Assembly: GCA_947629025.1 (NCBI GenBank)
Contig: CANRCC010000006.1
Location: 1 to 63,971, forward strand
DNA: 63,971 bases
Direction of reading: 5' to 3'
Origin: an uncultured Bacilli bacterium
GTDB lineage: Bacteria > Bacillota_I > Bacilli_A > RF39 > UBA660
This document shows, piece after piece, positions 1 through 63,971 of this stretch; positions within the stretch are counted from its first letter, which is position 1, and each line of letters begins with the position of its first letter. A model generated the notes under the pieces. It was not told the origin of the DNA. It was given only the letters and a program-made list of their open reading frames with translations, and searched no databases. The translations under genes were made by a program, and so were the position numbers.

Positions 1-201
1 AGCTATGAAGAAGACCAAAGAAAGATATTAAACTCAAGATTAAAGAAAGCAGAAGAAGATGGAATTGAAAAAGGAATCAAAGAAGGCATTGAAAATGAAA
101 AATTACAAATAGTACAAAATATGCTTAAGGATAATTTAGATATAAATCTAATCTCAAAATATACAGGTTTACCAATAGAAAAAATTGAATTACTAAAGTG
201 A
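1..201 (+). CDS. C-terminal fragment of Rpn/PD-(D/E)XK transposase-family-like protein (truncated by window edge)
   Basis: Open frame to TGA at 199-201: ...KKAEEDGIEKGIKEGIENEKLQIVQNMLKDNLDINLISKYTGLPIEKIELLK; typical charged coiled C-terminus of the Rpn/PDDEXK_2 family. Confidence 0.6.
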   Translation, partial: SYEEDQRKILNSRLKKAEEDGIEKGIKEGIENEKLQIVQNMLKDNLDINLISKYTGLPIEKIELLK

Positions 202-287
202 TTTTTTTAATATACATTGATTTTTATATCAAAATATGTATAATAAGATGAAAAAAATAATATTTAGTAGTTGTAGGAAGTGACTTT

Positions 288-845
288 ATGGATGAAAGAT
301 TAAAAGCTTTAATTGCTGCATATGCAGGTATAACAGTAACAGATGTAGTTGCTAAAACATTAAAATTAAATAGTTTATATTTAAAAGCTAAAAAATCATG
401 TACTAAATTAAAATATAGAAGTGGATTAATGAGTTCAAATAAAAAATATTTAAGATTCCCTCTTAGTATGCACATATTTGCATTATTAAATCTATGTTCA
501 ATCTCACTAGTTCCAGTACTTAATATAAGATCAACCGAAAATTTATATAAAGATGATAACCTTTTTTTTGATGAATATTTAAATATGTTTAATTCTATAT
601 ATGAAGATATAAATAAATGTGAGGAAGAAGAAAGAAGTTATGTTGCAAAGTTTCTTTCACAAATGTATAGTACATATAGTGAGTATTTACCAGAAAGTTA
701 TATGGGACATAGATTAGATGATGAAACTATAAGAATAAGTAGAAAAGAAATGATAAAATTTCTAAGAAAAAATGGCATAATCTTAGAAGAAAGAAATGTA
801 TCTGATGATGGCATTGATTATGCTGTATATGTACTTAAAAAGTAA
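288..845 (+). CDS. hypothetical protein
   Basis: 185-aa ORF, no recognised family. Confidence 0.6.
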   Translation: MDERLKALIAAYAGITVTDVVAKTLKLNSLYLKAKKSCTKLKYRSGLMSSNKKYLRFPLSMHIFALLNLCSISLVPVLNIRSTENLYKDDNLFFDEYLNMFNSIYEDINKCEEEERSYVAKFLSQMYSTYSEYLPESYMGHRLDDETIRISRKEMIKFLRKNGIILEERNVSDDGIDYAVYVLKK

Positions 846-908
846 ATATATTTCATTGTATTTTCTTTTTTTTTGGTATATAATTAAATAGGATACAGTG
901 GAGGATTT

Positions 909-1688
909 ATGAAACAGAGAATAATTAGCGCAGTAATTGCATTAATAATATGCATACCAATTATATTAATTGGTGGTATTACATTTAAAATAGGAGTAGG
1001 GATTTTATCAATAATTGCATTATATGAATTATTTAAATGTTCTAGTAAAAATATAAAATATCCATTATTTATAAAGTTATTATCATATATATTAATATTT
1101 TTGTTTGTTATTTTAAATGAAAAAATAATAATAAAAATATTTATATTATTTTTGTTATTGGGTATTCCTGTTATATTTATTGATAAAGAAAAATATAATA
1201 TTGAAAGTTTTATGTATAGTTTTTCTAGTATAGTATTTTTAGGTATAATATTTTCATATCTTATAAAAATAAGACTAGATGATATAAACATATTTATATT
1301 TCTATTTTTAGTTACAATATTAACTGATACATTTGCTTATATTATAGGTAAATCTATTGGTAAACATAAATTTAAATGGCAAGCAAAAATATCACCTAAT
1401 AAAACTGTTGAGGGAACAATTTTTGGTATTTTAATTGGTACTATTATACCAACAATTTATTATATTTATATGATAGATCCTGGTTCATCATTTATAGTTA
1501 CATCAATAATGGTTTTATTATTATCAATATTAGGACAATTAGGAGATTTGTTTTTTAGTTCAATTAAAAGATTTTATAATATAAAAGATTTTTCTAATTT
1601 AATGCCAGGACATGGTGGAGTATTAGATAGATTAGATAGTATTATATTTGTTTTAATGGGATATGTAGTACTTATTAATTTTATATAG
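909..1688 (+). CDS. cdsA: phosphatidate cytidylyltransferase
   Basis: Polytopic protein with C-terminal GQLGDLFFSSIKRFYNIKDFSNLMPGHGGVLDRLDS signature; RBS GGAGG upstream. Confidence 0.93.
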   Translation: MKQRIISAVIALIICIPIILIGGITFKIGVGILSIIALYELFKCSSKNIKYPLFIKLLSYILIFLFVILNEKIIIKIFILFLLLGIPVIFIDKEKYNIESFMYSFSSIVFLGIIFSYLIKIRLDDINIFIFLFLVTILTDTFAYIIGKSIGKHKFKWQAKISPNKTVEGTIFGILIGTIIPTIYYIYMIDPGSSFIVTSIMVLLLSILGQLGDLFFSSIKRFYNIKDFSNLMPGHGGVLDRLDSIIFVLMGYVVLINFI

Positions 1689-1700
1689 GAGAGTGATATA

Positions 1701-2741
1701 ATGACACTTTTAATATTTATAATTATATTAGGACTAATAGTACTTGTTCATGAATTTGGACATTTTATATTTGCTAAGAGAGCAGGAATATATGTTTATG
1801 AGTTTTCAATAGGATTTGGTCCTAAATTATTTTCATTTAAAAGAAAAAATGATCCAACTGAATATATGATTAAACTAATACCTATTGGTGGGTATGTAGC
1901 AATGGCAGGAGAAGATGAAGAGGTAGATGAAAATAGAGAAAAAGTACCTGATAATCAAAAATTATATAATAAATCTTGGATACAACGATTCTTAGTTATG
2001 ATTGCAGGAGCAATGAATAATTTTATTCTAGGTATTGTATTATTATTTATAATGGGTCTTATGTATGGAACTGTAACTACTGATACTGTGCTTAATGATA
2101 TACCAAAAGATGGTTCTCTTTATTTAGCAGGTGCAAGAGATGGACAAAAGATAACTAAAATAAATGACAAAAAAGTAAAAAATTATGATGATATACAAAC
2201 AAGACTTGCAATTATAGGTGAGGGAAAGAAAATTAAAATAACTATAGAAGATAAAAATAAAAATGAAAAAGTATATGAAATTACACCTAAAAAATCTAAA
2301 GAAGATAATAATTACTATTATGGTATTAGTGTAAAAGCAAAACAAGAAAAAGGCTTTTTAGCAGCTATAAAATATGCAAAAGATAAGTTTGTTTCAATTT
2401 ATAAATCAATGTTTATAATAATTGGAAGTTTAATTAAAGGAGATCTTGGAATAGATAGTTTATCTGGTCCAGTTGGAATATATAGTGTTGTAGATGTAGC
2501 AAAAAGTAGTTTAGAACTTATTTTATATTTAACTGCATATTTATCTATAAATATTGGTTTTATGAATCTTTTACCATTTCCAGCATTTGATGGAGGAAGA
2601 GTATTATTTTTAATAATAGAAAAAATAAAAGGTTCTAGAGTTGACTATAAAGTAGAAACAATAGTAAATGCAATTGGATTTATGTTACTAATGGCACTTA
2701 TGGTAGTTGTTACTATAAAAGATATATTTAATTTGTTTTAA
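1701..2741 (+). CDS. rseP: RIP metalloprotease RseP/RasP
   Basis: HEFGH motif, PDZ segment, FPAFDGGRVLF motif. Confidence 0.93.
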   Translation: MTLLIFIIILGLIVLVHEFGHFIFAKRAGIYVYEFSIGFGPKLFSFKRKNDPTEYMIKLIPIGGYVAMAGEDEEVDENREKVPDNQKLYNKSWIQRFLVMIAGAMNNFILGIVLLFIMGLMYGTVTTDTVLNDIPKDGSLYLAGARDGQKITKINDKKVKNYDDIQTRLAIIGEGKKIKITIEDKNKNEKVYEITPKKSKEDNNYYYGISVKAKQEKGFLAAIKYAKDKFVSIYKSMFIIIGSLIKGDLGIDSLSGPVGIYSVVDVAKSSLELILYLTAYLSINIGFMNLLPFPAFDGGRVLFLIIEKIKGSRVDYKVETIVNAIGFMLLMALMVVVTIKDIFNLF

Positions 2742-2750
2742 GGTGATAAT

Positions 2751-3692
2751 ATGGATAATATAAAAATAGTATATATGGGGACACCATCTTTTAGTGTTAC
2801 TCCGCTTGATTTACTTGTTAAAAATAACTATAATGTTTTGGCAGTTGTAACGCAGCCAGATAAACAAGTAGGTAGAAAAAAAGAGATTAAATTTTCAGAA
2901 GTAAAAGAATATGCACTAAAAAATGGTATAACAGTTTTGCAACCAGAAAAAATAAGAACTGATTATGAAAAAATTATTTCTTTAAATCCAGATATAATAA
3001 TAACTTGTGCATATGGTCAGATAATACCTAAAGAATTACTTTCTTTTCCAAAATATAAATGCGTTAATATACATGCATCTTTGCTTCCAAAATTAAGAGG
3101 AGGAGCTCCTATACATAAAGCAATAATAGATGGATATGATAAAACAGGTGTAACTATAATGTATATGGATGAAAAAATGGATTCAGGAGATATTATTTAT
3201 CAAGAAGAAATAAAAATAGAAGATACAGATAATGTTGGAACACTATTTGATAAACTAAGTAAATTAGGTGCGAATATGATTATTAAAATTCTTCCAGATA
3301 TAATAAATGGTAATATAAATCCAGTTAAACAAAATGAAGATGATGTAACATATGCATATAATATTACAAGAGAAGAAGAAAAAATAGATTTTAATAAAAC
3401 ATCTAAAGAGGTATTTAATAAAATAAGAGGTCTTAATCCTTGGCCAGTTTCTTATGCAATTTTAGATGATAAAAAAGTTAAAATTTATGAGTCAAAAATA
3501 GGTACTAATAATAAAGAAGCACAAAATGGTGAAATAATAAATATATATAAAGATTCAATAGGTATTAAAACTAAAGATGGAGAAATTCTAATATATGAAC
3601 TTCAATTTGAAGGAAAGAAAAAAGTATTAGTAAAAGATTATTTAAATGGACTTCAAGATAAAAATAGTATAATTGGTAAAATTTTTAAATAA
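2751..3692 (+). CDS. fmt: methionyl-tRNA formyltransferase
   Basis: VNIHASLLPKLRGGAPIHKAIIDGYDKTGVTIMYMDEKMDSGDII; synteny with rlmN. Confidence 0.95.
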   Translation: MDNIKIVYMGTPSFSVTPLDLLVKNNYNVLAVVTQPDKQVGRKKEIKFSEVKEYALKNGITVLQPEKIRTDYEKIISLNPDIIITCAYGQIIPKELLSFPKYKCVNIHASLLPKLRGGAPIHKAIIDGYDKTGVTIMYMDEKMDSGDIIYQEEIKIEDTDNVGTLFDKLSKLGANMIIKILPDIINGNINPVKQNEDDVTYAYNITREEEKIDFNKTSKEVFNKIRGLNPWPVSYAILDDKKVKIYESKIGTNNKEAQNGEIINIYKDSIGIKTKDGEILIYELQFEGKKKVLVKDYLNGLQDKNSIIGKIFK

Positions 3693-3813
3693 AATAAAAA
3701 TGTAAACTATATGTCTAAAATTTATATTAATTAACAAAAGATATGCAGCAATTTTTCGTATATCTTTTTTATTATTTATAAAAATGTTATAATAGGATAA
3801 TAGGAAGTGGCTT

Positions 3814-4836
3814 ATGAAGAGTATTTACGGAATTAAAAAAAGTGATTTAGAAGAATACTTTATTTCTATAGGTGAAAAAAAGTTTAAAGCAACTCAGGTT
3901 TATGAATGGGTTTATAGAAAAAAGGTATTATCATTTGATGAAATGACTAACATAAGTAAAGATATAAGAGAAAAGTTAAAAAAAGATTTTACTTTTAATA
4001 AAATAAATATAGTAAAAAAACAGGAAGATGATTTAGTAAAAAAATATTTATTTGAATTAAATGATGGTAATAAAGTAGAATCTGTACTTATGTATCACGA
4101 CTATGGTCTTAGCATATGCATCTCATCACAAATTGGTTGTAATATGGGATGTTCATTTTGTGAAAGTGGAAGACTTAAAAAAGTTAGAAACTTAACTAGT
4201 GATGAAATGCTTCTTCAAGTACTTATGGTAGAAGAAGATGTAAATACTAGAATTAGCCATGTTGTTGTTATGGGTATTGGAGAACCATTTGATAATTACG
4301 ATAATTTTATGGACTTTATAAGAATAATTAATGATCCTTATGGTATGGCAATTGGTTCAAGACATATAACTGTATCAACATCAGGAATAGTTCCTAGAAT
4401 ATATGATTTTATGAATGAAAATATAGGAGTTAATTTAGCAATTTCACTTCATGCACCTAATGATAAAATAAGAAGTAATATAATGAAAATAAATAAAGTA
4501 TATAAGATTAATGAAATAATAAAAGCAGTAAAAGAATATATATCAAAAACTAATAGAAGAGTAACTTTTGAATATATATTAATAGAAGATATAAATGATA
4601 GTGAAGAATGTGCTAATGAACTTGTTAAATTAATTAAAGGAATAAATTGTTACATAAATTTAATACCATATAATGAAACAAATAATATTGGGTATAAAAG
4701 ACCTGATAAAACTAAAATAATGAAATTTTATGATACACTAAAAAAGAATAATATAAATGTAACAATAAGAAAAGAATTTGGTTCTAAAGTATCCGCTGCA
4801 TGTGGACAACTAAGAAGCGAAAGTGAGGGAAAATAA
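3814..4836 (+). CDS. rlmN: 23S rRNA (adenine-C2)-methyltransferase RlmN
   Basis: Radical SAM CNMGCSFCESG and MGIGEPFDNYDN motifs. Confidence 0.95.
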   Translation: MKSIYGIKKSDLEEYFISIGEKKFKATQVYEWVYRKKVLSFDEMTNISKDIREKLKKDFTFNKINIVKKQEDDLVKKYLFELNDGNKVESVLMYHDYGLSICISSQIGCNMGCSFCESGRLKKVRNLTSDEMLLQVLMVEEDVNTRISHVVVMGIGEPFDNYDNFMDFIRIINDPYGMAIGSRHITVSTSGIVPRIYDFMNENIGVNLAISLHAPNDKIRSNIMKINKVYKINEIIKAVKEYISKTNRRVTFEYILIEDINDSEECANELVKLIKGINCYINLIPYNETNNIGYKRPDKTKIMKFYDTLKKNNINVTIRKEFGSKVSAACGQLRSESEGK

Positions 4837-5576
4837 TGGAAACATATTTTTTAACAGATACAGGTAAAGTAAGAGATCATAATGAAGATAGCGTAATAAT
4901 ACTTAAAAATGCAAATAATGAGTATTTACTTGCAGTAGCAGATGGTATGGGTGGACATAAAGCAGGTGAGGTTGCATCTTCTATGGCAATTAATCATTTA
5001 TCAAAGAAATTTACTGAAAGAGAGAAAATGGGAGAAAAAGCAGAAGCTGTTAATTTTATAAGAGATGAAGTAGCCCAAATTAATGAGTCTATATTCGCAT
5101 ATACAAGTGAGCATGAAGAAAGCCTTGGTATGGGAACAACCCTTGTTCTTGCAATATTTACTGAAGATTATCTTTTATTTGGTAATGTAGGAGATAGTTC
5201 AGGATTTGTATTTAAAAATGAAAAATTATATAAAGTAACAAAAGATCATACTTTAGTAAATTTACTTGTAAAAACTGGTGAATTAACTGAAGAAGAAGCA
5301 GAACATCATCCAAAGAAAAATATTTTGATGAGAGCTCTTGGTGCTAATAATCCAGCAGAAGTAGATATATTTGATGTTGATACTGATATAGATGGAATAA
5401 TGTTATGTAGTGATGGATTAACATCAATGCTAAACGAAAACCAAATTGAAAGAGTATTGTTAAGTAATAATACATTAGAAGAAAAAATAATTAAATTAAT
5501 TAGAAAATGTAACGTAAGAGGTGGAACAGATAATATATCAATTGCTTGTTTAATGACAAAAGAGGGTGATGAATAA
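4836..5576 (+). CDS. prpC: PP2C-family serine/threonine phosphatase
   Basis: DGMGGHKAGEVAS, SDGLT and GGTDNIS motifs; overlaps kinase gene. Confidence 0.93.
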   Translation: METYFLTDTGKVRDHNEDSVIILKNANNEYLLAVADGMGGHKAGEVASSMAINHLSKKFTEREKMGEKAEAVNFIRDEVAQINESIFAYTSEHEESLGMGTTLVLAIFTEDYLLFGNVGDSSGFVFKNEKLYKVTKDHTLVNLLVKTGELTEEEAEHHPKKNILMRALGANNPAEVDIFDVDTDIDGIMLCSDGLTSMLNENQIERVLLSNNTLEEKIIKLIRKCNVRGGTDNISIACLMTKEGDE

Positions 5577-7357
5577 TGTTTACTAAGGGTCAGAGAATTA
5601 ATGATAGATATGAAATAATTAGACTTATTGGCGAAGGTGGTATGGCTAATGTTTATCTTGCTTATGATACGATACTAGAAAGAAATGTAGCAGTTAAAGT
5701 TTTAAGAGGCGACCTTGCTGATGATGAAAAATTTGTTAGAAGATTTCAAAGAGAAGCTATTTCAGCATCTTCTTTATCACATCCAAATATAGTTGAAATG
5801 TATGATGTAGGTGAAGATAATGGTAACTTTTATATCGTAATGGAATATATAGATGGTAAAACATTAAAACAATTAATTAAAAAAAGAGGACATTTAACAG
5901 CATCAGAAGCGGTTGATATAATGTGCCAGTTAACTGATGGATTAGCACATGCCCATGATTCATATATAATTCATAGAGATATTAAACCACAAAATATTAT
6001 GATATTAGAAGATGGTCTTGTAAAAATAACAGACTTTGGAGTTGCTATGGCACTTAATGCTTCAGATTTAACTCAAACAAATTCTGTAATGGGATCAGTT
6101 CATTATTTACCACCAGAGCAAGCAGCAGGTAAAGGTTCTACTATAAAAAGTGATATATACTCACTAGGTATAGTTCTTTATGAAATGCTAGCAGGTACAA
6201 TGCCATTTAGAGGAGAAACAGCAGTTGAAATAGCACTAAAACATATTAAAAATCCAATGCCTAGTATTAGAAAAATAAATCCAAAAATACCACAAGCACT
6301 TGAAAATGTTATATTAAAGGCGACAGCAAAAAATCCAAAAAATAGATATAACAATGTTAGAGAATTATATGATGATTTAAAAACTTGCTTAGATAAAAAA
6401 AGAGCAAATGAAAAAAGAATTGTATTTCCTTATCCAGAAGATGATTTAGATGATACAAAAGTTTTAGATAATTTAAAAGAAGAAATAAAAGAAAAAGAAA
6501 ATAAAGAAGAAGAGAAAGAACCAGAAATAAAGCCAGTATCTGATGAAGATTATAAAGAAGATAAAAGATTATCAAAAATAACTAAATTATTAATAGGATT
6601 ATGTTCTGCGCTTATAGTTACAGTTATAGTAGTATTCTTAATTGTTCCATACTTTTTTAGAACACCAGAATTAAGAGTACCTGATGTAAGCGGACTAACT
6701 GTAAAAGAAGCAGCAAAACAATTAGAAGATGTAGGCCTTGTTGTTTCATCAGATGTAAAAGAAGATTATACTGATGAAGTAGATGAAGGTTTAGTATCTA
6801 AAACAGAACCAATCGCAAGAAAAGTAGTAAAAAAAGGCGCAACTATAATATTATATAAATCAAAAGGAAGTCAAAAAATACAAGTTGAAAATTATGTAGG
6901 TAAAAATTATATAAAAATTCAAGCAGAACTTGAAGTAAAAGGTATATCTGTAATAATAGATTATAAGAATGTAGACGATAAAAGTAAATATAAAGGTAAA
7001 GAAGATTTAATAATAGAACAATCAGTTAAAAAAGATTCATATTTAGAAAAAGGAGATTCAATAACATTATTTTTACCAAAAATGGTAAAAGAATATCCAG
7101 ACTTTGTAAGTGAGGGATGGAGTGTTGAGGAAATAAAAGAATTTTGTAATGAATATGGAGTAGATATTACTGTTGAAGAGGTAGAAGATGATACTAAAGA
7201 AGCAGGTACAGTTATATATCAAAGTAGACCAGCAGGAAGTGAAATAGTAGATAAAGTTTCAATAAAAATAAAAGTTACAAAAAAATCACAAAATGCACAA
7301 GAAAATAGTAATAATAATAATGATGGTATGGTTCCATATGAAGAAGAGGACAATTAA
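5576..7357 (+). CDS. prkC: PASTA-domain Ser/Thr kinase
   Basis: HRDIKPQNIM, DFGVA kinase motifs; TM segment; C-terminal PASTA repeats. Confidence 0.94.
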   Translation: MFTKGQRINDRYEIIRLIGEGGMANVYLAYDTILERNVAVKVLRGDLADDEKFVRRFQREAISASSLSHPNIVEMYDVGEDNGNFYIVMEYIDGKTLKQLIKKRGHLTASEAVDIMCQLTDGLAHAHDSYIIHRDIKPQNIMILEDGLVKITDFGVAMALNASDLTQTNSVMGSVHYLPPEQAAGKGSTIKSDIYSLGIVLYEMLAGTMPFRGETAVEIALKHIKNPMPSIRKINPKIPQALENVILKATAKNPKNRYNNVRELYDDLKTCLDKKRANEKRIVFPYPEDDLDDTKVLDNLKEEIKEKENKEEEKEPEIKPVSDEDYKEDKRLSKITKLLIGLCSALIVTVIVVFLIVPYFFRTPELRVPDVSGLTVKEAAKQLEDVGLVVSSDVKEDYTDEVDEGLVSKTEPIARKVVKKGATIILYKSKGSQKIQVENYVGKNYIKIQAELEVKGISVIIDYKNVDDKSKYKGKEDLIIEQSVKKDSYLEKGDSITLFLPKMVKEYPDFVSEGWSVEEIKEFCNEYGVDITVEEVEDDTKEAGTVIYQSRPAGSEIVDKVSIKIKVTKKSQNAQENSNNNNDGMVPYEEEDN

Positions 7358-8187
7358 TGAAAGGTATTATAGTAAAAATAATCAGTAATGATTATACTGT
7401 AAAAGTTAATAATGAATACATAGTATGTAAAGCAAGAGGAAAATTTAGAAATAATAAAATTACACCTCTTGCAGGAGACTATGTAATTATTGATAAAGAT
7501 AAAAAAATAATAGAAGATATATTAGATAGAAAAAATAGTCTTGTAAGACCAGCAGTTTCTAATATTGATTTAGCATTTATAGTAACAAGTGTAAAAGATC
7601 CAAATTTTTCATCTAATTTACTTGATAAAATGATAAATATTATAGAATTTAATAATATAATTCCTGTAATTATAATTACAAAATATGATTTACTTTCTGA
7701 TACTAGCAAAATTGATAATATAATTAATTATTATAAAAATATTGGCTATAAAGTATTTATAAATAATCAAATAGATGAAATAAAAAAATTATTTAATAAT
7801 AAATTAGTCATTTTAACAGGACAAACAGGCGCAGGTAAATCTAGTTTAATAAATAAATTAGATAGTAATTTAAATTTAAAAACAGGAGAAATATCAAAAG
7901 CATTAGGAAGAGGAAAACATACAACAAGACACGTAGAATTATATGAAATGTATAATGGATTAATCGCAGACACACCTGGTTTTTCATCTTTAGAATTTAT
8001 TAATATGACAAAAGAAGATATAAGAGATAATTTTATAGAATTTAATAAATATAAAGATAAATGTAAATATAGAGACTGCATGCATATTAATGAAGATGAT
8101 TGCGAAATAAAAAGAAAAGTTAAAGATGATATTATATTAAAAAGTAGATATGAAAACTATATTAAATTTGTAAATGAAAGTAAGTGA
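7357..8187 (+). CDS. rsgA: ribosome small subunit-dependent GTPase A
   Basis: GQTGAGKSSLIN, circularly permuted GTPase, C-terminal zinc-binding Cys/His cluster. Confidence 0.93.
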   Translation: MKGIIVKIISNDYTVKVNNEYIVCKARGKFRNNKITPLAGDYVIIDKDKKIIEDILDRKNSLVRPAVSNIDLAFIVTSVKDPNFSSNLLDKMINIIEFNNIIPVIIITKYDLLSDTSKIDNIINYYKNIGYKVFINNQIDEIKKLFNNKLVILTGQTGAGKSSLINKLDSNLNLKTGEISKALGRGKHTTRHVELYEMYNGLIADTPGFSSLEFINMTKEDIRDNFIEFNKYKDKCKYRDCMHINEDDCEIKRKVKDDIILKSRYENYIKFVNESK

Positions 8188-8191
8188 TAAT

Positions 8192-8815
8192 ATGAAAGTA
8201 TCAGTTTCAATATTAAAAGAAATAAATAATTATAAAAATGCTATAAAAAAAGTAGATAATTCAGTATGTGATTATCTTCATTTAGATATAATGGACAGTA
8301 CTTTTACAACAGATAGTTCTTTTACAGTAGATGATTTTAAAGATATTAAAAGTCTAACAAATAAAAAAATAGATGTTCATTTAATGAGCACTAATTTAGA
8401 TAAACTTATAGATGATTTTGAATCTATAAATCCAAGTTTTATAACTATTCATGTTGAAGTACCTAATATAATAAGATATATAAATAAAATAAAAAATAAG
8501 AAAATCAAAGTAGGATTAGCAATTAATCCTGATACTGATATTGAAAAATTATATCCATATTTAGAATTAATAGATTTAGTGTTAGTTATGAGCGTAAATC
8601 CTGGTAAAGGAGGACAAAGCTTTATGACAAGTACAATATGTAAGATGCAAGAATTAAAAGAAATACAGCCTAATTATAACTTTTTAATAGAGGTAGATGG
8701 TGGAATAAATGATAAAACAATAGATTATGTTAGAGATTATGCAGATATTGTTGTATCAGGAAGTTATATAACTGATTCAGATAATTATGATGAAAATATA
8801 TATTCTATTAAATGA
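8192..8815 (+). CDS. rpe: ribulose-phosphate 3-epimerase
   Basis: LHLDIMDSTF, VMSVNPGKGGQSF and VDGGI motifs; start set at ATG 8192. Confidence 0.9.
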   Translation: MKVSVSILKEINNYKNAIKKVDNSVCDYLHLDIMDSTFTTDSSFTVDDFKDIKSLTNKKIDVHLMSTNLDKLIDDFESINPSFITIHVEVPNIIRYINKIKNKKIKVGLAINPDTDIEKLYPYLELIDLVLVMSVNPGKGGQSFMTSTICKMQELKEIQPNYNFLIEVDGGINDKTIDYVRDYADIVVSGSYITDSDNYDENIYSIK

Positions 8816-8875
8816 TATATATTTTTTTATTGTAAATAATATTAATTTGTTATATAATTTAATAGTAGGGAGGTA

Positions 8876-10411
8876 ATGGTTATGGAAATAAAGTTACTAA
8901 CATCTATTAATTATAAAAATTTAGATGAACAAATAGATTATTTACTATATTTATATCAAAATTTTGATGATAAAATAAATAGAGATATATTAAGAGAAAA
9001 AATAAAAGAAATAGTAAAAAAACTAGAAATAGATAGAAGAAGCGAAATAGTCGCATCTGCTGGAAATTTATCAAGAAATCCTGGGAATGTTTTTGATGTT
9101 TTAGATACGAAAGGAAACTTACCACTTGAAAAAAATTCTAAATTTGCATCAAATGTAATTAAAATGGGACATACGTCTATATCAGAACTTGATTGTTTAG
9201 TTTTTGCTTTAAAAGATATATCTGCATTAATAGAACAAACTATTATTGAAGAAAGATATTCTGCATTTACTGTAAAATCAAGAAGAGAGGTAGATTTTTC
9301 AAAAGTAGGATACTATATTCCAAATTTTAGAGATAAATCATATAATGTGCATACAAATAATGATGATCTAAAAGAAAAATATAAAAATCATATGGACTAC
9401 TTATTTTATAAATATTATAAACTTTTAAATTTAGGAATGACTAAAGAAGATTCTAGGTTTGTATTACCATATTCTTATCATTCTAATATACTTATGTGTA
9501 TTGATGCACATACTTTAAGAGATTTAATTATAAAATGTACTAAGACAAAATATAGTAATATAAGTGAAATAAAAGAGTTTGGAGAAAAACTATATGAAAT
9601 TGCTAGAGAAAATGTTCCTTATATAATTCCATCAATAGATGAAGTAGAGCCTAAAGTTACAGATTCTGTAGATGAATTACTAAAGGATAAAGTTAATTTA
9701 CAAAACTATAAAATATTAGATAAACCAGTTTTACTTAATTGTACAGATAATATTGATGAAACAATATGTATATCTGCAATTATGAGAAGATATCAAGTTG
9801 ATATGTCAAAAGCAAAATCTTTATATGATTCTATTATAGAAAAAGATCCTAATTTTTCATATGAATTAATTAAAAATATTGCATTTTCTTCAGATAAATT
9901 AGAATTAAGCCAAGTTGATTTTAGATTTCAAATTCCTATATCATTTGCAGTATTAACACATTTAACAAGACATAGACAACATGATTTAATAGTACCAGAT
10001 TTTTCACCAGTAATAGATTTAAGTCAATATAAAGTTCCTCCTAAAGTAGAAAATACTTGCAAAGAAGAATTTGATGAAATTTTTAAACAAAATATGAAAA
10101 TGTATAAATATTTTAAAGATAATGGTGTTTGTGATGAAGATTTAGTATATTTTACATTATCAGGTAATATGGTAAATGTAATAACTGATATGAATGGAAA
10201 AAATGTTTGTCATATATTAGGTTTAAGAGAATGTAATAAAGCACAATGGGAAATTAGACAAATTGCTAATAATATTCATAAAGAAATAGAAAAAGTTCCT
10301 GGCTCACAGGCTTTCTGTAAAGTACTTGGACCATCTTGCGTAACACAAAATGTTTGTAATGAGGGGAAGGAATCTTGCGGAAAAATATTAGCTTTACAAA
10401 ATAAAAGTTAA
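8876..10411 (+). CDS. FAD-dependent thymidylate synthase (ThyX)-like, apparently two-domain
   Basis: GHTSISELDCLVFAL...EERYSAFTVKSRREV in the N-half; LTRHRQHDL and LRECNKAQWEIRQIA in the C-half. Confidence 0.7.
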   Translation: MVMEIKLLTSINYKNLDEQIDYLLYLYQNFDDKINRDILREKIKEIVKKLEIDRRSEIVASAGNLSRNPGNVFDVLDTKGNLPLEKNSKFASNVIKMGHTSISELDCLVFALKDISALIEQTIIEERYSAFTVKSRREVDFSKVGYYIPNFRDKSYNVHTNNDDLKEKYKNHMDYLFYKYYKLLNLGMTKEDSRFVLPYSYHSNILMCIDAHTLRDLIIKCTKTKYSNISEIKEFGEKLYEIARENVPYIIPSIDEVEPKVTDSVDELLKDKVNLQNYKILDKPVLLNCTDNIDETICISAIMRRYQVDMSKAKSLYDSIIEKDPNFSYELIKNIAFSSDKLELSQVDFRFQIPISFAVLTHLTRHRQHDLIVPDFSPVIDLSQYKVPPKVENTCKEEFDEIFKQNMKMYKYFKDNGVCDEDLVYFTLSGNMVNVITDMNGKNVCHILGLRECNKAQWEIRQIANNIHKEIEKVPGSQAFCKVLGPSCVTQNVCNEGKESCGKILALQNKS

Positions 10412-10449
10412 TTTTTTTAAAATAAGTATTTACAAAATATATAAAATAA

Positions 10450-10608
10450 TATATAATGAATGAGTAGTTTTGTTAAGAAACGAAAGAGGAAAGTAGATGT
10501 ATATCTCACCTGACTTATAATAAGTAAGTAGGTCAAAGGCCAATTAAAATATATATTTTGTTGTCTTTGATTATGGGTGAATACACTATTTGTATTCATT
10601 TTTTTATT
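10450..10608 (+). promoter_or_regulatory. infC-rpmI-rplT leader with transcription attenuator
   Basis: ~150-nt leader ending in inverted repeat TGAATACactatttGTATTCA followed by TTTTTT directly before the infC SD; location matches known L20/infC leaders in Bacillota. Confidence 0.65.
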
Positions 10609-10622
10609 GGAGGTGCTTTGCT

Positions 10623-11156
10623 ATAGCAAAAGATAATAACATGCTCATAAATGAGCAAATAAGAGCTAAAGAAGTTCTTGTAATAGGACCTAGTGGAGAA
10701 CAACTAGGATTAAAAAGTAGAGAAGATGCATTAACACTTGCAAGTACTGCAGGTTTTGATCTTGTACTTATGAATGGTAATTCTGATAAACCTGTATGTA
10801 AGTTAATGGATTATAACAAATACAGATATGAAAAACAAAAAAAACAAAAAGAAGCTTCAAAAAAACAAAGAGAAAATAGTGCAGAATTAAAAGAATTTAG
10901 ATTATCAGTAAATATTGATATTCATGATTTTAATACTAGAGTAAAACAAGTTATTAAGTATTTACAAAAAGGTCATAAAATTAAAGCAACAATAAGATTT
11001 AGAGGAAGAGAAATGGCTCATACTGAACTTGGAAGAGATGTACTTATTAGATTTGCTGAAGCTGTAAAAGAATATGGTGTTATAGAAAAAGATCCTTCAA
11101 TGGAAAATAGAAGTATGTTTATGATGATATCGCCAGTTAAGAAAGAAGGTAAATAA
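10623..11156 (+). CDS. infC: translation initiation factor IF-3, probable AUA start
   Basis: LINEQIRAKEVLVIGPSGEQLG...; SD GGAGGTG at 10609-10615 lies 7 nt upstream of in-frame ATA (10623). The computed ATG at 10590 lies in the attenuator and would translate through the SD. Confidence 0.85.
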   Translation: MAKDNNMLINEQIRAKEVLVIGPSGEQLGLKSREDALTLASTAGFDLVLMNGNSDKPVCKLMDYNKYRYEKQKKQKEASKKQRENSAELKEFRLSVNIDIHDFNTRVKQVIKYLQKGHKIKATIRFRGREMAHTELGRDVLIRFAEAVKEYGVIEKDPSMENRSMFMMISPVKKEGK

Positions 11157-11157
11157 A

Positions 11158-11364
11158 ATGGGAAAAATAAAACAAAAGACACATAAGGCTACTAAAAAAT
11201 CAATTATGATTAGAAATAGTGGTTCTGCAAAATTTAAAAAACCAGGTGCTAACCATAAAACAGTTGGTTATAGTGCATCAAGAATGAGAAATTTAAGAAA
11301 GGGTTCTGAACTATCTAAAGCTGATTCAAGAAGACTTAAAAGGCTTATAGATAGAATGAACTAG
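11158..11364 (+). CDS. rpmI: 50S ribosomal protein L35
   Basis: [15 protein letters not shown]..., between infC and rplT. Confidence 0.95.
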
Positions 11365-11381
11365 TAAAGGGGGAAAATAAA

Positions 11382-11933
11382 ATGGCAAGAGTAAAAACAG
11401 GAACAATAACAAAAGCAAGAAGAAAGAAAATTCTTAAAAAAGCAAAAGGATACTTTGGTAGTAAACATAGATTATTTAAAACTGCTAAAGAACAAGTTAT
11501 GCATTCAGGTAAATATGCATATAGAGATAGAAGAGCAAATAAAAGAAACTTTAGAAAAATATGGATTACTCGTATAAATGCAGCATGTAGAGAAAATGAA
11601 ATTAGTTATTCTAAATTCATTGATGGATTAAATAAAGCAGGAGTAGTAATAAATAGAAAAATGCTTTCAGAATTAGCTATATCTGATCCAAAAGCATTTA
11701 GTGATATTGTAAAAGTTGCTAAAGATGCATTAAATGGTAAGGTTGCTCCTAAAGCTGAAGCTAAAAAAGAAGAAAAAGAAGTAAAAACAGTAAAGAAAAC
11801 TGAAAACAAGAAAGAAGAAACTAAAGATTTATCAAAAATGACAGTTGCTGAATTAAAAGCACTTGCAAAAGAAAAGAATATAACTGGTGCAAGTACTATG
11901 AAAAAAGCAGAATTATTAGAGGCTTTAAAATAA
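11382..11933 (+). CDS. rplT: 50S ribosomal protein L20 with C-terminal Rho_N/SAP-like extension
   Basis: [28 protein letters not shown]...; extra ~60 aa ending [34 protein letters not shown]. Confidence 0.94.
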
Positions 11934-12007
11934 GCCTTTTTTTTATTATTACTTAAATAATAATAGAAATTAATTATATAGTGTGTTACAATATTTTTGG
12001 TGGTAGT

Positions 12008-12961
12008 ATGAAAAATGTATATTTAATTTTTGGAAATGAATCTTATTTAATAGATAAAGAATTAAAAAAAATAGTAGAATCAAATAACATTTTACAAGAT
12101 AATATTATTAAATATAATTTAGATGAAGTAAATGTAAGTTTAGCATTAGAAGAAGCATCTACAATAAGTATGTTTGATAGTAAAAAATTAGTTATATGTG
12201 AGGGATGTACATTTTTAACAGGAGAAAATAAAAAAGAAATAAACCACGATATAGATTCATTAATTAGATATATAAATAATCCATTTGATGATGTTTACTT
12301 AGTTTTTATAGTAAGAAAAGAAAAATTAGATGATAGAAAAAAAATAGTAAAAGAATTAAAAAAATTATCTACTGTTGTAGAATGCTTAAAAATAGAAAGT
12401 TATAACTTAAATAATTATCTTTCTAATTACTTTAAGAATAATGGATATAATATATCTAGAGAAGCAATTATTTTTATGATAAATAAATCAGGAGATAATT
12501 TAACTAATTTAATAAATGAAGCAGATAAAATTATGATATATAAAGATGATAATAAAGATATTACTAAAGAAGATATTGATAATTTAGTATGTAAAAATAT
12601 AGAAGATAACGTTTTTTCTCTTACAAATGCTATTATGAATAAAGATAAAAAAAATATAATAAACATTTATAGAGATTTATTATTATTAAATGAAGATCCT
12701 ACAAAATTAATTGTATTAATTGCTAACCAATTAAGATTAATATTACAAGTAAAATTAATGGTAAAAAATGGATATAAACAAAAAGATATGCCATCAGTTA
12801 TTAAAGAACATCCATATAGAGTAAAATTAGCATTAGAATCAAATTTTACAATCTTTGAATTAAAAGACTATTTAATTAAACTCCATGATTTAGATTTAAG
12901 TATAAAAACAGGTAAAATAGATAAGAATTTTGGATTTGAAATGTTTTTACTAAGTATATAA
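12008..12961 (+). CDS. holA: DNA polymerase III delta subunit
   Basis: MKNVYLIFGNESYLIDKELKKI...; HolA-type length and context. Confidence 0.82.
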   Translation: MKNVYLIFGNESYLIDKELKKIVESNNILQDNIIKYNLDEVNVSLALEEASTISMFDSKKLVICEGCTFLTGENKKEINHDIDSLIRYINNPFDDVYLVFIVRKEKLDDRKKIVKELKKLSTVVECLKIESYNLNNYLSNYFKNNGYNISREAIIFMINKSGDNLTNLINEADKIMIYKDDNKDITKEDIDNLVCKNIEDNVFSLTNAIMNKDKKNIINIYRDLLLLNEDPTKLIVLIANQLRLILQVKLMVKNGYKQKDMPSVIKEHPYRVKLALESNFTIFELKDYLIKLHDLDLSIKTGKIDKNFGFEMFLLSI

Positions 12962-12968
12962 AAAGAAA

Positions 12969-14093
12969 TTAGTCATTAATTATTAAATTACTAATTTCTT
13001 TTTTTATTAAATCTTCATTATTTATTAATGAATAAATAGATGTTATTTTTAACTCAAACTCTAAATCTTTATTAAAATTAGTATATATAGGAATATCTAT
13101 ACTTTTTTTTATTTCTTTTAGATATTCTTGACCCTTTTTATTAAAACCAAGAACCCTTATATATCTAATATCCTTTCTTTTTTTAGCTTCTTCTTTAGTA
13201 AATGATACTAATATATGAATAAGCATTCTTTTTATTTTATTTCTTGTATATCTTTTAGATTTTATATTATTTATTAATTCTTCATAAGAATTAGAAGTAT
13301 ATATTACTTTTTTTATTTTATTTTCAATACCCTCATCAACAGTTTGATAAATACTTAAATTATCTATTTCAGATAATATTTTATATTTTAAAAATGGAAA
13401 ATAATATTCAATAAAATATAAGTCTTTTTTTAAGTATTTATAAACATCTTTTGGTACATAATTTTTAACATCTTTAGTTTTTATATTTTCTCTTATACTA
13501 GTCGCAGATGAAATACTATCTGTTAGCGATTTATCATTATAATCATTTGTTCTTTTTATTGTTAAAGGTATTATATTACTCTTTAATTTAATAAGTTCTC
13601 TAATATAAGATATACCTAATATATCATTTGGTTTATCAACATTATCATAACCAAAGTGAGTAAGTGCTTTTGATAATGAAGTAGGGTAATTTATTCCCTC
13701 ATCTAAATATTTTTTTACTAATTTTTCATATTCATCTTTTAGTTGTATTTTAGCAATATCTTTAAGATAATTAATATCACCAGATTCAGATCCAAATACT
13801 AAATAATCTACTTTTAAATAATTTAATATATTACATGCACCATATGCAAAAATATCTGCTGATTGACATGAAAATTCAAAAGGAAGCTCTATAACTAAAT
13901 CAATATTATTATTAAGACATATCTTAGTTTTATCCCATTTATTTATTATAGATGCATCTGCTCTTTGAGTAAAATTGCCACTCATTACTAAAATAATTCT
14001 AGAATCAGGAAATTTTTCTTTTATTTTATTAATATGATATAAATGGCCATTATGAAAAGGATTATATTCTGCTATAATTCCAATATTAACCAT
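12969..14093 (-). CDS. tmcAL: tRNA(Met) cytidine acetate ligase (YlbM family)
   Basis: GIIAEYNPFHNGHLYHI, SGNFTQRADASI, ELPFEFSCQSADIFA motifs. Confidence 0.92.
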   Translation of the reverse strand: MVNIGIIAEYNPFHNGHLYHINKIKEKFPDSRIILVMSGNFTQRADASIINKWDKTKICLNNNIDLVIELPFEFSCQSADIFAYGACNILNYLKVDYLVFGSESGDINYLKDIAKIQLKDEYEKLVKKYLDEGINYPTSLSKALTHFGYDNVDKPNDILGISYIRELIKLKSNIIPLTIKRTNDYNDKSLTDSISSATSIRENIKTKDVKNYVPKDVYKYLKKDLYFIEYYFPFLKYKILSEIDNLSIYQTVDEGIENKIKKVIYTSNSYEELINNIKSKRYTRNKIKRMLIHILVSFTKEEAKKRKDIRYIRVLGFNKKGQEYLKEIKKSIDIPIYTNFNKDLEFELKITSIYSLINNEDLIKKEISNLIIND

Positions 14094-14187
14094 AAAATCA
14101 CCTCTATCAATTATTTTATCATATTTAATTGATTTTTTTAATATTTTAATATATAATTAATATGCCAAAAGTTTGAGGTGATATTTT

Positions 14188-14679
14188 ATGAATATTAATT
14201 TAACAAAACTAATTACAAGATTAGAAGATAAAATATTAATTGATGATACTATTAATATTCCAAAAGAATTACTAACTAAATCAGATATCAATGATATAAG
14301 TAAAGTAAAAATTAAAGGTTTTATTACCTCAAACGATAATAATTATGAATTACAATTAAATATTAAATGTAATTTGGTATTAACATGTAGTATTTCATTA
14401 AAAAAGGTTGACTATAAAGTTGACATTGATATATGTGAAATATTAGGAGAAAATGATGAAAATTTAGAAGAAAATAACAAAATTATTAATAATACTATTG
14501 ATTTAATACCAATTATATGGCAAAATATTATATTGGAAGTACCTTTGAAAGTTGTAAGTCCAGATATTAAAAGAGAAAATATATATGCAGATGGATGGAG
14601 ATTTATAACTGATGAAAAGGATATCAAAAAACAAAATGATCCAAGACTTGAGGGATTTAAAAAATTCTTAAGTGAATAG
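14188..14679 (+). CDS. YceD/DUF177 family protein
   Basis: Directly upstream of rpmF; central LNIKCNLVLTCSISLKKVDY. Confidence 0.85.
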   Translation: MNINLTKLITRLEDKILIDDTINIPKELLTKSDINDISKVKIKGFITSNDNNYELQLNIKCNLVLTCSISLKKVDYKVDIDICEILGENDENLEENNKIINNTIDLIPIIWQNIILEVPLKVVSPDIKRENIYADGWRFITDEKDIKKQNDPRLEGFKKFLSE

Positions 14680-14693
14680 GAAGGAGTGGAAAA

Positions 14694-14882
14694 ATGGCTG
14701 TACCATTTAGAAAAGTATCTAAAACAAGAGGAAGAATGAGAAGAACTCATTATAAAATTGAAGCAAATGGAACAATTAAATGTTCAAATTGCGGTGCGGA
14801 TATAAGATCACATAGAGCATGTCCAGAATGCGGTTTTTACAAAGGTAAAAATGTAGTAGAAAAACAAGAAGCAACTAAATAG
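14694..14882 (+). CDS. rpmF: 50S ribosomal protein L32 (zinc-ribbon form)
   Basis: MAVPFRKVSKTRGRMRRTHYKI...CSNCG...CPECGFYKG. Confidence 0.96.
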   Translation: MAVPFRKVSKTRGRMRRTHYKIEANGTIKCSNCGADIRSHRACPECGFYKGKNVVEKQEATK

Positions 14883-14939
14883 TTGTTTTTTAATTTTTCT
14901 TATGATAATATATTTTTTTGTAAAAAGAAAGGATTAGTT

Positions 14940-15446
14940 ATGCAAGTAAAAGATATAAATTTAAAAAGTACAAAACTTAGTAAAAAATACAAAAAAGAAA
15001 AAGAAATAGAAGACCTAAAGACAAGAGATATAGAGAAATTACTAAATAATAATATAATAAATATTGATGATATTGATATAAATGAAATTCAAATTAATTC
15101 ACTATATAAAATTATAAATAATGGAGCAATTAATATGAATGATATTAGTAAAGATGATATGAAAAAATTACTAAAAAAAATAAAAATTCTTATGATAAGT
15201 GATTTATCCTTTTTAATTTCTAATTTTACTTTTTTTTGCATAGTAATACATAATATGATCAATAATAGTGATTTAATAAATAAATTTTTTACTCAAAATG
15301 ATAATTTGATTTCATTAATTTATAATTTTACCTTTTTACTAATAAGCTCTTTTTATATTGATTACCATGTATCAGAAATTAATACTAATCAAAGTAGAAA
15401 GATGCAGCTTCAATTAGAATTAAATAAAAAAGAAATAAATGAATAA
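14940..15446 (+). CDS. hypothetical membrane protein
   Basis: ATG 14940 preceded by AAAGGA; C-terminal TM segments. Confidence 0.55.
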   Translation: MQVKDINLKSTKLSKKYKKEKEIEDLKTRDIEKLLNNNIINIDDIDINEIQINSLYKIINNGAINMNDISKDDMKKLLKKIKILMISDLSFLISNFTFFCIVIHNMINNSDLINKFFTQNDNLISLIYNFTFLLISSFYIDYHVSEINTNQSRKMQLQLELNKKEINE

Positions 15447-15508
15447 ATTATAGTTTATTATTTTTTTTTGTGATATAATTATCATATTATCATTTTGGAG
15501 GAAAAATT

Positions 15509-16078
15509 ATGAATAAAAAAAGAGGTTTATTAATAGTTATATCAGGGCCATCAGGGGTAGGTAAAGATACATTAGTAAAAGAATATTTAAAACATAATGA
15601 TGCAGTTTTATCAGTATCCGCAACATCAAGAAAAATTAGAGGTAAAGAAAAAGATGGGGTTGACTATTATTTTTTAACAAAAGAAGAATTTGAAGAAAAA
15701 ATAAAAAATAATGAATTTTTAGAGTATGCAGTTTATAATGATTGTTATTATGGAACACCTAGATCAGAAATAGAAGATAAATTAAATTCTGGAAAAGACG
15801 TATTTTTAGTTATTGAAGTACAAGGAGCATTTCAAATAAAAGAAAAAATAAAAGATAGTATACTTATATTTTTACTTCCACCAAGTTTAGATGTATTAGA
15901 AGAAAGATTAAGAAATAGAGCATCTGATAGTGAAGAAATGATTCAAAATAGACTTAAAATTGCTATTAAAGAAATAAAAGAATCAACTAAGTTTGATTAT
16001 ATAATTACCAATAATGATGTAAATAATGCAATAGAAAAAATAAAATTAATACTAGATAGTGAAAGAGAAAAAAGATAA
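15509..16078 (+). CDS. gmk: guanylate kinase
   Basis: ISGPSGVGKDTLV, GVDYYFLTKEEF, EVQGAFQIKE. Confidence 0.95.
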   Translation: MNKKRGLLIVISGPSGVGKDTLVKEYLKHNDAVLSVSATSRKIRGKEKDGVDYYFLTKEEFEEKIKNNEFLEYAVYNDCYYGTPRSEIEDKLNSGKDVFLVIEVQGAFQIKEKIKDSILIFLLPPSLDVLEERLRNRASDSEEMIQNRLKIAIKEIKESTKFDYIITNNDVNNAIEKIKLILDSEREKR

Positions 16079-16092
16079 ATTAAAATTAAGAA

Positions 16093-16404
16093 TTACTTAT
16101 TCTTAATTTTTTCTTTTGCAATATAATATAATTCATAAAGTTTATTATAAGTAGAACTAGATAACTTATTTTTTAATTCAAGCATTAAATCTTTAGGTTC
16201 TTCGTAATAAAATCTTCTCCAATACTTATGCATATATTCATATAAAATTTTTGCTTCACTATTACTTATATTTATTCCCTCATTTTTTCCAAAATTAATA
16301 ATATCATTTAATGTAATGTTATTTATATATTTTTGAATTAAAATTTCGTTCAAAATTTTCACCTCTAGTAAAATATATGTTATATAAATTTTAGTATGAA
16401 ACAA
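16093..16404 (-). CDS. small protein resembling DUF2624
   Basis: Core ILIQKYINNITLNDIINFGKNEGINISNSEAKILYEYMHKYWRRFYYE; true start probably an internal TTG/ATT-proximal site. Confidence 0.6.
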   Translation of the reverse strand: MFHTKIYITYILLEVKILNEILIQKYINNITLNDIINFGKNEGINISNSEAKILYEYMHKYWRRFYYEEPKDLMLELKNKLSSSTYNKLYELYYIAKEKIKNK

Positions 16405-16425
16405 ACTATAATTGGAGGAATATCT

Positions 16426-18504
16426 ATGAGTAAGAGAAAAAAAAGTAGAAATAAAAAGAAATATGAAACTAAAAGTAATATAAATACATCATATTTATCA
16501 AATAAAAGATTTTTAACTTTATCAATATTATTATTTATTTTATTTATTATAATTATGTATAAAATAGTTAATATTCAAATATTAAATAAAGCAAAGTATG
16601 AAAAAAGTCTAGATAATTTAACAGTTGATGTTGTATATAGTTCATCAGTTCCAAGAGGAAGAATATATGATAGAAATTATAATTTATTAGTAGATAATGT
16701 AGGAGTAAAAACAATATACTATAAAAGATTATCAAATACTACAACAAAAGATCAAATAAAATTAGCATATGAAGTAGCTAAAAATATTTCTATAGATTAT
16801 TCTAAATTACAAGAAATAAATCTAAAAGAATTTTATATGGTAAATAATAAAGAATTATGTGATAAAAAAATAACAAACGAAGAAAAAGAAAAACTAAAAC
16901 AAAGAAAACTTACTCTTAAAGATATAAATAATTTAAAATTAGAAAGAATAACAAAAGAAGAATTAGATAAATATAACGAATTAGATAAAGAAGCAGCATA
17001 CATTTATTATTTAATGACTACTGGATATTATTATGATGAAAAGATAATAAAAACATATGCAGAAGATTCAGAATATGCCTATATTGCAGAGCATTTATCT
17101 AAATTAAAAGGATTTAATGTAAAATTAGAATGGGAAAGAAAATACTTATATGGTAATGTATTTAGAACAATACTTGGTAATGTATCTAATAGTGAATCTG
17201 GAATACCAAAAGAATTAAAAGATAATTATTTAAGCAAAGGATATTCACTTAATGATAGAGTAGGAGTAACGTATTTAGAATATCAATATGAATCATTACT
17301 AAAAGGAACAAAAGCAACATATAAACTAAATGATGATAACTCATATACTTTAATAAAAGATGGAGTAAGAGGAAATGATATAGTTTTAACTATAGATATA
17401 AATATTCAAAAAGAAGTAGAAGAAATATTAGAAGAAGAAATAGTAAATGCTAAAAAGAATAATCCAAATACAACATATTATAGTGGTTCACATGTAATTG
17501 TTACAGATCCTAATACAGGAGAAATACTTGCAATGGCATCAAAACAAGTAGTAGAAGATAATGGGGAATATAAAGTATATGATAATACACCTGCTATATT
17601 AACTAATCCAGTAACACCAGGATCTATAGTAAAAGGTGCATCAATGACAGTTGGATATAATACAGGTGCAATTGATATTGGAACAAAAATGAGAGATGAA
17701 TGCGTAAAAATATTAAATACACCAGCAAAATGCTCATGGACTAGTGGACTTGGAGTATTAGATGATATTGGTGCTTTAGCATATTCTTCAAATTCATATC
17801 AATATAAAATTGCAATTAAAGTAGGAAAAGCAAACTATTATTATAACGGTCCACTAGTAATAGATGAAACAGCATTTGATACATATAGAAATACATTTTT
17901 AGAATATGGTTTAGGAGATAAAACAAATATTGATCTTCCAGTAGAATCTTATGGATTTAAAGGAACTAGTAAAAATCCAGGACACTTACTTGATTTTGCA
18001 ATAGGACAATATGATACATATACACCAATACAAATTGCAAATTATATAAGCACAATAGCAGCCTCAGGAAAAAGATATCAATTACACTTATTAAAAGAAG
18101 TACATAAACCAACAAGCGATAATTCTATTGGAGAAATAAAAGAAAAAATAGAACCAAAATTATTAAATACTGTAAATCTAGATGATAAATATATGCAAAG
18201 AATAAGACTTGGCTTTTCTTCTGTTATGAAAGCATTAGGATATGGATATATGGGAGATGTACCAAATCCAGCAGGTAAAACAGGTACAGCAGAAAGCTTC
18301 TATGATGTTGATAAAGATGGTAATATAGATGTAGAAACATTATCAAAAGGATTTATTGGATATGCACCATCCGATAATCCAAAATATTCACTTGTAGTAT
18401 TATCTCCAAACGTAAGATATAGTAAAACAAGTTTATATACATCACCAGTTAATACTAAAATTAGTGCTAGAGTATCAAATAAAGTATTTGAAATTTTACA
18501 ATAA
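16426..18504 (+). CDS. penicillin-binding protein 2 (class B transpeptidase)
   Basis: TM; PGSIVK (SxxK), SSN, AGKTGTAE motifs. Confidence 0.92.
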   Translation: MSKRKKSRNKKKYETKSNINTSYLSNKRFLTLSILLFILFIIIMYKIVNIQILNKAKYEKSLDNLTVDVVYSSSVPRGRIYDRNYNLLVDNVGVKTIYYKRLSNTTTKDQIKLAYEVAKNISIDYSKLQEINLKEFYMVNNKELCDKKITNEEKEKLKQRKLTLKDINNLKLERITKEELDKYNELDKEAAYIYYLMTTGYYYDEKIIKTYAEDSEYAYIAEHLSKLKGFNVKLEWERKYLYGNVFRTILGNVSNSESGIPKELKDNYLSKGYSLNDRVGVTYLEYQYESLLKGTKATYKLNDDNSYTLIKDGVRGNDIVLTIDINIQKEVEEILEEEIVNAKKNNPNTTYYSGSHVIVTDPNTGEILAMASKQVVEDNGEYKVYDNTPAILTNPVTPGSIVKGASMTVGYNTGAIDIGTKMRDECVKILNTPAKCSWTSGLGVLDDIGALAYSSNSYQYKIAIKVGKANYYYNGPLVIDETAFDTYRNTFLEYGLGDKTNIDLPVESYGFKGTSKNPGHLLDFAIGQYDTYTPIQIANYISTIAASGKRYQLHLLKEVHKPTSDNSIGEIKEKIEPKLLNTVNLDDKYMQRIRLGFSSVMKALGYGYMGDVPNPAGKTGTAESFYDVDKDGNIDVETLSKGFIGYAPSDNPKYSLVVLSPNVRYSKTSLYTSPVNTKISARVSNKVFEILQ

Positions 18505-18548
18505 TGTGTTATAATTATTTCAGCTATTGAAAAGAGGGAGGATTACAC

Positions 18549-18740
18549 ATGGGAAAATCAAAGAAGAAAGATGCTAGATGTTATGTAGCACTTGAATGCG
18601 TAGAATGTAAAGAAAAACGTGCTGTTTCAAAAGAAAATTATTTCGTTGAAAAAAATAAAACAAATACTCCAGAACGTTTAGAAATAAGTAAATATTGTCC
18701 TACATGCAAAAAGCATACAATACATAAAGAAAAGAAATAA
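18549..18740 (+). CDS. rpmG: 50S ribosomal protein L33 (four-Cys form)
   Basis: [24 protein letters not shown]...[20 protein letters not shown]. Confidence 0.92.
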
Positions 18741-18775
18741 AATATTTAAAATAAAGAATGCGGAGGACATTTAAT

Positions 18776-19336
18776 ATGATGATAGATATTAATGATATAA
18801 AAAATGGTATGACTGTTATAATAGACGGTAATTTATATCAAATAGTTGAGTTTTTACATGTTAAACCTGGTAAAGGTGCAGCATTTATGAAAACTAAATT
18901 AAAAAATCTAAGAACTAATTCAACATTAGAAAAAACATTTAATACAAATATAAAAATAGAAAAAGCAAATATTACAAAAAAAACTATGCAATATTTGTAT
19001 AATGCAGGCGGAGTATATTATTTTATGGATATGCAAAGTTATGAACAAGTTGAATTAAATGAAGAAACAATTTCAGAAGAAGTAAAATATTTAAAAGAAA
19101 ACTTAGAAGTAGAATTAGTTTATTTTGGATCAGAATTAATTGGTTTAAATTTACCAGAAAAAATAGATTACAAAGTAACATATACAACAGATGCTGTTAA
19201 AGGTAACACATCTAGTAGTGCACAAAAAGATGCACAATTAGAAAATGGATTAACAATTAAAGTACCATTATTTATAAATGAGAATGATGAAATAATAATT
19301 TCAACAAAAGATGGAAAATATGTATCAAGAAAGTAA
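18776..19336 (+). CDS. efp: elongation factor P
   Basis: INDIKNGMTVIIDGNLYQIVEFLHVKPGKGAAF. Confidence 0.95.
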   Translation: MMIDINDIKNGMTVIIDGNLYQIVEFLHVKPGKGAAFMKTKLKNLRTNSTLEKTFNTNIKIEKANITKKTMQYLYNAGGVYYFMDMQSYEQVELNEETISEEVKYLKENLEVELVYFGSELIGLNLPEKIDYKVTYTTDAVKGNTSSSAQKDAQLENGLTIKVPLFINENDEIIISTKDGKYVSRK

Positions 19337-19363
19337 TTTTACTTTCTTTTTTAAGGAGAAATT

Positions 19364-19888
19364 ATGAAAGATTTAGAAATATTAAATAATTTTAAAAAAG
19401 AATATTTAAAAAATAATAGTGTAGATGATTTAAAGAGTAAAATATTATCATATTTAAAAAATGAAATTAGTGATTCTTATGTAGAATATGATATTACAGA
19501 AAATTTTAGAAATTACAAAAATGAAGCAGAAAAAGAATTTATTTTATTAGGATTTAATGGTGTACTTAATGCATTACTTGTAAATATGTGTTCATCAGAA
19601 GATGAGACATATAATAAAATCAAAAAAGACTTAATAAATAAAATAGAAAATGATGATATTAGAAGTATAGAAAAAATGATAAAATACGAAATTAAATTTT
19701 ATAATAAAATAAAAGATAAAAAACTTATTGATTATTTAATTAATTGTTATGTATATTCAAATGCTAATAAAAAAAGTAACAATGAAAAAATAGAATATAA
19801 ATTACATTTATATTATGGTGATGTATCATCAAGAATGGAAAATGCATTTGATTATATAAATAATTCTGAATATAGAAATTTATTTTAG
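19364..19888 (+). CDS. hypothetical protein
   Basis: 174-aa ORF with RBS, co-directional with efp. Confidence 0.6.
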   Translation: MKDLEILNNFKKEYLKNNSVDDLKSKILSYLKNEISDSYVEYDITENFRNYKNEAEKEFILLGFNGVLNALLVNMCSSEDETYNKIKKDLINKIENDDIRSIEKMIKYEIKFYNKIKDKKLIDYLINCYVYSNANKKSNNEKIEYKLHLYYGDVSSRMENAFDYINNSEYRNLF

Positions 19889-19944
19889 TAATATTTCTTC
19901 ATAATTATTAATATATTATATTAGTAGTTGTGGGAGGAATATAT

Positions 19945-20436
19945 ATGATAAATAAACAAAGTATATGGATACTAACACTATTTAGTCTAATATTAGTATT
20001 AAGTGTATATTATATTACTATGCCATCTGAATTTATGGCTAGTGCTACTGTAGATAAAAAAGATACTAAAGAGGTTGTAAAAACACAAGATAGTGATGTA
20101 ATTGCAACCTTAAAAGTAGAAAATGATGAAGAAAGAAATGAAAAAATAAAAGAACTACAAACAATATTAACAAATGATAAAGCAACTAGTGAAGAAAAAA
20201 ATAATGCTTATGAAGAATTAAAAGTATTAAACATAATGAAAGGTAAAGAAGATGAAATAACTGCTAAAATAAAAGAAAAATATGAAGTAGAAAATTTTGT
20301 AAAAATAAAAGATGATCAAGTTAGAGTAGTAGTTATAAAAGACAAACACGACTCATCTTTAGCAGCAGAGATAATGAATTTAGTACAAGAAAGTTTTGAT
20401 TCTAAAATGTATATATCTGTAAAATTTCAAAAATAA
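19945..20436 (+). CDS. spoIIIAH: stage III sporulation protein AH-like
   Basis: MINKQSIWILTLFSLILVLSVYYITMPSE then ring-building region ...DQVRVVVIKDKHDSSLAAEIMNLVQESF; near efp. Confidence 0.82.
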   Translation: MINKQSIWILTLFSLILVLSVYYITMPSEFMASATVDKKDTKEVVKTQDSDVIATLKVENDEERNEKIKELQTILTNDKATSEEKNNAYEELKVLNIMKGKEDEITAKIKEKYEVENFVKIKDDQVRVVVIKDKHDSSLAAEIMNLVQESFDSKMYISVKFQK

Positions 20437-20510
20437 ATAAAAGAGTAATAACATAATTACTCTTTTTACATACAATAATATGAGTAATTATATATACACC
20501 TCTTAAGAAA

Positions 20511-20729
20511 GTGAGGATCAAAATGAGCAAAGGAATATTAACAAAAAGAGAAAGAGAAGTATTTGAATTGTTAATAAAAAATAATTCAACTAGAGATATC
20601 GCAAATTTGCTTAACATTAGTGAAAAAACAGTTAGGAATCATATATCTAATGTAATGCAAAAACTAGGTGTAAAAGGTAGAAGTGGAGCTGTAGTAGAAC
20701 TATTAAAATTAAATGAGATTTCTTTATAG
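20511..20729 (+). CDS. gerE: LuxR/GerE-type HTH regulator (GerE-like)
   Basis: LTKREREVFELLIKNNSTRDIANLLNISEKTVRNHISNVMQKLGVKGRSGAVVELLKL; 72 aa stand-alone HTH. Confidence 0.82.
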   Translation: MRIKMSKGILTKREREVFELLIKNNSTRDIANLLNISEKTVRNHISNVMQKLGVKGRSGAVVELLKLNEISL

Positions 20730-20770
20730 AAAATCTCATTTTTTTTATTATAATGCATATAATTTTATAG

Positions 20771-21706
20771 GTGAACGATATGATAAAACGATTTTCAGTA
20801 AAAAAAATACTAAAATATACAATACTACTACTAATAGTGTTTTTATTTTATCTATTTCCAGATAAACAAAATGTAGATATAAATGAAGAAGTATTTAATG
20901 AAAAGAGTGATATATCTCATGATATTTATTTAATGGATAAAAATGGATATATTTCAAAGACATCAATAGCAATAAATAGTACAAATAAATTAGAATTAAT
21001 AGAAGAATTAATAGAAATATTAGTAATAGATGGAAAATATGAAGATAAAATACCAAATGGTTTTAGTCCAATACTTCCTGTAGATACAAGATTAATTGAT
21101 AAAAAAATAGAAAATGATATTGCGATATTAAATTTTAATAGTGATTTTCTAGATACAAAACAAGAATATGAAGAAAAAATATTAGAAAGTGTTATATATA
21201 CAGTAACAAGTATAGATGGTATAAACAAAGTTAAAATAAATATAGATGGTAAAATATTAGATAAATTACCAAAAACAGGTAAATATATTGATGAAATACT
21301 ATCTAGAGATTTTGGAATAAATAAACAATATGATATTAATCACCTAGAAGATATATCAAAGGTTACTATATATTATGTAAATAAAAATAATAATGATGAA
21401 ACATATTATATACCAGTAACTAAATATATTAATAGTAGTGATGAAAAAATAAAGATAATAGTAGATGAATTAGCTAGTAAGATATCATATGAAAGTAATT
21501 TAATGAGTTACTTAAATTATAATGCTAAATTATTAGATTATAGTTTTGATGAAAATGAATTAGATTTAAATTTCAATGAATATTTATTTGATAGTAGTCA
21601 AAATAAGAAAGTTTTAGAAGAGGTTATTTATAGTATTTCTTATTCTATAATGGATAGTTATGAAGTTAGTAAGGTTAATTTTTATGTAAATAATAAAGAA
21701 ATTTAG
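20771..21706 (+). CDS. gerM: GerMN-domain spore/germination protein
   Basis: N-terminal TM, two GerMN-type domains; adjacent to gerE. Confidence 0.75.
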   Translation: MNDMIKRFSVKKILKYTILLLIVFLFYLFPDKQNVDINEEVFNEKSDISHDIYLMDKNGYISKTSIAINSTNKLELIEELIEILVIDGKYEDKIPNGFSPILPVDTRLIDKKIENDIAILNFNSDFLDTKQEYEEKILESVIYTVTSIDGINKVKINIDGKILDKLPKTGKYIDEILSRDFGINKQYDINHLEDISKVTIYYVNKNNNDETYYIPVTKYINSSDEKIKIIVDELASKISYESNLMSYLNYNAKLLDYSFDENELDLNFNEYLFDSSQNKKVLEEVIYSISYSIMDSYEVSKVNFYVNNKEI

Positions 21707-21770
21707 TTAATGGTATTGAAAAAATTACAAATATATTGTATAATCAATTTGTCTTTTAAAAAGACATGAG

Positions 21771-21847
21771 GCCTCAGTAGCTCAGTTGGATAGAGCAACG
21801 CCCTTCTAAGGCGGCGGTCAGGGGTTCGAATCCCTTCTGGGGCACCA
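21771..21847 (+). tRNA. tRNA-Arg (anticodon TCT)
   Basis: Cloverleaf: acceptor GCCTCAG/CTGGGGC, D-arm GCTCAGTTGGATAGAGC, anticodon loop CTTCTAA, T-arm AGGGGTTCGAATCCCTT, CCA encoded. Confidence 0.95.
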
Positions 21848-21859
21848 GATAGCATTTTA

Positions 21860-21890
21860 AAACCTTATATTATATAAGGTTTTTATTTTT
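21860..21890 (+). terminator. Rho-independent terminator after tRNA-Arg
   Basis: AAACCTTATattATATAAGGTTTTT followed by T-rich run. Confidence 0.75.
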
Positions 21891-22276
21891 TTGTACTCCC
21901 AAAAGTACTCTGAAATGATAACTAAAAAATTTTTTTAGTAGTATTTATCTGTTGTACAAGTCATTTCTTTTTTTAATTTTTCTGTAATATTTTCATAAGT
22001 TCAATATAATAATTAAATAATTTCTTAAATAAGTGTATGAGAAAGGTTTATTTGTGTTCAAATTTAGTATTATTGGTGTATCATCAAATCATATAATTTT
22101 CTCGTAAAAACTTTTTTTAAATCTTCTATAATCCAATATATTCTAGCAAATGAGTGTTATTTTTTATAACTATGGAGAAATAAAATGATAGTAATGAACT
22201 TTAAAATCTTAGGGTATTAATTATCTTGTAAAAGCAAAATATTATGATATAATTGACACTAGGGAGGCATTATTTT

Positions 22277-23017
22277 ATGAAAGAATCAGCATTAAAAGAA
22301 GTAAGAGATGAATATAATAGAATAACAAAAGAAAGGGAAAAATTAATATCTTATAAAAATGAATTACTAGAATTAACAAAAGATGAAAAAGTAAAAAGAT
22401 TTTTAAAACTTTCAAAATTAGTAGATAAAGATTATGTAGGTCCATCTGAAGAAACAATGATTATGATGGCTTATCAAGGGGTTCCAGAGGCATTTGGAGA
22501 GCAAAATATTAATAGTAATCATATTATGATTTTTATGGGAAGTTATATTAAAAATGATTCTGGAGAACAAAATGATGATTACATGACCTATGAAAGAGAC
22601 CCAGATACTAGTTATAGATCGTATATGGATTTAGAAACAACAGAAAGGTATACTATTGATAAAGATGAATGTTTAGAATTTGAAACTGAATATTTAACAT
22701 TATATCTTCCTATTTCTGAATATACAGAAGAGGAATATTATAAAAAATATATTGAATTGCAAAAATGGTTTAAAACTCAATTAATATATCATTCACAACC
22801 TGATGTCATTAAAGAATTGAAAGAAAAATATGAAAGAAAATATAAAGAAATATATCCTAATTTTCATAGAATTGATACAATAGCCCATTTACCTATCGAA
22901 GATTATATAAAAACACATCCTATAGATGGTTTTGTAGAAAATTGTTGTTTAGATCATGAAGAATTTATGAGAGTTAAATTATATAGAAAACAAAAAAGTG
23001 AAAAAAGAGGTAAATAA
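22277..23017 (+). CDS. hypothetical protein (accessory)
   Basis: ATG 22277 after AGGGAGG; 246 aa. Confidence 0.65.
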   Translation: MKESALKEVRDEYNRITKEREKLISYKNELLELTKDEKVKRFLKLSKLVDKDYVGPSEETMIMMAYQGVPEAFGEQNINSNHIMIFMGSYIKNDSGEQNDDYMTYERDPDTSYRSYMDLETTERYTIDKDECLEFETEYLTLYLPISEYTEEEYYKKYIELQKWFKTQLIYHSQPDVIKELKEKYERKYKEIYPNFHRIDTIAHLPIEDYIKTHPIDGFVENCCLDHEEFMRVKLYRKQKSEKRGK

Positions 23018-23146
23018 TAATGTAACTTACACCATATTGATACCAAACGCGGACTTTTGTAGTTCGAGTTTTAAAATGTTTTAATTTATGTTAAAATATT
23101 TATAGATTTTAATTGATATGCTTGTCAATTTAGAAAACATACTTGT

Positions 23147-23163
23147 ATATTGGCAATCAATAT
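23147..23163. promoter_or_regulatory. operator-like palindrome ATATTG-N5-CAATAT
   Basis: ATATTGgcaatCAATAT inside a ~45-bp segment that recurs at 26192-26238. Confidence 0.45.
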
Positions 23164-23243
23164 ATATGTCATCGGATAAATGTGTACGAAAATATAATAT
23201 AATAGATCAATTAAAGTAAAATAATTTTGATGGGAGTTAATTT

Positions 23244-24413
23244 ATGAAAGTGAATAAATTAATGGAAAAAAGTGACATGACAATATCTATAATAAACCCA
23301 CTTGTAAAACAAATAAAACCACAAAATAAAATTAAAAACAAAATCTATATTACATATAATATATGTGAAACTTGCAATTTGAATTGTCTGTTTTGTTGTA
23401 TAAATGATAATTATCATAGTAAAAAGCATATTTCAATAGAAAATTCAGATATTATCTTAAATAAAATTAAAAAAAATTATGACATTGACACAATTTTTAT
23501 TATGGCGAATGAACCAACTACTCAACCGGAATTGTCTAACCATATAATAAAATATGCAATAAATAATAATATAAAGATTAAACTTGTTTCAAATGGATTT
23601 GCACCTATTAGTATTTACGAAAAAATTTTAAAGGATATTAATCCTAAAGATATTTATAAAATAACAATCAGCCTAGATAGTATGAATGAAAAAATTCATA
23701 ATACAATGAGAAACAATAATATGGCATTTTCGAACGCAATGAAAACAATTGAATTTTTAAATAGCAATCATTATAATATTAGAATTCAAATGACTATTTG
23801 TGATATTAATTATGATACTATTATAGATTCAGTAAAAGATCTTAATAGCAAATATGGTATTAATAATTTTGCATTTCATTGTATGTCGATTTCAGAAAGA
23901 ACTATAAAAAATGGCTTGCATCATTTAAATGCCTTTAAATGGCGACATCTTGTTTCAGAATTATTTGCTTTAAAATCAAAATTAAATAACATAAAAGAAT
24001 TTAGTGTACCAATTATTGCTATGACAAAAAATGAATTATTAAAATTATATTTTGGAAACAATGAAAAAATGCTAAAACAATTTATGAAAAGAAAGTCATT
24101 AAAATTATGTCCTGCTATTAATGGTAACAATATATATTTAAAGGCTAACGATGATGACGTTTTTATATCAAGATGTCAAATATTATTTGATAACATTGGT
24201 AAGTATTCTTTTAAATATGATTATAAAAAAAATAATTTTAAAGAAAATAAAAAGAATAATGATTTTAATGTAATAAAGAAAAGTAAAACACTATGTCCAG
24301 TTATATTGACTGAATTAAATTTAAAAAAAGATTATGAAGAGGATGAAAATGGTAATAAATTATATTATGTTTGCAGGGTATTATTAGCAAACGAAAATGA
24401 TTTAGATTACTAA
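23244..24413 (+). CDS. radical SAM protein with SPASM-like C-terminal cysteines
   Basis: CNLNCLFC motif, SNGFAPIS and ISLDSMNEKIHNTMR rSAM features; further Cys in KLCPAI...SRCQIL...TLCPVIL...YVCRVL. Confidence 0.82.
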   Translation: MKVNKLMEKSDMTISIINPLVKQIKPQNKIKNKIYITYNICETCNLNCLFCCINDNYHSKKHISIENSDIILNKIKKNYDIDTIFIMANEPTTQPELSNHIIKYAINNNIKIKLVSNGFAPISIYEKILKDINPKDIYKITISLDSMNEKIHNTMRNNNMAFSNAMKTIEFLNSNHYNIRIQMTICDINYDTIIDSVKDLNSKYGINNFAFHCMSISERTIKNGLHHLNAFKWRHLVSELFALKSKLNNIKEFSVPIIAMTKNELLKLYFGNNEKMLKQFMKRKSLKLCPAINGNNIYLKANDDDVFISRCQILFDNIGKYSFKYDYKKNNFKENKKNNDFNVIKKSKTLCPVILTELNLKKDYEEDENGNKLYYVCRVLLANENDLDY

Positions 24414-24797
24414 AAAATAATTATTCTAACCTTATTATCTTTTATTTATTTTATCATTATAAAAAAATTTATAAATATAATGATATCGCAATTGAATATA
24501 TTAGTCAGGTTTACATTGAAGAATTTAAAAAATATCAATAATAAAAGATTTTATATTATAATCTATTTATAAATAGGATACTTGTGAAAGAATAATGATG
24601 TATTGGCATAGATAGTAACATACATCGTATGTGAGAATTTATCTCGCTCGTGGTGCCTATCATTTTTTTGATAATATTAGAGTTGTCTTACTTCTTTCTT
24701 TAGGGCACCATATTACTACTAAACTTGAATTTTTAATTAATTAGGGTTTTATATATTTTTTATTTATGATATAATACTCCGACAAAGGAGGTCAATT

Positions 24798-25670
24798 ATG
24801 AGTGCTAGAGTTGATAATTATGTTGATTTATTATGTAGATATGCCATATATGGTGAAGATGGTTATTATGTAGATCCACGCCATATTATATATCAAATGA
24901 TAGTAGATGAATTAAAACTAAACATGTCATTTAGTAATATTGAAGAGTATGTAAATACCTGTAAAATATCAATAACTGAAAGTGAAATAAAGAATTTTTT
25001 AAGTAAAAAAATAGATGAGGAAGAACCAACATTAAGAAAAGAATTAGAAGAATCTTATAAACCTATTTCCAATAAACTTTCAGAATTGACAGATGAAGAT
25101 ATTAAAAAAGATGCAAAAGAATTTGGGAATCTAATTTTAAAAAGTCGTTATACATTTGAACCTGATTCATTACAATATTTTAAAACCTATACATCAATTT
25201 TAAAGGAAAAATGCAAAACTCTTTTTGAAATATTAGAAGATTTATTTAAAATAAAAGACGGTACTATTTCACAAGAAGGATGGAATCGTATTGTAGATTT
25301 AGATTTTCATATAAATAAATATGGTGATGTTTATACTACCGATATCCAAAGATTAGCAAATGCAATTATTTATAATGTAAAAGATTTACATGATAAGATT
25401 ACTAAAGGAAATAATCCAGAAACATACTTAACATTTAAAGAATCAAGAGATGAAATTTTTGAAAGTAAAACTTATCCAAAAAAAGAAGTTCAAATAAAGG
25501 ATTTATATTATGAACATTGTAAAGAATTTATTGCTTTAAGTGAAAATCAAAAAGAAATGTTAAAAAATGAAAGATATAAAATGTTAGAAGAAGACCTTTC
25601 TGATGACAATGATAAAAAAGATACTTATACTTTAGTTAATACAAGAGAAAATAATAAAAATCATAGCTAA
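24798..25670 (+). CDS. hypothetical protein (accessory)
   Basis: AAAGGAGG RBS; 290 aa, no recognised domain. Confidence 0.65.
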   Translation: MSARVDNYVDLLCRYAIYGEDGYYVDPRHIIYQMIVDELKLNMSFSNIEEYVNTCKISITESEIKNFLSKKIDEEEPTLRKELEESYKPISNKLSELTDEDIKKDAKEFGNLILKSRYTFEPDSLQYFKTYTSILKEKCKTLFEILEDLFKIKDGTISQEGWNRIVDLDFHINKYGDVYTTDIQRLANAIIYNVKDLHDKITKGNNPETYLTFKESRDEIFESKTYPKKEVQIKDLYYEHCKEFIALSENQKEMLKNERYKMLEEDLSDDNDKKDTYTLVNTRENNKNHS

Positions 25671-25854
25671 CTAAAAAGATTTGGTTCAAAAGTATTGATA
25701 AAAAAATTATAATCCATAATCGTGGTCATTTAAATAAAGAAACTGATATAGTTCTTTTTCTGAAAATTTAAAAGAGATTTAAAAAAATTTCCTGTATCTT
25801 TCTTTAGGAAACTAATGATATTTTTTTCTACTATTCAAACTTAATATAGAGAAC

Positions 25855-25883
25855 TTGCAAAAGAGTCGTTTTTATGTTATTAT
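25855..25883 (+). promoter_or_regulatory. promoter of putative antisense RNA antitoxin
   Basis: TTGCAA (25855-25860), 17-nt spacer, TATTAT (25878-25883). Confidence 0.6.
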
Positions 25884-25889
25884 GAATAT

Positions 25890-26000
25890 GTCAAGGAAAC
25901 TTGAATAAAATAAAAAAGGAATACCTAATTTTGTCGAGTTAGGTACTATCCTAAAATTATTTGAGATTAGTACCGACTTATACAGTTGGTACTATTTTTA
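25890..26000 (+). ncRNA. putative antisense RNA antitoxin (~110 nt)
   Basis: From predicted TSS to terminator AGTACCGAC(7 nt)GTTGGTACT-ATTTTTA; antisense to the 3' end of the minus-strand peptide mRNA. Confidence 0.5.
25906..25945 (-). terminator. terminator of putative type I toxin mRNA
   Basis: Minus strand TACCTAA-N10-TTAGGTA followed by TTCCTTTTTTATTTTATT. Confidence 0.55.
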
Positions 26001-26070
26001 TTAGTATGATTAAAATCACAATAATAAGGAGTATTATGATAGTACAAAGATATTTCTCTTGCTTTCTCAT
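25978..26070 (-). CDS. putative type I toxin: 30-aa hydrophobic peptide MRKQEKYLCTIIILLIIVILIILIKIVPTV
   Basis: Minus-strand ATG 26070-26068, stop TAA 25980-25978; strong SD AAAGGAGGTGAAATT before ATG; basic N-terminus plus one TM stretch; too short for the ORF track. Confidence 0.65.
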   Translation of the reverse strand: MRKQEKYLCTIIILLIIVILIILIKIVPTV

Positions 26071-26140
26071 AATTTCACCTCCTTTCACTTTAAAAAGTAA
26101 AGGAGAATAGTACCTAAATTAATTAAGTATTCCTAAAATA

Positions 26141-26169
26141 ATTATATCAAACAAATGTTCATTATACAA
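26141..26169 (-). promoter_or_regulatory. promoter of putative toxin mRNA
   Basis: Minus strand TTGTAT-17 nt-TATAAT. Confidence 0.6.
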
Positions 26170-26211
26170 TATTTTTATATTAAATTTATTACAATTTAGA
26201 GAAATACTTGT

Positions 26212-26228
26212 ATATTGCTCAGCAATAT
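26212..26228. promoter_or_regulatory. operator-like perfect palindrome ATATTGCT-C-AGCAATAT
   Basis: 8-1-8 palindrome in the second copy of the segment found at 23126-23171. Confidence 0.45.
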
Positions 26229-26501
26229 ATCTTATAGGATAATAAAATTAAAAAATATTATAAAAAAGTCAAATAATATATAAATATAAGGTGAGAACTA
26301 AATAAGAGATTTGTTTATAAAATATAATTTAAAAATTATATTTAAAGTTATTATATTTATTTCTTTAGTGAATTAGATTTATATCAAATTTTTACTTTTA
26401 TAATTTTAGTTTTAAAATTTCAAAATTTATGATAGAATACTATATAGTTTAATTAATTTTATATTATAAAAATAATATTTTGATAAGGAGTTGTTAAATT
26501 T

Positions 26502-27797
26502 ATGTTAAAAGAAGAAAATATAAAAAAATATAAAAAGAAATATGAAAATAATAAACAAAATAAGATTATGCAAAGAATGTTAAATAAAGTTCAATTAGTA
26601 GATTTAATTCAAGATTCAGATACTAAAATTACTAATGAGTTTAATATTGAAATTAAAACGCATAGAGTTACAGATCAAAAAGCATCAGCTCGTTGTTGGT
26701 CATTTGCTGAATTAAATATATTAAGAGAGAAAGTAATAGAAAAATGTAATTTAGATAATTTTGAATTATCCGGAAGTTATATTTCATTTTATGATAGATT
26801 AGAAAGATTTAATATGTTATTAGAAAGACTTATTTCATATAAAGAAAATGGTAAAGATTTATATGATAGAGATGTATCAAGTTTACTTGAAATTGGAATA
26901 ACAGATGGTGGCTCTTTTACACAATTAGCTAATTTGATAAAAAAATATGGTATTGTTCCTAATGATATTTTTCCTGAAACATTTCAATCATCAAATGCAT
27001 ATGAAATTAATCAGATATTATCTAGGTTATTAAGAAAATTTTATTTAGAATTACAAGAAATAAATAATGGTGAAGAAAATAAATTAAAGGATAAATATAT
27101 GCAGCAAGTATATACAATAGTTGCTACTGTATATGGAATTCCTAAAGAAACATTTGATTTTGAATATACTGATAAAAAGGGAACATATCACATAGATAAA
27201 AATATGACTCCAAAAGAGTTTTATGATAAGTATATTAATATAGATTTACAAAAAGAGTATATTGAAATAACAACATATAGTGATGAAAAAATAAAATTAA
27301 ATAAATTATATCAATTAGAAGCGAGTTCTAAAATTAGTGGTGAAGAAGATACTACTATTTTGAATTTATCATCAAAAGACTTTCAATCTTTAATAATTAA
27401 ACAATTAAAATCTAATGAACCAGTATATTTTTATTGTTCTACAACATCAAAACGTATTGATGGTATATGGGTTGATTTAATAGAAAGATATGGGGAAATG
27501 TTTGATATTGATTTAAATTTAGATAGAAATTCTATCTTAAAAACTAATGGAATTACTAACTGTCACGCTATGATAATAACAGGTGCTCATATAATAGATG
27601 ATAAAGTAGTTAAATATAAAGTTGAAAACAGTTGGGGAAGTAAATATGGAAATAATGGATATTATATTGCTACTGATGACTGGTTAAAAAAATATGTATA
27701 TAGAATAGTTATAAATAAGAAAAACTTAAATAAAAATCAACTTGAAATACTAAAACAGGGTAGTATTAAGGTAGATAAATATGATGCTAAATTTTAA
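26502..27797 (+). CDS. pepC: aminopeptidase C / bleomycin hydrolase-like C1B cysteine peptidase
   Basis: TDQKASARCWSFAELN (Cys), TNCHAMIITG (His), YKVENSWGSKYGNNGYY (Asn). Confidence 0.9.
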   Translation: MLKEENIKKYKKKYENNKQNKIMQRMLNKVQLVDLIQDSDTKITNEFNIEIKTHRVTDQKASARCWSFAELNILREKVIEKCNLDNFELSGSYISFYDRLERFNMLLERLISYKENGKDLYDRDVSSLLEIGITDGGSFTQLANLIKKYGIVPNDIFPETFQSSNAYEINQILSRLLRKFYLELQEINNGEENKLKDKYMQQVYTIVATVYGIPKETFDFEYTDKKGTYHIDKNMTPKEFYDKYINIDLQKEYIEITTYSDEKIKLNKLYQLEASSKISGEEDTTILNLSSKDFQSLIIKQLKSNEPVYFYCSTTSKRIDGIWVDLIERYGEMFDIDLNLDRNSILKTNGITNCHAMIITGAHIIDDKVVKYKVENSWGSKYGNNGYYIATDDWLKKYVYRIVINKKNLNKNQLEILKQGSIKVDKYDAKF

Positions 27798-27945
27798 AAT
27801 ATTTTAGCATTTTTAAATTGTATTTAACCTATATATATGTTATAATTTTTACTACACATTAATTATCTAAATAATTCTTTTTATTAACAATAATATAAAT
27901 GTATATTTAAATCATAATTTGTGTTATAATGAAGTAGGTGATAAA

Positions 27946-28539
27946 ATGAGTAGTATAAAAACATCAAATGTAGATATATTTAATAAAGAATATAACTACA
28001 TAAAAAATGATAGGTATAAAAAATGTGCAAAAGAGTTAGTTTCTCTTCTACCAGACTATTTTTTTGAGGTGCAAGCAAGCTCAACTGGTAAATATCATCC
28101 ATCATTTGCATTAGGAGAAGGAGGATTAGTTAGACATACAAAAGTAGCTGTAAAAATAGCAAAAGAATTATTAGAAAATAATAGTTTAGGTCATAAATTT
28201 ACAGATGAAGAAAAAGATTTGATAATTATGTCAATACTAATTCATGATGGAATGAAACATGGAAGAGAAAAAGAAGAATATACTAAATTTGAACATCCTA
28301 TAATTATATGTGAATATATAAAGGAAAACAAAGATAAACTATCATTAACAGATGATGAGATTAATTTTATTACTAGTGTTGTTTCATCTCATATGGGAGA
28401 ATGGAACACAAATTCTTACAGCAATATTGTTTTACCGCTTCCAAAAAATAAATATCAGAGATTTGTTCATATGTGCGACTTTTTAGCAAGTAGAAAATTT
28501 TTAGATGTTAAATTTGATGGTAATGATATAAAAGAATAG
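27946..28539 (+). CDS. HD-domain phosphohydrolase
   Basis: GGLVRHTKVAVKIA, ILIHDGMKHG, SSHMGEWN. Confidence 0.8.
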   Translation: MSSIKTSNVDIFNKEYNYIKNDRYKKCAKELVSLLPDYFFEVQASSTGKYHPSFALGEGGLVRHTKVAVKIAKELLENNSLGHKFTDEEKDLIIMSILIHDGMKHGREKEEYTKFEHPIIICEYIKENKDKLSLTDDEINFITSVVSSHMGEWNTNSYSNIVLPLPKNKYQRFVHMCDFLASRKFLDVKFDGNDIKE

Positions 28540-28552
28540 AAGGGATTTACGT

Positions 28553-29152
28553 ATGAAAGAAAAAATAAAGACCATAATATCAAAGATTAATATGAAATAT
28601 TTATTTGTAGTAATACCATTAATATTAATATTAATTCTTATAGTAGTTTCATCAATGTTTACCATAAAAGAAGATTCAGAAAAAGAGGTGGAGGAAATAA
28701 AAACAAATACTTATACGACTAAAGACAATAAGGTTGATTTTACATTTAACGAAGGATTTAAACAAAGTGATGTAGGTGAATATGATTTATATGTTAAAGA
28801 CGATGAAAAACAACTTATAATGGGTATATTCACATATGATTTAGAAAGTTATGAAGAAAATACTGCTAAAGAAGTGCTAGATAATCAAACACAATATTTT
28901 CTTAAGACAAGAAATGATATGACATTATTTAAAAAAGAATTAACAAAAGAATATGAAGATAAAAAAATAACTACTGTAGAATATTCTGGTAAAAGTGCTG
29001 ATTCATCACAGTGCGTTTATGTATTTTCTGTTATTGAATTTAATAACTTGCCTAATTATGTAGTTTATTCTACTAATGTAATAGTAAAAGAAAAATATGA
29101 ACAATATATTAAAGAGGTAAAAGATATAGTAAAAAGTGCAAAACTAAAATAA
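28553..29152 (+). CDS. hypothetical membrane-anchored protein
   Basis: N-terminal TM then extracellular domain. Confidence 0.65.
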   Translation: MKEKIKTIISKINMKYLFVVIPLILILILIVVSSMFTIKEDSEKEVEEIKTNTYTTKDNKVDFTFNEGFKQSDVGEYDLYVKDDEKQLIMGIFTYDLESYEENTAKEVLDNQTQYFLKTRNDMTLFKKELTKEYEDKKITTVEYSGKSADSSQCVYVFSVIEFNNLPNYVVYSTNVIVKEKYEQYIKEVKDIVKSAKLK

Positions 29153-29168
29153 TTTTAGTTTTTTTTAC
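29140..29168 (+). terminator. terminator upstream of the C39-ABC operon
   Basis: AAACTAAAATAATTTTAGTTTTTTTT. Confidence 0.7.
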
Positions 29169-29222
29169 TTTTTTAGGGGATTTTTAAAATAAAGAGTTTA
29201 TATATTTTATGGAGGGAAAAAT

Positions 29223-31259
29223 ATGAGCCATAAATATATAAAACAAGATGGTTTAAAAGATTGTGGTGTATGTTGTCTATATAATATTATAAAATATTAT
29301 GGTGGAAGTATAGATATCGATAAACTAAGAATATATACTAAAACCGATGATAATGGAACTAATGTATATAATATTATTTTGGCATCTAATAAACTCGGGC
29401 TAAATGCAGAAGCATATAAGTGTGAATTAGACGATTTATGTTCACTTAAATTACCTATTATTGCTCATATGGTAATAGATAATTGTAATCATTTTATTAT
29501 TATAGACAAGATAGTAGATGATAATATTATTATATTTGATCCTATAAGAGGAATTTTAAAGTATTCAATGAAAGATTTTGTTAAAGAATGGACAAATATA
29601 ATTATTACATTTACTCCTACTTGTAATATAGTAAAAGAAAAAGAAATAAAGCATACATTTAATATTTATAAATTTATAAAAGATAATAAGATAATACTTA
29701 TATATTTTCTTCTTTCGTCTTTTATCATAACACTCCTAACCAGTCTTAATTCACTATTTCTTAGTGAATTATATAAAAAAAGTACCTATTCGTCTAAAAT
29801 TTTTTCATACTTTGTTATGCTTATATTAGTCAAAATTACATTAGATTACATAAGAACTATGAAATTAGTAATATTTAATAAAAAAATAGACAACACAATA
29901 ACAACAAAAACTTTGAAAAAAATATTATTCCTTCCGTATAAATATCATCATGATAGACCAGTTGGAGATATAATATCAAGATTAAATGATCTTACTTCAA
30001 TTAAAGATTTTATATTTAAAGTTATTTTTTCATTTATAATTGATTGTTTCTTTTTATTAATTTTCATGGTATTAGTATTAAAAATTAATTATATCATATT
30101 TTACATGTTAGTATGTATTTCACTTACTTATCTCCTATTTCATATTATTTATAGAAAATCCATATTATCTAATACTATGATTTTAAAAGAAGCACAAGCA
30201 AATGTAAATTCATTATTGTTTGAGAGCGTAGTAGGAATTGATACAATTAAAAATTTATCAATTGAAAATAAAATTTATAAAAGATTTAAAAAAGAATACA
30301 ATGATTTTCAGATAATAAATTCAAAATTAAATACAAAATATGCAAAACTAAATTTAATAAAAAATATGATAGAATCTTTAAGTCCAATAATATTAATTTA
30401 TATAGGTATATGTTTATCTGAAAGAGAAATTATCCCATTTTCCAATTTGATTGCTCTTAATTCAATAATAATATATTATTTTATATCTTTAGAAAATGTT
30501 ATTTCAATTGATATGACATTAATAAATGCAAAAGAATCATATAAAAGATTAAGTAGATTATTAAAAAATAAAGAAGAAAAAGATAAAGAAAAATTAGATA
30601 TAAGATTTAGTCACAAAATAGATTTTAGCAATGTAATATTTTCATATAATGATGTTAATAATATAATTGAGAATGTAAATTTCAGTATTATTAAAAATAC
30701 ATCTGTATTTATTAAAGGAAAAAGTGGAACAGGCAAATCAACATTATTTAAATTATTAAATAAGCAATTAGATGTAAAAGATAATATGATATTTATTGAT
30801 GGAATTGATATAAATAAAATTAGTAGAGAAGATATTAAAAATAATATTTGTTATGTATCACAAAATGAGTTTATATTTACAGGTAGTATACTTGATAATA
30901 TTAAAATGTATAGTAATTTATCAAATGAAGAAATAACAAAAGCAGTTAAGGTTTCAAAACTAGATGAAGTATTAGAAAAAAGAAATATTAATTTAGATTA
31001 TATATTAAAAGAGAATGGATGTAATTTATCAGGAGGAGAAAGACAGAAAATTTTAATTGCAAGATCTCTTTTAAGAAATAAAAATATCTTGATATTTGAT
31101 GAAACAATGAATGAAATTGATTCTAAATGTGAAAAAGAAATAATAGAAAATATAAAAAAACATTATTGTATAACATTAATTTTAATTTCACATAAAGAAG
31201 ATAATTCTAATCTATTTGATGAAATAATAGAATTTAATAAGAAAGGAAGCAGTATATGA
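29223..31259 (+). CDS. bacteriocin-processing ABC transporter (C39 peptidase + TMD + NBD)
   Basis: QDGLKDCGVCCLYNIIKYYGG (C39 Cys), CNHFIIID (His), FDPIRG (Asp); KSGTGKST, LSGGERQ, ILIFDE NBD motifs. Confidence 0.92.
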   Translation: MSHKYIKQDGLKDCGVCCLYNIIKYYGGSIDIDKLRIYTKTDDNGTNVYNIILASNKLGLNAEAYKCELDDLCSLKLPIIAHMVIDNCNHFIIIDKIVDDNIIIFDPIRGILKYSMKDFVKEWTNIIITFTPTCNIVKEKEIKHTFNIYKFIKDNKIILIYFLLSSFIITLLTSLNSLFLSELYKKSTYSSKIFSYFVMLILVKITLDYIRTMKLVIFNKKIDNTITTKTLKKILFLPYKYHHDRPVGDIISRLNDLTSIKDFIFKVIFSFIIDCFFLLIFMVLVLKINYIIFYMLVCISLTYLLFHIIYRKSILSNTMILKEAQANVNSLLFESVVGIDTIKNLSIENKIYKRFKKEYNDFQIINSKLNTKYAKLNLIKNMIESLSPIILIYIGICLSEREIIPFSNLIALNSIIIYYFISLENVISIDMTLINAKESYKRLSRLLKNKEEKDKEKLDIRFSHKIDFSNVIFSYNDVNNIIENVNFSIIKNTSVFIKGKSGTGKSTLFKLLNKQLDVKDNMIFIDGIDINKISREDIKNNICYVSQNEFIFTGSILDNIKMYSNLSNEEITKAVKVSKLDEVLEKRNINLDYILKENGCNLSGGERQKILIARSLLRNKNILIFDETMNEIDSKCEKEIIENIKKHYCITLILISHKEDNSNLFDEIIEFNKKGSSI

Positions 31260-31396
31260 GAAAATTAAGTACATTAGAAATGCTTAATACTAAAGCAGAT
31301 GGATTGTCAGCTGGGGTAATAGCTGCAATAGCAGCAGGTATAGCATTTTTTGCAGGATTATTAGATGGATATACAAGGCCATATAAATGTAGATAA
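31256..31396 (+). CDS. putative double-glycine-type bacteriocin precursor A (46 aa): MRKLSTLEMLNTKADGLSAGVIAAIAAGIAFFAGLLDGYTRPYKCR
   Basis: ATG overlaps transporter stop (ATGA); LSxxEML leader motif; small-residue-rich helix with GLLDG (GxxxG). Missing from the ORF track. Confidence 0.8.
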   Translation: MRKLSTLEMLNTKADGLSAGVIAAIAAGIAFFAGLLDGYTRPYKCR

Positions 31397-31409
31397 GGGG
31401 GTATAAAAA

Positions 31410-31577
31410 ATGCAAAAATTAACTAACAACGAAATGCTTAAAATAACAGGAGGAGGCTCCGTATCTGGAACACTAATTAATGCCATATGGAATGGCGTAA
31501 AAGCATTTATAGACGTTGGAAGATATGCAGGTTCTGCAATAAGAAGAATGATAGATAAAAATCTATGTAGATATTAA
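31410..31577 (+). CDS. putative double-glycine bacteriocin precursor B (55 aa): MQKLTNNEMLKITGGGSVSGTLINAIWNGVKAFIDVGRYAGSAIRRMIDKNLCRY
   Basis: Canonical LTxNEMLKITGG leader; GxxxG motifs GSVSG and GRYAG; RBS AGGGGGT. Missing from the ORF track. Confidence 0.85.
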   Translation: MQKLTNNEMLKITGGGSVSGTLINAIWNGVKAFIDVGRYAGSAIRRMIDKNLCRY

Positions 31578-31600
31578 AAAGAGAAAAAGAAATTATACAA

Positions 31601-31635
31601 TAAGAGATTTATTAAATAAATCTCTTATTTTTTTA
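31601..31635 (+). terminator. terminator of bacteriocin operon
   Basis: TAAGAGATTTA-N5-TAAATCTCTTA-TTTTTTTT. Confidence 0.85.
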
Positions 31636-31703
31636 TTAAAATATTTTTTACTTTAGAAAAAAAGTGATATAATATTATTAATGGTAAAGGAGTTGATATG
31701 TAA

Positions 31704-32225
31704 GTGAAAAAAAGAAGGTATAGAAAAAGAAAATCTAAAAATATATTTTTATGGTTTATTATAATTGCATTATTAGTATTATTAATATTTTTTATATATG
31801 ATAATGTTAAAACAAAAAATAATAATACTGATAAAGAAGTGATAGAAAAAGAAGAAAGTAAAGAAGAAAAAAAGGAAGATGAACAGATAAATGATAAAGA
31901 TACAGATATAGATAATGAAAATAAAGAACCTACAACTCCAGCAACAACTACAATTCCAAAAGAAGAGAAAAAGGAAAACAAAACACAAAACGAGTCAAAA
32001 AATTTAGATGTATCATCAATTGATTTAATTGGAAGTGAAGAAATTACCTTAAAAGTAGGCGATAAGTATGAAGAATTAGGCGCTAAAGCTTATAATAAAA
32101 ATGGTGAAGATATATCAAGTAAAATTAAAATTGATTCAGCAGTTGATACTACAAAACCAGGAACATATACAGTTTCTTATTCAATTGGTAATTGGATAGT
32201 ACTTAGATATGTAATTGTAAAGTAG
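31704..32225 (+). CDS. membrane-anchored protein with C-terminal Ig-like (DUF5011) domain
   Basis: GTG start; TM; KE-rich linker; IDLIGSEEITLKVGDKYEELGAKAYNKNGEDISSKIKI...TKPGTYTVSYSIG. Confidence 0.75.
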   Translation: MKKRRYRKRKSKNIFLWFIIIALLVLLIFFIYDNVKTKNNNTDKEVIEKEESKEEKKEDEQINDKDTDIDNENKEPTTPATTTIPKEEKKENKTQNESKNLDVSSIDLIGSEEITLKVGDKYEELGAKAYNKNGEDISSKIKIDSAVDTTKPGTYTVSYSIGNWIVLRYVIVK

Positions 32226-32237
32226 AGGTGTATTTAT

Positions 32238-34334
32238 ATGAGAAAAAGATTTGTTTTTATATTAATACTAATTTTAAGTTTCTTTTGTATAGAAAATGTT
32301 AAAGCAGAAGAATTACAAACAATAAGTTATCAATCACATGTACAATATGATGGATGGCAAAATAATGTTAAGAATGGAGAATTATCTGGTACAACTAAAA
32401 GATCACTAAGACTAGAGGCAATAAAGATAACCTTATCAAGTGATTTAGTTGGTAATGTAGAATATCAAACTCATGTACAGTATGATGGATGGCAAGACTG
32501 GGTAAAAAATGGAGAATTAGCAGGAACAACCGGAAGATCACTAAGACTAGAAGCAATAAAAATTAAATTAACAGGTGAAATTGCAAATGATTATGATGTA
32601 TATTATAGAGCACATGTACAATATGATGGATGGCAAGGTTGGGTAAAAAATGGAGAATTAGCAGGAACAACCGGAAGATCACTAAGACTAGAAGCAATTG
32701 AAATTAAATTGGTAAAAAAGACAAGTATTCCAATAATTGAATATTCTACTCATTTAAATAATGAATGGCAAAATTATGTAAGTAGTGGTACATCTGGAAC
32801 AACAGGTCAAAAAACTTCAATTGATTCATATAAGATAAAATTAACTATGCCAGACTTCTTAACTGGTAATATAGAGTATCAATCATATGTTACTCCAACT
32901 GGTTGGGCAGGTAAAATTACAAATGATGGCGTATCAGGAGTTTTTGGAAAAAATATTGAAGCTATAAAAATAAATCTAACAGGTAATATATCAAAAGAAT
33001 ATGATATATATTATAGAGTGCATGTATCTAATATTGGCTGGATGGGATGGACTAAAAATGGTAAAGTAGCAGGTACAAATGGATATTTTAACCCAATAGA
33101 AGCAATAGAAGTAAAATTACTTATTAAAGATTCAGGAGAATTAAAAGAAGAAGCAAATTCTTATAAAGAAACAAGTAATACAGTTTCTTATCAGTCTCAT
33201 GTACAATATCAAGGATGGCAAGAATATGTAAAAGATGGTGCAACATCAGGTACAACAGGAAAATCTCTTAGATTAGAATCTTTAAATATAAAACTAAATA
33301 CTCCTCATCAAGGCGATATTTTATATAGAACATATGTAGCAAGAAAAGGATGGCAAGAATATGTTAAAAACGGAGTAGCATCAGGAACAACAGGACTTGG
33401 TAGAAATATTGAAGCTATTCAAATAAAATTAGAAGGAACAATACAAACATATTTTGACATATATTATAGAGTACATGTTTCTAGCATAGGATGGTTAGAC
33501 TGGGCAAAAAATGATGAAAAAGCTGGAAGTGTTGGAAACGATACTCAAATAGAAGCAATACAAATTAAATTAGTTAAAAAAGGATTAAATGCTCCTGGAA
33601 GTACTACTAAAAAATATGTAACAGGTACTTGGAAAAATAATAATACAAATTATGTTTCATATCTTGGAACACTTGCAACAGGATTTAAATATATTGATGG
33701 TGTTAAATATTATTTCAACGATGAAGGTACTTTAATGATTAAAAATGCAAAAAAAGTAATAGACGTTTCATCTTATCAACATCAAATTGATTGGAATACA
33801 ATAAAGAAAAATGAAGATGTAGATTCTGCTATTGTTAGAATTGGATGGGGTATGAGTTATACTGATGCTCCAGGAACTGATAGTTATTTTGATTATAATA
33901 TTAAAAAATTAAAAGAACTAAATATACCATTTAGTGTATATATATATTCATATGCAAAAGTAGATTCTGCAGCTGTAAGTGAAGCAAATTTTGTAAATGA
34001 TATGTTAAAAAAATATGGAATTCCTAAATCAACATTTGTTTGGTATGATGTTGAAAGAGCATATCCGCGTGAAACTTATGAAATAGTAGTTCCAACATTT
34101 ATAAAAAGATTAAAATCACTTGGTTATAATAATGTTGGTGTTTATGGGAATTTAAATGCTCTTGATTCAGTAAATGGATATTTAAATAGTTCAGTAATAA
34201 AAAATAATCCAATATGGGTTGCACAATATTATAAAAAATTACAGTATCGTGGTGATTATAAAGGATGGCAATTTACATCTTCAGGATCTGTAGAAGGCGT
34301 TAGTGGTAATGTAGATATTAGTGTATTTAAATAA
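32238..34334 (+). CDS. secreted GH25 lysozyme with N-terminal ChW repeats
   Basis: Signal peptide; repeated YxxHVQYDGWQxxVKNGxxxGTTGRSLRLEAIxIKL; GH25 region KKVIDVSSYQHQIDW...FVWYDVE...KGWQFTS. Confidence 0.9.
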   Translation: MRKRFVFILILILSFFCIENVKAEELQTISYQSHVQYDGWQNNVKNGELSGTTKRSLRLEAIKITLSSDLVGNVEYQTHVQYDGWQDWVKNGELAGTTGRSLRLEAIKIKLTGEIANDYDVYYRAHVQYDGWQGWVKNGELAGTTGRSLRLEAIEIKLVKKTSIPIIEYSTHLNNEWQNYVSSGTSGTTGQKTSIDSYKIKLTMPDFLTGNIEYQSYVTPTGWAGKITNDGVSGVFGKNIEAIKINLTGNISKEYDIYYRVHVSNIGWMGWTKNGKVAGTNGYFNPIEAIEVKLLIKDSGELKEEANSYKETSNTVSYQSHVQYQGWQEYVKDGATSGTTGKSLRLESLNIKLNTPHQGDILYRTYVARKGWQEYVKNGVASGTTGLGRNIEAIQIKLEGTIQTYFDIYYRVHVSSIGWLDWAKNDEKAGSVGNDTQIEAIQIKLVKKGLNAPGSTTKKYVTGTWKNNNTNYVSYLGTLATGFKYIDGVKYYFNDEGTLMIKNAKKVIDVSSYQHQIDWNTIKKNEDVDSAIVRIGWGMSYTDAPGTDSYFDYNIKKLKELNIPFSVYIYSYAKVDSAAVSEANFVNDMLKKYGIPKSTFVWYDVERAYPRETYEIVVPTFIKRLKSLGYNNVGVYGNLNALDSVNGYLNSSVIKNNPIWVAQYYKKLQYRGDYKGWQFTSSGSVEGVSGNVDISVFK
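32481..32700 (+). repeat. near-identical tandem ChW-repeat DNA (period 141 bp)
   Basis: tatgatggatggcaag..tgggtaaaaaatggagaattagcaggaacaaccggaagatcactaagactagaagcaat at ~32481 and ~32622. Confidence 0.85.
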
Positions 34335-34445
34335 TAAAAAAGAAGAGAAATATTCTCTTGTTTTTTATAAAAATTAAAAAAAATGTTGAAATAAATAATT
34401 TAGAGTGATATAATCAGTTTAGTAGAAATGAAGGGAGGGACGAAA

Positions 34446-34640
34446 ATGACTAAAGTTGTGGTAAAAAATGGAAACGTTGATGGTGCTTTAAAGAAATTTA
34501 AACAAAAAGTAGCTAAAAGTGGAATCCCTTCAGAATGTAAAAAAAGAGAACATTACTCTAAACCAGGTATACAAAGAAGAGAAGCTAAAAAAGCAGGTAT
34601 AAAAAATAGTAGAAAAAATCAAAATCGTGATAGAGATTAA
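34446..34640 (+). CDS. rpsU: 30S ribosomal protein S21
   Basis: MTKVVVKNGNVDGALKKFKQKVAKSG...KREHYSKPGIQRREAKKAG. Confidence 0.93.
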   Translation: MTKVVVKNGNVDGALKKFKQKVAKSGIPSECKKREHYSKPGIQRREAKKAGIKNSRKNQNRDRD

Positions 34641-34711
34641 TATCATGATTTTTTTATTTAAAAAATATATAAAAATTTTATTTTTATTGTATAATATATA
34701 TGGTGATTAAT

Positions 34712-35155
34712 ATGAAAGAAAGATTACAAAAAGATATGATTAGTGCTATGAAAGAGCACGATAAAACAAAATTAGATGCTATAAAATTATTAAAAGCAGC
34801 TATTCAAATGGAAGAAATTAATAATAAAACACAGTTAACTGATGAAAAAATAATGGAAATTATTGTTAAACAAATTAAAATGAGAAAAGATGCAATAGAA
34901 GATTTTAAAAAAGCAAAAAGAGATGATTTAATAAAAAAATATAATGAAGAAATTGATGTATTAAATAAGTATTTGCCAGAGCAATTAACAAAAGAAGAAA
35001 TAGAAAAAATAATAGATGAAGCATTTGATAATATAAAACCAACATCAAAAAATGATATGGGAAAAATAATGAAAGAGATTTCTCCTAAATTAAAAGCAAG
35101 AGCAAATATGAAAATGGTTTCTGAAATTATTCAAGATAAATTATTAAATATATAA
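34712..35155 (+). CDS. yqeY: GatB/YqeY domain protein
   Basis: MKERLQKDMISAMKEHDKTKLDAIKLLKAAIQ; next to rpsU. Confidence 0.9.
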   Translation: MKERLQKDMISAMKEHDKTKLDAIKLLKAAIQMEEINNKTQLTDEKIMEIIVKQIKMRKDAIEDFKKAKRDDLIKKYNEEIDVLNKYLPEQLTKEEIEKIIDEAFDNIKPTSKNDMGKIMKEISPKLKARANMKMVSEIIQDKLLNI

Positions 35156-35203
35156 GAACTTCTTAAGTTCTTTTTTTTTCATATACTTAATTAGGTGATA
35201 GTT

Positions 35204-35455
35204 ATGGGTATGATAAGAAGTACTTTAGACTATATCAAACAAGAAGAATTTAAAATAACTATTAAAATAAATCAAATTGATATAGAAAATTATGATAAAC
35301 TTGGAATAATTGATGATAATCAAATGATAATATATAAAGGCAATTTAAAAATTAAAATAAAAGGTAAATCATTAACAATTAAAAAACTAATAAATAATGA
35401 AATTCTTATTATGGGAAATTATAGTGAAATATCATTTGAGGATAATAATGAATAG
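35204..35455 (+). CDS. yqfC: sporulation protein YqfC-like
   Basis: Small protein immediately upstream of yqfD; GNLKIKIKGKSLTIKKLINNEILIMG. Confidence 0.7.
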   Translation: MGMIRSTLDYIKQEEFKITIKINQIDIENYDKLGIIDDNQMIIYKGNLKIKIKGKSLTIKKLINNEILIMGNYSEISFEDNNE

Positions 35456-36590
35456 TTACTTATTTTTAAAAATAGAGGGAAGAAATATATCAAAATTTTT
35501 AACTAGATGCCATAAAAATAATATTGATATATTAAATAGTAATGTTATTTCATATAAAGAAATGATAATAAAAATTAAAAATGATGATTATGATAATCTT
35601 ATGAAAATAAAAAGTATATATAAAGTAACTATAATAAAAAGTTCTGGATTTATAAAATTTAAAGAACTAATAAATAAGAATAAACATTTTATAATTATTT
35701 CAATTCTAGGTTTATTATTTTTAATATATTTATGTAATACAATATTTAAAGTAGATATAATAAGTAATAATAATATACTAAATAATAAAGTAAGAAAAGA
35801 CTTAGAAAGTTATGGTATAGAAAAATATTCTTTAAAAAAATCATATAAAAAGATAACTAAAATAAAAGAAGAGTTATTAGATAAATATAAAGATGAAATA
35901 GAATGGATGGAAATAACTGATATAGGAACAAAATATGAAATAAAAATAGTAGAAAGAAAAAAGCCAAAAAAGGAAAAAAATAAAGAATATACCAATATAG
36001 TAGCAGCAAAATCAGGAGTTATAAAAAGAATATATGCAGAAGATGGAATGAAAGTAGTAGAAGAAAATACGTATGTTAATAAAGGTGAAATAATAATTAG
36101 TGGTGCGATTATGAAAGATGAAGATGTTAAATCATTTGTAGAAGCAAAAGGAAAAGTATATGCAGAGGTTTGGTATAACGTTAATATTGAATTTCCACTA
36201 AAATATACTGAAAAAAAATATACAAATAATTATAAAAAAACATTTTATATAAAATTAGGAAATAGATATATTGCTAAAAAGAATTATAAAAATTTTGATA
36301 GAAAAACTATTGTATCATTAAAAAATAAATTAATTCCCTTTGAAATAGGTATAGAAAAGCAAAGAGAAGTAAAAATAATTAATGATAAATATACAATTAA
36401 TGAAGCAAAAACAAGAGCGATATTAAATGCTAAAGAAAAGATTTTACAATCACTTGATAAAGGAGAATATATTACTTCTCAAAAAACTTTGAATTTTTAT
36501 GCAAAAGATAGTAAAATAATATTAGATATATTTTTTTCCTGCTATGAAGAAATTGGTGAAAAAGAAAAAATTATACCACAAATAAAATAG
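35448..36590 (+). CDS. yqfD: sporulation protein YqfD
   Basis: FLKIEGRNISKFLTRCHKNNIDI...TNIVAAKSGVIKRIYAEDGMKVVEENTYVNKGEIIISG. Confidence 0.85.
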   Translation: MNSYLFLKIEGRNISKFLTRCHKNNIDILNSNVISYKEMIIKIKNDDYDNLMKIKSIYKVTIIKSSGFIKFKELINKNKHFIIISILGLLFLIYLCNTIFKVDIISNNNILNNKVRKDLESYGIEKYSLKKSYKKITKIKEELLDKYKDEIEWMEITDIGTKYEIKIVERKKPKKEKNKEYTNIVAAKSGVIKRIYAEDGMKVVEENTYVNKGEIIISGAIMKDEDVKSFVEAKGKVYAEVWYNVNIEFPLKYTEKKYTNNYKKTFYIKLGNRYIAKKNYKNFDRKTIVSLKNKLIPFEIGIEKQREVKIINDKYTINEAKTRAILNAKEKILQSLDKGEYITSQKTLNFYAKDSKIILDIFFSCYEEIGEKEKIIPQIK

Positions 36591-36601
36591 AAGGTGTATA
36601 A

Positions 36602-37219
36602 ATGATACAAGAAACTCTTAGAAATGCAATAACTAATAATTGGCCTATGATATTTATTTTTACAATAGTTATAGTAACAATTAGAATAATGTATTTAGTT
36701 GTTCATAAAGAAAGATTTATATTATATAAAGAACTATTCTTACTATCATTTTTAATATATGCTATGTTGTTATTTTATGTAGTTACATTTCAAGATGTTA
36801 ATTATGGAACTAATAATTTTGTACCATTTAAAGAAATATTTAGATATGAAATTGGATCTAGATTATTTATTAAAAATATACTTGGTAATATAATATTATT
36901 TATACCATTTGGTGTATTTGTATCTTATTTGATGAAAACAAGAAAAACATATCCAATTATTGTTATTTCTTTAATAACATCACTTGTAATTGAATATACA
37001 CAGTTAAAAATAGGAAGAACATTTGATATAGATGATATACTATTAAATGTAATTGGTGGATTTTTAGGATTTTTAGTTTTTCTTATAACAGATGTACTTT
37101 CAGATCATGTACCTAAATTCTTTAAAACAGATACATTTAAAAATATAATGGCAATATTACTAGTAATAATATTACTTATGATATATAATAACTATTCATT
37201 ATGGGGGATATTAAGATGA
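36602..37219 (+). CDS. VanZ-like family protein
   Basis: NFVPFKEI...NILGNIILFIPFGVFVSYL...EYTQLKIGRTFDIDDILLNVIGGFLGF. Confidence 0.88.
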   Translation: MIQETLRNAITNNWPMIFIFTIVIVTIRIMYLVVHKERFILYKELFLLSFLIYAMLLFYVVTFQDVNYGTNNFVPFKEIFRYEIGSRLFIKNILGNIILFIPFGVFVSYLMKTRKTYPIIVISLITSLVIEYTQLKIGRTFDIDDILLNVIGGFLGFLVFLITDVLSDHVPKFFKTDTFKNIMAILLVIILLMIYNNYSLWGILR

Positions 37220-37662
37220 ATAATATAGAAATATTTAATGAAACAAATGAAAAGATAGATGAAATAGTAGATTTAAAAGATTTTATAGATTATTCAGTTA
37301 AATATTTAAAAATTGATAATCCATATTTTAATATTATATTTATTGATAATGAAAAAATAAGACAGATAAATAAAGAATATAGAAATATTGATAAAGAAAC
37401 TGATGTTATTAGTTTTGCATTAGAAGATGATAAAACATTTAATACAGATAAGTTTAGATTTTTAGGAGATATTTATATATCAATTGATAAAGCAAAAAGC
37501 CAAGCAAAAAATTATGGACATTCATTAAAAAGGGAAATATGCTTTTTATCAATACATGGCATTCTTCATTTACTAGGATATGATCATATGAATGAAGAAG
37601 ATGAAAAAATTATGTTTAATTTACAAGAGGAGATATTAAGTAGTTATGGAATCAAAAGATAA
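37216..37662 (+). CDS. ybeY: endoribonuclease YbeY (rRNA maturation)
   Basis: DVISFAL..., HGILHLLGYDH motif. Confidence 0.93.
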   Translation: MNNIEIFNETNEKIDEIVDLKDFIDYSVKYLKIDNPYFNIIFIDNEKIRQINKEYRNIDKETDVISFALEDDKTFNTDKFRFLGDIYISIDKAKSQAKNYGHSLKREICFLSIHGILHLLGYDHMNEEDEKIMFNLQEEILSSYGIKR

Positions 37663-38041
37663 TTTAAAATTAAAAAAAAGAGGAATCAAAAGATTTTTAA
37701 GTAGTATTAAAAATTCAGTAAATGGACTTATTTATGCATATTTAAATGAACAAAGTTTAACACTTCATGCATTTATAACAGTATTTGTACTTGCTAGTGG
37801 TTTTTATTTTCACATATCAAAGATGCAATGGGCAATACTAGTTATAGTAATGACAATTATAATAGTTACAGAATTATTAAATACAGCAATAGAAGCAGTT
37901 GTTGATTTAGTTACAGATAAATATCATCCACTTGCTAAAGTCGCAAAAGATTGTGCATCAGCAGCAGCATTTGTCGCATCACTTCTAGCACTAGGTCTTT
38001 ATTTATATGTATTTATACCAAAATTTATGGGATTGTTTTAA
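37646..38041 (+). CDS. dgkA: undecaprenol/diacylglycerol kinase
   Basis: TELLNTAIEAVVDLVTDKYHPLAKVAKDCASAAAFVAS. Confidence 0.93.
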   Translation: MESKDNLKLKKRGIKRFLSSIKNSVNGLIYAYLNEQSLTLHAFITVFVLASGFYFHISKMQWAILVIVMTIIIVTELLNTAIEAVVDLVTDKYHPLAKVAKDCASAAAFVASLLALGLYLYVFIPKFMGLF

Positions 38042-38051
38042 GGAGTAAATT

Positions 38052-38438
38052 ATGAGAGAAAAATTAATAAAATTACTAGATAATTCATATAGTCCATATT
38101 CTAATTTTAAAGTAGCAGCTATACTTGTTACAAAAGATAAAAGAGAATTTAATGGAGTAAATGTAGAAAATGCATCTTATGGTGCATCAATTTGTGCAGA
38201 AAGAAGTGCAATAGTAAATGCTATAAGTAATGGATGTAAAAAAGATGATTTTGATAAATTATATATAATGGTTAGTGGTAATAAACTTAGTACATGCTGT
38301 TTTTTATGTAGACAAGTTATATCAGAGTTCTTTTCTTTAGATAGCCAGATAATATTACTAGATAAAAATAATAATGAAAAAATATATAAAGTATCAGAAT
38401 TATGCCCATATCCATTTAATGAAGGAGATTTAAAGTAA
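38052..38438 (+). CDS. cdd: cytidine deaminase
   Basis: YSPYSNFKVAA, VENASYGASICAERSAIVNA, CCFLCRQVISEF. Confidence 0.93.
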   Translation: MREKLIKLLDNSYSPYSNFKVAAILVTKDKREFNGVNVENASYGASICAERSAIVNAISNGCKKDDFDKLYIMVSGNKLSTCCFLCRQVISEFFSLDSQIILLDKNNNEKIYKVSELCPYPFNEGDLK

Positions 38439-39322
38439 TGAAAGTAGGTTTTATATCAATTGTAGGAAGACCAAATGCAGGTAAATCAACTTTAATAAAT
38501 TCAATAATTGGTAGTAAAATTGCAATTGTATCAGATAAAGCACATACTACTAGAAATAATATTCAAGGAATATATAATGATTCTGATTCACAATTAATAT
38601 TTATTGATACTCCAGGTGTACATAAACCAAAACATAAACTTGGTAAATATATGAATAAACAAGTTTATTATTCTATTGAAGATGTTGATGTTATTTTATT
38701 TATGATAGATGCAAAAGAAGAATTTGGTAAAGGAGATATGTTTATTTTAAATAAACTAAAACAAACAAATGCAAATGTATTTCTTATATTAAATAAAATA
38801 GATAAGATAAAAAAAGAAGATTTATTTCCTATGATAGAAGAATATAGTAAATTATTTGATTTTAAAGAAATAATACCTATTTCGGCACTAAAAAAAGATA
38901 ATATAAATGATTTAATAAACACTATAAAAAAATATTTAACTGATAAAGAAAAATATTTTGATGATGAATATTATACAGATAGAAGTATTAATTTTCTTAC
39001 ATCAGAACTTGTTAGAGAAAAAGTTCTAAGATTAACAAAAGAAGAAGTACCACATGCAGTAACATGTGTAGTAGAGAAATTTGAAGAAAATAAAAATTGT
39101 GTAAATATTAATGTACTTATTATTGTAGAGAGAGAAGGAATAAAAAAGATATTAGTTGGTCATAATGGTTCTATGATAAAACAAATTGGAATAGATGCAA
39201 GAAAAGATATAGAAGAGTTATTAGGTAAAAAAGTATATCTACAACTATTCGTAAAAGTAGTAAGTAATTGGAGAGAAAAAGAAAAATATCTAACAGAATT
39301 AGGCTTTAATGAATTTGAATAA
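38438..39322 (+). CDS. era: GTPase Era
   Basis: GRPNAGKSTLIN, DTPGVHKPKHKLG, KH domain. Confidence 0.95.
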   Translation: MKVGFISIVGRPNAGKSTLINSIIGSKIAIVSDKAHTTRNNIQGIYNDSDSQLIFIDTPGVHKPKHKLGKYMNKQVYYSIEDVDVILFMIDAKEEFGKGDMFILNKLKQTNANVFLILNKIDKIKKEDLFPMIEEYSKLFDFKEIIPISALKKDNINDLINTIKKYLTDKEKYFDDEYYTDRSINFLTSELVREKVLRLTKEEVPHAVTCVVEKFEENKNCVNINVLIIVEREGIKKILVGHNGSMIKQIGIDARKDIEELLGKKVYLQLFVKVVSNWREKEKYLTELGFNEFE

Positions 39323-39379
39323 AATTTGTTTGAATAAATTAAAATCAAATTACCATTATATAAATGGATGGTGATTGTA

Positions 39380-39511
39380 ATGAATAGAAAAGATATATGG
39401 CAATTATTCAAATTAACAGGTAAAATAGAATATTTTTTAAAATATAAACAAATGATAGAAAAAGGAATTGATTATATTGGAAGTAGTGAAAGTAACGGGA
39501 ATAATAGTTAA
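39380..39511 (+). CDS. yqzL: YqzL-like small protein (43 aa)
   Basis: MNRKDIWQLFKLTGKIEYFLKYKQMIEKGIDYIGSSESNGNNS between era and recO; absent from the ORF track. Confidence 0.65.
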   Translation: MNRKDIWQLFKLTGKIEYFLKYKQMIEKGIDYIGSSESNGNNS

Positions 39512-40214
39512 TGAATCAAATTATAGTGAAACAAGTAAATTACTTAAAATAATTACAAAAGAATATGGCCTTATAAGCGTTATGGCAAAAGGTGCAAAAA
39601 CACTAAAAAGTAAATTAAGATCAGTAACTACAAAACTAACATATGCAGAATTTCAAATATATTATAAAGAAAATAAAATATCTACATTAGTTTGTGCAGA
39701 TATTATTGATCCGCTTATAAATATAAAAAGTGATTTACTAAAAATAAGTTATGCATCTTTTATATTAGAATTAACAGAGCAAGTTATGAAACAATGTAAT
39801 GAAAAAGCTATATTTGACTTATTAGCAAATACAATATTAAAAATAGAAAATAATTATGATCCACTTGTAATTACAAATATACTAGAATTAAAATATTTAA
39901 GTTATTTAGGAGTAAAACCAGAACTTGATTCTTGCTCAGTATGCGGAAATACTAATGTATTAACAATATCTACTAATAAGGGTGGATTTGTATGTAAAAA
40001 TTGTCATACTAATGAGAAAATAGTTAACCCAAAAACAATAAAAATATTAAGAATGCTTTATTATGTAGACATATCAAAAATAACAAAAGTAGATATATCT
40101 GATAATATAAAAGAAGAAATAGATAACTTTATAAATGAATATTATGATAGATATACAGGATTATATTTAAAGAGTAAGAAATTTTTAAAATCTATAAAAA
40201 ATAGTTATATATAA
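39468..40214 (+). CDS. recO: DNA repair protein RecO
   Basis: VTGIIVNESNYSETSKLLKIITKEYGLISVMAKGAKTLKSKLR; zinc-binding CSVCG...CKNCH. Exact start uncertain (TTG 39468 or GTG 39486). Confidence 0.88.
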   Translation: MIILEVVKVTGIIVNESNYSETSKLLKIITKEYGLISVMAKGAKTLKSKLRSVTTKLTYAEFQIYYKENKISTLVCADIIDPLINIKSDLLKISYASFILELTEQVMKQCNEKAIFDLLANTILKIENNYDPLVITNILELKYLSYLGVKPELDSCSVCGNTNVLTISTNKGGFVCKNCHTNEKIVNPKTIKILRMLYYVDISKITKVDISDNIKEEIDNFINEYYDRYTGLYLKSKKFLKSIKNSYI

Positions 40215-40256
40215 TCTTTTTTTATGTTATAATGATTTTGAAAGGGAGATTTTGGT

Positions 40257-40709
40257 ATGAAAAAAAGTATTCACTATATGTCAGATTTTGCAGCTTTGTT
40301 TTTAGCAATCTATACAACAAAATTAGATCGTGATGATTGTAAAGTTTATTTATCAAGAAACTTTAAATCAATAATAAAATCAATAACTAGTTTAAAAAAA
40401 TTTTCAAAATATTTAAAAAAATATAATTTATTGGATGATAATGGTGAATTTGATATTAATAAATTTATGAATGATGTTAAAATTTCATCTGTTAAAAAAT
40501 TTTGGAGAGATGATTTTGTATACGATTTTGAAAAAGATTGTTTAGTTACCAAAATTGAAGATAAAAAAGCAGAGCAAGAAATAGAAAAATATGATGAAGA
40601 TTCAGTAAAATTTGTAAAAATAATGGTTGATTATTATATTTTAGCAGATGAATACATAAAAAATAATGTTGATATTGAAAGTAAAATATTAGATTATATA
40701 AAATATTAA
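40257..40709 (+). CDS. hypothetical protein
   Basis: 150-aa ORF upstream of the glyS leader. Confidence 0.6.
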   Translation: MKKSIHYMSDFAALFLAIYTTKLDRDDCKVYLSRNFKSIIKSITSLKKFSKYLKKYNLLDDNGEFDINKFMNDVKISSVKKFWRDDFVYDFEKDCLVTKIEDKKAEQEIEKYDEDSVKFVKIMVDYYILADEYIKNNVDIESKILDYIKY

Positions 40710-40719
40710 ATTATATAAA

Positions 40720-40848
40720 ATAAAAGCGATGACTAAGTGTGGAAACTTAAACAGCTATATAAATAAAGATGATTCTTTTATAAGAATAAGTAAGGTGGAA
40801 CCGCGGGAAATACTCGTCCTTACGTTATAATAGAATTATCTTTTTTAA
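40720..40848 (+). promoter_or_regulatory. T-box leader (glyS)
   Basis: TAAGGTGGAACCGCGGGAAATACTCGTCCTTA; UGGA bulge fits U73 of tRNA-Gly; immediately precedes glyS. Confidence 0.85.
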
Positions 40849-40866
40849 TAAAAAGGAGAGTAAAAT

Positions 40867-42249
40867 ATGGAAAAATTAACAATGGAAAAAATTACAAATA
40901 TTTCTAAACAATATGGATTTATATTTCAAGGTAGTGAAATATATGGAGGACTTGCAAATACTTGGGACTATGGACCATTAGGAGTTGAATTAAAAAATAA
41001 TATTAAAAAAGCTTGGTGGAAAAGATTTATTGAAGAGAGTAATAATAGCTATGGACTTGATGCTGCTATATTAATGAATAGTGATGTTTGGGTTGCATCA
41101 GGACATGTATCTTCATTTTCTGATCCATTAATTGATTGTAAAAATTGTAAAACAAGACATAGAGCTGATAAACTAATTGAAGAATTTACAAATGGAGAAG
41201 AAACAGCAGATGGTTGGGATAATGAAAAATTAGAGAAATTTATTAAAGATAATAATATTGTATGTCCAAATTGTAAAGAGAGTAATTTTACAAGTATAAG
41301 ACAATTTAATTTATTATTTGAAACTAATATGGGTGTTACAGAAGAAACAAAAAATAAAGTATATCTAAGAGGAGAAACAGCACAAGGTATATTTGTAAAT
41401 TTCTTAAATGTACAAAGAACAATGAGAGCAAAAATTCCTTTTGGTATTGGTCAAATAGGTAAAGCATTTAGAAATGAGATAACACCTGGTAATTTTACAT
41501 TTAGAACAAGAGAATTTGAACAAATGGAATATGAATTCTTTTGTAAACCAGGTGAAGATTTAAAATGGTTTGATTATTATCAAGAATTTGCACTTAAATT
41601 TTTAAAAGACTTAGGACTAAAAGAAGAAAATTTAAGACTTAGAAAACATAAAAAAGAAGAATTAGTATTTTATAGTAAAGCAACTACCGATATAGAATAT
41701 AATTATCCTCATGGATGGGGAGAACTTTGGGGAATAGCAGATAGAACTGATTATGATTTAAGTGTTCATACAAATCATTCTAATACAGATTTAGTGTATT
41801 TAGATCCAGAAACAAATGAAAAATATACACCATATGTAATAGAACCATCTGTTGGATGTGATAGACTTACATTAGCAGTTTTATGTGATTCATATGATGA
41901 AGAAACATTAGAAGATGGTACAACAAGAGAAGTTATGAGATTTAATCCAAAAATAGCGCCATATAAAGTTGCAATATTACCATTAGTTAAAAAGTTTCAT
42001 AAAGAAAAGGCAGAAGAATTATATCAAAAATTAAGTAAACATTTTATGTGTACATATGATGAAACAGGTAATATTGGTAAAAGATATAGAAGAGAAGATG
42101 TAATAGGAACTCCTTATTGTATTACTATAGATGATGATACAATTAATAATAATACAGTAACAATAAGAGACAGAGATACTATGAAACAAATAACATTAAA
42201 TATAGATGAAATAGTAGATTACATAAATGATAAAATTAGATATGATTAA
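40867..42249 (+). CDS. glyS: glycyl-tRNA synthetase (single-chain class II)
   Basis: ISKQYGFIFQGSEIYGGLANTWDYGPLGVELKNN...; RGETAQGIFVNF. Confidence 0.95.
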   Translation: MEKLTMEKITNISKQYGFIFQGSEIYGGLANTWDYGPLGVELKNNIKKAWWKRFIEESNNSYGLDAAILMNSDVWVASGHVSSFSDPLIDCKNCKTRHRADKLIEEFTNGEETADGWDNEKLEKFIKDNNIVCPNCKESNFTSIRQFNLLFETNMGVTEETKNKVYLRGETAQGIFVNFLNVQRTMRAKIPFGIGQIGKAFRNEITPGNFTFRTREFEQMEYEFFCKPGEDLKWFDYYQEFALKFLKDLGLKEENLRLRKHKKEELVFYSKATTDIEYNYPHGWGELWGIADRTDYDLSVHTNHSNTDLVYLDPETNEKYTPYVIEPSVGCDRLTLAVLCDSYDEETLEDGTTREVMRFNPKIAPYKVAILPLVKKFHKEKAEELYQKLSKHFMCTYDETGNIGKRYRREDVIGTPYCITIDDDTINNNTVTIRDRDTMKQITLNIDEIVDYINDKIRYD

Positions 42250-42520
42250 AAAGGTCAAATTGACTTTTTTTAATTTAAATATATATTAAACAAACAAAAA
42301 AATATTGCTGTAATATAGGAGAATCACATAATATTGATATAGTTAGTAAACCTACAATAGTAAGAACTTATAAATATGTACCACTAAGTAAAAAATAGGA
42401 ATTTTTTCCTATTTTTTATATATTGTTCACTTATTTAACACAAATTTTAAAAAATGTATTTAATTTTATTTACTTTTATGTTAAAATTAAAAGTAGTTAT
42501 AATAGTTTGGAGGAATAATA

Positions 42521-42922
42521 ATGGGTATGTTAGATAAGATTTTAGGAAAAGAAATAACTGGAGGAGAAATAACAGAAGATGAATATTATTCTCTTGGTAT
42601 TGATGAAGCATACAAAGATTCAAATAGCGAAGGAAATAAAATGATTCTTTTAGAGCCAAGAGCATATTCTGAAAGTCAACAAATCGCAGATCATTTAAAA
42701 AAGAGAAATACTGTAGTTGTTAACTTAAAAAGAGTAACACCAGAACAAGCAAAAAGAATTGTAGATTTCCTAAGTGGTACATTATATGCGATTGGTGGAG
42801 ATTTACAAAAACTTGGTACTGGAATATTCTTATGTACACCAAAAAATATAAATGTACAAGGTAAAATCACTGAAGAAGAAGATAAACCTAAACGTACAAA
42901 AAATGATGATTTAGAATTTTAG
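42521..42922 (+). CDS. sepF: cell division protein SepF
   Basis: [55 protein letters not shown]. Confidence 0.93.
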
Positions 42923-42981
42923 TATAGACAAAAATTATTTTAAGTGTTATCATATAACACATAGTTTTGAGGTGATTTATA

Positions 42982-43446
42982 ATGAAAACATTTAGTAGAA
43001 CACTTCATGGCTATAATCCAGATGAGGTTAATAAATTTCTTGATGAAATAATATCGCAAGTAGAAAAGATAATTGAATCAAATAAACAAAAAACTAAAGA
43101 GATAGAAAAATTGCAAGAAGAATTATCTAAAATAAAACCAGATGAAGATTCAATCAGAAAAGCAAAGAAATTTGATGAATTATCATCAACTTTGAATAAG
43201 GCAATCGTTATGGCAGAAGAAACAGGTGAGCATATAAGAAGAGTTGCCCGTGAGGAACGCGATTTAATGCTGGAAGAAGCTAAAAAGAATGCAAGTATTA
43301 TTGTTTCTGATGCGCTTAGAAGATCTGAAAAGATTGAATATGAAAGTGCACTACTAAAAAAGAATATAGAAATTTTTAAAAGAAAATTAAGAGCCAATTT
43401 AGAAGAACAACTTAAAATGGTAGATGATATTGAAAATATAAAATAG
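42982..43446 (+). CDS. divIVA: DivIVA-domain protein
   Basis: FSRTLHGYNPDEVNKFLDEII; coiled coil. Confidence 0.88.
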   Translation: MKTFSRTLHGYNPDEVNKFLDEIISQVEKIIESNKQKTKEIEKLQEELSKIKPDEDSIRKAKKFDELSSTLNKAIVMAEETGEHIRRVAREERDLMLEEAKKNASIIVSDALRRSEKIEYESALLKKNIEIFKRKLRANLEEQLKMVDDIENIK

Positions 43447-43449
43447 AAG

Positions 43450-43665
43450 ATAGAGACGGATATTTATTAAAATATTTACAGAGAATTGTCATTATGCTGA
43501 GAGACATAATATTTATAAATATTAGATCACTCTTGATATTTTTAACTGAAAGTAATTAGGTTAAAACGTATAATATGCGTTAAATATATAAAGTGCATAG
43601 AAATATCTATGAAGTAAGGTGGTACCGCGATTAATCGTCCTTACATCATAGATATTTTTATTTTG
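43450..43665 (+). promoter_or_regulatory. T-box leader, Ile type
   Basis: GTAAGGTGGTACCGCGATTAATCGTCCTTAC; possible specifier ATC in AGATCAC. Confidence 0.88.
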
Positions 43666-43679
43666 AAAGGAAGTATAAT

Positions 43680-44633
43680 ATGTTTTTTAGTTTAATACTA
43701 TTAATAGTAGGATTTGTAATTCTAATAAAAGGTGCAGATATATTTGTAGATGGCTCATCAAATGCTGCTAGAAATTTAAAAATACCAAAAATGGTAATAG
43801 GACTTACTATAGTAGCTTTTGGTACTAGTGCTCCTGAACTTGCAGTATCTATAAAAGCAGTTATGTCTGGTAATTCAGATATAGTACTAGGTAATGTTGT
43901 TGGTAGTAATATTTTAAATATATTACTAATACTTGGTTTATCTAGTTTATTTTCACAAATGAAAGTAAAAGATAATACAGTAGAAAAAGAAATACCACTT
44001 ACAATATTATTTTCATCATTACTTATGGTTCTAGCATTTGATAATATGTTTGATAAAAATATATTAAATGTAATAACTAGAACTGATGGTATTGTAATAT
44101 TATTATTCTTTATTATATTTGTATATTATTTATTTTCTGTTATGAAAAAAGGAAATAAAGAAGAGAATGATAAACCAAAATATAATATATTTAAGTCAAT
44201 TATACTTATTATAATTGGACTAATATCAATTGTAATAGGAAGTAATTTAGTAGTTGATAATGCAGTAGCTATTGCTAAAATTTTAAATGTATCAGAAAAA
44301 ATGATATCACTTACTATAGTAGCTTTTGGTACATCGCTTCCAGAACTTGTTACTAGTATTCAAGCATCAAGAAAAGGAGAAAATGATATAGCAATTGGTA
44401 ATATTATAGGTAGTAATATATTTAATATAGGAATTGTAATAGGAATACCAGCAGCATTAATAGGTAATATAAGTGTAGGAGCATTTAACTATATTGATAT
44501 GTTTACAATGATATTATCAGCAATATTATTATTTGCTTTAACATTCAAAAAAAGAAAAATGCAATCAAAAGAAGGAATAATTATGCTAATTTTATTTGTA
44601 GTTTATTATTCTTACGTAATTATAGGAGGTTAA
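43680..44633 (+). CDS. CaCA-family Na+/Ca2+ (cation/H+) exchanger
   Basis: Two alpha repeats: GLTIVAFGTSAPELAVSIKA...GNVVGSNILNI and LTIVAFGTSLPELVTSIQA...GNIIGSNIFNI. Confidence 0.93.
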   Translation: MFFSLILLIVGFVILIKGADIFVDGSSNAARNLKIPKMVIGLTIVAFGTSAPELAVSIKAVMSGNSDIVLGNVVGSNILNILLILGLSSLFSQMKVKDNTVEKEIPLTILFSSLLMVLAFDNMFDKNILNVITRTDGIVILLFFIIFVYYLFSVMKKGNKEENDKPKYNIFKSIILIIIGLISIVIGSNLVVDNAVAIAKILNVSEKMISLTIVAFGTSLPELVTSIQASRKGENDIAIGNIIGSNIFNIGIVIGIPAALIGNISVGAFNYIDMFTMILSAILLFALTFKKRKMQSKEGIIMLILFVVYYSYVIIGG

Positions 44634-44637
44634 TAAC

Positions 44638-47600
44638 ATGAAAATATTTGAAAGTTTAAAAAAAGAAGATAATATTAAGCTAGAAAGAGAAATTTTATCA
44701 AGATGGGATAAAATAGATATTTTAAATAAAACAATAGATAATAGAAAAAATAATAAGGATTTTGTTTTTTATGATGGACCTGCAACTGCAAATGGAAAAC
44801 CAGGAATTCATCATATGGTTGCAAAAGAATTAAAAGATACATTTTGTAAATATAAAACTATGAAAGGATATAGAGTCTTAAGAAAAGTAGGTTGGGATAC
44901 TCATGGTCTTCCAGTTGAAGTTAATGTAGAAAAACAATTAGGTTTCTCAGGAAAAAAAGATATAGAAAATTATGGTATAGAAAAGTTTAATAAAAAATGT
45001 CGTGAAAGTGTTTTTGAAAATGAAGAAGCATTTAGATTATTAACTAGAGAAATGGGACAATTTATAGATATTGAACATCCATATATTACATATGATAATA
45101 ATTATATTGAAACTGAATGGTGGATACTTAAAAAATACTATGATGCAGGACTTTTATATAATGGTTATAAAATTACTCCATATTGTCCAAGATGTGGTAC
45201 TAGTTTATCTTCACATGAGGTTGCTCAAGAATATAAAGAGGTTAGTGTAAATACAGTAACAGTACCATTTAAAGTAAAAAATGAAGAAAATACATATATA
45301 CTTGTATGGACAACAACTCCTTGGACTTTAATTGCTAATGTTGCAGCATGTGTAAATCCAAATTATACATATATAAAGGTTAAATCAAAAGGATATAACT
45401 TTATAGTATGTGAAACACTTGCTAATAAAATATTTGGTGAAGAATATGAAGTAATTTCTAAAATGAAAGGAAAAGAACTTGAAGGATTAGAATATGAGCA
45501 ATTTTTACCATTTGTAAATACTGATAAAAAAGCATTTTACGTTGTATGCGCTGATTATGTAACTGATGAAGATGGTACTGGTATAGTACATATAGCACCT
45601 GCTTTTGGTCAAGATGATTATGAAGTTGGGCAAAAATATGATTTACCAATTATTAATCCAGTAGGAGAAGATGGAAAATATAAAGAGGGTCCTTGGAGTG
45701 GAAGATTAGTTGTTGATCCAGAACTTGAAATTGATATAATTAAATATTTAGCAGAAAATGATAAATTATTTAAAAAACAAAAAATACTACATAACTATCC
45801 ACATTGCTGGAGATGTAAAACTCCACTTATCTATTATTCAAAACCTTCTTGGTATATTAAGACAACTGCATATAAAGATAAAATTATAAGTGAAAATAAA
45901 AAGATTAAATGGCATCCTAGTTATGTAGGAGAAAAAAGATTTGGAAACTGGCTTGAAAATATGATAGATTGGGGTATAAGCAGAAATAGATATTGGGGAA
46001 CTCCATTACCTATATGGACTTGTAAATGCGGTCATATTCATACTATTGGTTCAATAGAAGAATTAAAGAAATTATCAATAGAAAAAATAAATGACGAAGA
46101 ACTTGATCTTCATAGACCATATGTCGATAATATACATATAAAATGTGAAAAATGTAATGAAATAATGAGTAGAGTACCTGATGTATTAGATTGCTGGTTT
46201 GATTCAGGATCAATGCCTTATGCACAATATCACTATCCATTTGAAAATAAAGAATTATTTGAGAGTCAATTTCCAGCAGATTTTATAGCAGAAGGAGTAG
46301 ATCAAACAAGAGGATGGTTTTATACTTTATTAGTTATATCAACATTTGTTAGTGGTAAATCATCATATAAAAATGTACTTGTTAATGATTTATTATTAGA
46401 TAAAAATGGTCAAAAGATGCATAAAAGTAGAGGTAATGCAATAGAACCATTTGGAATAATTAATAAATATGGTGCGGATGCGGTAAGATGGTATATTCCA
46501 TCTGTATCACCAGTATGGCAACCTATTAAATTTGATGAAGATGGTGTTAAAGATGTTAATTCTAAATTCTTAAATACACTTAAAAATACATATACATTTT
46601 TTGAAATATATGCTAATACAGATAATGTTGATCCAAGAAAATTTAATGTTAAATATGAAGAATTAGAAGAAATAGATAAATGGTTATTATCAAAATATAA
46701 TAAACTTATTAAATATGTAACAGAATCATTTGAAGAATATGATCTAAATAAAGTAGTTAAGAAAATAAATATTTTCTTAAATGAAGATTTATCAAATTGG
46801 TATATAAGAAGAAATAGAAGAAGATTCTGGGGTTCAACTTTAGATATCAGTAAAAAAGCAGTATATAAAACAACTTATGATGTTCTTGTAGGATTATGTA
46901 AATTATGCGCACCAATAACTCCATTTATAACTGATGAAATATATATAAAGTTAACTAAAAACGAATCAGTTCATTTAGAAGATTATCCAGTATGTGATGA
47001 AAATATGATAAATGAAGAAATAGAAAATAAAATGGATCTAGTTAGAGATTTAATATCACTTGGTAGAAATGCAAGAGAAGAAGCAAAAATTAAAGTTAGA
47101 CAACCAATAAGTAAAATAATACTTGATGGTAAAAATAAAGATATTATTGGTGATTTAACTGAACTTATAAAAGAAGAACTAAATGTAAAAGATGTAACAT
47201 ATGAAGATGATTTATCTAAATATATGAATTATGAAATAAAACCTAATTTTAAAGTATGTGGTGCATTACTTGGTTCAAAAATGAATGATTATATTAAACT
47301 ATTAAATAATCTAAATAAAGACCAAATTAATGAATTAATAAACCAAAATGATATTATATGTGATTTTGATGGTGATAAACTACAAATAACTAAAGATATG
47401 ATAGATATAAGAATAAAATCAAAAGATGGTTTTGATGCTGCTATGGAAAATAATAATTTTATAATACTAGATACTACATTAACGGATGATTTAATAGATG
47501 AGGGAATAGCAAGAGAATTAGTATCAAAAGTACAAAATCTAAGAAAACTTGAAAATTTTGATGTAGCAGATAGAATTAAACTATTATATAGTGGAGATAT

Positions 47601-47739
47601 AGAAAATATAATTTCTACTTATGAAGATTATATTAAAAAAGAAACTTTATCAAAAGAAATAATAAAATCAGATAATTTAACAGAAGAATTTGATTTAAAT
47701 GGAAAAATTGTTAAATTAAAAGTAGAAAATGATAAATAA
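44638..47739 (+). CDS. ileS: isoleucyl-tRNA synthetase
   Basis: DGPATANGKPGIHHMVAKELKD (HIGH-like), KMHKSRGN (KMSKS-like). Confidence 0.95.
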   Translation: MKIFESLKKEDNIKLEREILSRWDKIDILNKTIDNRKNNKDFVFYDGPATANGKPGIHHMVAKELKDTFCKYKTMKGYRVLRKVGWDTHGLPVEVNVEKQLGFSGKKDIENYGIEKFNKKCRESVFENEEAFRLLTREMGQFIDIEHPYITYDNNYIETEWWILKKYYDAGLLYNGYKITPYCPRCGTSLSSHEVAQEYKEVSVNTVTVPFKVKNEENTYILVWTTTPWTLIANVAACVNPNYTYIKVKSKGYNFIVCETLANKIFGEEYEVISKMKGKELEGLEYEQFLPFVNTDKKAFYVVCADYVTDEDGTGIVHIAPAFGQDDYEVGQKYDLPIINPVGEDGKYKEGPWSGRLVVDPELEIDIIKYLAENDKLFKKQKILHNYPHCWRCKTPLIYYSKPSWYIKTTAYKDKIISENKKIKWHPSYVGEKRFGNWLENMIDWGISRNRYWGTPLPIWTCKCGHIHTIGSIEELKKLSIEKINDEELDLHRPYVDNIHIKCEKCNEIMSRVPDVLDCWFDSGSMPYAQYHYPFENKELFESQFPADFIAEGVDQTRGWFYTLLVISTFVSGKSSYKNVLVNDLLLDKNGQKMHKSRGNAIEPFGIINKYGADAVRWYIPSVSPVWQPIKFDEDGVKDVNSKFLNTLKNTYTFFEIYANTDNVDPRKFNVKYEELEEIDKWLLSKYNKLIKYVTESFEEYDLNKVVKKINIFLNEDLSNWYIRRNRRRFWGSTLDISKKAVYKTTYDVLVGLCKLCAPITPFITDEIYIKLTKNESVHLEDYPVCDENMINEEIENKMDLVRDLISLGRNAREEAKIKVRQPISKIILDGKNKDIIGDLTELIKEELNVKDVTYEDDLSKYMNYEIKPNFKVCGALLGSKMNDYIKLLNNLNKDQINELINQNDIICDFDGDKLQITKDMIDIRIKSKDGFDAAMENNNFIILDTTLTDDLIDEGIARELVSKVQNLRKLENFDVADRIKLLYSGDIENIISTYEDYIKKETLSKEIIKSDNLTEEFDLNGKIVKLKVENDK

Positions 47740-47823
47740 AGTATTTATTTGATTAAATACTTTATTTTCTTCATTAAAAATTAATAATTGAATAATATAA
47801 TTATGTAGAGTATAAAAATTTAA

Positions 47824-47875
47824 TTTGTCGAATATTGTCGATTTAGTTGACAGCAAATTAAAAATATGATATCAT
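47824..47875 (+). promoter_or_regulatory. promoter with tandem 0A-box-like sites
   Basis: TTTGTCGAATATTGTCGATTT, then TTGACA (47847-47852), 17 nt, TATCAT (47870-47875). Confidence 0.6.
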
Positions 47876-47910
47876 CTATGTCGTTGCCTGTTTAAAAAGG
47901 AGGTTTAATT

Positions 47911-48123
47911 ATGGAAAATTATAAAATGGAAATATATAAAATAAAAAACCGTATAGTTGGTTTAAAACAAAAGTCATTAGGGCGTGGTTTAACTGATTCT
48001 GAATGTATGGAAATAAGAGAATTAAGAACTAGACTTAATGATTTAGAACAATCACAAAGAGAATATATAAATAATATTACAGATCCAGATGCAAAAAGAT
48101 ATGCTAATGCAATGATGTATTAA
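47911..48123 (+). CDS. small orphan protein (70 aa)
   Basis: AAAGGAGG RBS; charged, helical composition. Confidence 0.65.
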   Translation: MENYKMEIYKIKNRIVGLKQKSLGRGLTDSECMEIRELRTRLNDLEQSQREYINNITDPDAKRYANAMMY

Positions 48124-48311
48124 TTAAATTATTATTGTAAATTAACTGATATTATATTTGTAATAAGAGAGTTATCTGTCTTAAATTGATAATTCAAAAG
48201 TAAGTAAAATAAAAACAAGTACAAGTATATAAGATAAAAAAATTTAAATAAGTTTATAAAAACGACAATATTTATAAGTCGTTTTTTTTATACTTAAGAT
48301 GGTGAAGAAAA

Positions 48312-49088
48312 ATGAAAGTATATATTGATCTTATACTAGTAACAAATTTCTTATTTGATTTTATTATACTTATTTCTAGTTCAATAATACTTAAAAGAAA
48401 TACTAAGATAATAAGAATAGTATTTGGCGCACTATTTGGTAGTTTAACAATGCTTTCTTTATTTATAAGATTTAATACTATAAGTTTATTTTTCTTCAAA
48501 TTATTTGTTAGCATGGTAATGATATTTATTACATTTGGTTATAAAAATTATAAATATTTTTTTAAAAATTTATATTATTTATATATGGTTAGTATTATAC
48601 TTGGAGGAATACTTTATTTTGTTAATATTCAGTTTTCATATAAAAATAATGGTCTTTTATTTGTTATTAATGGTTTTAGTTTAAATATAGTTGTTGGAAT
48701 AATATTATCAATTATAATACTATATAAATATATAAAAAATATTAAATTACTTAAAACTAATTATAATAAATATTATAAAATTAACATATATTTAAAAAAT
48801 GGAAAAGTATTTACATTTAATGCATTTTTAGATACAGGAAATAAATTAGTTGATCCATATAAAAAATGGCCAATTATTATAGTAAATGAAGATAAGATTA
48901 AAACTGAAGATAAAATATTATTAGTTCCGTATCATACAGTAAATAATGAAGGGTTATTAAAATGTATTAAACCAAGTAGGGTTTATATAGAAGATATTGG
49001 ATATAAGAATAAGGTTTTTATAGGTTTATCTAATATTAATATAGATGGAGTAGATTGTATATTAAATGAAAGATTATTGGAGGGATAG
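48312..49088 (+). CDS. spoIIGA: sigma-E processing peptidase SpoIIGA
   Basis: Polytopic N-half; FNAFLDTGNKLVDPYKKWPIIIV aspartic protease motif; followed by sigE. Confidence 0.9.
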   Translation: MKVYIDLILVTNFLFDFIILISSSIILKRNTKIIRIVFGALFGSLTMLSLFIRFNTISLFFFKLFVSMVMIFITFGYKNYKYFFKNLYYLYMVSIILGGILYFVNIQFSYKNNGLLFVINGFSLNIVVGIILSIIILYKYIKNIKLLKTNYNKYYKINIYLKNGKVFTFNAFLDTGNKLVDPYKKWPIIIVNEDKIKTEDKILLVPYHTVNNEGLLKCIKPSRVYIEDIGYKNKVFIGLSNINIDGVDCILNERLLEG

Positions 49089-49090
49089 AT

Positions 49091-49783
49091 ATGATTAAAA
49101 TTATTAAGTTATTATTAGGAAAGTTATTTTATAAGTATAATGAATTATTTTTTGTAGGTAGTACTGATATATTACCTGAACCATTATCAAAAGAAGAAGA
49201 AGAAAAATATGTTGAATTATTTCAAAATGGAGATATGAAAGCAAAAGATAAATTAATTGAACATAATTTAAGATTAGTTGTTTATTTATCAAAAAAGTAT
49301 GAAAATACAAAAGTAGATTTAGAAGATTTAGTATCGATAGGTACAATAGGATTAATAAAAGGAATAAATACATATAAAAATGATAAAAATATAAAACTTG
49401 CGACTTATGCATCTAGATGTATAGATAATGAAATATTAATGTATTTAAGAAAAAATAAAAAAAGAAAAGCAGATGTTTCTTTAGATGAGTCTTTAAGTTT
49501 TGATTCAGAGGGAAATGAACTTCATTTAGAAGATATATTAGGTACTGAATCTGATATAGTAACAAAAGATTTAGAAGAAAATGATATGAGAAAAATAATG
49601 TTAAAAGAAATAGGTAAGCTTCCAGAAAGAGATAAACAAATAATGGTACTTAGATATGGACTTAATAATAATGATGAATTAACTCAAAAAGAAGTAGCAG
49701 AACTTCTTGGTATATCACAATCATATATATCTAGAATAGAGAAGAAAGTAATAAATAAAATAAGTAATATTATAAAAATATAA
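49091..49783 (+). CDS. sigE: RNA polymerase sporulation sigma factor SigE (pro-form)
   Basis: Pro-region then FVGSTDILPEPLSKEEEEKYV; sigma70 regions 2 and 4. Confidence 0.92.
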   Translation: MIKIIKLLLGKLFYKYNELFFVGSTDILPEPLSKEEEEKYVELFQNGDMKAKDKLIEHNLRLVVYLSKKYENTKVDLEDLVSIGTIGLIKGINTYKNDKNIKLATYASRCIDNEILMYLRKNKKRKADVSLDESLSFDSEGNELHLEDILGTESDIVTKDLEENDMRKIMLKEIGKLPERDKQIMVLRYGLNNNDELTQKEVAELLGISQSYISRIEKKVINKISNIIKI

Positions 49784-49862
49784 AGTAAATAATTATATAT
49801 TATTTATTTTTTTGTTTTATATATTTAATTTAATGATATAATTATATTGCAGGAGGATTACT

Positions 49863-52145
49863 ATGCTTAAATTAAAAAATATAAAAAAGAGTTATGAAGT
49901 TGCATCTTTTAAACAAGTTGTACTTAATAATATATCTATAAATTTTAGAGATAAGGAATTTGTATCTATATTAGGTCCATCAGGTAGTGGTAAGACTACT
50001 TTACTTAATATAATAGGAGGTCTTGATAGATATGATTCAGGGAATCTTATAATAAATGGTAAATCAACAAAACATTTTAAAAATAGAGAATTAGATGCAT
50101 ATAGAAATAATACTATTGGTTTTATTTTTCAAAGTTATAATTTAATTAATCATATGTCTATATTAAGTAATGTTGAATTATGTATGACATTAAGTGGTGT
50201 ATCAAAAAAAGAAAGAAAACAAAGAGCAATATCTGCACTATCTAAAGTAGGTTTAAAAGATCATATTCATAAAAAACCAAATCAATTATCAGGTGGACAA
50301 ATGCAAAGGGTTGCGATAGCAAGAGCACTTGTTAATAATCCTGATATAATATTAGCAGATGAACCAACAGGAGCACTTGATTCAAAGACAAGTACTCAGA
50401 TAATGGAATTAATTAAAGAAATTGCTAAAGATAAATTAGTAATAATGGTTACTCATAATGAAGAATTAGCAAAAAAATACTCAAGTAGAATTATAACTTT
50501 AAAAGATGGAGAAATGTTAGATGATACAAATCCATATAATCAAGAAGATAAAAAAGAAGAATATAAGTTAAATAAAACATCTATGAATTTTTTTACAGCA
50601 TTAAATCTATCATTTAATAATATTTTAACAAAAAAGGGTAGAACTCTTCTTACTGCATTTGCATCAAGTATAGGTATAATGGGAATCGCACTTATATTAT
50701 CTTTATCAAATGGATTTAAAATACAAATAGATAAATTTGAAAAAGATACATTATCACAAGCACCAATTGTAGTTAGTAAGCAAACAATGGATGTATCAAA
50801 AAGTGTAGTTAATAAAGATAGTGAAAATTTAAAAAAATATACATCTAAAAAGAAAGTATATAAATTAGAAACAATAGAAAGTTTAGTTCATGAAAATAAA
50901 ATTACATATGAATATATGTCTTATATTGAAAATATAGATGAAAACTTAATAGGAGGATTATCATATATAAGAGAAACTAATTTTAATATATTAACTAAAG
51001 TAGATGGAGAAGCAAAAATTATTGAAACAAAAAATATATTAACTCAAATGCCATCATTATTAGATGGAAGTATATCAAATATTATTACTGATAATTTTGA
51101 TGTAATACAAGGAAATATTACAAATAATAAAGAAGATTTATTCTTATTAGTTGATGAAAAAAATAGAGTATCAGAAGGGGTATTAAAAAGTCTTGGATTT
51201 ACTGATGAAGATGAAATAGATTTTAGTGATATAGTTGGTAAAGAATTTAAGTTAATACTAAATAATGATTTTTATAAAAAATCAAATCAAAATTATGTTC
51301 AAAATTATGATTATAATAATTTATATGATAATAAAAATGCATTAACTTTAAAGATAAGTGCAGTTATAAGAGGAAAAAAGGATAGTGATTTTGCTAAATT
51401 ATCTGGTACTGGAATTATATATAATAAATCACTTATAGATTATGTTATTGAAAATAATACTAATTCATCTATAGTAAAAGATCAAATTGATTCTAATTAT
51501 AATGTTCTAACATTAGAAAAATTTACTGATAAATCATCAGTATCTAAAGATCAAATACTTGCATATTTAGGATATAAATCACCAGCATATTTAATTCAAA
51601 TATATCCTAAAGATTTTGATTCAAAAGATAAGGTATTATCTTATTTAGATAAATATAATAAAAATAAAGAAGAAAAAGATAAATTATTATATTTAGATCA
51701 AGCAGAATTAATAACACAAATGTCAGGAAGTATAATGGACGCAATTACAATTGTCTTAATTGCATTTTCTGCAATATCATTAGTTGTATCAACTATAATG
51801 ATTGGTATAATAATATATATTTCTGTACTTGAAAGAACAAAAGAAATAGGAATATTAAGAGCAATAGGTGCTAGAAAAAAAGATATAACAAGGGTATTTA
51901 ATGCAGAAACATTTATAATTGGTTTAACATCTGGACTAATTGGAATATTATGTGCTAATATATTAATTGTTCCGATTAATAAGATAATATATAAATTATC
52001 AGATTTAAATAATGTTGCTAAATTAAATGTAGTTCATGCTATTATATTAGTAATAATAAGTATAATTTTAACTACTATTGGGGGATTATTACCTGCTAAA
52101 ATGGCTAGTAAAAAAGATCCAGTAGAAGCACTAAAAACAGAATAG
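49863..52145 (+). CDS. MacB-type ABC transporter (NBD fused to FtsX-like permease)
   Basis: GPSGSGKTTLLN, LSGGQMQRVAIARAL, FtsX-like C-terminus ERTKEIGILRAIGARKKDI. Confidence 0.92.
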   Translation: MLKLKNIKKSYEVASFKQVVLNNISINFRDKEFVSILGPSGSGKTTLLNIIGGLDRYDSGNLIINGKSTKHFKNRELDAYRNNTIGFIFQSYNLINHMSILSNVELCMTLSGVSKKERKQRAISALSKVGLKDHIHKKPNQLSGGQMQRVAIARALVNNPDIILADEPTGALDSKTSTQIMELIKEIAKDKLVIMVTHNEELAKKYSSRIITLKDGEMLDDTNPYNQEDKKEEYKLNKTSMNFFTALNLSFNNILTKKGRTLLTAFASSIGIMGIALILSLSNGFKIQIDKFEKDTLSQAPIVVSKQTMDVSKSVVNKDSENLKKYTSKKKVYKLETIESLVHENKITYEYMSYIENIDENLIGGLSYIRETNFNILTKVDGEAKIIETKNILTQMPSLLDGSISNIITDNFDVIQGNITNNKEDLFLLVDEKNRVSEGVLKSLGFTDEDEIDFSDIVGKEFKLILNNDFYKKSNQNYVQNYDYNNLYDNKNALTLKISAVIRGKKDSDFAKLSGTGIIYNKSLIDYVIENNTNSSIVKDQIDSNYNVLTLEKFTDKSSVSKDQILAYLGYKSPAYLIQIYPKDFDSKDKVLSYLDKYNKNKEEKDKLLYLDQAELITQMSGSIMDAITIVLIAFSAISLVVSTIMIGIIIYISVLERTKEIGILRAIGARKKDITRVFNAETFIIGLTSGLIGILCANILIVPINKIIYKLSDLNNVAKLNVVHAIILVIISIILTTIGGLLPAKMASKKDPVEALKTE

Positions 52146-52155
52146 AGGTATAAAA

Positions 52156-52605
52156 ATGAGCAGTATTTTAGAATCACATTTTAGTGAATTAATTAAACTT
52201 GATATGGCATATTATAAACTATATAAAATTATAATAAAAAATTATTTAAAAAATAAAAATGGTATTGATAATATAACTGATGAAGAATTACGTAAATTTG
52301 TTTATGATGAATATGATAGATATTATAATGAAGAAGAAAAAAAGAAGAAAAATGAAGAATTTAAAAATAATTTAGTTCATTTTAACGAAGATGATTTTTC
52401 AAAGATACCAGAATTAACAAGTAAAATATATCTAAGTACTTTAAAATTAACTACAGTTAGTAGTGATAAATTAAATGAATTATTTAATCCAGCAACATAT
52501 TTTGAAGATTACTTTAAATGTATAGAAAAATTATACTTAGGTTTTAATTTAAAAGGTACTAAGGATGAACCATTTAAGTTTACATTATCTTATGAAAAAA
52601 AATAA
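52156..52605 (+). CDS. hypothetical protein
   Basis: 149-aa ORF between ABC transporter and sigG. Confidence 0.6.
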   Translation: MSSILESHFSELIKLDMAYYKLYKIIIKNYLKNKNGIDNITDEELRKFVYDEYDRYYNEEEKKKKNEEFKNNLVHFNEDDFSKIPELTSKIYLSTLKLTTVSSDKLNELFNPATYFEDYFKCIEKLYLGFNLKGTKDEPFKFTLSYEKK

Positions 52606-52661
52606 TTATTTTGAATAAATTTCTCTCTTTAACTCAAAATGTAGTTGAAGGGAGATTTTTT

Positions 52662-53438
52662 ATGTCAAAACATAAAGTAGAAATTACAGGAATAAATACA
52701 GCTAATTTAAAAGTATTAAAAACTGATGAGATGATAGAATTATTCAAAAGATTAAAAAATGGTGATAAAAGTGCTAAAAAAGAATTAAGTGAGGGTAATT
52801 TAAAATTAGTTTTAAGTACACTTAAGAATTTTACAAATAGATGTGATAATATGGATGATTTGTTTCAAGTTGGATGTATTGGACTTATGAAAGCAATAGA
52901 TAATTTTGATTTAAAATTTAATGTTAAATTTTCTACATATGCAGTACCAATGATAATTGGAGAGGTTAAAAGATATTTAAGAGATAATAGTATTATTAGA
53001 GTATCAAGAAGTTTAAAAGATATTGCATATAAAACTCTTAAGTTAAAAGAACAAATATTTATGGAAACAGGAAAAGAACCATCAATTGAAGAATTATCTA
53101 AGAAACTAGGTTTTGATGAGGTGGATATATTATGCGCACTTGATGCGACTAAAAGTACTATAAGTGTATTTGAACCAATATATAATGATGGTGGAGAAAC
53201 TATATATTTATTTGATCAAATTGAAAATAAATCAGAATCAAGTAATAATTGGAATGATAAATTGCTTTTACAAAATGCAATTAGTAAATTAAAAACAAAA
53301 GAACAATTTATATTAATTCAAAGATTTATTATGGGTATGACACAAATGGAAATAAGTGATGAACTTGGAATAAGCCAAGCACAGGTATCTAGAATAGAAA
53401 AAAATGCAATAAATAATGTAAAGAAGCTTGTTAAGTAA
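52662..53438 (+). CDS. sigG: RNA polymerase sporulation sigma factor SigG
   Basis: KVEITGINTANLKVLKTDEMIELFKRLKNGDKSAKKEL; sigma70 regions 2-4. Confidence 0.92.
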   Translation: MSKHKVEITGINTANLKVLKTDEMIELFKRLKNGDKSAKKELSEGNLKLVLSTLKNFTNRCDNMDDLFQVGCIGLMKAIDNFDLKFNVKFSTYAVPMIIGEVKRYLRDNSIIRVSRSLKDIAYKTLKLKEQIFMETGKEPSIEELSKKLGFDEVDILCALDATKSTISVFEPIYNDGGETIYLFDQIENKSESSNNWNDKLLLQNAISKLKTKEQFILIQRFIMGMTQMEISDELGISQAQVSRIEKNAINNVKKLVK

Positions 53439-53504
53439 TTTGCATTTTTTTTCATTTTGTGGTATTATCTTAACGTTTGTGCGTGAAAAAAAGAGGTGAT
53501 TTAT

Positions 53505-54401
53505 ATGTTTAAATTAGTTAAGGATAATAAAAATATAAAAAATGTTAATATTACATCTTCTGAGGTAATGTATAAAATAGTTGATACTGCTAAAATTACA
53601 ATTTTATCTTCAATGCTTGGATTATCACTTATTTCTATGTATGAAAATAAATTAGCTGGTCTTACACAAAAGCCACAAAGTATTATAAGTGATAGTTTAG
53701 AAGATAATAAAATTACTCTTACATATAATGGAATGATATATAATTACTGTAAAAGTTTAGTAGAAAAATATGCATATGTATTTAATTTAAAAGATGATGC
53801 AGTATCAAATGTTATAAAACAAAATATTGATTTAATTTCGGAAGAAGAATTAAAAAGTACTAATAACATAATGGGTAATGATAAAAATTATGATTCTTAT
53901 GATATACAAGTTATTCTTATTGCAAAAGACTTACTTAAAAATCCAGGAAAATATGGATATAAAAGTGAAGATATTATGCTTAAAGAAGATGAAAAAAAAG
54001 AGTCTAATCTTACAATAAGACAATTAGTATATAAATATGCTGATGCATTTAATTTAGATAGAGATATAATGCTTGCAATACCATGTGCTGAATCAGGATG
54101 GTTTAAAGCAAAAATTGCAACTAAGAAAAATAATCCATATTCATATAGAGGTGTTCCATCATTTAATACATTTGATACTATTGAAAGAGGTATATTAGAA
54201 GGTGAACTTAATTTAAAATTAAATTATTTTGATAAAGGATTAACTACAATTGAATCATTCGCAAGTATATATTGTCCAGATGGAACAAGTCATTGGTTAA
54301 GTTTAGTAAATGGTGCAAAAAATGATTTAGAAAATGGTAAAAAATTATATGACGAAGAAAGTAAATCATTAGTAATGAGAGGTAATAATAATGCCAATTA
54401 G
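53505..54401 (+). CDS. putative peptidoglycan hydrolase (glucosaminidase/transglycosylase-like)
   Basis: TM near N-terminus; LAIPCAESGWFKAKIATKKNNPYSYRGVPSFNTFDTIERGI. Confidence 0.55.
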   Translation: MFKLVKDNKNIKNVNITSSEVMYKIVDTAKITILSSMLGLSLISMYENKLAGLTQKPQSIISDSLEDNKITLTYNGMIYNYCKSLVEKYAYVFNLKDDAVSNVIKQNIDLISEEELKSTNNIMGNDKNYDSYDIQVILIAKDLLKNPGKYGYKSEDIMLKEDEKKESNLTIRQLVYKYADAFNLDRDIMLAIPCAESGWFKAKIATKKNNPYSYRGVPSFNTFDTIERGILEGELNLKLNYFDKGLTTIESFASIYCPDGTSHWLSLVNGAKNDLENGKKLYDEESKSLVMRGNNNAN

Positions 54402-55506
54402 ATATGCAGGATACCATAATGCAGTTCAAGATAATATATATTTTGATTTTTATACAGATATGGTTAATAATAAAGATTTACCTGAAAAAGAATTTTTTAA
54501 ATATATAGAAGATAAATATAACCTAAAAAGATTTGATCATATATATTTAAAAGTAGAAACAATGGAAGAAACAGTATCATCTTATAAAGCAGAAAAATTA
54601 AGAACAATTATTGAATACAAAAAAGCATGTTTAAATAATGATATTGCTAAAATAAATGAATTAAAAGATGCATTTGATAGTATAAAAAAAGAAGAATCTG
54701 ATACTACAGTCATGTTAAAAAAGAATAAACCATTTGTGCCAAATATAAAAAAACGAGAAAAGAATTCTAATCTTTCAGATGAACAATTATACTTAAAAAG
54801 TAGAAGACTTTCGTGTCATGAAAAAAATATTGATATAAATAGAGTACTTAATTATATTATTGAGAAAAATGAAATAAAAACTATAAATAAAAAAGATTTA
54901 GATGATTTAAGAAAAGTTATAAAATTTTTTATAAAAAATTTAGAGATAAATTATGGAGAATTACTACTTTGTCAATATATTGTTACTACAAGAAAAGAAG
55001 AACTTAATTCATTAGATAAAAGAATTAAAACTAAAGAAAAAACTTTAATAAATATTATTTATAAATATGAAGAAGAAAAAGATGAAATTAAAAAAGTATT
55101 AGAAAAATTTTATCAAGAAAAAGATAAATTAATAGATATGATTGATTCATATGGTAATACTGCTAAAAATATATATATTAAAGGTGAAGAATCATTAAAA
55201 GATCATATAGCTAATAATCTTGGACGTTTATGTACTTGGAAAGTAAAAAAATTAGAAGTATATATAAAATTATATAAAAAAGTATTAGATTATATAGATA
55301 CATTTATTAAAACTTTAGAAAATAAAGATGATATTGGAAAAATAAGTACAATAGCTTTTGAAATTGATGATGAATTTATAATAGAAATATTAAATGATAT
55401 TCATAATTTTATAATTGGATATAGAGATGTTTCAAAAACTATTGTATCTGATAAAAAATTATGTAAGATTAAAGATGATTATATTAAAAAATTATATATA
55501 GATTAA
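54391..55506 (+). CDS. hypothetical coiled-coil protein
   Basis: 371 aa, overlaps preceding ORF. Confidence 0.6.
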   Translation: MPIRYAGYHNAVQDNIYFDFYTDMVNNKDLPEKEFFKYIEDKYNLKRFDHIYLKVETMEETVSSYKAEKLRTIIEYKKACLNNDIAKINELKDAFDSIKKEESDTTVMLKKNKPFVPNIKKREKNSNLSDEQLYLKSRRLSCHEKNIDINRVLNYIIEKNEIKTINKKDLDDLRKVIKFFIKNLEINYGELLLCQYIVTTRKEELNSLDKRIKTKEKTLINIIYKYEEEKDEIKKVLEKFYQEKDKLIDMIDSYGNTAKNIYIKGEESLKDHIANNLGRLCTWKVKKLEVYIKLYKKVLDYIDTFIKTLENKDDIGKISTIAFEIDDEFIIEILNDIHNFIIGYRDVSKTIVSDKKLCKIKDDYIKKLYID

Positions 55507-55558
55507 CATTTGTTAATCTTTTTTTTCATATAATTTTATAAAAGAAGGTGTATATTCT

Positions 55559-55792
55559 TTGAGATTATCTGAAATACAAAATAAAGATGTTATTAATATT
55601 AATACAGGTATAAAGATAGGTAATATAGTAGATATTAAAGTTAATAGTGAATCAGGTAAAATAGAATCACTTATATTAGAAAAGAAAAAATTTTCATCTT
55701 TTTTTTCAAGTCAAGATGAGGTTGAAATATATTGGACACAAATAAATAAAATAGGTGAAGATGTTATTTTAGTAGAAACTTTACTTAGATAG
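55559..55792 (+). CDS. YlmC/YmxH-family PRC-barrel sporulation protein
   Basis: MRLSEIQNKDVININTGIKIGNIVDIKVNSESGKIESLIL; TTG start. Confidence 0.82.
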   Translation: MRLSEIQNKDVININTGIKIGNIVDIKVNSESGKIESLILEKKKFSSFFSSQDEVEIYWTQINKIGEDVILVETLLR

Positions 55793-55823
55793 TGATATAA
55801 TGATTATATTAGGAGGAAGTAAG

Positions 55824-56807
55824 ATGAGTAAAGAAAAGAAAAATTTATTAATTGCTAGTATATTTATGATTATATATGTATTATTTAATTTTGTTTATTT
55901 AACAAAAAGTGGAAGTATTATAAGCAAAAATATGATGGATAATATTATCAATATATTTATATTTGCTTCATCAATAATAGGTATAATATATTATATAGTA
56001 TTAACAAAAAAAGATATTGATTTAAATAATCATAGTAAAGGAATATTATTTTTTGCTATTATATTTTTAATATATAATGTAATATCTGGTATATTTGGAT
56101 TTATTGTATATGCAACACTTGATAGTAAAAAGAAATTAAAAAGAGAATTACCAGAAATAAAAATAGATAATTCAAATAAATGGATATGTTTAATATCATT
56201 AATATTTTGTTTATTTTTAATGTTTCTAATGCCTAATTATTTTGGAAATATTCAAGTTATATTAACTTATATAATTATATTTAGTTTAATGATTATTTTA
56301 TTTAGAAAACAATTAGTTAGTAGTTTTAAATTATTTAAAGAATACTTTAGAGAATATAATTCTCTTGTTATAAAAACATGGTTAAAATCACTTCTTACAA
56401 TAGCTATAATTGGTATAATAATTCAGCTTATAACAAATGTAGATAATGCAACTAATCAAGAAAATCTAAATGAAATGTTTAATAATCTTCCAATATTAGT
56501 AGCAATGTTATCAATGATATATGCACCAATTGTTGAAGAATTAATGTTTAGAGGAGTATTTAGAAAATTTATAAATAAAAAATATTTATTTATATTAATA
56601 AGTGGTATTTCATTTGGTGCACTTCATGTAATTGATGATTTTCAAAGTATATCAGAATTATTATATATAGTTTTATATTCTGCACTAGGTATTTATTTAG
56701 CATCCTTGTATTATAAGACTAATAATGTATGGACAAATATATATTTTCATTTTCTTCAAAATACACTTGGTGTAATAGGAATGTTATTATTGAAATTATT
56801 AGGATAA
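55824..56807 (+). CDS. CPBP-family intramembrane metalloprotease
   Basis: APIVEELMFRGVFRKF, SGISFGALHV, FHFLQNTLGV. Confidence 0.9.
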   Translation: MSKEKKNLLIASIFMIIYVLFNFVYLTKSGSIISKNMMDNIINIFIFASSIIGIIYYIVLTKKDIDLNNHSKGILFFAIIFLIYNVISGIFGFIVYATLDSKKKLKRELPEIKIDNSNKWICLISLIFCLFLMFLMPNYFGNIQVILTYIIIFSLMIILFRKQLVSSFKLFKEYFREYNSLVIKTWLKSLLTIAIIGIIIQLITNVDNATNQENLNEMFNNLPILVAMLSMIYAPIVEELMFRGVFRKFINKKYLFILISGISFGALHVIDDFQSISELLYIVLYSALGIYLASLYYKTNNVWTNIYFHFLQNTLGVIGMLLLKLLG

Positions 56808-56862
56808 AATTAAGTAGAAATACTTAATTTTTTTAATAAAAAAATTCAAGAAATCCTTGAAT

Positions 56863-57726
56863 TTAATATAATTCTTTTTTTAATAAGTCAATATTTTCAT
56901 ACATTATACTAATATAATCTTTATTATCTGATTTATCAGAATTAGATATTGTATTTAATGTATCTAATTCAAGTACTGTAGTAGTTGGATAAGATTTTAA
57001 TATATCATTTATACTATCAGTGCTTGCATTTCCTTTTTTAGCAAATATATAACTAACAGTTTTATTAGCAATTAATTTTTTAGCATCAGATAAATCTTTA
57101 TCACTAGCGGTATTCTTATCAATAGATATTATTTCAAATCCATATTTTTCTAAGAATTTAAAATCATTATCACTTATAATAATTGCTTTACTATTTGCAT
57201 TTTGAACCATTTCTTTCATTTCAGCATCTATTGTAGATATTTGTAATTTTAAATTATTATAATTTTCATCTATCTCTTTTTGAAGATAACTACTTGTTAT
57301 ATATTCTTTAAGACCATTTTTTATATTTTGAGCTATTGTAAGTATATTAGATGGATTAATCCATATTTCATCCATAGAATTTGTATATTCAATTCTTGCT
57401 GTAGAATCAATAATTTTTAAATTCTTATTACTATTAATCATATCAACAATATAATCTTTTTCTCTTCCAAGACCATTATATACAATTAAGTTACCTTGAC
57501 CAAAGTCCTTAACTTGTTTTTTAGTAAGCTTATAATCATATGGATTAGTATCATTAGGATACATACTTATTATATTTGAATGTTCACCATATAATTTTTC
57601 AGTTACATATTCAATAGGATATATACTAGTATATACAGTTATATCTTCCATTGAATCTTTGTTTAGACAACCACTTAATGCTATAATGCATAAAGTTAAA
57701 AATAATAATTTTAATAATTTTTTCAT
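56863..57726 (-). CDS. zinc/manganese ABC transporter substrate-binding lipoprotein
   Basis: Lipobox ALSGCLN; VYTSIYPIEYVTEKLYGEHSNIISMYP; EIWINPSNI. Confidence 0.85.
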   Translation of the reverse strand: MKKLLKLLFLTLCIIALSGCLNKDSMEDITVYTSIYPIEYVTEKLYGEHSNIISMYPNDTNPYDYKLTKKQVKDFGQGNLIVYNGLGREKDYIVDMINSNKNLKIIDSTARIEYTNSMDEIWINPSNILTIAQNIKNGLKEYITSSYLQKEIDENYNNLKLQISTIDAEMKEMVQNANSKAIIISDNDFKFLEKYGFEIISIDKNTASDKDLSDAKKLIANKTVSYIFAKKGNASTDSINDILKSYPTTTVLELDTLNTISNSDKSDNKDYISIMYENIDLLKKELY

Positions 57727-57944
57727 TTTTTTCTCCTTTTTGGCACTGGATCATAACCAAAAGATCCATAAGGCCTACATTTTAATAATCTTTTTATAGT
57801 TAAATAAGTTCCATAAAAAAATCCATATTCACCATATGCTTCTATAGCATACAAAGAACAAGTTGGTGTAAATCTACAAGCGTTATGAATATTACTAGGG
57901 ATTTTTCTATATAATTTTATCAAAAAAATCATTAGATGTTTCAT
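57723..57944 (-). CDS. yidD: membrane protein insertion efficiency factor YidD
   Basis: CRFTPTCSLYAIEAYGEYGFFYGTYLTIKRLLKCRPYGSFGYDPVP. Confidence 0.95.
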   Translation of the reverse strand: MKHLMIFLIKLYRKIPSNIHNACRFTPTCSLYAIEAYGEYGFFYGTYLTIKRLLKCRPYGSFGYDPVPKRRKK

Positions 57945-58091
57945 ACTATCACCAAACTAATTTTACCATAAAAATTAAATTTATAATAGAGTAATAATAA
58001 AATTAGTGTCAATTAAGTAAATTATTAATATAAGCAAAATAAATATACAATTTTTATTTTAAATATGTTAAAATTATTGTAGGTGGTTATT

Positions 58092-58751
58092 ATGTTAGAA
58101 AAATATAATATAGATTTAAATAATGAACTAATTGTAAGAGCATTTACGCATTCTTCTTATGTTAATGAAAAAAAAGAGGGAGAAGACTATGAAAGATTAG
58201 AGTTTTTAGGTGATAAAGTCTTAGATTTTGTTATAAGTGAATATTTATATACTAGTGAACATTTAAAAGAAGGTGAAATGACTAAAATAAGAGCAAGTTA
58301 TGTATGTGAAAATGCTTTATTTGAATATTCTAAAAAACTTGGTTTTAGTAATTACTTAAGATTAGGTAAAGGAGAAGAAGCAAATGGAGGAAGAGAAAGA
58401 AAAGCAATATTAGCGGATGTATTTGAAGCCTTTTTAGCAGCAGTTTATTTAATATATGGTCTTACTAAAGCAAAAGAAATAATATATGATATTGTTGTAA
58501 AAGCAATAGAAAATAAAGAAGATTATTTTCTAAATGATTATAAATCAATACTTCAAGAATTAGTACAAACAGATAAATTAGGTGCAGTATATGAAGTAGT
58601 AGATGAAAGTGGTCCAGCACATAATAGAACATTTAAAGTAGTAGTTAAAGTAAATGATATTATTTTAGGAGAGGGTGTATCAAAAAGTAAAAAAGAAGCA
58701 GAACAAGAAGCTGCTAAAGATGCACTTAGTAAGCAAGCAAAACTTATTTAA
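58092..58751 (+). CDS. rnc: ribonuclease III
   Basis: YERLEFLGDKVLDFVISEYLY; dsRBD at C-terminus. Confidence 0.95.
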   Translation: MLEKYNIDLNNELIVRAFTHSSYVNEKKEGEDYERLEFLGDKVLDFVISEYLYTSEHLKEGEMTKIRASYVCENALFEYSKKLGFSNYLRLGKGEEANGGRERKAILADVFEAFLAAVYLIYGLTKAKEIIYDIVVKAIENKEDYFLNDYKSILQELVQTDKLGAVYEVVDESGPAHNRTFKVVVKVNDIILGEGVSKSKKEAEQEAAKDALSKQAKLI

Positions 58752-58852
58752 TATACAAAAATATGTAAAGTTATTGTAAGAATAACTTTTTTTATTTACA
58801 TTTTATAAATTAAATATATATAATGATTATAGTAATAGGAGGAATTTTTATG

Positions 58853-59668
58853 AATGAAAATATGAATCAAGATACTAATAATAATATGGGTATGAATCAA
58901 AATAATCCAGTAGTAAAGAAAAAATCAAATAAGGGTTTAATTGTATTAATAATTTTATTATTAATTATAATAATTCTGCTTTTATCATATATAGTGTATG
59001 ATAAAGAAAGTGCTAAAAAGAATGAATCAGAAGTAAAAGAAAATGTAAGTAAAAAAGAAGAAAATAAAGAAGAACAAGAGGAAAAAATAGAAAGCAGAGA
59101 TTTAACACAAGAAGAATTAACTTATTTTAAAAATTATTTTAATAAAATTAATATAAATGGGTTTATATGTCAAAGTTATTCTAATATTAATGACATTAAT
59201 TTATTTTCTTTGATATATGAAGGTATAGAAGATGAAAGTATTGTAAGACAATTAAGTGAAGAAGAAAAACAAGAATATTTAAAATATTCAAATAATGATG
59301 ATATATATACATCTATTACAAAGATAGAAGAAGATGCTCTAAAAAAATTTTTAAAAGAATATGCAAATTTAGACTATAAAAAAGGTTCTGATATTTATGG
59401 GTTTTACTATATTCCAAAATATAAAGCTTATTATCTCGAACATGGAGATACTAATCGTTGGGGCGTTGATAGTTGTAATAGTGGTAAAATAGATGAAAAT
59501 GGTAATTATGTAGTAAATTGTACCTTAATGGAATATAGTAGAGAGATTTCCAGCACTAATATTAAAACAACACTAAAAAAAGTAGATGATAATTTTGTAT
59601 TTATATCTAATGAATGTGAAAGTGGAGGTTGCGAAATGTTAAAATCTAATAATAATATTGGTAGATAA
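58853..59668 (+). CDS. TM-anchored extracellular protein, paralog 1
   Basis: MNENMNQDTNNNMGMNQNNPVVKKKSNKGLIVLIILLLIIIILLLSYIVYD...; ATG after AGGAGG. Confidence 0.8.
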   Translation, partial: NENMNQDTNNNMGMNQNNPVVKKKSNKGLIVLIILLLIIIILLLSYIVYDKESAKKNESEVKENVSKKEENKEEQEEKIESRDLTQEELTYFKNYFNKININGFICQSYSNINDINLFSLIYEGIEDESIVRQLSEEEKQEYLKYSNNDDIYTSITKIEEDALKKFLKEYANLDYKKGSDIYGFYYIPKYKAYYLEHGDTNRWGVDSCNSGKIDENGNYVVNCTLMEYSREISSTNIKTTLKKVDDNFVFISNECESGGCEMLKSNNNIGR

Positions 59669-59744
59669 TTCACGTATGTGAATTTTTTCTTTGCTTGATT
59701 TAATAGTCTTTTTATTATATAATAATATTACAATAGAGTAGGAT

Positions 59745-59801
59745 GTGCCGGGTTTGTATTTAAAAGAAATTAAGAAAGTAGGCTTTGAATCAATTATGTA
59801 A
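59745..59801 (+). pseudogene. relic of smc 5' end (MPGLYLKEIKKVGFESIM*)
   Basis: Compare smc start (G/ATG)...MYLKEIKTVGFKSFADKM at 60880. Confidence 0.88.
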
Positions 59802-59882
59802 AGTTATTGTAAGAATAACTTTTTTTATTTACATTTTGTAAATTATGTATGTATAATGATTATAGTAATAGGAGGAATTTTT

Positions 59883-60794
59883 ATGAATGAAAATATGAAT
59901 CAAGATACTAATACAAATATGGATATGAATCAAAATCCAAATATGAGTATGAACCAAAATCCAGATATGAATCAGAATATGGATATTAATCAAAATACAA
60001 ATATAGGTATGAATCAAAATAATCCAGTAGTAAAGAAAAAATCAAATAAGGGTTTAATTGTATTAATAATTTTATTATTAATTATAATAATTCTGCTTTC
60101 ATCATATATAGTGTATGATAAATTAAATGATAAAGAAAGTGCTAAAAAGAATGAATCAGAAGTAAAAGAAAATGTAAGTAAAGAAGAAAATAAAGAAGAG
60201 CAAGAAGAAAAAATAGAAAGCAGAGATTTAACACAAGAAGAATTAACTTATTTTAAAGATCATTTTAATAAAATTAATATAAATGGATTTGTAGGTCAAA
60301 GTTATTCTAACATTAATGACATTAATTTATTTGATTTGCTATATGTTGGGATAGATGAAGAATATGGAAAACAATTAAGTGAAGAAGAAAAACAAGAATA
60401 TTTAAAATATTCAAGCGCTGATGAAATATATACAGAAGTCACAAAAATAGAAGATGATGCCCTAAAAAAGTTTTTAAAAGAGAATGCAAATTTAGATCAT
60501 AAAAAGGGTTCTTATGTTGATGGATTTATATATATTCCAAAATATGATGCTTATTATTATATGCATGGTGATACTAATTATTGGGGCGTTGATAGCTGTA
60601 ATAGTGGTAAAATAGATGAAAATGGTAATTACATAGTAAATTGTACCTTAATGGATTATAGTAAAGAGAGTGCTGGTACTAATATTAAAACAACACTAAA
60701 AAAAGTAGATGATAATTTTGTATTTATATCTAATGAATGTGAAAGTGGAGATTGTGAAACTTTAAAATTTCGCAATACTGAAGGTAGAAAATAA
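59883..60794 (+). CDS. TM-anchored extracellular protein, paralog 2, with expanded MNQN-type repeats
   Basis: MNENMNQDTNTNMDMNQNPNMSMNQNPDMNQNMDINQNTNIGMNQNNPVVKKKSNKG... Confidence 0.8.
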   Translation: MNENMNQDTNTNMDMNQNPNMSMNQNPDMNQNMDINQNTNIGMNQNNPVVKKKSNKGLIVLIILLLIIIILLSSYIVYDKLNDKESAKKNESEVKENVSKEENKEEQEEKIESRDLTQEELTYFKDHFNKININGFVGQSYSNINDINLFDLLYVGIDEEYGKQLSEEEKQEYLKYSSADEIYTEVTKIEDDALKKFLKENANLDHKKGSYVDGFIYIPKYDAYYYMHGDTNYWGVDSCNSGKIDENGNYIVNCTLMDYSKESAGTNIKTTLKKVDDNFVFISNECESGDCETLKFRNTEGRK

Positions 60795-60879
60795 TTCACG
60801 TATGTGAATTTTTTCTTTGCTTGATTTAAGAGCCTTTTTATTATATAATAATATTACATTAGAGTAGGATGTGGCAGTT

Positions 60880-63825
60880 ATGTATTTAAAAGAGATTAAG
60901 ACAGTAGGATTTAAATCGTTCGCAGATAAAATGTCTATTGAATTTACTAATGGAATATCTGGTATAGTTGGTCCTAATGGTTCAGGTAAAAGTAATGTTG
61001 TAGATGCAGTAAGATGGGTACTTGGAGAACAATCAGTAAAACAATTACGTGGAGAGGGTGCGATGAGTGATGTTATCTTTTCTGGAAGTAAAAGTAGAAG
61101 AGCATCAAATTTTGCATCAGTAACACTTATTTTTGATAACTCTGATAAATATTTAAATATAGATTTTGAAGAGGTTGCTGTAAAAAGAACTATTTATAAA
61201 TCAGGAGAAAATGAATATTCAATTAATAATGAAAAATGTAGATTAAAAGATATATTAGAATTATTTATGGATACAGGAGCATCAAAAGAATCATTTAATA
61301 TTATTAGTCAAGGTGATGTTGGTAATATTTTATCTGGAAAACCAGAAGATAGAAGAATTATATTTGAGGAAGCCGCAGGAGTTATAAAGTATAAAAAAAG
61401 AAAAGAAGAAGCACTTAGAAAATTAGAAAAAACTCATGATAATATGACAAGAGTAAATGATATTATTGAAGAGTTAAAAGTAAATGTAGAACCATTAAAA
61501 AAACAAGCAGAAAATGCAAAAATATATTTAGATAAAAAAGATACTTTAAAAAAATATGAAATATCTCTTAGTGTTAATGATATAGAAAAATATAATTATG
61601 AATATAAAGAAAGTAAAGAAAAAGTTAAAACTCTAACAGATACAATTACTAGTATGTTATCTACTAATTCAAAAGAACAAGCACATATACAACAAATAAA
61701 ATCTAATATAAATAAACTAAATAATGATTTATATGAAAAACAACAAGAATTAGTTAAAGTTAGTGCTAGAAAAGAACAATTACAAGGAGAAAAAAATCTA
61801 ATATCTGAAAGAAGTAAGTATGACTCAAAAGATGTAAAACTTCATGATAATATATTATCTTTAAAAGAAAGAATTTTATCTATAGATTTAGATATATCAG
61901 TTATTAATGAAGAAATAGAAAGTAATAAAAAAGAAAATAAAGATATAGAAAAAAGATTACAAGATATAATTAATAAATTAGAAGAAGCAAATAAAGTTAA
62001 AAATGATTTAATATCATCATTAAATTTTAATGTTAGAAAAAAACTTGAGTTAGAACATAGAAAAGAAGTTCTTATTAATTCACTTGATAATAATTCATCT
62101 TTACCATATGGAGTTAAAAATGTACTTAATAATATTAAATTAACAGGAATTCATAATGTAGTTGGTAAATTATTTGAAGTAGAAGAAAAATATTCAACAT
62201 CTATTGATATTGCACTTGCTTTTGCATCTTCATATATAGTTTGTGATGATACAGATAGTGCAAAAGAAGCAATTAATTATTTAAAATCTAATAATTTAGG
62301 AAGAGCAACTTTTCTTCCAATTAGTGTAATAAAACCAAGAGTTATTGATAGCGATACATATAATTCTTTATTAAAATGTAATGGTTTTATTGATATGGCA
62401 TCTAACTTAATTAAATTTGATTTGAAATATAAAGACATAATGCTTAACTTACTTGGAAGTACAATTATATGTGATAATATTGATAATGCTAATAAAGTTG
62501 CTAAATTAATAAAAAATAGATATAAGATAGTAACACTAGATGGAGAATTAATTAGTGTAGGTGGTTCAATAACTGGTGGTAATGTTAAAAAAAGTTCTAT
62601 AATAAGTGAAAGATATGAATTAGAAAATGTAATTAAAAGTATAGATTCTATTCAACTTGATATAAATGAATTAGAAAATAAAATAAATGAAATAGATGAT
62701 GTATATAGTAATTTAGAAGATAAAAGAAAAAGCTTATTAATATCAGTTCAATCAAATAGTGAATATTTAAAAGATAAAAATAATAAATTAGATGAACTTA
62801 ATATTACTAAGTCATCATTAGAACTTGAACTTACTTCTAATGAAAATATAGTTAATAATGTAATAACTAATGAAGAAGAAAAAATACTAAATGAATACTA
62901 TGAAATGAGTAAAAAAAGAGATCTAATAAATATTGAGATAGATCAAATTAGAAAAAAATTAGAAAGAGAAAAAGAAGATTTAATAAATAATGAATCAGAT
63001 TTAAAATCAAATAATTATGAATATAATAAACTTCAAAATGAATTAAAAGAACATGAAATAAAAGTAAGTAAACTTGATATAAAATTAGATAATTTATTAA
63101 ATTTATTAAGCAGTGAATATGAAATAACATATGAGAAAGCAAAAGAAAATTATATACTTGATATTTCTTATGATGAAGCGAAAGAAATTGTTAATAAATT
63201 AAAGATTGAAATTAGAAAATTAGGTGACGTTAATGTTGGCGCAATTGAAGAATATGAAAGAGTTTCAGAAAGATATAATTTTTTAATTAAACAACAAGAA
63301 GATTTAGTATCTGCTGAAAATATATTACTTGAAATAATTTCTGAAATGGATGAAGTAATGAAAGAAAAATTTGCTGAAACATTTAAAATAGTAGAAGTTC
63401 ATTTTAAAGATATATTTAAAAAATTATTTAAAGGAGGAAATGCTAAGCTTAAGTTAACAGATCCAAGTAACTTACTTGAAACAGGAATAGATATAATTGC
63501 TCTTCCTCCTGGAAAGAAATTACAACATATATCACTTTTATCAGGTGGTGAAAAAACATTAACTGCAATTGCTTTATTATTTTCAATACTTAAAACAAGA
63601 CCAGTTCCATTTTGTATATTAGATGAGGTTGAAGCTGCTCTTGATGAAGCAAATGTAGATAATTTTGGTAAATTTCTAACAGAATTTAAAGGTGATACTC
63701 AGTTTATAATTATTACGCATAAAAAGAAAACTATGGAATATGCAGATGTTCTTTATGGTATAACAATGCAAGAATCTGGTGTATCTAAATTAGTTAGTGT
63801 AAAATTAGAAGAGATAAAAAAATAA
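60880..63825 (+). CDS. smc: chromosome segregation protein SMC
   Basis: GPNGSGKSNVVDAVRWVLGEQSVKQLRG; LSGGEKTLTAIALLFSI; Walker B CILDEVEAALDEANV. Start ATG 60880 (or GTG 60871). Confidence 0.95.
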   Translation: MYLKEIKTVGFKSFADKMSIEFTNGISGIVGPNGSGKSNVVDAVRWVLGEQSVKQLRGEGAMSDVIFSGSKSRRASNFASVTLIFDNSDKYLNIDFEEVAVKRTIYKSGENEYSINNEKCRLKDILELFMDTGASKESFNIISQGDVGNILSGKPEDRRIIFEEAAGVIKYKKRKEEALRKLEKTHDNMTRVNDIIEELKVNVEPLKKQAENAKIYLDKKDTLKKYEISLSVNDIEKYNYEYKESKEKVKTLTDTITSMLSTNSKEQAHIQQIKSNINKLNNDLYEKQQELVKVSARKEQLQGEKNLISERSKYDSKDVKLHDNILSLKERILSIDLDISVINEEIESNKKENKDIEKRLQDIINKLEEANKVKNDLISSLNFNVRKKLELEHRKEVLINSLDNNSSLPYGVKNVLNNIKLTGIHNVVGKLFEVEEKYSTSIDIALAFASSYIVCDDTDSAKEAINYLKSNNLGRATFLPISVIKPRVIDSDTYNSLLKCNGFIDMASNLIKFDLKYKDIMLNLLGSTIICDNIDNANKVAKLIKNRYKIVTLDGELISVGGSITGGNVKKSSIISERYELENVIKSIDSIQLDINELENKINEIDDVYSNLEDKRKSLLISVQSNSEYLKDKNNKLDELNITKSSLELELTSNENIVNNVITNEEEKILNEYYEMSKKRDLINIEIDQIRKKLEREKEDLINNESDLKSNNYEYNKLQNELKEHEIKVSKLDIKLDNLLNLLSSEYEITYEKAKENYILDISYDEAKEIVNKLKIEIRKLGDVNVGAIEEYERVSERYNFLIKQQEDLVSAENILLEIISEMDEVMKEKFAETFKIVEVHFKDIFKKLFKGGNAKLKLTDPSNLLETGIDIIALPPGKKLQHISLLSGGEKTLTAIALLFSILKTRPVPFCILDEVEAALDEANVDNFGKFLTEFKGDTQFIIITHKKKTMEYADVLYGITMQESGVSKLVSVKLEEIKK

Positions 63826-63827
63826 TG

Positions 63828-63862
63828 ATTGAAAAAGGCCATAAAATATGGTCTTTTTTTGT
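63828..63862 (+). terminator. terminator after smc
   Basis: AAAAAGGCCATAAAATATGGTCTTTTTTTG. Confidence 0.75.
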
Positions 63863-63872
63863 CGCAAAAATG

Positions 63873-63902
63873 TTGACAAAAAGCGTGGGGGGGGGGTATA
63901 CT
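63873..63902 (+). promoter_or_regulatory. promoter with G10 homopolymer in the -35/-10 spacer
   Basis: TTGACA (63873-63878) AAAAGCGT-GGGGGGGGGG (63887-63896) TATACT (63897-63902); 18-bp spacer. Confidence 0.75.
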
Positions 63903-63934
63903 AATAATATATAAATATAATAGGAGAGTATGTT

Positions 63935-63971
63935 ATGAAAAGTAAGATAAGAGCTAAAATATTATTAGTAA
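63935..63971 (+). CDS. start of truncated CDS (MKSKIRAKILLV...)
   Basis: ATG after AGGAGAG, runs off window. Confidence 0.6.
   Translation, partial: MKSKIRAKILLV

What the first reader, a model, noticed from the sequence alone, without database searches (positions are those of the whole stretch)
25917..26134. hok-like 5'-3' complementarity and SD-sequestering hairpin in the putative toxin mRNA
In the predicted minus-strand mRNA, the 5' end AGGAAUACUUAAUU (26134-26121) pairs with the 3' end AAUUAGGUAUUCCU (25930-25917) over 14 bp with one G-U. A second pair UUAGGUACUAU/AUAGUACCUAA (26117-26107 with 25949-25939) is 11 bp and perfect. The 3' arms of these pairings also form the terminator hairpin, giving mutually exclusive folds. 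The 5'UTR also has CTCCTTTACTTT against AAAGTGAAAGGAG (26105-26094 with 26091-26079), which would bury the SD. Closed 5'-3' folds and SD occlusion are hallmarks of type I toxin mRNAs such as hok and bsrG.
Basis: seen in the sequence. Interest (0 to 1): 0.72.

Follow-up and report, generated by a model that had tools for sequence, protein, structure and literature searches.

The report
Multi-copy RNA-controlled toxin cassette in gut Bacilli
This is one copy of an apparently undescribed family of tiny 'poison peptide plus antisense RNA' cassettes that is scattered, in several sequence-unrelated versions, through the small genomes of one family of uncultured gut bacteria; the poison's messenger RNA is predicted to be folded shut end to end, and when a cassette decays the poison half is lost while the antidote half stays.

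Summary
The locus is best explained as a chromosomal type I toxin-antitoxin cassette. The minus strand carries an extended -10 promoter, a ~220-nt mRNA closed by 14 + 11 bp of 5'-3' pairing, a Shine-Dalgarno hairpin and a 30-aa hydrophobic ORF. The own genome has 8 copies of the antitoxin module: 3 complete cassettes with different peptides and arms, and 5 that lost the toxin 5' part. 225 of 386 family genomes have hits. Long-distance pairing is kept in 128 of 129 ORF-bearing copies, across sequence-unrelated types; the ORF is under purifying selection; all 94 internal toxin 5' halves have an antitoxin unit downstream, whereas 10 antitoxin units lack the toxin 5' half. The repeated unit ends at the promoters, not at the inverted repeats, so it is not a MITE. 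No Rfam, Pfam, phage, plasmid or viral match. 'Hok-like' holds for mRNA closure only. Toxicity and transcription are untested.

The parts
26141..26169 (-). Toxin promoter: TTGTAT (26169-26164), 17-nt spacer, extended -10 TGATATAAT (TATAAT 26146-26141)
   Evidence: Sequence; -10 and TTG conserved in 86 aligned copies; shared similarity between copies starts here or up to ~75 nt upstream.
25911..26134 (-). Predicted toxin mRNA, ~220 nt
   Evidence: TSS 7 nt after the -10; T-run after the terminator; fold z -7.2. Transcription not shown.
26121..26134 (-). 5' arm of outer long-distance helix, pairs with 25930-25917
25917..25930 (-). 3' arm of outer long-distance helix; also descending arm of the mRNA terminator hairpin
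26107..26117 (-). 5' arm of inner long-distance helix, pairs with 25949-25939
25939..25949 (-). 3' arm of inner long-distance helix; also ascending arm of the mRNA terminator hairpin
26079..26105 (-). SD-sequestering hairpin; SD GGAGG at 26082-26078
   Evidence: MFE; conserved in the type A alignment; SD unpaired probability 0.07.
26033..26073 (-). Start-codon occluding helix: AUUAUGA 26073-26067 with UCAUAAU 26039-26033 inside the ORF
   Evidence: Consensus fold of 42 type-A homologues; an equivalent helix in type B.
25978..26070 (-). Toxin ORF MRKQEKYLCTIIILLIIVILIILIKIVPTV (30 aa, one hydrophobic, presumably membrane-spanning segment)
   Evidence: SD + ORF in homologues; pN/pS 0.56 over the ORF, 0.38 in the hydrophobic segment; no Pfam/NCBIfam family.
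25855..25883 (+). Antitoxin promoter TTGCAA-N17-TATTAT with TG extended -10
   Evidence: in 207 copies spacing 17 in 192 and TG in 198, with varied TTGnnA hexamers.
25890..26000 (+). Predicted antitoxin RNA (~110 nt), antisense to the 3'UTR and last codons of the toxin mRNA
   Evidence: Promoter + terminator; own fold z -5.4; ~95 nt overlap with the mRNA. Transcription not shown.
25891..25904 (+). Constant 5' stem-loop of the antitoxin, UCAAG-GAAA-CUUGA
   Evidence: Shared by unrelated toxins in the same genome; compensatory variants GCAAG/CUUGC, AUGAAG/CUUCAU, AUGGAG/CUCCAU.
25968..25994 (+). Antitoxin intrinsic terminator hairpin (11 bp) followed by TTTTTATT; overlaps toxin codons IVPTV and stop
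   Evidence: Only terminator-like site found in 25700-26500, expected 0.0; synonymous changes suppressed here (pS 0.02 vs 0.15); compensatory pairs in types C/D/E.

Best explanation
A chromosomal type I toxin-antitoxin cassette. The minus-strand mRNA encodes a 30-aa membrane peptide. During transcription a local 5' hairpin and the SD hairpin form; once the 3' end is made, its two arms pair with the 5' end (25 bp), giving a compact, ribosome-inaccessible and probably exonuclease-resistant mRNA. The convergent plus-strand ~110-nt RNA, from its own extended -10 promoter, is complementary to the mRNA 3' end including both 3' arms; pairing most likely leads to RNase III-type decay of the toxin mRNA and keeps the peptide off. 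If the cassette is lost or antitoxin transcription stops, the long-lived mRNA outlasts the antitoxin, is opened or processed, and the peptide damages the membrane. Shown here by computation: sequence, structures and their conservation, the conserved promoter/terminator pair, ORF selection, asymmetric decay. Inferred: transcription, toxicity, RNase III decay, the activation step.
For: 5'-3' closure far above chance and kept in 128/129 ORF-bearing copies; arms unrelated between paralogues yet complementary (own -31/-32/-36 kcal/mol against -9 to -29 swapped within this genome; own medians -33 to -40, shuffled -13, between-type swaps -21). Hydrophobic short ORFs with SD in 129 of 209 module copies plus at least 19 with a weaker SD, in at least six sequence types. 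pN/pS 0.38 (hydrophobic segment, type A), 0.50 (B), 0.20 (C), 0.31 (D). Conserved convergent promoter and terminator. Antitoxin 5' stem-loop kept by compensatory change. Decay asymmetry: 94 of 94 internal toxin 5' halves have an antitoxin unit downstream, while 10 cassettes keep the antitoxin without the toxin 5' half (Fisher p 2e-5 for 0/94 vs 16/101 halves); own genome 3 intact, 5 toxin-truncated.
Against: No transcript, toxicity or antitoxin data. In type A the SD hairpin stays closed in trimmed and nascent forms, so how the toxin is ever translated is not explained. No prophage, plasmid or viral linkage was found, so what is stabilised is unknown. The genomes are draft MAGs.
Confidence: 0.86

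Rival explanations
1. A MITE or other non-autonomous transposable repeat whose terminal inverted repeats explain the 5'-3' complementarity.
For: Dispersed, multi-copy, in tandem in some genomes, sporadic between relatives.
Against: The repeated unit extends about 45-75 bp beyond the right arm, to the antitoxin -35, and has ragged left ends at or upstream of the toxin -10, so the repeats are internal. ORF under selection; arms differ entirely between types while ORF class, SD and promoters are kept. By inspection, copies with both arms but no ORF are only a few frameshifted ones.
Confidence: 0.06
2. The peptide ORF is a leader or regulatory peptide, or the RNA a cis-regulatory element, of a neighbouring gene rather than a toxin.
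For: Small ORF, structured RNA, intergenic location.
Against: The unit has its own terminator on each strand and sits in different surroundings in different genomes and in tandem; no shared downstream gene was seen.
Confidence: 0.03
3. A small membrane peptide with antisense RNA control that is not toxic at native level, for example a stress regulator derived from a toxin-antitoxin cassette.
For: Several intact copies per genome; very tight SD and AUG occlusion.
Against: Asymmetric loss of the toxin half with retention of the antitoxin half is what toxicity predicts; sporadic distribution.
Confidence: 0.05

Closest known systems
bsrG/SR4, bsrE/SR5, txpA/RatA (Bacillus subtilis)
   Same: Small hydrophobic peptide; antitoxin convergent and overlapping the mRNA 3' end; RBS held in a short helix; toxin mRNA cleaved by RNase III in the duplex (PMC6562991; PMC8309996).
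   Different: No homology detected in Pfam/NCBIfam or Rfam; a 25-bp 5'-3' closure; antitoxin terminator lies in the last toxin codons; chromosomal multi-copy, no phage link found here.
aapA/IsoA (Helicobacter pylori)
   Same: ~30-aa peptide, several chromosomal copies, mRNA inactivated by a 5'-3' long-distance interaction conserved across loci (PMC6733600).
   Different: IsoA binds only the 3'-truncated mRNA; here the antisense covers the 3' end itself, including both 3' arms. In type A, 3' trimming alone does not open the SD in folding. Different phylum and peptide.
CD2517.1-RCd8 and related Clostridioides difficile type I systems
   Same: Convergent overlapping antitoxin, many copies per genome, small hydrophobic toxins (PMC6563280).
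   Different: C. difficile toxins are 34-59 aa with charged C-termini and mostly prophage-borne; here mostly 22-33 aa, no charged tail in types A and D, no phage link found.
hok/Sok
   Same: 5'-3' closure of the full-length mRNA.
   Different: No Hok homology, no mok leader, antisense at the 3' end rather than the leader.

Membership tests
Type I toxin-antitoxin (general) | Small (<60 aa) hydrophobic membrane peptide with RBS | tested here: met
   30 aa, SD GGAGG, hydrophobic core; short hydrophobic ORFs in homologues; purifying selection.
Type I toxin-antitoxin (general) | Antisense RNA gene overlapping the toxin mRNA | tested here: inconclusive
   Predicted strongly: convergent promoter conserved in 207 copies, terminator, compensatory 5' stem-loop. 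Not shown as a transcript.
Type I toxin-antitoxin (general) | Toxicity on overexpression, relieved by the RNA | not testable with these tools
   Needs the bench; asymmetric decay is indirect support.
hok/Sok | Hok protein family | tested here: not met
   No Pfam/NCBIfam match.
hok/Sok | Antisense RNA to a translated leader (mok) | tested here: not met
   Antisense lies at the 3' end; 64-nt 5'UTR without a coupled leader ORF.
hok/Sok | 5'-3' closed full-length mRNA | tested here: met
   (prediction and conservation).
aapA/IsoA | 5'-3' long-distance interaction conserved at several loci | tested here: met
aapA/IsoA | 3' trimming opens the SD | tested here: not met
   Type A SD unpaired 0.07 to 0.04 on removing 50 nt; partly met in types C and D (0.15-0.16 to 0.40).
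bsrG/txpA-type (3'-overlapping convergent) | Antitoxin convergent, overlapping the mRNA 3' end | tested here: met
   (predicted RNAs).
bsrG/txpA-type (3'-overlapping convergent) | Sequence homology to BsrG/BsrE/TxpA/YonT | tested here: inconclusive
   No family hit, but peptides this short score poorly and no direct comparison was made.
MITE | Inverted repeats at the ends of the mobile unit | tested here: not met
   Similarity runs about 45-75 bp beyond the right repeat.
Rfam RNA families | Covariance-model match | tested here: not met
   None at E <= 1 in 25800-26300.

The most novel reading that the evidence does not exclude
A lineage-wide, modular type I toxin-antitoxin system in which one constant antitoxin cassette (promoter, 5' stem-loop, A-rich linker) is combined with several sequence-unrelated toxin mRNAs, each keeping its own private 5'-3' lock and antitoxin specificity, so that copies within a genome do not cross-neutralise; the cassette spreads and diversifies within one family of reduced-genome gut Bacilli without a detectable phage or plasmid carrier.
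Probability: 0.4. Interest if true: 0.72.

Novelty: new member of a known kind. Interest (0 to 1): 0.6.

Why it matters
It adds a large, apparently undescribed type I toxin-antitoxin family in uncultured, genome-reduced gut Bacilli, where tiny ORFs and antisense RNAs are usually not annotated. The many natural copies, in several unrelated sequence types with the same architecture, are a ready-made evolutionary data set: they show the 5'-3' mRNA lock persisting through complete sequence turnover, together with a 3'-end antitoxin, and they show toxin-first decay directly. They also provide a test set for how paralogous antisense pairs avoid cross-talk.

Tried and rejected
MITE hypothesis: rejected on unit boundaries and ORF selection. 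Rfam at gathering and at E <= 1: nothing at the locus. Pfam/NCBIfam for seven peptide types: only chance hits well under cut-offs. Viral contigs, phages, plasmids: no match. Direct protein search of genome contigs: query too short. Same-genus synteny for an empty site at this locus: the neighbouring PepC-like gene was found by DNA in only one other genus member, partial, so no empty-site test. A first regular expression for the antitoxin stem-loop failed and was redone (it also returns some unrelated hairpins inside ORFs). The first automatic ORF filter missed weak SDs (GGGGG, GGTGG), corrected by inspection. L308 first looked like a toxin without antitoxin but carries an alternative antitoxin leader. 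Literature search found no description of this family; the library holds open-licence papers only, so absence there is weak evidence.

Full report
Observation. The 229-nt minus-strand RNA 26134-25906 folds at -65.2 kcal/mol against -36.7 +/- 4.0 for shuffles (z -7.2), and the minimum-energy structure contains the outer 14-bp and inner 11-bp 5'-3' helices and the SD hairpin.

What was missed: the antitoxin. On the plus strand, immediately beyond the mRNA 3' end, lies TTGCAA-N17-TATTAT with an extended -10 (25855-25883), and 85 nt further the only terminator-like site of the 800-bp region, TAGTACCGACTTATACAGTTGGTACTA-TTTTTATT (25968-25994; 0.0 expected). It would give a ~110-nt RNA with its own structure (z -5.4), antisense to ~95 nt of the toxin mRNA including both 3' arms, the 3'UTR and the last codons. 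In 207 related copies the promoter keeps a 17-nt spacer in 192 and the TG in 198, with different TTGnnA hexamers, and the antitoxin's 5' stem-loop is maintained by compensatory changes (UCAAG/CUUGA, GCAAG/CUUGC, AUGAAG/CUUCAU, AUGGAG/CUCCAU). Ten of the 94 internal toxin 5' halves are followed by such variant leaders rather than by the main one; L305 is interrupted by an insertion but keeps its module.

Copies. DNA searches show the unit, or a part of it, in 225 of 386 genomes of the same family (106 of 150 genera), often several per genome and sometimes in tandem. The named records are uncultured Bacilli MAGs, many from animal guts by their isolate names (provenance read from record titles). 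Outside the family one of 31 hit genomes in a class-wide sample had a short match. No match in IMG/VR, phage or plasmid collections.

Own genome. The antitoxin module occurs 8 times. Three loci are complete (window; C7:47059; C26:9054) and encode three different peptides, MRKQEKYLCTIIILLIIVILIILIKIVPTV, MNKKDFLILSLIILIFLLVLLLFIVLI and MKKRTFIVKVLRLVAIILLLLTLLVIAIKI. Their mRNAs share little sequence (window against either other: only short matches, E about 0.07; C7 against C26: 70% over 77 nt, E 0.002), yet all have the same plan: 5'-3' closure, SD hairpin or near-SD helix, hairpin at the stop codon. The arms pair with themselves (-31, -32, -36 kcal/mol) better than with each other (-9 to -29). 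Five further copies have lost the promoter/5' part of the toxin gene but keep the antitoxin promoter.

Family. Of 209 module copies with at least 330 nt of upstream sequence, 129 have an SD followed by a short hydrophobic ORF whose stop lies 41-109 nt before the module; at least 19 more have a weaker SD, and a further group is an MTKRE...LLLK type with AAAGGTGG as SD. 128 of the 129 keep the long-distance duplex. Median own duplex energies are -33 to -40 by type, against -13 for shuffled 3' ends and -21 for between-type swaps. Within type A, 99.0% of 1,092 pair cells are kept, 25-47% when slid; 11 cells are compensatory double changes against 4.9 in shuffles. Type A varies little, and the tool's shuffles do not keep relatedness, so most of the weight comes from the between-type comparison. 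Types C/D/E show compensatory changes in 9 of 24 consensus pairs, mostly in the stop-codon hairpin that is the antitoxin terminator.

Selection. pN/pS is 0.56 for the type A ORF, 0.38 in the hydrophobic segment, 0.50, 0.20 and 0.31 in types B, C and D; in codons 26-30, which overlap the antitoxin terminator, synonymous change is almost absent (pS 0.02 against 0.15 overall). Because RNA structure also suppresses synonymous changes, these ratios are conservative.

Decay asymmetry. Symmetric searches with 121-bp 5' and 3' halves and inspection of fetched loci give 94 internal toxin 5' halves, every one with an antitoxin unit downstream, whereas about 16 of 101 internal 3' halves have lost the toxin 5' half, 10 of them with the antitoxin promoter still there and about 6 as bare relics (Fisher p 2e-5). 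The loci were partly hand-picked from the hit lists and only two candidates per genome were scored in those searches, so the p-value is indicative.

Not a MITE. Similarity between copies begins at or up to ~75 nt upstream of the toxin -10 and ends mostly 45-75 bp beyond the right inverted-repeat arm, near the antitoxin -35: the repeats are internal to the unit. How copies move is unknown.

Mechanism. By architecture this is a type I toxin-antitoxin cassette: closed, presumably stable mRNA and convergent 3'-end antisense. The 3'-overlap topology and local RBS helix match bsrG/txpA of B. subtilis (PMC6562991) and the convergent C. difficile systems (PMC6563280); the 5'-3' closure matches aapA/IsoA (PMC6733600) and hok. 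A weak point is activation: in type A the SD remains paired in full-length, trimmed and nascent models (0.07, 0.04, 0.04), and the AUG is also paired with the ORF; types C and D open partly on trimming (0.15-0.16 to 0.40). So 'hok-like activation by 3' processing' should not be claimed for the window's copy.

Verdict. Observation confirmed; interpretation right in kind, only partly right in the specific analogue, and incomplete. A new family of a known kind, notable for scale, modularity and for combining a 5'-3' lock with a 3'-end antitoxin. Transcription and toxicity remain to be shown.

Noticed in passing
L305 (G208:C89) 60-760: A type A toxin ORF interrupted by a ~290-bp insertion rich in inverted repeats; the antitoxin half is intact downstream.
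   Followed up: partly
L124, L127, L129, L304, L308, L317, L121, L125, L130, L312: Variant antitoxin cassettes with a different 5' stem-loop (e.g. GAUGAAG-GAAA-CUUCAU after TATAATGTATATA), combined with type A toxins.
   Followed up: partly
L136, L177, L199, L056, L118, L127: Tandem or neighbouring cassettes, both of the same type and of different types side by side.
   Followed up: partly
G555:C32:11731-11777: One antitoxin-module match (98% over 47 nt) in a genome of another family of the class: transfer or misbinned contig.
   Followed up: no
window 23244-24413 and 29223-31259: A radical SAM protein and, ~5 kb away, a C39-peptidase ABC exporter: possibly parts of a peptide-modification/export cluster.
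   Followed up: no
window 43438-43645 (+): T-box leader (Rfam RF00230, 96.8 bits).
   Followed up: no
window 26155-26217: A part of the copies share a further ~60 bp AT-rich stretch upstream of the toxin promoter; role unknown.
   Followed up: no

Follow-up and report, generated by a model that had tools for sequence, protein, structure and literature searches.

The promoter at the very end of the DNA analysed here (63,971 nucleotides, hereafter the window) is, judging from its sequence, likely a phase-variable promoter of the sigma-A type, in which slipped-strand changes in a tract of ten guanines would alter the spacing of the −35 and −10 hexamers, and one of a lineage-wide set serving mostly surface and secreted proteins. 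Phase variation, as put forward in the original prediction, finds support in a second copy of the promoter with G9 and a 17-bp spacer in the same genome, in 235 sites of the same architecture in 67 of the 386 genomes of the window's family (zero for the C-tract and reversed controls), in G counts that differ between identically flanked copies, and in downstream genes that encode mainly surface or secreted proteins.

Architecture of the promoter at the contig end

The window corresponds to contig C6 of genome G000 (1.12 Mb in 36 contigs), and the contig ends exactly at position 63971. The original prediction described a TTGACA hexamer, an 18-bp spacer containing G10, a TATACT hexamer and an ATG at 63935, and all of these were present when the sequence was read directly. 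Its further statements, that no other such G run was noticed in the window and that the gene starting at 63935 leaves the window, held as well, a scan of the window yielding zero runs of eight or more guanines (G8+) elsewhere. The elements of the region are given below.

63831..63859, plus strand: terminator-like hairpin, its 3' arm running into a T-run (RNA fold −12.9 kcal/mol, z −5.7)
63873..63878, plus strand: −35 hexamer TTGACA, read directly; the same in 5/5 copies of the promoter module in genome G000
63879..63896, plus strand: spacer of 18 bp, AAAAGCGT followed by G10, read directly
63887..63896, plus strand: G10 tract adjoining the −10 hexamer, the sole G8+ run in the window and the proposed slippage site
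63897..63902, plus strand: −10 hexamer TATACT, read directly
63922..63926, plus strand: ribosome-binding site AGGAG, read directly
63935..63971, plus strand: first codons of the downstream gene, MKSKIRAKILLV, truncated at the contig end; an identical start is found on contig C19

In the arrangement TTGACA-N8-G10-TATACT, a homopolymer of at least about 7 bases lies between recognisable −35 and −10 hexamers, and the site (63873–63902) scored 11/12 in the promoter scan with an 18-nt spacer. Dinucleotide shuffles of the window (n = 100) contained a mean of 0.00 G8+ runs, with a maximum of 0. The hairpin at 63831–63859 sits between the promoter and an upstream gene with its stop codon at 63823–63825, which we take to be SMC-like from its C-terminal sequence; the hairpin was absent from the list produced by a simple terminator scan, probably because its stem extends into the T-run.

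Because contig C6 ends exactly at 63971, it is a break in the assembly, and not just the edge of the window, that truncates the downstream gene. The visible part of the gene, 12 residues, is too short for its product to be identified. The break is explained by 72 identical bases, running from the −10 hexamer into the gene start, that C6 and C19 have in common; C19 carries the same gene start behind a tract-free copy of the promoter, and it ends there too. The remainder of the gene had no match in any other stretch retrieved, and its start had none in a scan of viral contigs. Across all viral contigs the promoter pattern was present in 5 stretches only, which indicates that phages are not its main carriers.

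Copies of the promoter module in the same genome

Genome G000 contains five copies of the promoter module, on contigs C6, C26, C9, C10 and C19, of which two carry a poly-G tract and three are tract-free. The C6 copy has G10 and an 18-bp spacer, and the C26 copy has one G fewer, that is, G9 and a 17-bp spacer. The copies on C9, C10 and C19 are without a long G run and have GG or GGG before TATACT, all with 18-bp spacers; the window copy (18 bp), the C26 copy (17 bp) and the three tract-free copies (18 bp) are thus all near the sigma-A optimum, where a change of one base would be expected to affect promoter strength. The hexamers and the bases following the −10 are conserved among the copies, but the middle of the spacer is not.

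The C26 and C9 copies have another gene start in common, MEKLKRRKYQ..., and the C9 gene can be followed for 546 residues to the contig end. It carries Listeria-Bacteroides (InlB-type) repeats (Flg_new, E 2.8e-25) together with SdrD_B-like and DUF11 domains. The terminal sequence of C9 reappears at the start of contigs C21 and C28 (L333, L334), whose frames extend for 3,793 residues and for 2,662 or more, respectively, the C21 frame ending in a hydrophobic anchor-like tail. Followed across these contigs, which are unjoined in the assembly, the gene behind the C26 poly-G promoter very probably encodes a giant surface protein with repeats. A two-frame transposase-like pair (G000:C26:309-1540, L212) lies immediately upstream of this promoter and on the opposite strand.

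Near-identical promoters and gene starts at several loci would also be produced by a recombination cassette that shuffles promoters or gene 5' ends, with the poly-G tract being incidental. The 72 bases identical between C6 and C19, the gene start common to C26 and C9, the same junction sequence in the giant frames of C21 and C28, and the transposase-like pair beside the C26 copy are all consistent with such a cassette. However, poly-G sites of other genera keep the tract without any module sequence in common, and gene duplication accounts for the repeats. We consider the cassette explanation very improbable, although both processes could act together.

Recurrence across genomes

The count of 235 sites in the window's family was summed from the table of sites. 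In the same 386 genomes the reversed pattern gave 0 sites, and no genome contained a site when C7 replaced G7 in the search pattern (0/386; Fisher p 6e-22 for G versus C tracts). A smaller set of 60 relatives contained 21 poly-G spacer sites in 5 genomes, including the window's own, with 0 for the reversed control. At the class level, the pattern was present in 23 of 296 sampled genomes (control 0). The phylum-level sample gave G8 in 12/245 genomes and C8 in 0/245, although all of its genomes belonged to the same class as the window and it adds little beyond the class-level sample.

The named genome collection contained at least 120 stretches with the pattern, of which a share will be chance matches. 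Many of these matches belonged to MAGs of animal-gut Bacilli, Clostridia and Saccharibacteria, and some to Streptococcus, Streptobacillus and Helicobacter. Poly-G spacer promoters were observed in cultured species, including Streptococcus (L122, L182), Streptobacillus notomytis (L127) and Helicobacter (L136), and signal-peptide-like starts were present on the genes behind both Streptococcus loci and the Streptobacillus locus.

The recurrence of the architecture also bears on whether the G10 could be a sequencing or assembly artefact near the contig end, arising, for instance, from two-colour dark cycles. The tract is 75 bases from the contig end, and many other sites are near contig ends too, as such an artefact would predict. 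By contrast, an artefact would give G and C tracts alike relative to the promoter, whereas C tracts were never seen, and many sites are far from any contig end in separately assembled genomes, with the tract in the same position relative to matching hexamers. The polarity and the sites deep in contigs refute the artefact explanation for the class of sites as a whole, and for the G10 of the window we regard it as extremely unlikely.

Tract length and spacer constraint

Identically flanked promoter copies with different G counts were found in 10 genomes, as paralogues and not as strains. Examples are G266 (11/12), G342 (9/10/11), G161 (10/11), G183 (11/12 and 13/16) and G399 (9/10). Tract length therefore varies among like copies, both between C6 and C26 and in these 10 other genomes, the copies compared being paralogues.

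Family spacers, measured to the best −10 hexamer chosen at each site, were mostly 15–21 bp long and concentrated at 16–20 bp, with a mode of 19 followed by 18; the mode departs from the textbook optimum of 17, and non-poly-G promoters in the same DNA peaked at 17–18 with few counts. A suggestion that spacers of 10–14 bp are common was rejected, since G106, G176/G278 and others have a better −10 hexamer 5–8 bases further on, giving spacers of 16–19 bp. Among 198 distinct spacer prefixes, with the named collection included, the G count and the length of the rest of the spacer partly compensated for each other (rho −0.23, p 0.0009), and the standard deviation of spacer length was 1.70, compared with 1.98 if the parts were dealt at random (p<0.0005), although the search pattern itself bounds the spacer and may add a little to the effect. 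Compensation of this kind would be predicted if promoter function depended on how far apart the hexamers lie. At the 113 poly-G sites of the named collection, 17-bp spacers numbered 8, compared with 19 at 16 bp and 24 at 18 bp. The deficit might mean that most copies in the assemblies have a suboptimal spacing, or it may stem from mixed −10 types.

If the G-run were instead a fixed functional promoter element, such as a helix-shape element or a regulator binding site, its length would not serve as a switch. Such an element would account for the strict G polarity and the place beside the −10 at most sites, neither of which is required by slippage; it would also fit genome G148, in which 6 copies all have G9 and a 19-bp spacer, and genome G011, in which a conserved CATAAATC-G8-TACTTTTAAT block has the tract placed elsewhere. 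The variation in length among like-flanked copies in 10 genomes, and the 3 copies of the module in G000 without a G tract, argue against it, and on balance we judge a fixed element to be unlikely.

Genes behind the poly-G promoters

A strongly hydrophobic N-terminal segment was present in 74 of 94 proteins encoded downstream of the family sites (79%), compared with 11 of 57 genes of the window (19%, p 6e-13), many of the 94 being paralogues, which makes the effective number smaller. By this measure (74/94), the promoters taken as a set usually control surface structures. Profile searches matched divergent InlB repeats in 8 of 84 downstream proteins, Gp10_C (a phage baseplate-like C-terminal domain) in 10 and pilin N-methylation motifs in 6, and further matches were to SpaA, DUF285, camelysin, bacterial sugar transferase and glycosyltransferase. 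Many of the downstream proteins have an N-terminus like GVSYAYYT or GVTYAYW, one of them with a Pfam camelysin match, and we take these N-termini to resemble those of TasA/CalY-type proteins. Non-surface genes were few, for example those encoding a GNAT acetyltransferase and a DUF1292 protein. Surface and secreted proteins thus dominate among the controlled genes, with few exceptions.

Proposed mechanism

In the mechanism that we propose, the G10 filling the half of the spacer that adjoins the −10 would gain or lose Gs, presumably through slipped-strand mispairing in replication, and the spacer would shift among about 17, 18 and 19 bp. The gene, probably transcribed from the TTGACA and TATACT hexamers, would then move between stronger and weaker (or off) transcription, cell by cell. 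The targets of the set would include giant repeat adhesins, pilin-like proteins, proteins with TasA-like N-termini and some polysaccharide enzymes. Since all tract-free module copies in G000 have 18 bp, our guess is that ON might correspond to G10 (18 bp), and weaker states to G9 or G11.

Slippage alone leaves the absence of C tracts and the strict G polarity unexplained. Some further feature of a G-run in this position, for example helix shape or contact with RNA polymerase, may underlie the polarity, and a regulator may also be involved. An inverton, with inverted repeats and a recombinase, is unlikely as the main mechanism, because the G tract recurs with unrelated flanks.

Relation to known systems

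Promoter switching through slippage has been described chiefly in a small number of pathogens. To our knowledge, fewer poly-G promoter sites per genome are known in Treponema pallidum. In porA of Neisseria meningitidis, a poly-G tract lies between the −35 and −10, and one-base changes alter transcription of the surface protein (PMC3899988). The G tract of porA is likewise on the coding strand within the spacer; however, porA is a single gene of an unrelated host in which switching was measured, whereas the promoters described here serve many genes per genome, occur in bacteria of Gram-positive type, have no C tracts and are known from sequence. In T. pallidum, tp0126 has a poly-G between the −35 and −10 with length-dependent activity and an optimum of 17, and tprL has a poly-G tract beside its start site (PMC7864442). 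These resemble the present promoters in having poly-G within promoters, there of outer-membrane protein genes, and differ in the spirochaete host and, for tprL, in a tract that adjoins the start site.

At Spy1336/R28-Spy1337 of Streptococcus pyogenes, a one-base change in a T tract alters transcripts (PMC7098570). As here, a homopolymer lies in the regulatory region of a gene for a surface protein in a Firmicute, but it consists of Ts and stands between divergent genes, whereas here a G tract occupies the spacer of a TTGACA promoter. Replication slippage is reported to switch surface pili ON/OFF in Bifidobacterium breve (PMC9187656), which is similar in being a gut commensal with switched surface structures, and differs in being an unrelated actinobacterium.

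If confirmed, the mechanism is of a known kind, that of porA and tp0126. Literature searches, within open-licence literature only, yielded no specific account of sets of poly-G promoters in gut Firmicutes, so that absence is not proven. As far as that literature shows, the new aspects are the lineage, the number of promoters (up to about 20–21 per genome), the G-only polarity on the coding strand, and the additional coding tracts in surface-polysaccharide enzymes.

We tentatively suggest, as a possibility that we hold with less than even confidence, that uncultured Bacilli of the gut, probably along with other Firmicutes living there, possess a genome-wide set of up to about 20 independently switching poly-G promoters for surface proteins together with coding G tracts in polysaccharide-modifying enzymes, and that the G polarity reflects an action of the tract on RNA polymerase or DNA shape and not only its role as a length ruler. 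The bacteria in which the architecture appears as a multi-gene feature are uncultured, associated with hosts and have genomes of about 1 Mb. If the promoters switch as proposed, surface variation between single cells, and with it recognition by phages and host antibodies, could be inferred directly from the tract lengths present in gut metagenome reads that already exist. The absent C tracts raise the question of how a spacer G-run is recognised by RNA polymerase.

G tracts outside promoter spacers

The idea that every G8+ tract is a spacer tract was rejected, since some are in coding starts and the 26 tracts of G011 are placed elsewhere. The third and last G8+ tract of G000 (C2:31906-31913, minus strand, L217) is placed 17 codons into a frame that reaches its stop after 20, and another frame continues as a hexapeptide acetyltransferase-like protein, with a flippase-like gene as its neighbour. 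By its sequence context, this tract is a candidate contingency tract of the coding type and not a promoter tract. A coding-type tract was again observed in the congener G003 (G003:C6:14854-14862, minus strand, L287), where G10 lies a few codons into a frame that then encodes a membrane acyltransferase-like protein.

Genome G011, of the same family and another genus, contains 26 G8+ tracts (L278-L286), and nearly all those read are G8. Of the ten tracts read in surface-gene promoters, nine are in the common block noted above, which is followed some 14 bases later by TATAAT and lacks a TTGACA, a different promoter architecture in which the length is nearly constant. As the G8 tracts of G011 are differently placed, not every tract need be a switch. 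Elsewhere in the window, a T-box leader (43438–43645) and a tRNA-Arg (TCT; 21771–21847) are ordinary.
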